Source of the DNA: Isotricha intestinalis
Lineage: Eukaryota; Ciliophora; Litostomatea; Vestibuliferida; Isotrichidae
Direction: 5' to 3'
Length of the DNA: 10,820 nucleotides
NCBI GenBank assembly: GCA_023807065.1
Contig: JAJJLU010004644.1
Coordinates: forward strand, 1 to 10,820
The first letter of the stretch is position 1; each line of letters begins with the position of its first letter. The translations under genes were made by a program, and so were the position numbers. This document shows, piece by piece, positions 1 to 10,820 of this stretch. Under the pieces are notes generated by a model. It worked only from the letters and a program-made list of their open reading frames with translations. It was not told where the DNA came from and did not search any database.

Positions 1-74
1 TGATTTTGACTGATTGAGGGAAGTGGAGGTGTCCTATCTCCTTCTATAACATCTAAAATACTTTGAATTATCAT
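1..74 (-). CDS. Possible 5' end of a gene running off the left edge (or a relic)
   Basis: On the minus strand an ATG at 74-72 opens 24 codons with no stop to the window edge. The stretch is clearly richer in G/C than its surroundings and reads as non-repetitive protein, beginning MIIQSILDVI and continuing EGDRTPPLPSISQN. Just upstream (about 165-85, minus strand, another frame) is a second coding-like stretch containing VVEVAHLLRNHQTIGEIL that meets a TAG. The two could be one gene with a frameshift, or a degraded copy; I see no GT...AG intron that joins them. I do not recognise the family. The start is uncertain and only the composition and open frame support the call. Confidence 0.3.
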   Translation of the reverse strand, partial: MIIQSILDVIEGDRTPPLPSISQN

Positions 75-606
75 CCTATGTATGATATTGGAAGAGTAAG
101 ATTTCTCCTATTGTTTGATGGTTCCTCAGAAGATGAGCAACTTCAACTACATTATTATATGTATAAATATTTTTTCATTTTATTTATTGTTTTACTAGAT
201 AATTCACTTGAAAAAAAAATTTTATTATATCAATTGAAGAGCAATCCAATATTTCTTTTAAAAATATTCCTTTCAACAAATAGAAATTTTTGAGATAGAA
301 GTTAGAAAAATATTGAATTCATTTTATAATTTTTTTTTTTTTTGAAAATATCATTTAAACAAAGAATATATTTTGATGGTTTTTATTGTCAATTTATATT
401 TTATTTATTTTTTTTCTTGAAATAATAATAATTTTTATTATAGAAAAAAAAAGATGCAAATAATAAAAAATTATAAAGATAAATAAAATCAATATATATT
501 TTACTTTGATTTATAAAGAATTAATTTTTAATGAATTCAGAAAAAGTGAATTCAAAGAAGAGATTATTATGATTATAATATTTACAGTTTATAATAATAA
601 ATAAAA

Positions 607-648
607 AATAAAATTTTGTTTTTATTATTTTAAAAACAAAATTTTATT
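607..648. repeat. Perfect 18-bp inverted repeat (hairpin)
   Basis: The arms 607-624 (AATAAAATTTTGTTTTTA) and 631-648 are perfect reverse complements separated by a 6-nt loop (625-630). It lies 350 bp upstream of the protease-like gene, not next to a gene end, so a terminator role is not supported. In DNA this rich in A/T, short palindromes arise easily; 18 perfect pairs, including two G:C pairs, is still notable. Confidence 0.7.
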
Positions 649-995
649 AAAAGAGCTTTATACTTATTAATTAGTTTTTAAATTTCTATTTTTTGATGGA
701 ACTTAAATAAAATATTTTAAATTAAAGAATCAATAATTATCCTATAGACATTGACTTTAGATTTTTACACAAATAATTTAAAAAAAAATAGTGTTAACTC
801 TGTTTTGACTTTTCTAACAGGAAAACATTTAAAAATCAAATAACTCTAATTTTAAACTATCATTAAACCAATTCTTCTTAAAAAAGAATTTTAAATTTAG
901 AAATAATAATAAATGTATCATATTTCTGTAACTAATAATATTATTTTATTTTTTATATCTTATAATTTTGTAATTTTATTTTTTGGTAAAGAATA

Positions 996-1694
996 ATGGA
1001 TAATTATAAAGATTTTTATTATCCAGAAAAAAAAACTTTTGGAAACAAGCCATTGTCAATGAAAATTTTAGGAAAATGTTTAACAAAAGTAACTGCAATA
1101 TGTAAAATTTTGAAAGAAAATGGAGGTGGAAGTGGTTTTTTTTGTAAAATAAAATTTGAAAATAATGAATTAATCGGTTTATTTACAAATAATCATATTT
1201 TAAATAAAGAAGACATAGAATTAAATAATATAATTCAAATTGAGAATGATGGTATAAAAAAATATATTCAAATAACAAAAGAAAGGCTAGTTTGTACAAA
1301 TTATAAATTAGATTATACTTTCATTCAAGTTTTGCCAAAGGATAATTTTAATAATTATTTTGAAATTTATGATAAGATTAATATTAATCAGCTTAATAAA
1401 GAATATAAAGATAAAACGATTATTATGATGCAATACCCAGAATTACAGGATTCTTCTTTTGGATATGGAAGAATCAATGAAATTAATGATTATCACTTTT
1501 TGCATACAATTGCTACTGAAGAAGGTTCTTCTGGTTTTCCAATAATTTTATCTGATGATAATTTAAATGTTATTGGAATTCATTGTGGAAAAACTGATAG
1601 AGATAATTTAAATAGAGGGGCTAATATGAAAAAAATTTTAGAAGATATTCAACAAAAGTTTTCCAATCTACAAATAATTTATATGAGAATGTAG
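996..1694 (+). CDS. Trypsin-like (S1-fold) serine protease domain protein
   Basis: The 232-residue open frame has the three trypsin-fold landmarks in order: FTNNHIL with His67, LDYTFIQV with Asp106, and EEGSSGFPI with Ser179 as the likely nucleophile, followed by the core strand IGIHCGK at about 193-199. The GGGSGFFCKI stretch before the histidine is the usual beta-strand leading to it. These residues are seen directly; the S1/HtrA-like assignment follows from family knowledge. There is no signal peptide or membrane segment, so a cytosolic protein is likely. The frame ends at TAG 1692-1694, but an overlapping frame (offset by -1) continues as good coding sequence, so the original protein was probably longer (see next entries). 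No intron is needed inside this domain. Substrate unknown. Confidence 0.8.
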   Translation: MDNYKDFYYPEKKTFGNKPLSMKILGKCLTKVTAICKILKENGGGSGFFCKIKFENNELIGLFTNNHILNKEDIELNNIIQIENDGIKKYIQITKERLVCTNYKLDYTFIQVLPKDNFNNYFEIYDKININQLNKEYKDKTIIMMQYPELQDSSFGYGRINEINDYHFLHTIATEEGSSGFPIILSDDNLNVIGIHCGKTDRDNLNRGANMKKILEDIQQKFSNLQIIYMRM

Positions 1695-3675
1695 ATAATA
1701 CATTTATGCAAATTAATCCATATTATAATCAAGAAATTGGATTTCAATATTATAATTATGATAATTTGAATTATGGAAATCAAAATTTTACAGCAAATTA
1801 AAATCCACAAAATTATTACCATTTTCAACCTTTACAACCTTTTCAAAATGTTCAAACTATTCAAAAAATTCAACCATTAGGAAAAAAAAAATGGTTTGAC
1901 AAATATTTAGATCTTTATTCTTTCTCTCAATTAAAGAATAATCAAAGTAAATGGTAAAATATTTTATAAAACAAACAGTTTGTAAAATGATAAATATAAA
2001 ATAATATAGTAAGTAAATAAATATCATATATATTAAGGTGTGGGTAAAAATAATAATATAGTATTATAGCAAGTAAGAAATTTAATAACAACAAATTTAG
2101 TGAGTAAGAAATATAATAATAATAAAGTATGTAGGAATTAAAAAATATAATTATTGTAGGAGGTAAAATATAATATTATTCTAGTTGGTAATTAATTTAT
2201 AATCAAATTTTAGGAAGTAATAAATAAAATAATATTTAAGTATGTACAAAATATAATAATAAAAATATTCTATAGGTTGTATAGATAAAATAATATAAAA
2301 ATATAGTAAGTATAAAAATTTAATCATAAAATTAATAGAAAGTCAAAAATATTATTTTGAAGATAATTAGTGGGTAAGAAAAATAAAAATATATAATCTT
2401 AAAGTTCGTAAAATATATATTAATTCTATGTAGAAAATAAGAAATCAACAATAAAAGTTTATAGGGGGTTAAAAAATTTAATCATATATTACAGTCTGTA
2501 TAAATTTCAATAAAAATATTAAAAGTTTGTAAAATATAGGAATAATTATAACAATATAGAGGGTTAAAATATAATAATAATATTAGTCAATAAAAAATAT
2601 CAATTAAAAAAATATAGCATGTAAATAATATAAAATAATCTTATAGAATGTAAAAGATAAAAAAAATAATACAATAGAAAGTAAAGAAAATCGTAATAAT
2701 AATATTAAATAGAAAATAAAAAAATTATAAAAAAATTAAAGCAAGCAAAATATTATTAATAATTTAAAAAGAGAGTTAAATATAAAAATGATCCTTTAAT
2801 AGTAAGTAAGAAATAATAATAATAATGTAGAAAGTAAAGATTGTTAAAAATAATATAAAAGTGAGTTAAGATAATAATAATCAAAAATTGTAGATTGTAA
2901 AGAATATATAAATAATAAAAATTTAATTGAGTAAAAATATAATATTATAATGATAATAGGTTGTAAAAATAACAATAATATTCTAATAGTGAGTAAGAAC
3001 ATAATAATAATATATAGTGAGTAAAAAATAGGATATTATATTATTCTAGCTTGTAAAAAATGCAATAAAAATAATATTAGGATGTAATAAATATTATTAA
3101 TATATATTATTATAGGGGGTAATTATTTTATTAATATTATAGGAGGTAAGAAATATAATAATATAGTATGTATAATATTAATATAAAAATATTAAAGAAT
3201 GTTAGAAATTCAATAAAATGATAGGAAGTAAAAAAAATTAAAAAATATAAAGTGCATTGTATATGATAAAATTCATTATAGGGAGAAAGATACATTTATA
3301 TAATATTATAGTAAGTAAGAAATATTGTAATTATAGAATGTAAGGATTTTTATGATTTTATAGTTCGTAAGAAATATATTAAAAATAAAGAAAGTAAATA
3401 TTTAATTTTAGAAAATAATAGCAAGTAAATAAAAGTATATTAAAAATGAGTATGTATGAATAAAATCTAAAAAAAGTTTGTATGAAAACATCATAATAAT
3501 TATAAAGAAAGTTAGATTTAATTATTATTTTTTTTGATGGTATTTATTATTTTCTTTTATATTTTAGTAAAAAGTAATTTTTGTTATTAATATAAGCTGG
3601 TAAACTTTTTGATTTATTTTCAGTGGGTATTTTATTTAATTAAATGTTAGATATGAATTTATCATTGAAGACTAA
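1685..3675 (+). CDS. Q-rich linker plus micro-exon-encoded zinc-ribbon-like C-terminal domain
   Basis: Exon 1685-1953 reads, in the frame that starts at 1685, as an N/Y/Q-rich then Q/P-rich linker (for example QPLQPFQNVQTIQKIQPLG) ending with an incomplete codon TG at 1952-1953. It contains one in-frame TAA at 1799-1801. From 1954 the coding sequence is split into 56 micro-exons and a final exon 3651-3675. Joined at the marked boundaries they add 67 residues without a stop, starting CFKCGNDMSW and ending LKCKNCGYEFIIED, then TAA 3673-3675. Two CxxC pairs flanking about 51 residues suggest a zinc-binding ribbon. The tail is best read as the C-terminus of the upstream protease-like protein, from which it is separated by a -1 frameshift near 1680. 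Whether the gene is intact is uncertain: the frameshift and TAA could be real lesions or sequence errors. No separate ATG after the TAA would start the tail alone. Confidence 0.65.
1954..3650 (+). repeat. Tandem array of 57 tiny introns separated by 3-6 nt exons
   Basis: The repeating unit is GTAAG-like donor, 21-32 nt of A/T, TAG/AAG acceptor, then three variable bases before the next donor. Micro-exon starts: 1979, 2010, 2038*, 2070, 2101, 2128, 2160, 2185, 2214, 2241, 2276, 2307, 2339, 2371, 2405, 2434, 2465, 2495, 2526, 2560, 2587, 2618, 2647, 2678, 2713, 2742, 2772, 2803, 2831, 2862, 2894, 2928, 2960, 2990, 3018, 3050, 3081, 3116, 3143, 3167, 3198, 3225, 3253*, 3282, 3312, 3337, 3364, 3391, 3422, 3451, 3477, 3508, 3537, 3568*, 3597, 3624 (* = 6 nt, all others 3 nt). 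Intron lengths sum to 1520 nt (mean 26.7) and exons to 177 nt, exactly filling 1954-3650. All introns are phase 2. Fifty of 57 are GT...AG. Read in phase 2 there is no stop; phases 0 and 1 have at least ten and eight. The length and GTA...TAG ends match ciliate introns of the Paramecium type. Splicing itself is inferred. Confidence 0.85.
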
Positions 3676-4042
3676 GAAACTTTCCATATAATTGAATAAT
3701 AATTATATATGAGAGATAATTATAAATATTAAAATCTATAAAGAACATATATATAATTTTTAGAAAAAATTAAAATTTTTTTGATGAATATATTGTAATT
3801 GAAAGTCTTTAATTGAAAAAAAATAAAAAAAATAAAAAGAATAATTAAATTATTTATTTAATTGATTTTTTATTTAAATCTTTATAAAAGATAAAAAAAT
3901 AAATCCCTAATCTTAAGAACTATTTATAATTCATAATTCTTAATAAATAATATTTTTATTTCATTTATATTCCAGAAGAAAATTAAATGAACAATGGAAA
4001 AATAATTATCTAAAATAAATTTAATCATAAAAAACAATTGTA
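3676..4042. other. Convergent intergenic region
   Basis: This lies between the 3' end of the micro-exon gene (plus strand) and the 3' end of the coiled-coil gene (minus strand), so it should hold two transcript ends. It is A/T runs with stops in every frame. I see no gene, and no distinctive terminator or polyadenylation motif can be picked out because AATAAA-like words occur everywhere. Confidence 0.6.
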
Positions 4043-5206
4043 TTAATATTCCTTTGAAGTCGATTTTAAATTTAACAAAGATCTATTTCCACTTTTACTT
4101 GTTTTTTTACTATTATTAATGTTAATGGTAGAAAGAGAAAAATTATTTTTTTTATCTCTTCTTAAAGAAAATTTAGAACTTGGAATTGCACTAGTAATTT
4201 TATTATATCTTAAATAACTATAATTATTATTATTACTTTGATTATAATTTATTCCATAACTAAAATATTTTTTAACAATATCAATTTTTTTGTTGCTGTC
4301 ATCAATTATTTTTTGTTTTTTAATTTTTTTTTTTTCTCCTATAATTTTAGTGAAAATATCACCTTCATTATTATGATTATTAGATATATTATTCTTTTTT
4401 TTTTTATTTTCATGAAAAGAACTCTTTGGAGATTTTAAATCATAAGACAAAGAATTATTGTGTTTTGCATTTTTATTTTTTTTATTTCTAAAACTTGAAG
4501 ATATATTTTGTTTAATTATTAAGTTTAAAGATTTATGATTTTTATTTTTATAATTTTTTTTTGAAGAAGAAATAGTTACTGAATTAAATTCATTTAATTC
4601 AGAAATTTTTTTATTTAATTTTTCTATTTCATTATGATAATTTGAAATTAAAATATCTGAATTTTTTTTTTCTAATTCTAATTTAACAATTTCATTTTTT
4701 AAATTTGAATTTTCTCTTCTTAAAATTTCTATTTCATTTTCTTTTCTATCGTTATTTAAAAATTCTCCTCCATCATATTTTAATTTTTCTTTTAATTCCT
4801 CAAATTCAATTTCCATTTCCATATAATTTCTTAAAGTTTTTTCAAAAGAATCTTTTTGAATTTTATAAATTAAAATTTGTTTAATATAATTTCTTAAATC
4901 GTTTTCTAATTTTTTTATTTGATTTTCATATATGAAAAAATCATTTTCTTTAAAATTGATTTTTTTTTCATTTTTTATTTTTTTCTTTTCTTCTTCTAAT
5001 TTTCTTTTTATTAATATTGGAATTGATTCTTTGATATAATTTATTATTGTGGGAATTTCTGTTCTTATAATTAATTCTTCATAATTATTTGACTCTATTT
5101 CTATTTTTTTTCCGATAATTTCTTCTTTTATTTCTATATATAATTCATATACTTTTATTCTATTTTCATATTCATTATTTGATATTTCAACAAATGAATT
5201 TGTCAT
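4043..5206 (-). CDS. Coiled-coil protein with basic low-complexity tail, function unknown
   Basis: The 387-residue protein has no signal peptide or membrane segment. Residues about 1-80 are mixed helix, rich in E, I and K. Residues about 92-210 have heptad-like spacing of L/I with E/K, including FEELKEKLKYDGGEF and EIEILRRENSNLKNEI, typical of a coiled coil. Residues about 210-387 are basic and N/S/K-rich, probably disordered. The central stretch resembles long coiled-coil proteins I associate with ciliates, but that is recollection and not a search result. A structural or cytoskeletal role is a guess. The start is the first ATG of an open frame and sits in A-rich context; the gene ends with TAA. 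The Ras gene lies 172 bp upstream on the same strand, each presumably with its own promoter. Confidence 0.75.
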   Translation of the reverse strand: MTNSFVEISNNEYENRIKVYELYIEIKEEIIGKKIEIESNNYEELIIRTEIPTIINYIKESIPILIKRKLEEEKKKIKNEKKINFKENDFFIYENQIKKLENDLRNYIKQILIYKIQKDSFEKTLRNYMEMEIEFEELKEKLKYDGGEFLNNDRKENEIEILRRENSNLKNEIVKLELEKKNSDILISNYHNEIEKLNKKISELNEFNSVTISSSKKNYKNKNHKSLNLIIKQNISSSFRNKKNKNAKHNNSLSYDLKSPKSSFHENKKKKNNISNNHNNEGDIFTKIIGEKKKIKKQKIIDDSNKKIDIVKKYFSYGINYNQSNNNNYSYLRYNKITSAIPSSKFSLRRDKKNNFSLSTININNSKKTSKSGNRSLLNLKSTSKEY

Positions 5207-5378
5207 TTTTTATTTTTTTGAATTGAATTTTTTTCAAAATGAATAATGATTTTTATAATTCAATTATTTAATTTATAAAATATTAATATTTAATCACATT
5301 TAAATTCAAAAAACAAAAAAAATTTTTTTTCGAACAATAAATTTTATTTATAAAATAAAAAACATAAATCTCAAATAA

Positions 5379-5978
5379 TTAAAAAATTATACATCTACAT
5401 CCAATATTATCTTTATCATTTTTTTCGCAATCCTTCAAATATTTATTCCACTTATTATAAAGTAAATTTATAATATTATTACAATTGGTATTATCTTTAG
5501 CAGAACATTCAACATAATCAACTTTCCATAATTTACTTATTTTTTCAGCTTCTTCAATTGTAACTTCTCTTTCATTATTTAAATCACTTTTATTTCCAAT
5601 TAAAATAATGGGAATATTTTTATTACCTTTGATTTCAATGATTTTATCTCTTTTTTTCAATAAATAATCAAAACTTTCTTTATCATTAATTGCAAAAACT
5701 AAAATAAAAGCGTCTCCATTTGTTATCCAAGAATATAATAAATTTTGATAATCTTGTTCTCCTGCTGTATCTAATATTTCTAAATTTATTTGTTTGGAAT
5801 TTATATTTACTACTAAATTATATTTGTCTTCTATTGTTGGATCATGCTGTTCGGGATATTCTATATTTATTAATCTATTTGTTATTGAAGTTTTACCTAC
5901 AACTCCTTTTCCTATTATTGTTATGTGGATATCTATTTTGTTAAGAGGATTTGAAGATAGGGAATTTGTGTCTTTCAT
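5379..5978 (-). CDS. Ras-family small GTPase
   Basis: The full-length 199-residue small GTPase has every G box: P-loop GKGVVGKT (23-30), switch I Thr48 in DPTIED, DTAG (70-73), NKSD (129-132) and SAK (159-161). It ends in CRCIIF, a CAAX box with Cys196; the final Phe favours geranylgeranylation, and Cys194 could be acylated. It should therefore act as a membrane-attached GTP/GDP switch. The residue at the Ras Gln61 position is Glu74, with Gln at 75, so intrinsic GTP hydrolysis may differ from classical Ras. Subfamily (Ras/Rap/Rheb-like) cannot be settled here. No introns are needed. The CAAX box lying directly before TAA is good evidence that TAA is a true stop in this genome. The gene is transcribed divergently from the ribulokinase gene. 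Confidence 0.93.
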   Translation of the reverse strand: MKDTNSLSSNPLNKIDIHITIIGKGVVGKTSITNRLINIEYPEQHDPTIEDKYNLVVNINSKQINLEILDTAGEQDYQNLLYSWITNGDAFILVFAINDKESFDYLLKKRDKIIEIKGNKNIPIILIGNKSDLNNEREVTIEEAEKISKLWKVDYVECSAKDNTNCNNIINLLYNKWNKYLKDCEKNDKDNIGCRCIIF

Positions 5979-6626
5979 TTTTTTTAAATATTTTTTTCTT
6001 TTGTATAATTTTTGAATATTTTTAAAAAAATAATAAAGGAAGAAGTAGTTTTAATTTAAAGTTTAGATTTTTAATTGAAAATCATTAAGTATTAATTAAA
6101 TTAAAAAAAATATTATCTAAATATGATTATATTTTTCATAAAAATAAAGTAATTCATTTTTTATCCTCTTGTTTCATTATTATTCAAATTTTTTTCTAAA
6201 ATTTTATTTCATTATTTCATTTCATTTTTTAATATAATTTTTATTTATTTTTTTCAATGATTTTTTATATATTTAATTAGTTTAGTTTACTTATAATTTT
6301 GATATCAAAAAAAATAAATAATTTTACGATTTATTCAAATATTTTTTATAAACTTTATTAATAAATCATTAATATTTTTTTAAAGTAGTATTGTATTTTG
6401 AAATATATCATAAAATATAATAATTTATTTAATTTAAAACATTACTAATTCATTAAATTGAATAAATCATAATAATAAAATTATAATAAAATTGTTTAAA
6501 CATAATATTTTAAATTTATATAAAATATGAGTATAATATTTATTACATCATATATAAAAAAGAAAAATCTTTAAAAAAATAATAAAAAAAAATTATAAAT
6601 TCCTAAATTATAAAATATCAAATAAA
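5979..6626. promoter_or_regulatory. Divergent intergenic region between Ras and ribulokinase genes
   Basis: These 648 bp separate two genes transcribed away from each other, so both promoters must lie here. The sequence is nearly all A/T with short T-runs and A-runs; no gene, tRNA or distinctive motif is visible. The call rests on gene orientation only. Confidence 0.45.
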
Positions 6627-8294
6627 ATGTCAAAGCAATATGTAATAGGTTTAGACTTTGGAAGTGATTCAGTCCGTGCTCTCCTGGCAAATGCATATTC
6701 CGGAGAAGAAATAGCACATGAAGTATGTTTTTATCCTCGTTGGCAAAAGATGTTATATTCGAATCCTGCTGAACAACAATTTCGTCACCATCCCTTAGAC
6801 TATATTGAATCAATGACGGAAGCAATAGCAAAATTGACAAAAAAATATAAAGACATTGCTTCAGATGTAGTAGCCCTTGCAATGGACACGACAGCATCTA
6901 CTCCTGTCTTTGTGGATGAACATCTCACCCCTCTTTCCTTGACCGATAAATACAAAGAAGATCCAGATGCAATGTTCATTCTCTGGAAGGATCATACCGC
7001 ATGGAAAGAATCGAATGAAATAAATGAAGCTTTACAAAAAAGTCAAGTTAATTATGCAAGAGAAATGGGTAATTATTATACACCTGAAGGTTACTGGGCT
7101 AAAGTATTACATATATTAAGAACTAATAAAAATATAAGAAAAGATGCTTATTCTTGTATTGAATTATGTGATTATTTACCTGCTTTACTAACTGGATGTA
7201 CTAATATGAAAGATATTAAATGTGGACATTGTATTGCAGGAGTTAAAATGATGTATTCTGTTGATTGGAATGGTTTTCCTCCTGAAAATTTCTTCAAAGA
7301 TATTGATCCTTTATTAATTCCAATATTAAAGACTTTACCAAAGGAAAATTACACTTGTGATACAGCAGCTGGAAAATTAACAAAAGAATGGGCAAAAAAA
7401 TTGGGATTAAATGAAGGGATACTTATAGGAGTTGGAAATGTGGATTCTCATTCTGGTGGAGTAGGTGGTGGAGTATGTTATGGTACTCTAGTTATGAGTT
7501 TTGGTACTAGTGCCGGTTACATGACAGTAATGCCAAAGAAGGAAATGGAAGGAGTGACTATTGATGGTGTTTATGGGCAAGTAGATTCTTCAATTCTTCC
7601 TGGAATGATTGGATATGAGTGTGGTCTCTCAGCTATGGGAGATTGTTATGCTTGGTTGAAAAAACTATTAATGTGGAATATAACTTCAGTAGTTGGGAGT
7701 TTAAATTTCTTATCAGCAGAGATTAAAGATAAAATTATTAAAGAAAGTGAAAATTTAGTTTTGTTGAAATTAACAGAAGAATTAGAAAAATTAAAAGTTG
7801 ATGAAAAATTCCCTATTGCAACTGACTGGTTTAATGGTCGTCGATCACCAAAAACAAATAATGCTCTTAAAGCCACAATTACCAACTTGAATTTATCAAC
7901 CAGTTCACCAGAGTTATTCTATTCATTAATTGAAGCTACATGTTTCGCGACAAAAGCAATAATAGATCATTTTGTAAAAAACGGAGTTTTAATAAAGAGG
8001 ATAATCGCAATAGGAGGAGTAGCTGCAAATAGTCCTTATGTAATGCAGTTGATGAGTGATACTATTGGGATGGATATTAATGTAAGTGACTGTAAGCAGG
8101 CAGGGGCATTAGGATCTGTGATACATGCTGCTACGATTGCAGAAATATATCCTACTGTTGAGTCTGGTCAAATGAGTATGTGTAAAAAGGTAGTGAAAGT
8201 TTACAAACCTAGAAAGGAAAAGAAGGAATTTTTAATGAAAAGGTATGAAATGTATAAGGAGATGGAAGCATTTTCTGAAAAGAATTTTAAGTAA
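6627..8294 (+). CDS. araB: L-ribulokinase (FGGY carbohydrate kinase), bacterial type
   Basis: This 555-residue enzyme phosphorylates L-ribulose to L-ribulose 5-phosphate with MgATP, the second step of the bacterial L-arabinose pathway. Length is close to E. coli AraB (566). Diagnostic blocks: GLDFGSDSVRALL (8-20, nucleotide-binding start of FGGY kinases), FYPRWQKM, QQFRHHPLDYIESM, LWKDHTAW (119-126), the catalytic-base region with Asp273 in VGNVDSHSGG, FGTSAGY, DWFNGRRSP (400-408), and the second nucleotide-binding block IGGVAANSPYV starting near 462. No transit or signal peptide is visible, so it is probably cytosolic. Araban/arabinoxylan use in a plant-rich gut fits. No araA or araD is in the window. 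Horizontal transfer from bacteria is inferred: it is bacterial in type, intronless and far less A/T-rich than its surroundings, most strongly in the first 130 codons. Confidence 0.95.
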   Translation: MSKQYVIGLDFGSDSVRALLANAYSGEEIAHEVCFYPRWQKMLYSNPAEQQFRHHPLDYIESMTEAIAKLTKKYKDIASDVVALAMDTTASTPVFVDEHLTPLSLTDKYKEDPDAMFILWKDHTAWKESNEINEALQKSQVNYAREMGNYYTPEGYWAKVLHILRTNKNIRKDAYSCIELCDYLPALLTGCTNMKDIKCGHCIAGVKMMYSVDWNGFPPENFFKDIDPLLIPILKTLPKENYTCDTAAGKLTKEWAKKLGLNEGILIGVGNVDSHSGGVGGGVCYGTLVMSFGTSAGYMTVMPKKEMEGVTIDGVYGQVDSSILPGMIGYECGLSAMGDCYAWLKKLLMWNITSVVGSLNFLSAEIKDKIIKESENLVLLKLTEELEKLKVDEKFPIATDWFNGRRSPKTNNALKATITNLNLSTSSPELFYSLIEATCFATKAIIDHFVKNGVLIKRIIAIGGVAANSPYVMQLMSDTIGMDINVSDCKQAGALGSVIHAATIAEIYPTVESGQMSMCKKVVKVYKPRKEKKEFLMKRYEMYKEMEAFSEKNFK

Positions 8295-8517
8295 AATTTA
8301 AAGCTTTTAATTATGTTTTTGGTATTATGTATTTAATTTCTTTTTTATTTTTTATTTTTAATATTTTTTAACAAAAATTTGAAAGTTTTTATTGGGTTGA
8401 AAAAATTTTTTATTTGTTTTATTTTTTTTAAATATTGTTTTGATAAGTAAAAATGAAATTTTAATTTAATATATCATTTTATAAATATATATAATAAAAA
8501 ATGATTAATATTATTAA

Positions 8518-9795
8518 ATGAGAATAAACATTTTATTTATTATAATATTTACTCTATCAAAAGTAAATGTTAAAAAAATTAAAATAAATTTTGAAAGAAA
8601 AAGAAATGAAAATTCAAAAACATATTTTATGGAAGAGTATTTATGGAATAATATAATAACAAAACTGAAAGTTGGTTCAAATAAAAAAGAAATAAATTTT
8701 TCTATAAGACTCCAAGAATATCCTTTAATTTTAATAGGAGAAAAGACAATTACTAAATATGAAAAATACAATTCTTCATTATCAAAAAGTTATAAAAAAT
8801 TAAATGAAAAAAATATTTTAAGTTCATTTACTTTTTATTCAAATTCAACTTTATCAGAAGAAAATTTTTTTATAGAAAACAATAATTTAAATTTACAATT
8901 TTTATTAACTAATGAAATTGACATCGATTCTGGAATAAAAGAAATTGGGATAATTGGTTTAGGAATTCAAGATCCTACTTTAAATCATAATTTAATAAAA
9001 GATACTAATTTAATATTTCAATTAAAGAAAAATAATTTAATTTCTAATTTGATTTTTACTATTAAATTTATAAATGATTTTCAAGGAGAAATTATTCTTG
9101 GAGAAAATAATTATAATATTTATGATAATAAAAAAAATTTAGAAGGATTTAATTTTATTAAAACAGAAAATTTAAATGGTATTTTTTTTTGGGGAATAAA
9201 TTTTGATGAAATATATATAAATAATAATATAATTGATTATGATGTTGTTGTTAAATTTAAAATTGAATTAAATATTATTAAACCAAATTCTCAAGTTTTA
9301 GAATATTTAAAAAAAATGTTTTTTGATGATTTAACTAAAGACAAAAATTGTTTTATTAATGAATTAAATGAAGAAAATGATTATTATTATTCTTGTAATA
9401 AAAATATTGATATAAAAAAATTTCCTCAAATTAAATTTTATTTAAAACCTTTTCAACAAGAATTTATTTTAAATTATAATGATTTAATTATTGAAAATAA
9501 TAATTTATATTATTTTTTAATTATTTTTAGAAATTATCCTCAAGGATTTGAAGTTGGATTTCCTTTTATGAAAAAATATTATTTTTTATTTGATTATGAT
9601 AAAAAATTAATTGGAATTTTTAAAGAAGGAAATCAAAGATTTAATTATTTTAATTTCCTTGTTATTTTTTTCGTTATTATTATTATTATTTTAATCCTAT
9701 ATTATATTTATTATTTTAGAAAAGAAAATAGAAGAAAAAGAATTAATGAAGTTGAAGATAATTATGATTATATTCCTCATAATTTAATGGGATAA
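8518..9795 (+). CDS. Membrane-anchored pepsin-fold protein, catalytically inactive
   Basis: The 425-residue protein starts with a hydrophobic signal (about 3-14, INILFIIIFTLS) and has one transmembrane helix near 378-400 followed by a basic stop-transfer stretch KENRRKR, so it is a type I membrane protein. The body follows the A1 (pepsin) fold: an opening strand near NNIITKLKVGS, IGIIGLGIQDP (the hydrophobic-GLG strand of pepsins), a GEIILGENN strand, WGINFDEIYINN, a late Cys pair (CFIN...YYYSC), and FEVGFPFMKKYYFLFDYDKKLIGI near the end of the domain. At the places expected for the two catalytic DTG triads I read SIRLQEY and FKIELNI, so both aspartates are missing. It is probably a pseudoprotease; ligand unknown. 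It lies 223 bp after the ribulokinase gene. Confidence 0.75.
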   Translation: MRINILFIIIFTLSKVNVKKIKINFERKRNENSKTYFMEEYLWNNIITKLKVGSNKKEINFSIRLQEYPLILIGEKTITKYEKYNSSLSKSYKKLNEKNILSSFTFYSNSTLSEENFFIENNNLNLQFLLTNEIDIDSGIKEIGIIGLGIQDPTLNHNLIKDTNLIFQLKKNNLISNLIFTIKFINDFQGEIILGENNYNIYDNKKNLEGFNFIKTENLNGIFFWGINFDEIYINNNIIDYDVVVKFKIELNIIKPNSQVLEYLKKMFFDDLTKDKNCFINELNEENDYYYSCNKNIDIKKFPQIKFYLKPFQQEFILNYNDLIIENNNLYYFLIIFRNYPQGFEVGFPFMKKYYFLFDYDKKLIGIFKEGNQRFNYFNFLVIFFVIIIIILILYYIYYFRKENRRKRINEVEDNYDYIPHNLMG

Positions 9796-10176
9796 TAATT
9801 ATTTATAATAAAGTTAAAAATATTTTAATTTTTTTTTCTTAATATTTATTAAATTTATATTTATGATTTGATAATAAAATTCAAGATATCACTAATATTA
9901 AAATAAATAAATAGAATATTTAAAAAAAGATTCTGATTTCCAGTAAAATAATTGAAATATGAATAATGAGTAAATAGACTAAAATGTTAGTATTGCATCA
10001 AAAGCTAATGTTATAATTAAATTCCTAAAAAAAAAAGAAAAATAATAATTTATTATTCTAAATAAAAATTAAATTAATAAAAAAAATTTTAAATTTTTCA
10101 ATTTGAATTATTTTTATTTCTTTTAAATTAAATAATATCTAATGAAATGCCTTTAATTTTATTGAGTAATATAATT

Positions 10177-10281
10177 TTAAATCAAAAAATGAAAAGACCC
10201 TTTATTTACCTTAATTGCAAAATAAATCGGTTTCCAACATTTTATGAAAAACTGAAATTTAGAAGTGGACCTATTAGACAT
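10177..10281 (-). CDS. Small open frame, possible gene fragment
   Basis: On the minus strand, ATG at 10281-10279 opens 34 codons to TAA at 10179-10177. The reading contains W, C, P and R residues (for example FFIKCWKPIYFAIK), unlike the N/K/I/F runs that random frames give here. A GTAAAT donor-like word follows FAIK, so this could be a first exon, but no acceptor is obvious. I recognise no family. Weak support. Confidence 0.25.
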   Translation of the reverse strand: MSNRSTSKFQFFIKCWKPIYFAIKVNKGSFHFLI

Positions 10282-10548
10282 TTTTAAAAAAAATTAAATA
10301 TGAGAAAACGATAAAAAACAAAAATAATTTTGAATGTGAAAAAAAAATAAGATATTTTTCATCTCAAATTTTATATTTAAATCTAATAATATTTGAAATG
10401 ATTTTTAAGAAATAATTTATGATTTTTATTGAAAAGTTTTTTATGATTTTTAGGAATATTTATAATTCTTTTTATTTTAATGTTGTTTTATGTAGAAATG
10501 ATATTTATAAATAGTAAAATCTCAACTTTTTTCATCTTTTTTTTTTCT

Positions 10549-10641
10549 GAAATTTCTTAAGAATTTACGGAGTCTTATTTTTAGATGGAGGTAATTATGG
10601 ACTAGGTTGTGTTTTTAGATGGTCATCTTCTCAAGATTTTT
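10549..10641 (+). pseudogene. Coding-like fragment without a start
   Basis: A plus-strand frame opens just after a TGA and runs about 30 codons to TAA 10639-10641. It reads as complex protein (FLRIYGVLFLDGGN, then GLGCVFRWSSSQDF) and is more G/C-rich than its surroundings. It has no ATG and no visible flanking exons. It may be a gene relic; the family is not recognised. Confidence 0.25.
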
Positions 10642-10686
10642 AATTATTTGTTAATATCCCCCAACCCTCCTACATTGAATAAAAAA

Positions 10687-10820
10687 AAATAAATAATTTT
10701 TTATAATTAATTCTATGAGTTTTTAAATTAAAAATTCATAAATTAAAAAATTATTTATTTTTCTTAATTATTCATCAATTATAAATGATTTATAATAAAT
10801 AAATAATTTTTTAATTTATG
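10687..10820. repeat. Nested inverted repeats at the right edge
   Basis: The 24-bp arm at 10737-10760 is the perfect reverse complement of 10797-10820, which ends at the window edge. Its 17-bp core (AAATAAATAATTTTTTA) also occurs at 10687-10703, giving a second inverted pair with 10744-10760 and a direct pair with 10797-10813. Between the first pair, about 10713-10740 is itself a near-palindrome. The DNA could fold as alternative hairpins. Confidence 0.75.

Follow-up and report, generated by a model that had tools for sequence, protein, structure and literature searches.

Coding DNA in ciliates can be interrupted by internal eliminated sequences, short AT-rich segments that follow other border rules and are removed from the DNA itself. 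Very short exons are known from the micro-exon genes (MEG) of Schistosoma, in which exons of 3–81 bp are separated by introns of up to 5 kbp and encode variable proteins (PMC10526429; here and below, statements refer to the cited portions of each source). In Arabidopsis, APC11 contains an exon of a single nucleotide, for which intron definition with stepwise removal has been proposed (PMC4674806), and ultra-short exons are also spliced in among the plant microexons and in Fusarium CYP621A (PMC8831610, PMC12940212). The introns of Stentor measure 15–16 nt and are AU-rich, GU-AG and spliceosomal (PMC9505925), and a gut ciliate of the group suspected for the present genome uses the standard genetic code with introns of ~100 bp and 0.62 introns per gene (PMC11316547).

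The window analysed here is a whole contig of 10,820 nt (C2080) from an assembly of 57.3 Mb in 2153 contigs. We parsed it using dynamic programming that scored splice sites and preferred 3-nt exon lengths while ignoring the reading phase. Between 1954 and 3650 of the forward strand the parse returned a chain of the form AG-NNN-GTA with 57 introns and 56 micro-exons (Table 1). A sequence-only reading of this DNA had described 57 tiny introns of 21–32 nt and 56 exons, three of them of 6 nt, and the same numbers were thus reproduced independently of phase. We consider it probable, at approximately 0.86, that the tail of the protease gene encodes a zinc-ribbon-like domain cut by these 57 introns into exons of one or two codons, which the spliceosome is predicted to join.

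Table 1. Positions of the features in the window and of the 1-nt exons in other loci
Feature	Position	Strand	Details
Trypsin-like serine protease exon	996..1661	+	PF13365, E 5.8e-5, 24.3 bits against a curated cut-off of 27.6
Low-complexity linker	1662..1953	+	Ends ..WFDKYLDLYSFSQLKNNQSK plus TG; frame change at ~1640-1700; TAA at 1799-1801
First intron	1954..1978	+	GTAAAA..CAG, 25 nt, phase 2 (TG/T)
Micro-exon array	1979..3626	+	53 exons of 3 nt and 3 of 6 nt (at 2038, 3253 and 3568); 55 introns of 21-32 nt
First zinc knuckle, CFKCG	1979..2043	+	Exons TTT, TAA, GTGTGG; the 6-nt third exon recurs in paralogs
Second zinc knuckle, CKNCG	3568..3626	+	Exons TAAAAA, CTG, TGG
Last intron	3627..3650	+	GTATTT..TTAG, 24 nt
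Last exon	3651..3675	+	(G)YEFIIED plus stop TAA at 3673-3675; Y-x-F following the second knuckle is also seen in paralogs
Ras-type small GTPase	5391-5978	-	CaaX-like end CIIF
FGGY carbohydrate kinase	6627-8294	+	Start looks less AT-rich than its neighbours
Aspartyl protease (PF00026)	8521-9795	+	C-terminal hydrophobic helix
1-nt exons of L014, L019, L026	4003; 1233; 2388		
1-nt exons of L028, L038, L047, L048	3569; 201; 1036; 1041	-	

The introns between the window micro-exons begin with GT in 50 of 55 cases and end with AG in 53 of 55, and the first and last introns are both GT-AG. A less strict parse admitted introns of 19–35 nt; a looser one that omitted weak sites kept 52 exons, and its set phase was again free of stops. 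The exon near 2427/2434 can be read as either TAT or AAA. The sequence-only reading had proposed shuffled controls, and in 200 dinucleotide shuffles the array score reached 6.4 at most, compared with 115.9 for the window, and 3-nt exons never numbered above four. On either strand, four further AT-rich stretches of the window scored no higher than 1.9, and the minus strand and the reversed window no higher than 3.4. When the length preference was removed and exons of 1–12 nt were allowed, 49 of the 54 window exons were still 3 nt long.

A ciliate code in which TAA and TAG stand for glutamine was considered and rejected, as TAA, read in the standard code, closes three genes of the window (Ras, FGGY and aspartyl protease), and the Ras protein then acquires its CaaX-like end. 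The FGGY carbohydrate kinase was possibly gained from bacteria.

Upon joining, the window exons contained 10, 0 and 8 stops in the three phases. The open phase is that of the upstream exon, and the counts agree with the at least ten and at least eight stops previously noted for the wrong phases. Following ..AAA TG of the upstream exon, the joined exons give CFKCGNDMSWNMFKNGSKGLLGHIIKNKDKNEFEFDDLMGSIMNALDKISNNILKCKNCGYEFIIED and then a stop codon; the earlier statement that the last exon has no stop was therefore mistaken. The tail has the form CFKCG...LKCKNCGYEFIIED-stop, a zinc-ribbon-like C-terminus downstream of a trypsin-like protease. Two CxxCG motifs frame the segment, and two such motifs arose in only 2 of 20000 shuffles of exon order. 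A profile search with the joined tail, as the sequence-only reading had suggested, did bring up zinc ribbons, all weak and none above a curated cut-off; the best match, at the end of the tail, was Zn_ribbon_RPB9 (E 0.0036; 17.6 bits against a cut-off of 25.2). An intronless version of the joined tail was not found in the genome, where the matches were the upstream exon itself and two weak ones (E 0.19 and 1.45), and the tail was absent from the protein relatives among the 120 matches listed of 568. The knuckles are predicted to be zinc-binding and to present a variable insert.

The protease exon shares 47% identity with that of the paralog L024. Its GSSGFP presumably surrounds the catalytic serine, the His/Asp/Ser assignment having been made by eye. 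PF13365 was found on at least 117 of its relatives among the 120 matches listed of 568, and at least 63 metagenome relatives in the same list end exactly in tryptophan, a residue that accounts for 0.5% of the total. Such a terminal tryptophan is what read-through of TG/GTAA produces, and the donor is thus conserved across many contigs. In the metagenome relatives P0079, P0085, P0099, P0116 and P0084 the protease is fused to PF03382 repeats or to a Ras-type GTPase domain, and it has thus been combined with various partners. No viral contig carrying the protease was confirmed.

The sequence-only reading had the upstream exon setting phase 2. This holds for the last stretch before 1954 and for intact paralogs, on which the phase therefore rests, and fails further upstream, where the frame of the window copy is broken. 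Unlike the window copy, L013, L024, L027 and L012/L025 have a linker that is open up to the donor. An attempt to rescue the window linker with at most three GT-AG introns gave four solutions in which 1881–1953 is retained, and each of them cuts the protease. The linker has a frame change and a TAA that no set of up to three such introns takes out while sparing the protease, and the paralogs are open; this suggests that the window copy may be a dead or mis-sequenced paralog with an array inherited open from a working gene. To this reading, which is compatible with our main account, we give somewhat less than an even chance: 67 codons of array and last exon can still be read without a stop and neither knuckle is damaged, which argues against a dead copy, and homopolymer base-calling errors are possible.

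The genome was scanned for repeats of AG-NNN-GTA, a search proposed at the outset, and many arrays were found. Three-unit runs occurred 1513 times genome-wide compared with 88 for the reversed pattern, and for AG-NNN-GTAAG the corresponding counts were 110 and 0. A tblastn search with a paralog protease gave 62 matches, and seven of the ten protease paralogs with downstream DNA read lead into an array (L039, L040 and L044 do not). In all, 34 loci were read (20 + 10 + 4), of which 28, with the window, make up the 29 arrays counted below. We left out L012 (which repeats L025), L015 (a chain of six exons), L022 (no chain of at least six) and the three protease paralogs that lack an array. Alleles or close copies may be present among the 29, a few of the first parsed "exons" belong to the upstream exon (e.g. 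AGT in L025), and the extensions of L042 and L045 beyond the stretch first read are outside the counts. The 29 arrays comprise 1002 micro-exons and 973 introns. With a parser that favours multiples of three, 969 exons are 3 nt long, 23 are 6 nt, eight are 9 nt and two are 12 nt; without the length preference, 904 of 994 are 3 nt. The introns have a median of 27 nt (5–95% range 22–36; longest parsed 85). As these arrays hold 526 of the 1513 AG-NNN-GTA triplets, the genome may contain ~80 arrays, a rough extrapolation from loci that were picked for their matches. Arrays reach the contig ends in C396, C515, C1127, C1229, C1465, C1592, C1668, C1834 and C1925; the assembly thus probably breaks inside arrays, and long ones are undercounted.

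Next, the reading phase was set for each array, by the upstream exon in 22 of the 29, by family motif and last exon in L016, L018, L020, L021, L023 and L030, and by intron resemblance only in L031, two phases of which are open. In the set phase there were no stops in 1028 joined codons (577 + 451); under a stricter parse the family phase of L014 and that of L028 each contained a single stop, and looser intron limits removed both. Codons straddle exons in the 19 phase-2 arrays, and there 84 of the 547 3-nt exons are themselves TAA, TAG or TGA, compared with 0 of 422 in the ten phase-0 arrays, where each exon is a codon (Fisher 8.6e-23); L045 was assigned to phase 0 by its upstream exon, and counting it as phase 2 gives 84/602 and 0/368. 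Shuffling the exon order of the 19 phase-2 arrays produced a mean of 19 stops and a minimum of eight, and none of 5000 shuffles reached zero. Most single phase-2 arrays are too short for this test: L041, L013 and L030 gave 0.001–0.05, and the window gave 0.43. Among family B arrays (see below), codons that specify one and the same residue in different loci differed 0, 0 and 26 times at positions 1, 2 and 3 over 128 pairs, a third-position bias that partly follows from the genetic code. Taken together, the stop-free arrays, the cysteine knuckles rebuilt at separate loci and the absence of stop-triplet exons only where an exon equals a codon strongly support coding one codon at a time. The earlier proposal of such a domain is upheld in this respect, with removal of the spacers by the spliceosome as its predicted part.

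Most of the arrays fell into families. Family A contains 16 arrays including the window. Where its 5′ end was read, the upstream segment resembles NPIGKYEY..DLYTTKQFEENK and ends in TG before the donor; the array opens with C-F-x-C in ten of 11 cases (the exception being L037), through exons TTT and TAA (or TGT and TAT) and a third exon of 6–12 nt such as ATGTGG. Nine of these 11 have a protease match upstream, and in L017 and L046 the segment stands without such a match. At the 3′ end, all 14 arrays that reach it close with CxxC, and the last exons shown go on with Y-x-F. Family C consists of L029 and L049, which lie behind B-boxes above the cut-off (E 6.7e-7 and 1e-6).

The nine arrays of family B rebuild WEL(R/K)CxxC..(Y/W)xGExxP..CPxCG at separate loci. 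L019 follows a protein kinase (Pkinase, E 4.5e-38) with a sub-threshold B-box, L026 a B-box just under the cut-off and L038 a protease, and L014 and L028 have short stand-alone starts upstream. Between WEL(R/K) and the array lies an exon of a single nucleotide (A or G), which completes AGA, AGG or AAG. It was present in all six pattern matches in the loci read, and L048 is alike, with GLR replacing WELR. With this 1-nt exon the phase changes from 2 to 0, and each later exon is one codon. No homologue of the family B domain in one piece was found among the predicted proteins. Upstream of the WELK exon of L026 (before 2388), a single 36-nt GT-AG intron outside the array would remove an in-frame TAA.

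In L042 and L045 the array directly follows a protease exon. The longest array read, in C1893 (L054 plus L042, minus strand), has 107 consecutive 3-nt exons, and their join has no stops, compared with five and 18 in the other phases, and looks largely helical. Its first 57 codons form a heptad coiled coil, and none of 2000 shuffles was as periodic. L042 was the sole positive of 20 arrays for heptad periodicity; L045, which resembles a coiled coil by eye, was not periodic (p 0.5). The inserts differ from one another: Tyr, Asp and Glu are abundant in that of L030, and the L013 join is hydrophobic, with a 19-residue mean of 3.0, enough for a membrane helix. Pfam searches with eight joined tails gave no match at E <= 0.1 in five (proteins 1, 3, 5, 6 and 8), weak and mostly zinc-ribbon matches in two, and 20 families, none above its cut-off, for the coiled-coil tail of C1893.

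Next, the intron borders were examined together with the splicing machinery. Among the 973 array introns, 914 start with GT and 43 with AT, and 970 end with AG; the donor consensus is GTA, and GTAAA, GTAAG and GTAAT are commonest. In the phase-0 arrays L014, L026, L028 and L038 several introns start with ATAAG in place of GTAAG, which may be a functional variant or a sign of decay. The genome has two U6 matches of 108 bits each and a PRP8 domain (E 2e-228) within an open frame of 2473 aa. PRP8 and nine full-length CCT-family genes are uninterrupted in the parts examined, and the Ras, sugar-kinase, aspartyl protease and coiled-coil genes of the window are each one open frame. The CCT-family search returned 16 entries; besides the nine that span the family, the others are partial except a tenth gene in C1403, which is split into two pieces, the first with five stops inside, and which may contain introns or have decayed. 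Thus, within the genes examined, introns are concentrated in the arrays.

From the GT-AG borders, PRP8 and U6 we infer that the spacers would leave at the RNA level, via the spliceosome. As exon definition would need more than 3 nt, each tiny intron would be removed as its own unit, one after another, by intron definition. All exons would normally be included and their codons joined in order, since the knuckle spacing and the coiled-coil heptads need every exon in order. As nearly all exons have lengths divisible by three and share one phase, the frame would survive if an intron-plus-codon unit were skipped, gained or lost, and the insert length would be free to evolve. Counting against this account, splice sites are so dense that the spliceosome would have to avoid skipping, 59 of the 973 introns do not start with GT, the Pfam matches are weak or absent, the joined tail was not found among the protein relatives listed nor a one-piece homologue of the family B domain among the predicted proteins, the window copy is broken upstream of its array, and heptads occur in one array.

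The main rival is that the spacers are DNA segments eliminated in nuclear development, like internal eliminated sequences, with the codons joined in the DNA and the contigs being germline or incompletely processed. The host genome is probably that of a ciliate, as its 18S stretch, matched by the Rfam eukaryotic SSU model, appears to be of the trichostome type found in animal guts, and near-identical copies differ by whole units: L012 and L025, alleles or recent duplicates, are 96.7% identical over 950 nt, with two whole intron-plus-codon units of L025 missing from L012. Both points fit elimination. However, eliminated elements of the Paramecium type have TA-repeat borders, whereas the array borders are GTA..AG with strand polarity, at the frequencies given above, and PRP8 and the nine CCT-family genes are uninterrupted. 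We therefore regard elimination as improbable, and prefer splicing.

The arrays were also analysed for traces of their origin. In 26 neighbouring intron pairs that are 100% identical (823 nt), the adjoining exons differ at 39 of 78 nt, and the exon is the same in four pairs; in 54 near-identical pairs, the introns differ at 28 of 1676 nt and the exons at 76 of 162. For exon pairs drawn at random from one array the difference is 0.63. In L029, seven successive introns are the same 28 nt, and the six exons between them carry five different triplets. Simple duplication of intron-plus-codon units would have copied the codon too, so local copying or homogenisation seems to act on the introns independently of the codons. 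Events involving whole units are seen as well: besides the two-unit difference between L012 and L025, L019 carries a repeated block of twelve codons (DSWVKDLGDEE plus one). The window introns are as unlike their neighbours (difference 0.69) as random pairs (0.69), and the window array therefore looks old.

The similar repeat units in many arrays, and tandem-repeat calls over much of the region, could be taken to mean that the array is a non-coding AT-rich tandem repeat imitating splice sites. We consider this very unlikely, in line with the earlier judgement that no plain tandem repeat is involved: the shuffles fall far below the window score, a single phase is open in 29/29 arrays, the triplet varies while the surrounding unit is conserved, and knuckles and codons are common to separate loci. 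Translational bypassing, in which ribosomes would hop over the spacers and no RNA be spliced, has a precedent in some yeast mitochondria, where the bypassing elements are tens of nucleotides long, but is just as hard to credit, as it gives no reason for GTA..AG, and these borders, the phase-2 arrays, the 1-nt exon and the spliceosome core parts all fit introns.

If the arrays are spliced as predicted, whole domains made from dozens of consecutive 3-nt exons are a limit case for splicing, and they raise the question of how the spliceosome keeps exons in order when there is hardly any exon for it to recognise. The identical introns next to differing codons make local intron multiplication testable, and gene finders may have missed such protein domains elsewhere. 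A further idea, which we put forward as speculative and hold to be unlikely, is that the units are codon cassettes, one-codon exons carried in self-spreading copies of a mini-intron, forming a variable insert between two knuckles on proteases, kinases and B-box proteins. If this were true, units added, lost or skipped in frame could give a repertoire of recognition surfaces, comparable to a single-celled eukaryote's immune or self-recognition system, and the cassettes would be a new way to build and diversify proteins.

No description of arrays of one-codon exons was found in titles and abstract openings from the open-licence literature, which leaves their absence in print unproven. The gut ciliate cited above shares with the present genome the standard code with TAA stops, AT-richness and size, and differs in its intron figures as given in the cited portion of the source. 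Internal eliminated sequences are alike as short AT-rich interruptions, whereas the array borders here are splice-site-like. The Stentor introns are similar in shortness, AU-richness and GU-AG borders, and arrays of one-codon exons are not described in the part of that paper cited. In APC11, the plant microexons and CYP621A, as covered by the cited passages, exons of 1–3 nt occur singly or few together in ordinary genes, whereas here they make up whole domains. The Schistosoma MEG resemble the arrays in having many very short exons within one family, with lengths that are multiples of 3. Unlike the MEG, with their long introns and mixed exon lengths, the arrays described here have introns of ~27 nt and exons that are nearly all of 3 nt, in runs of up to 107.
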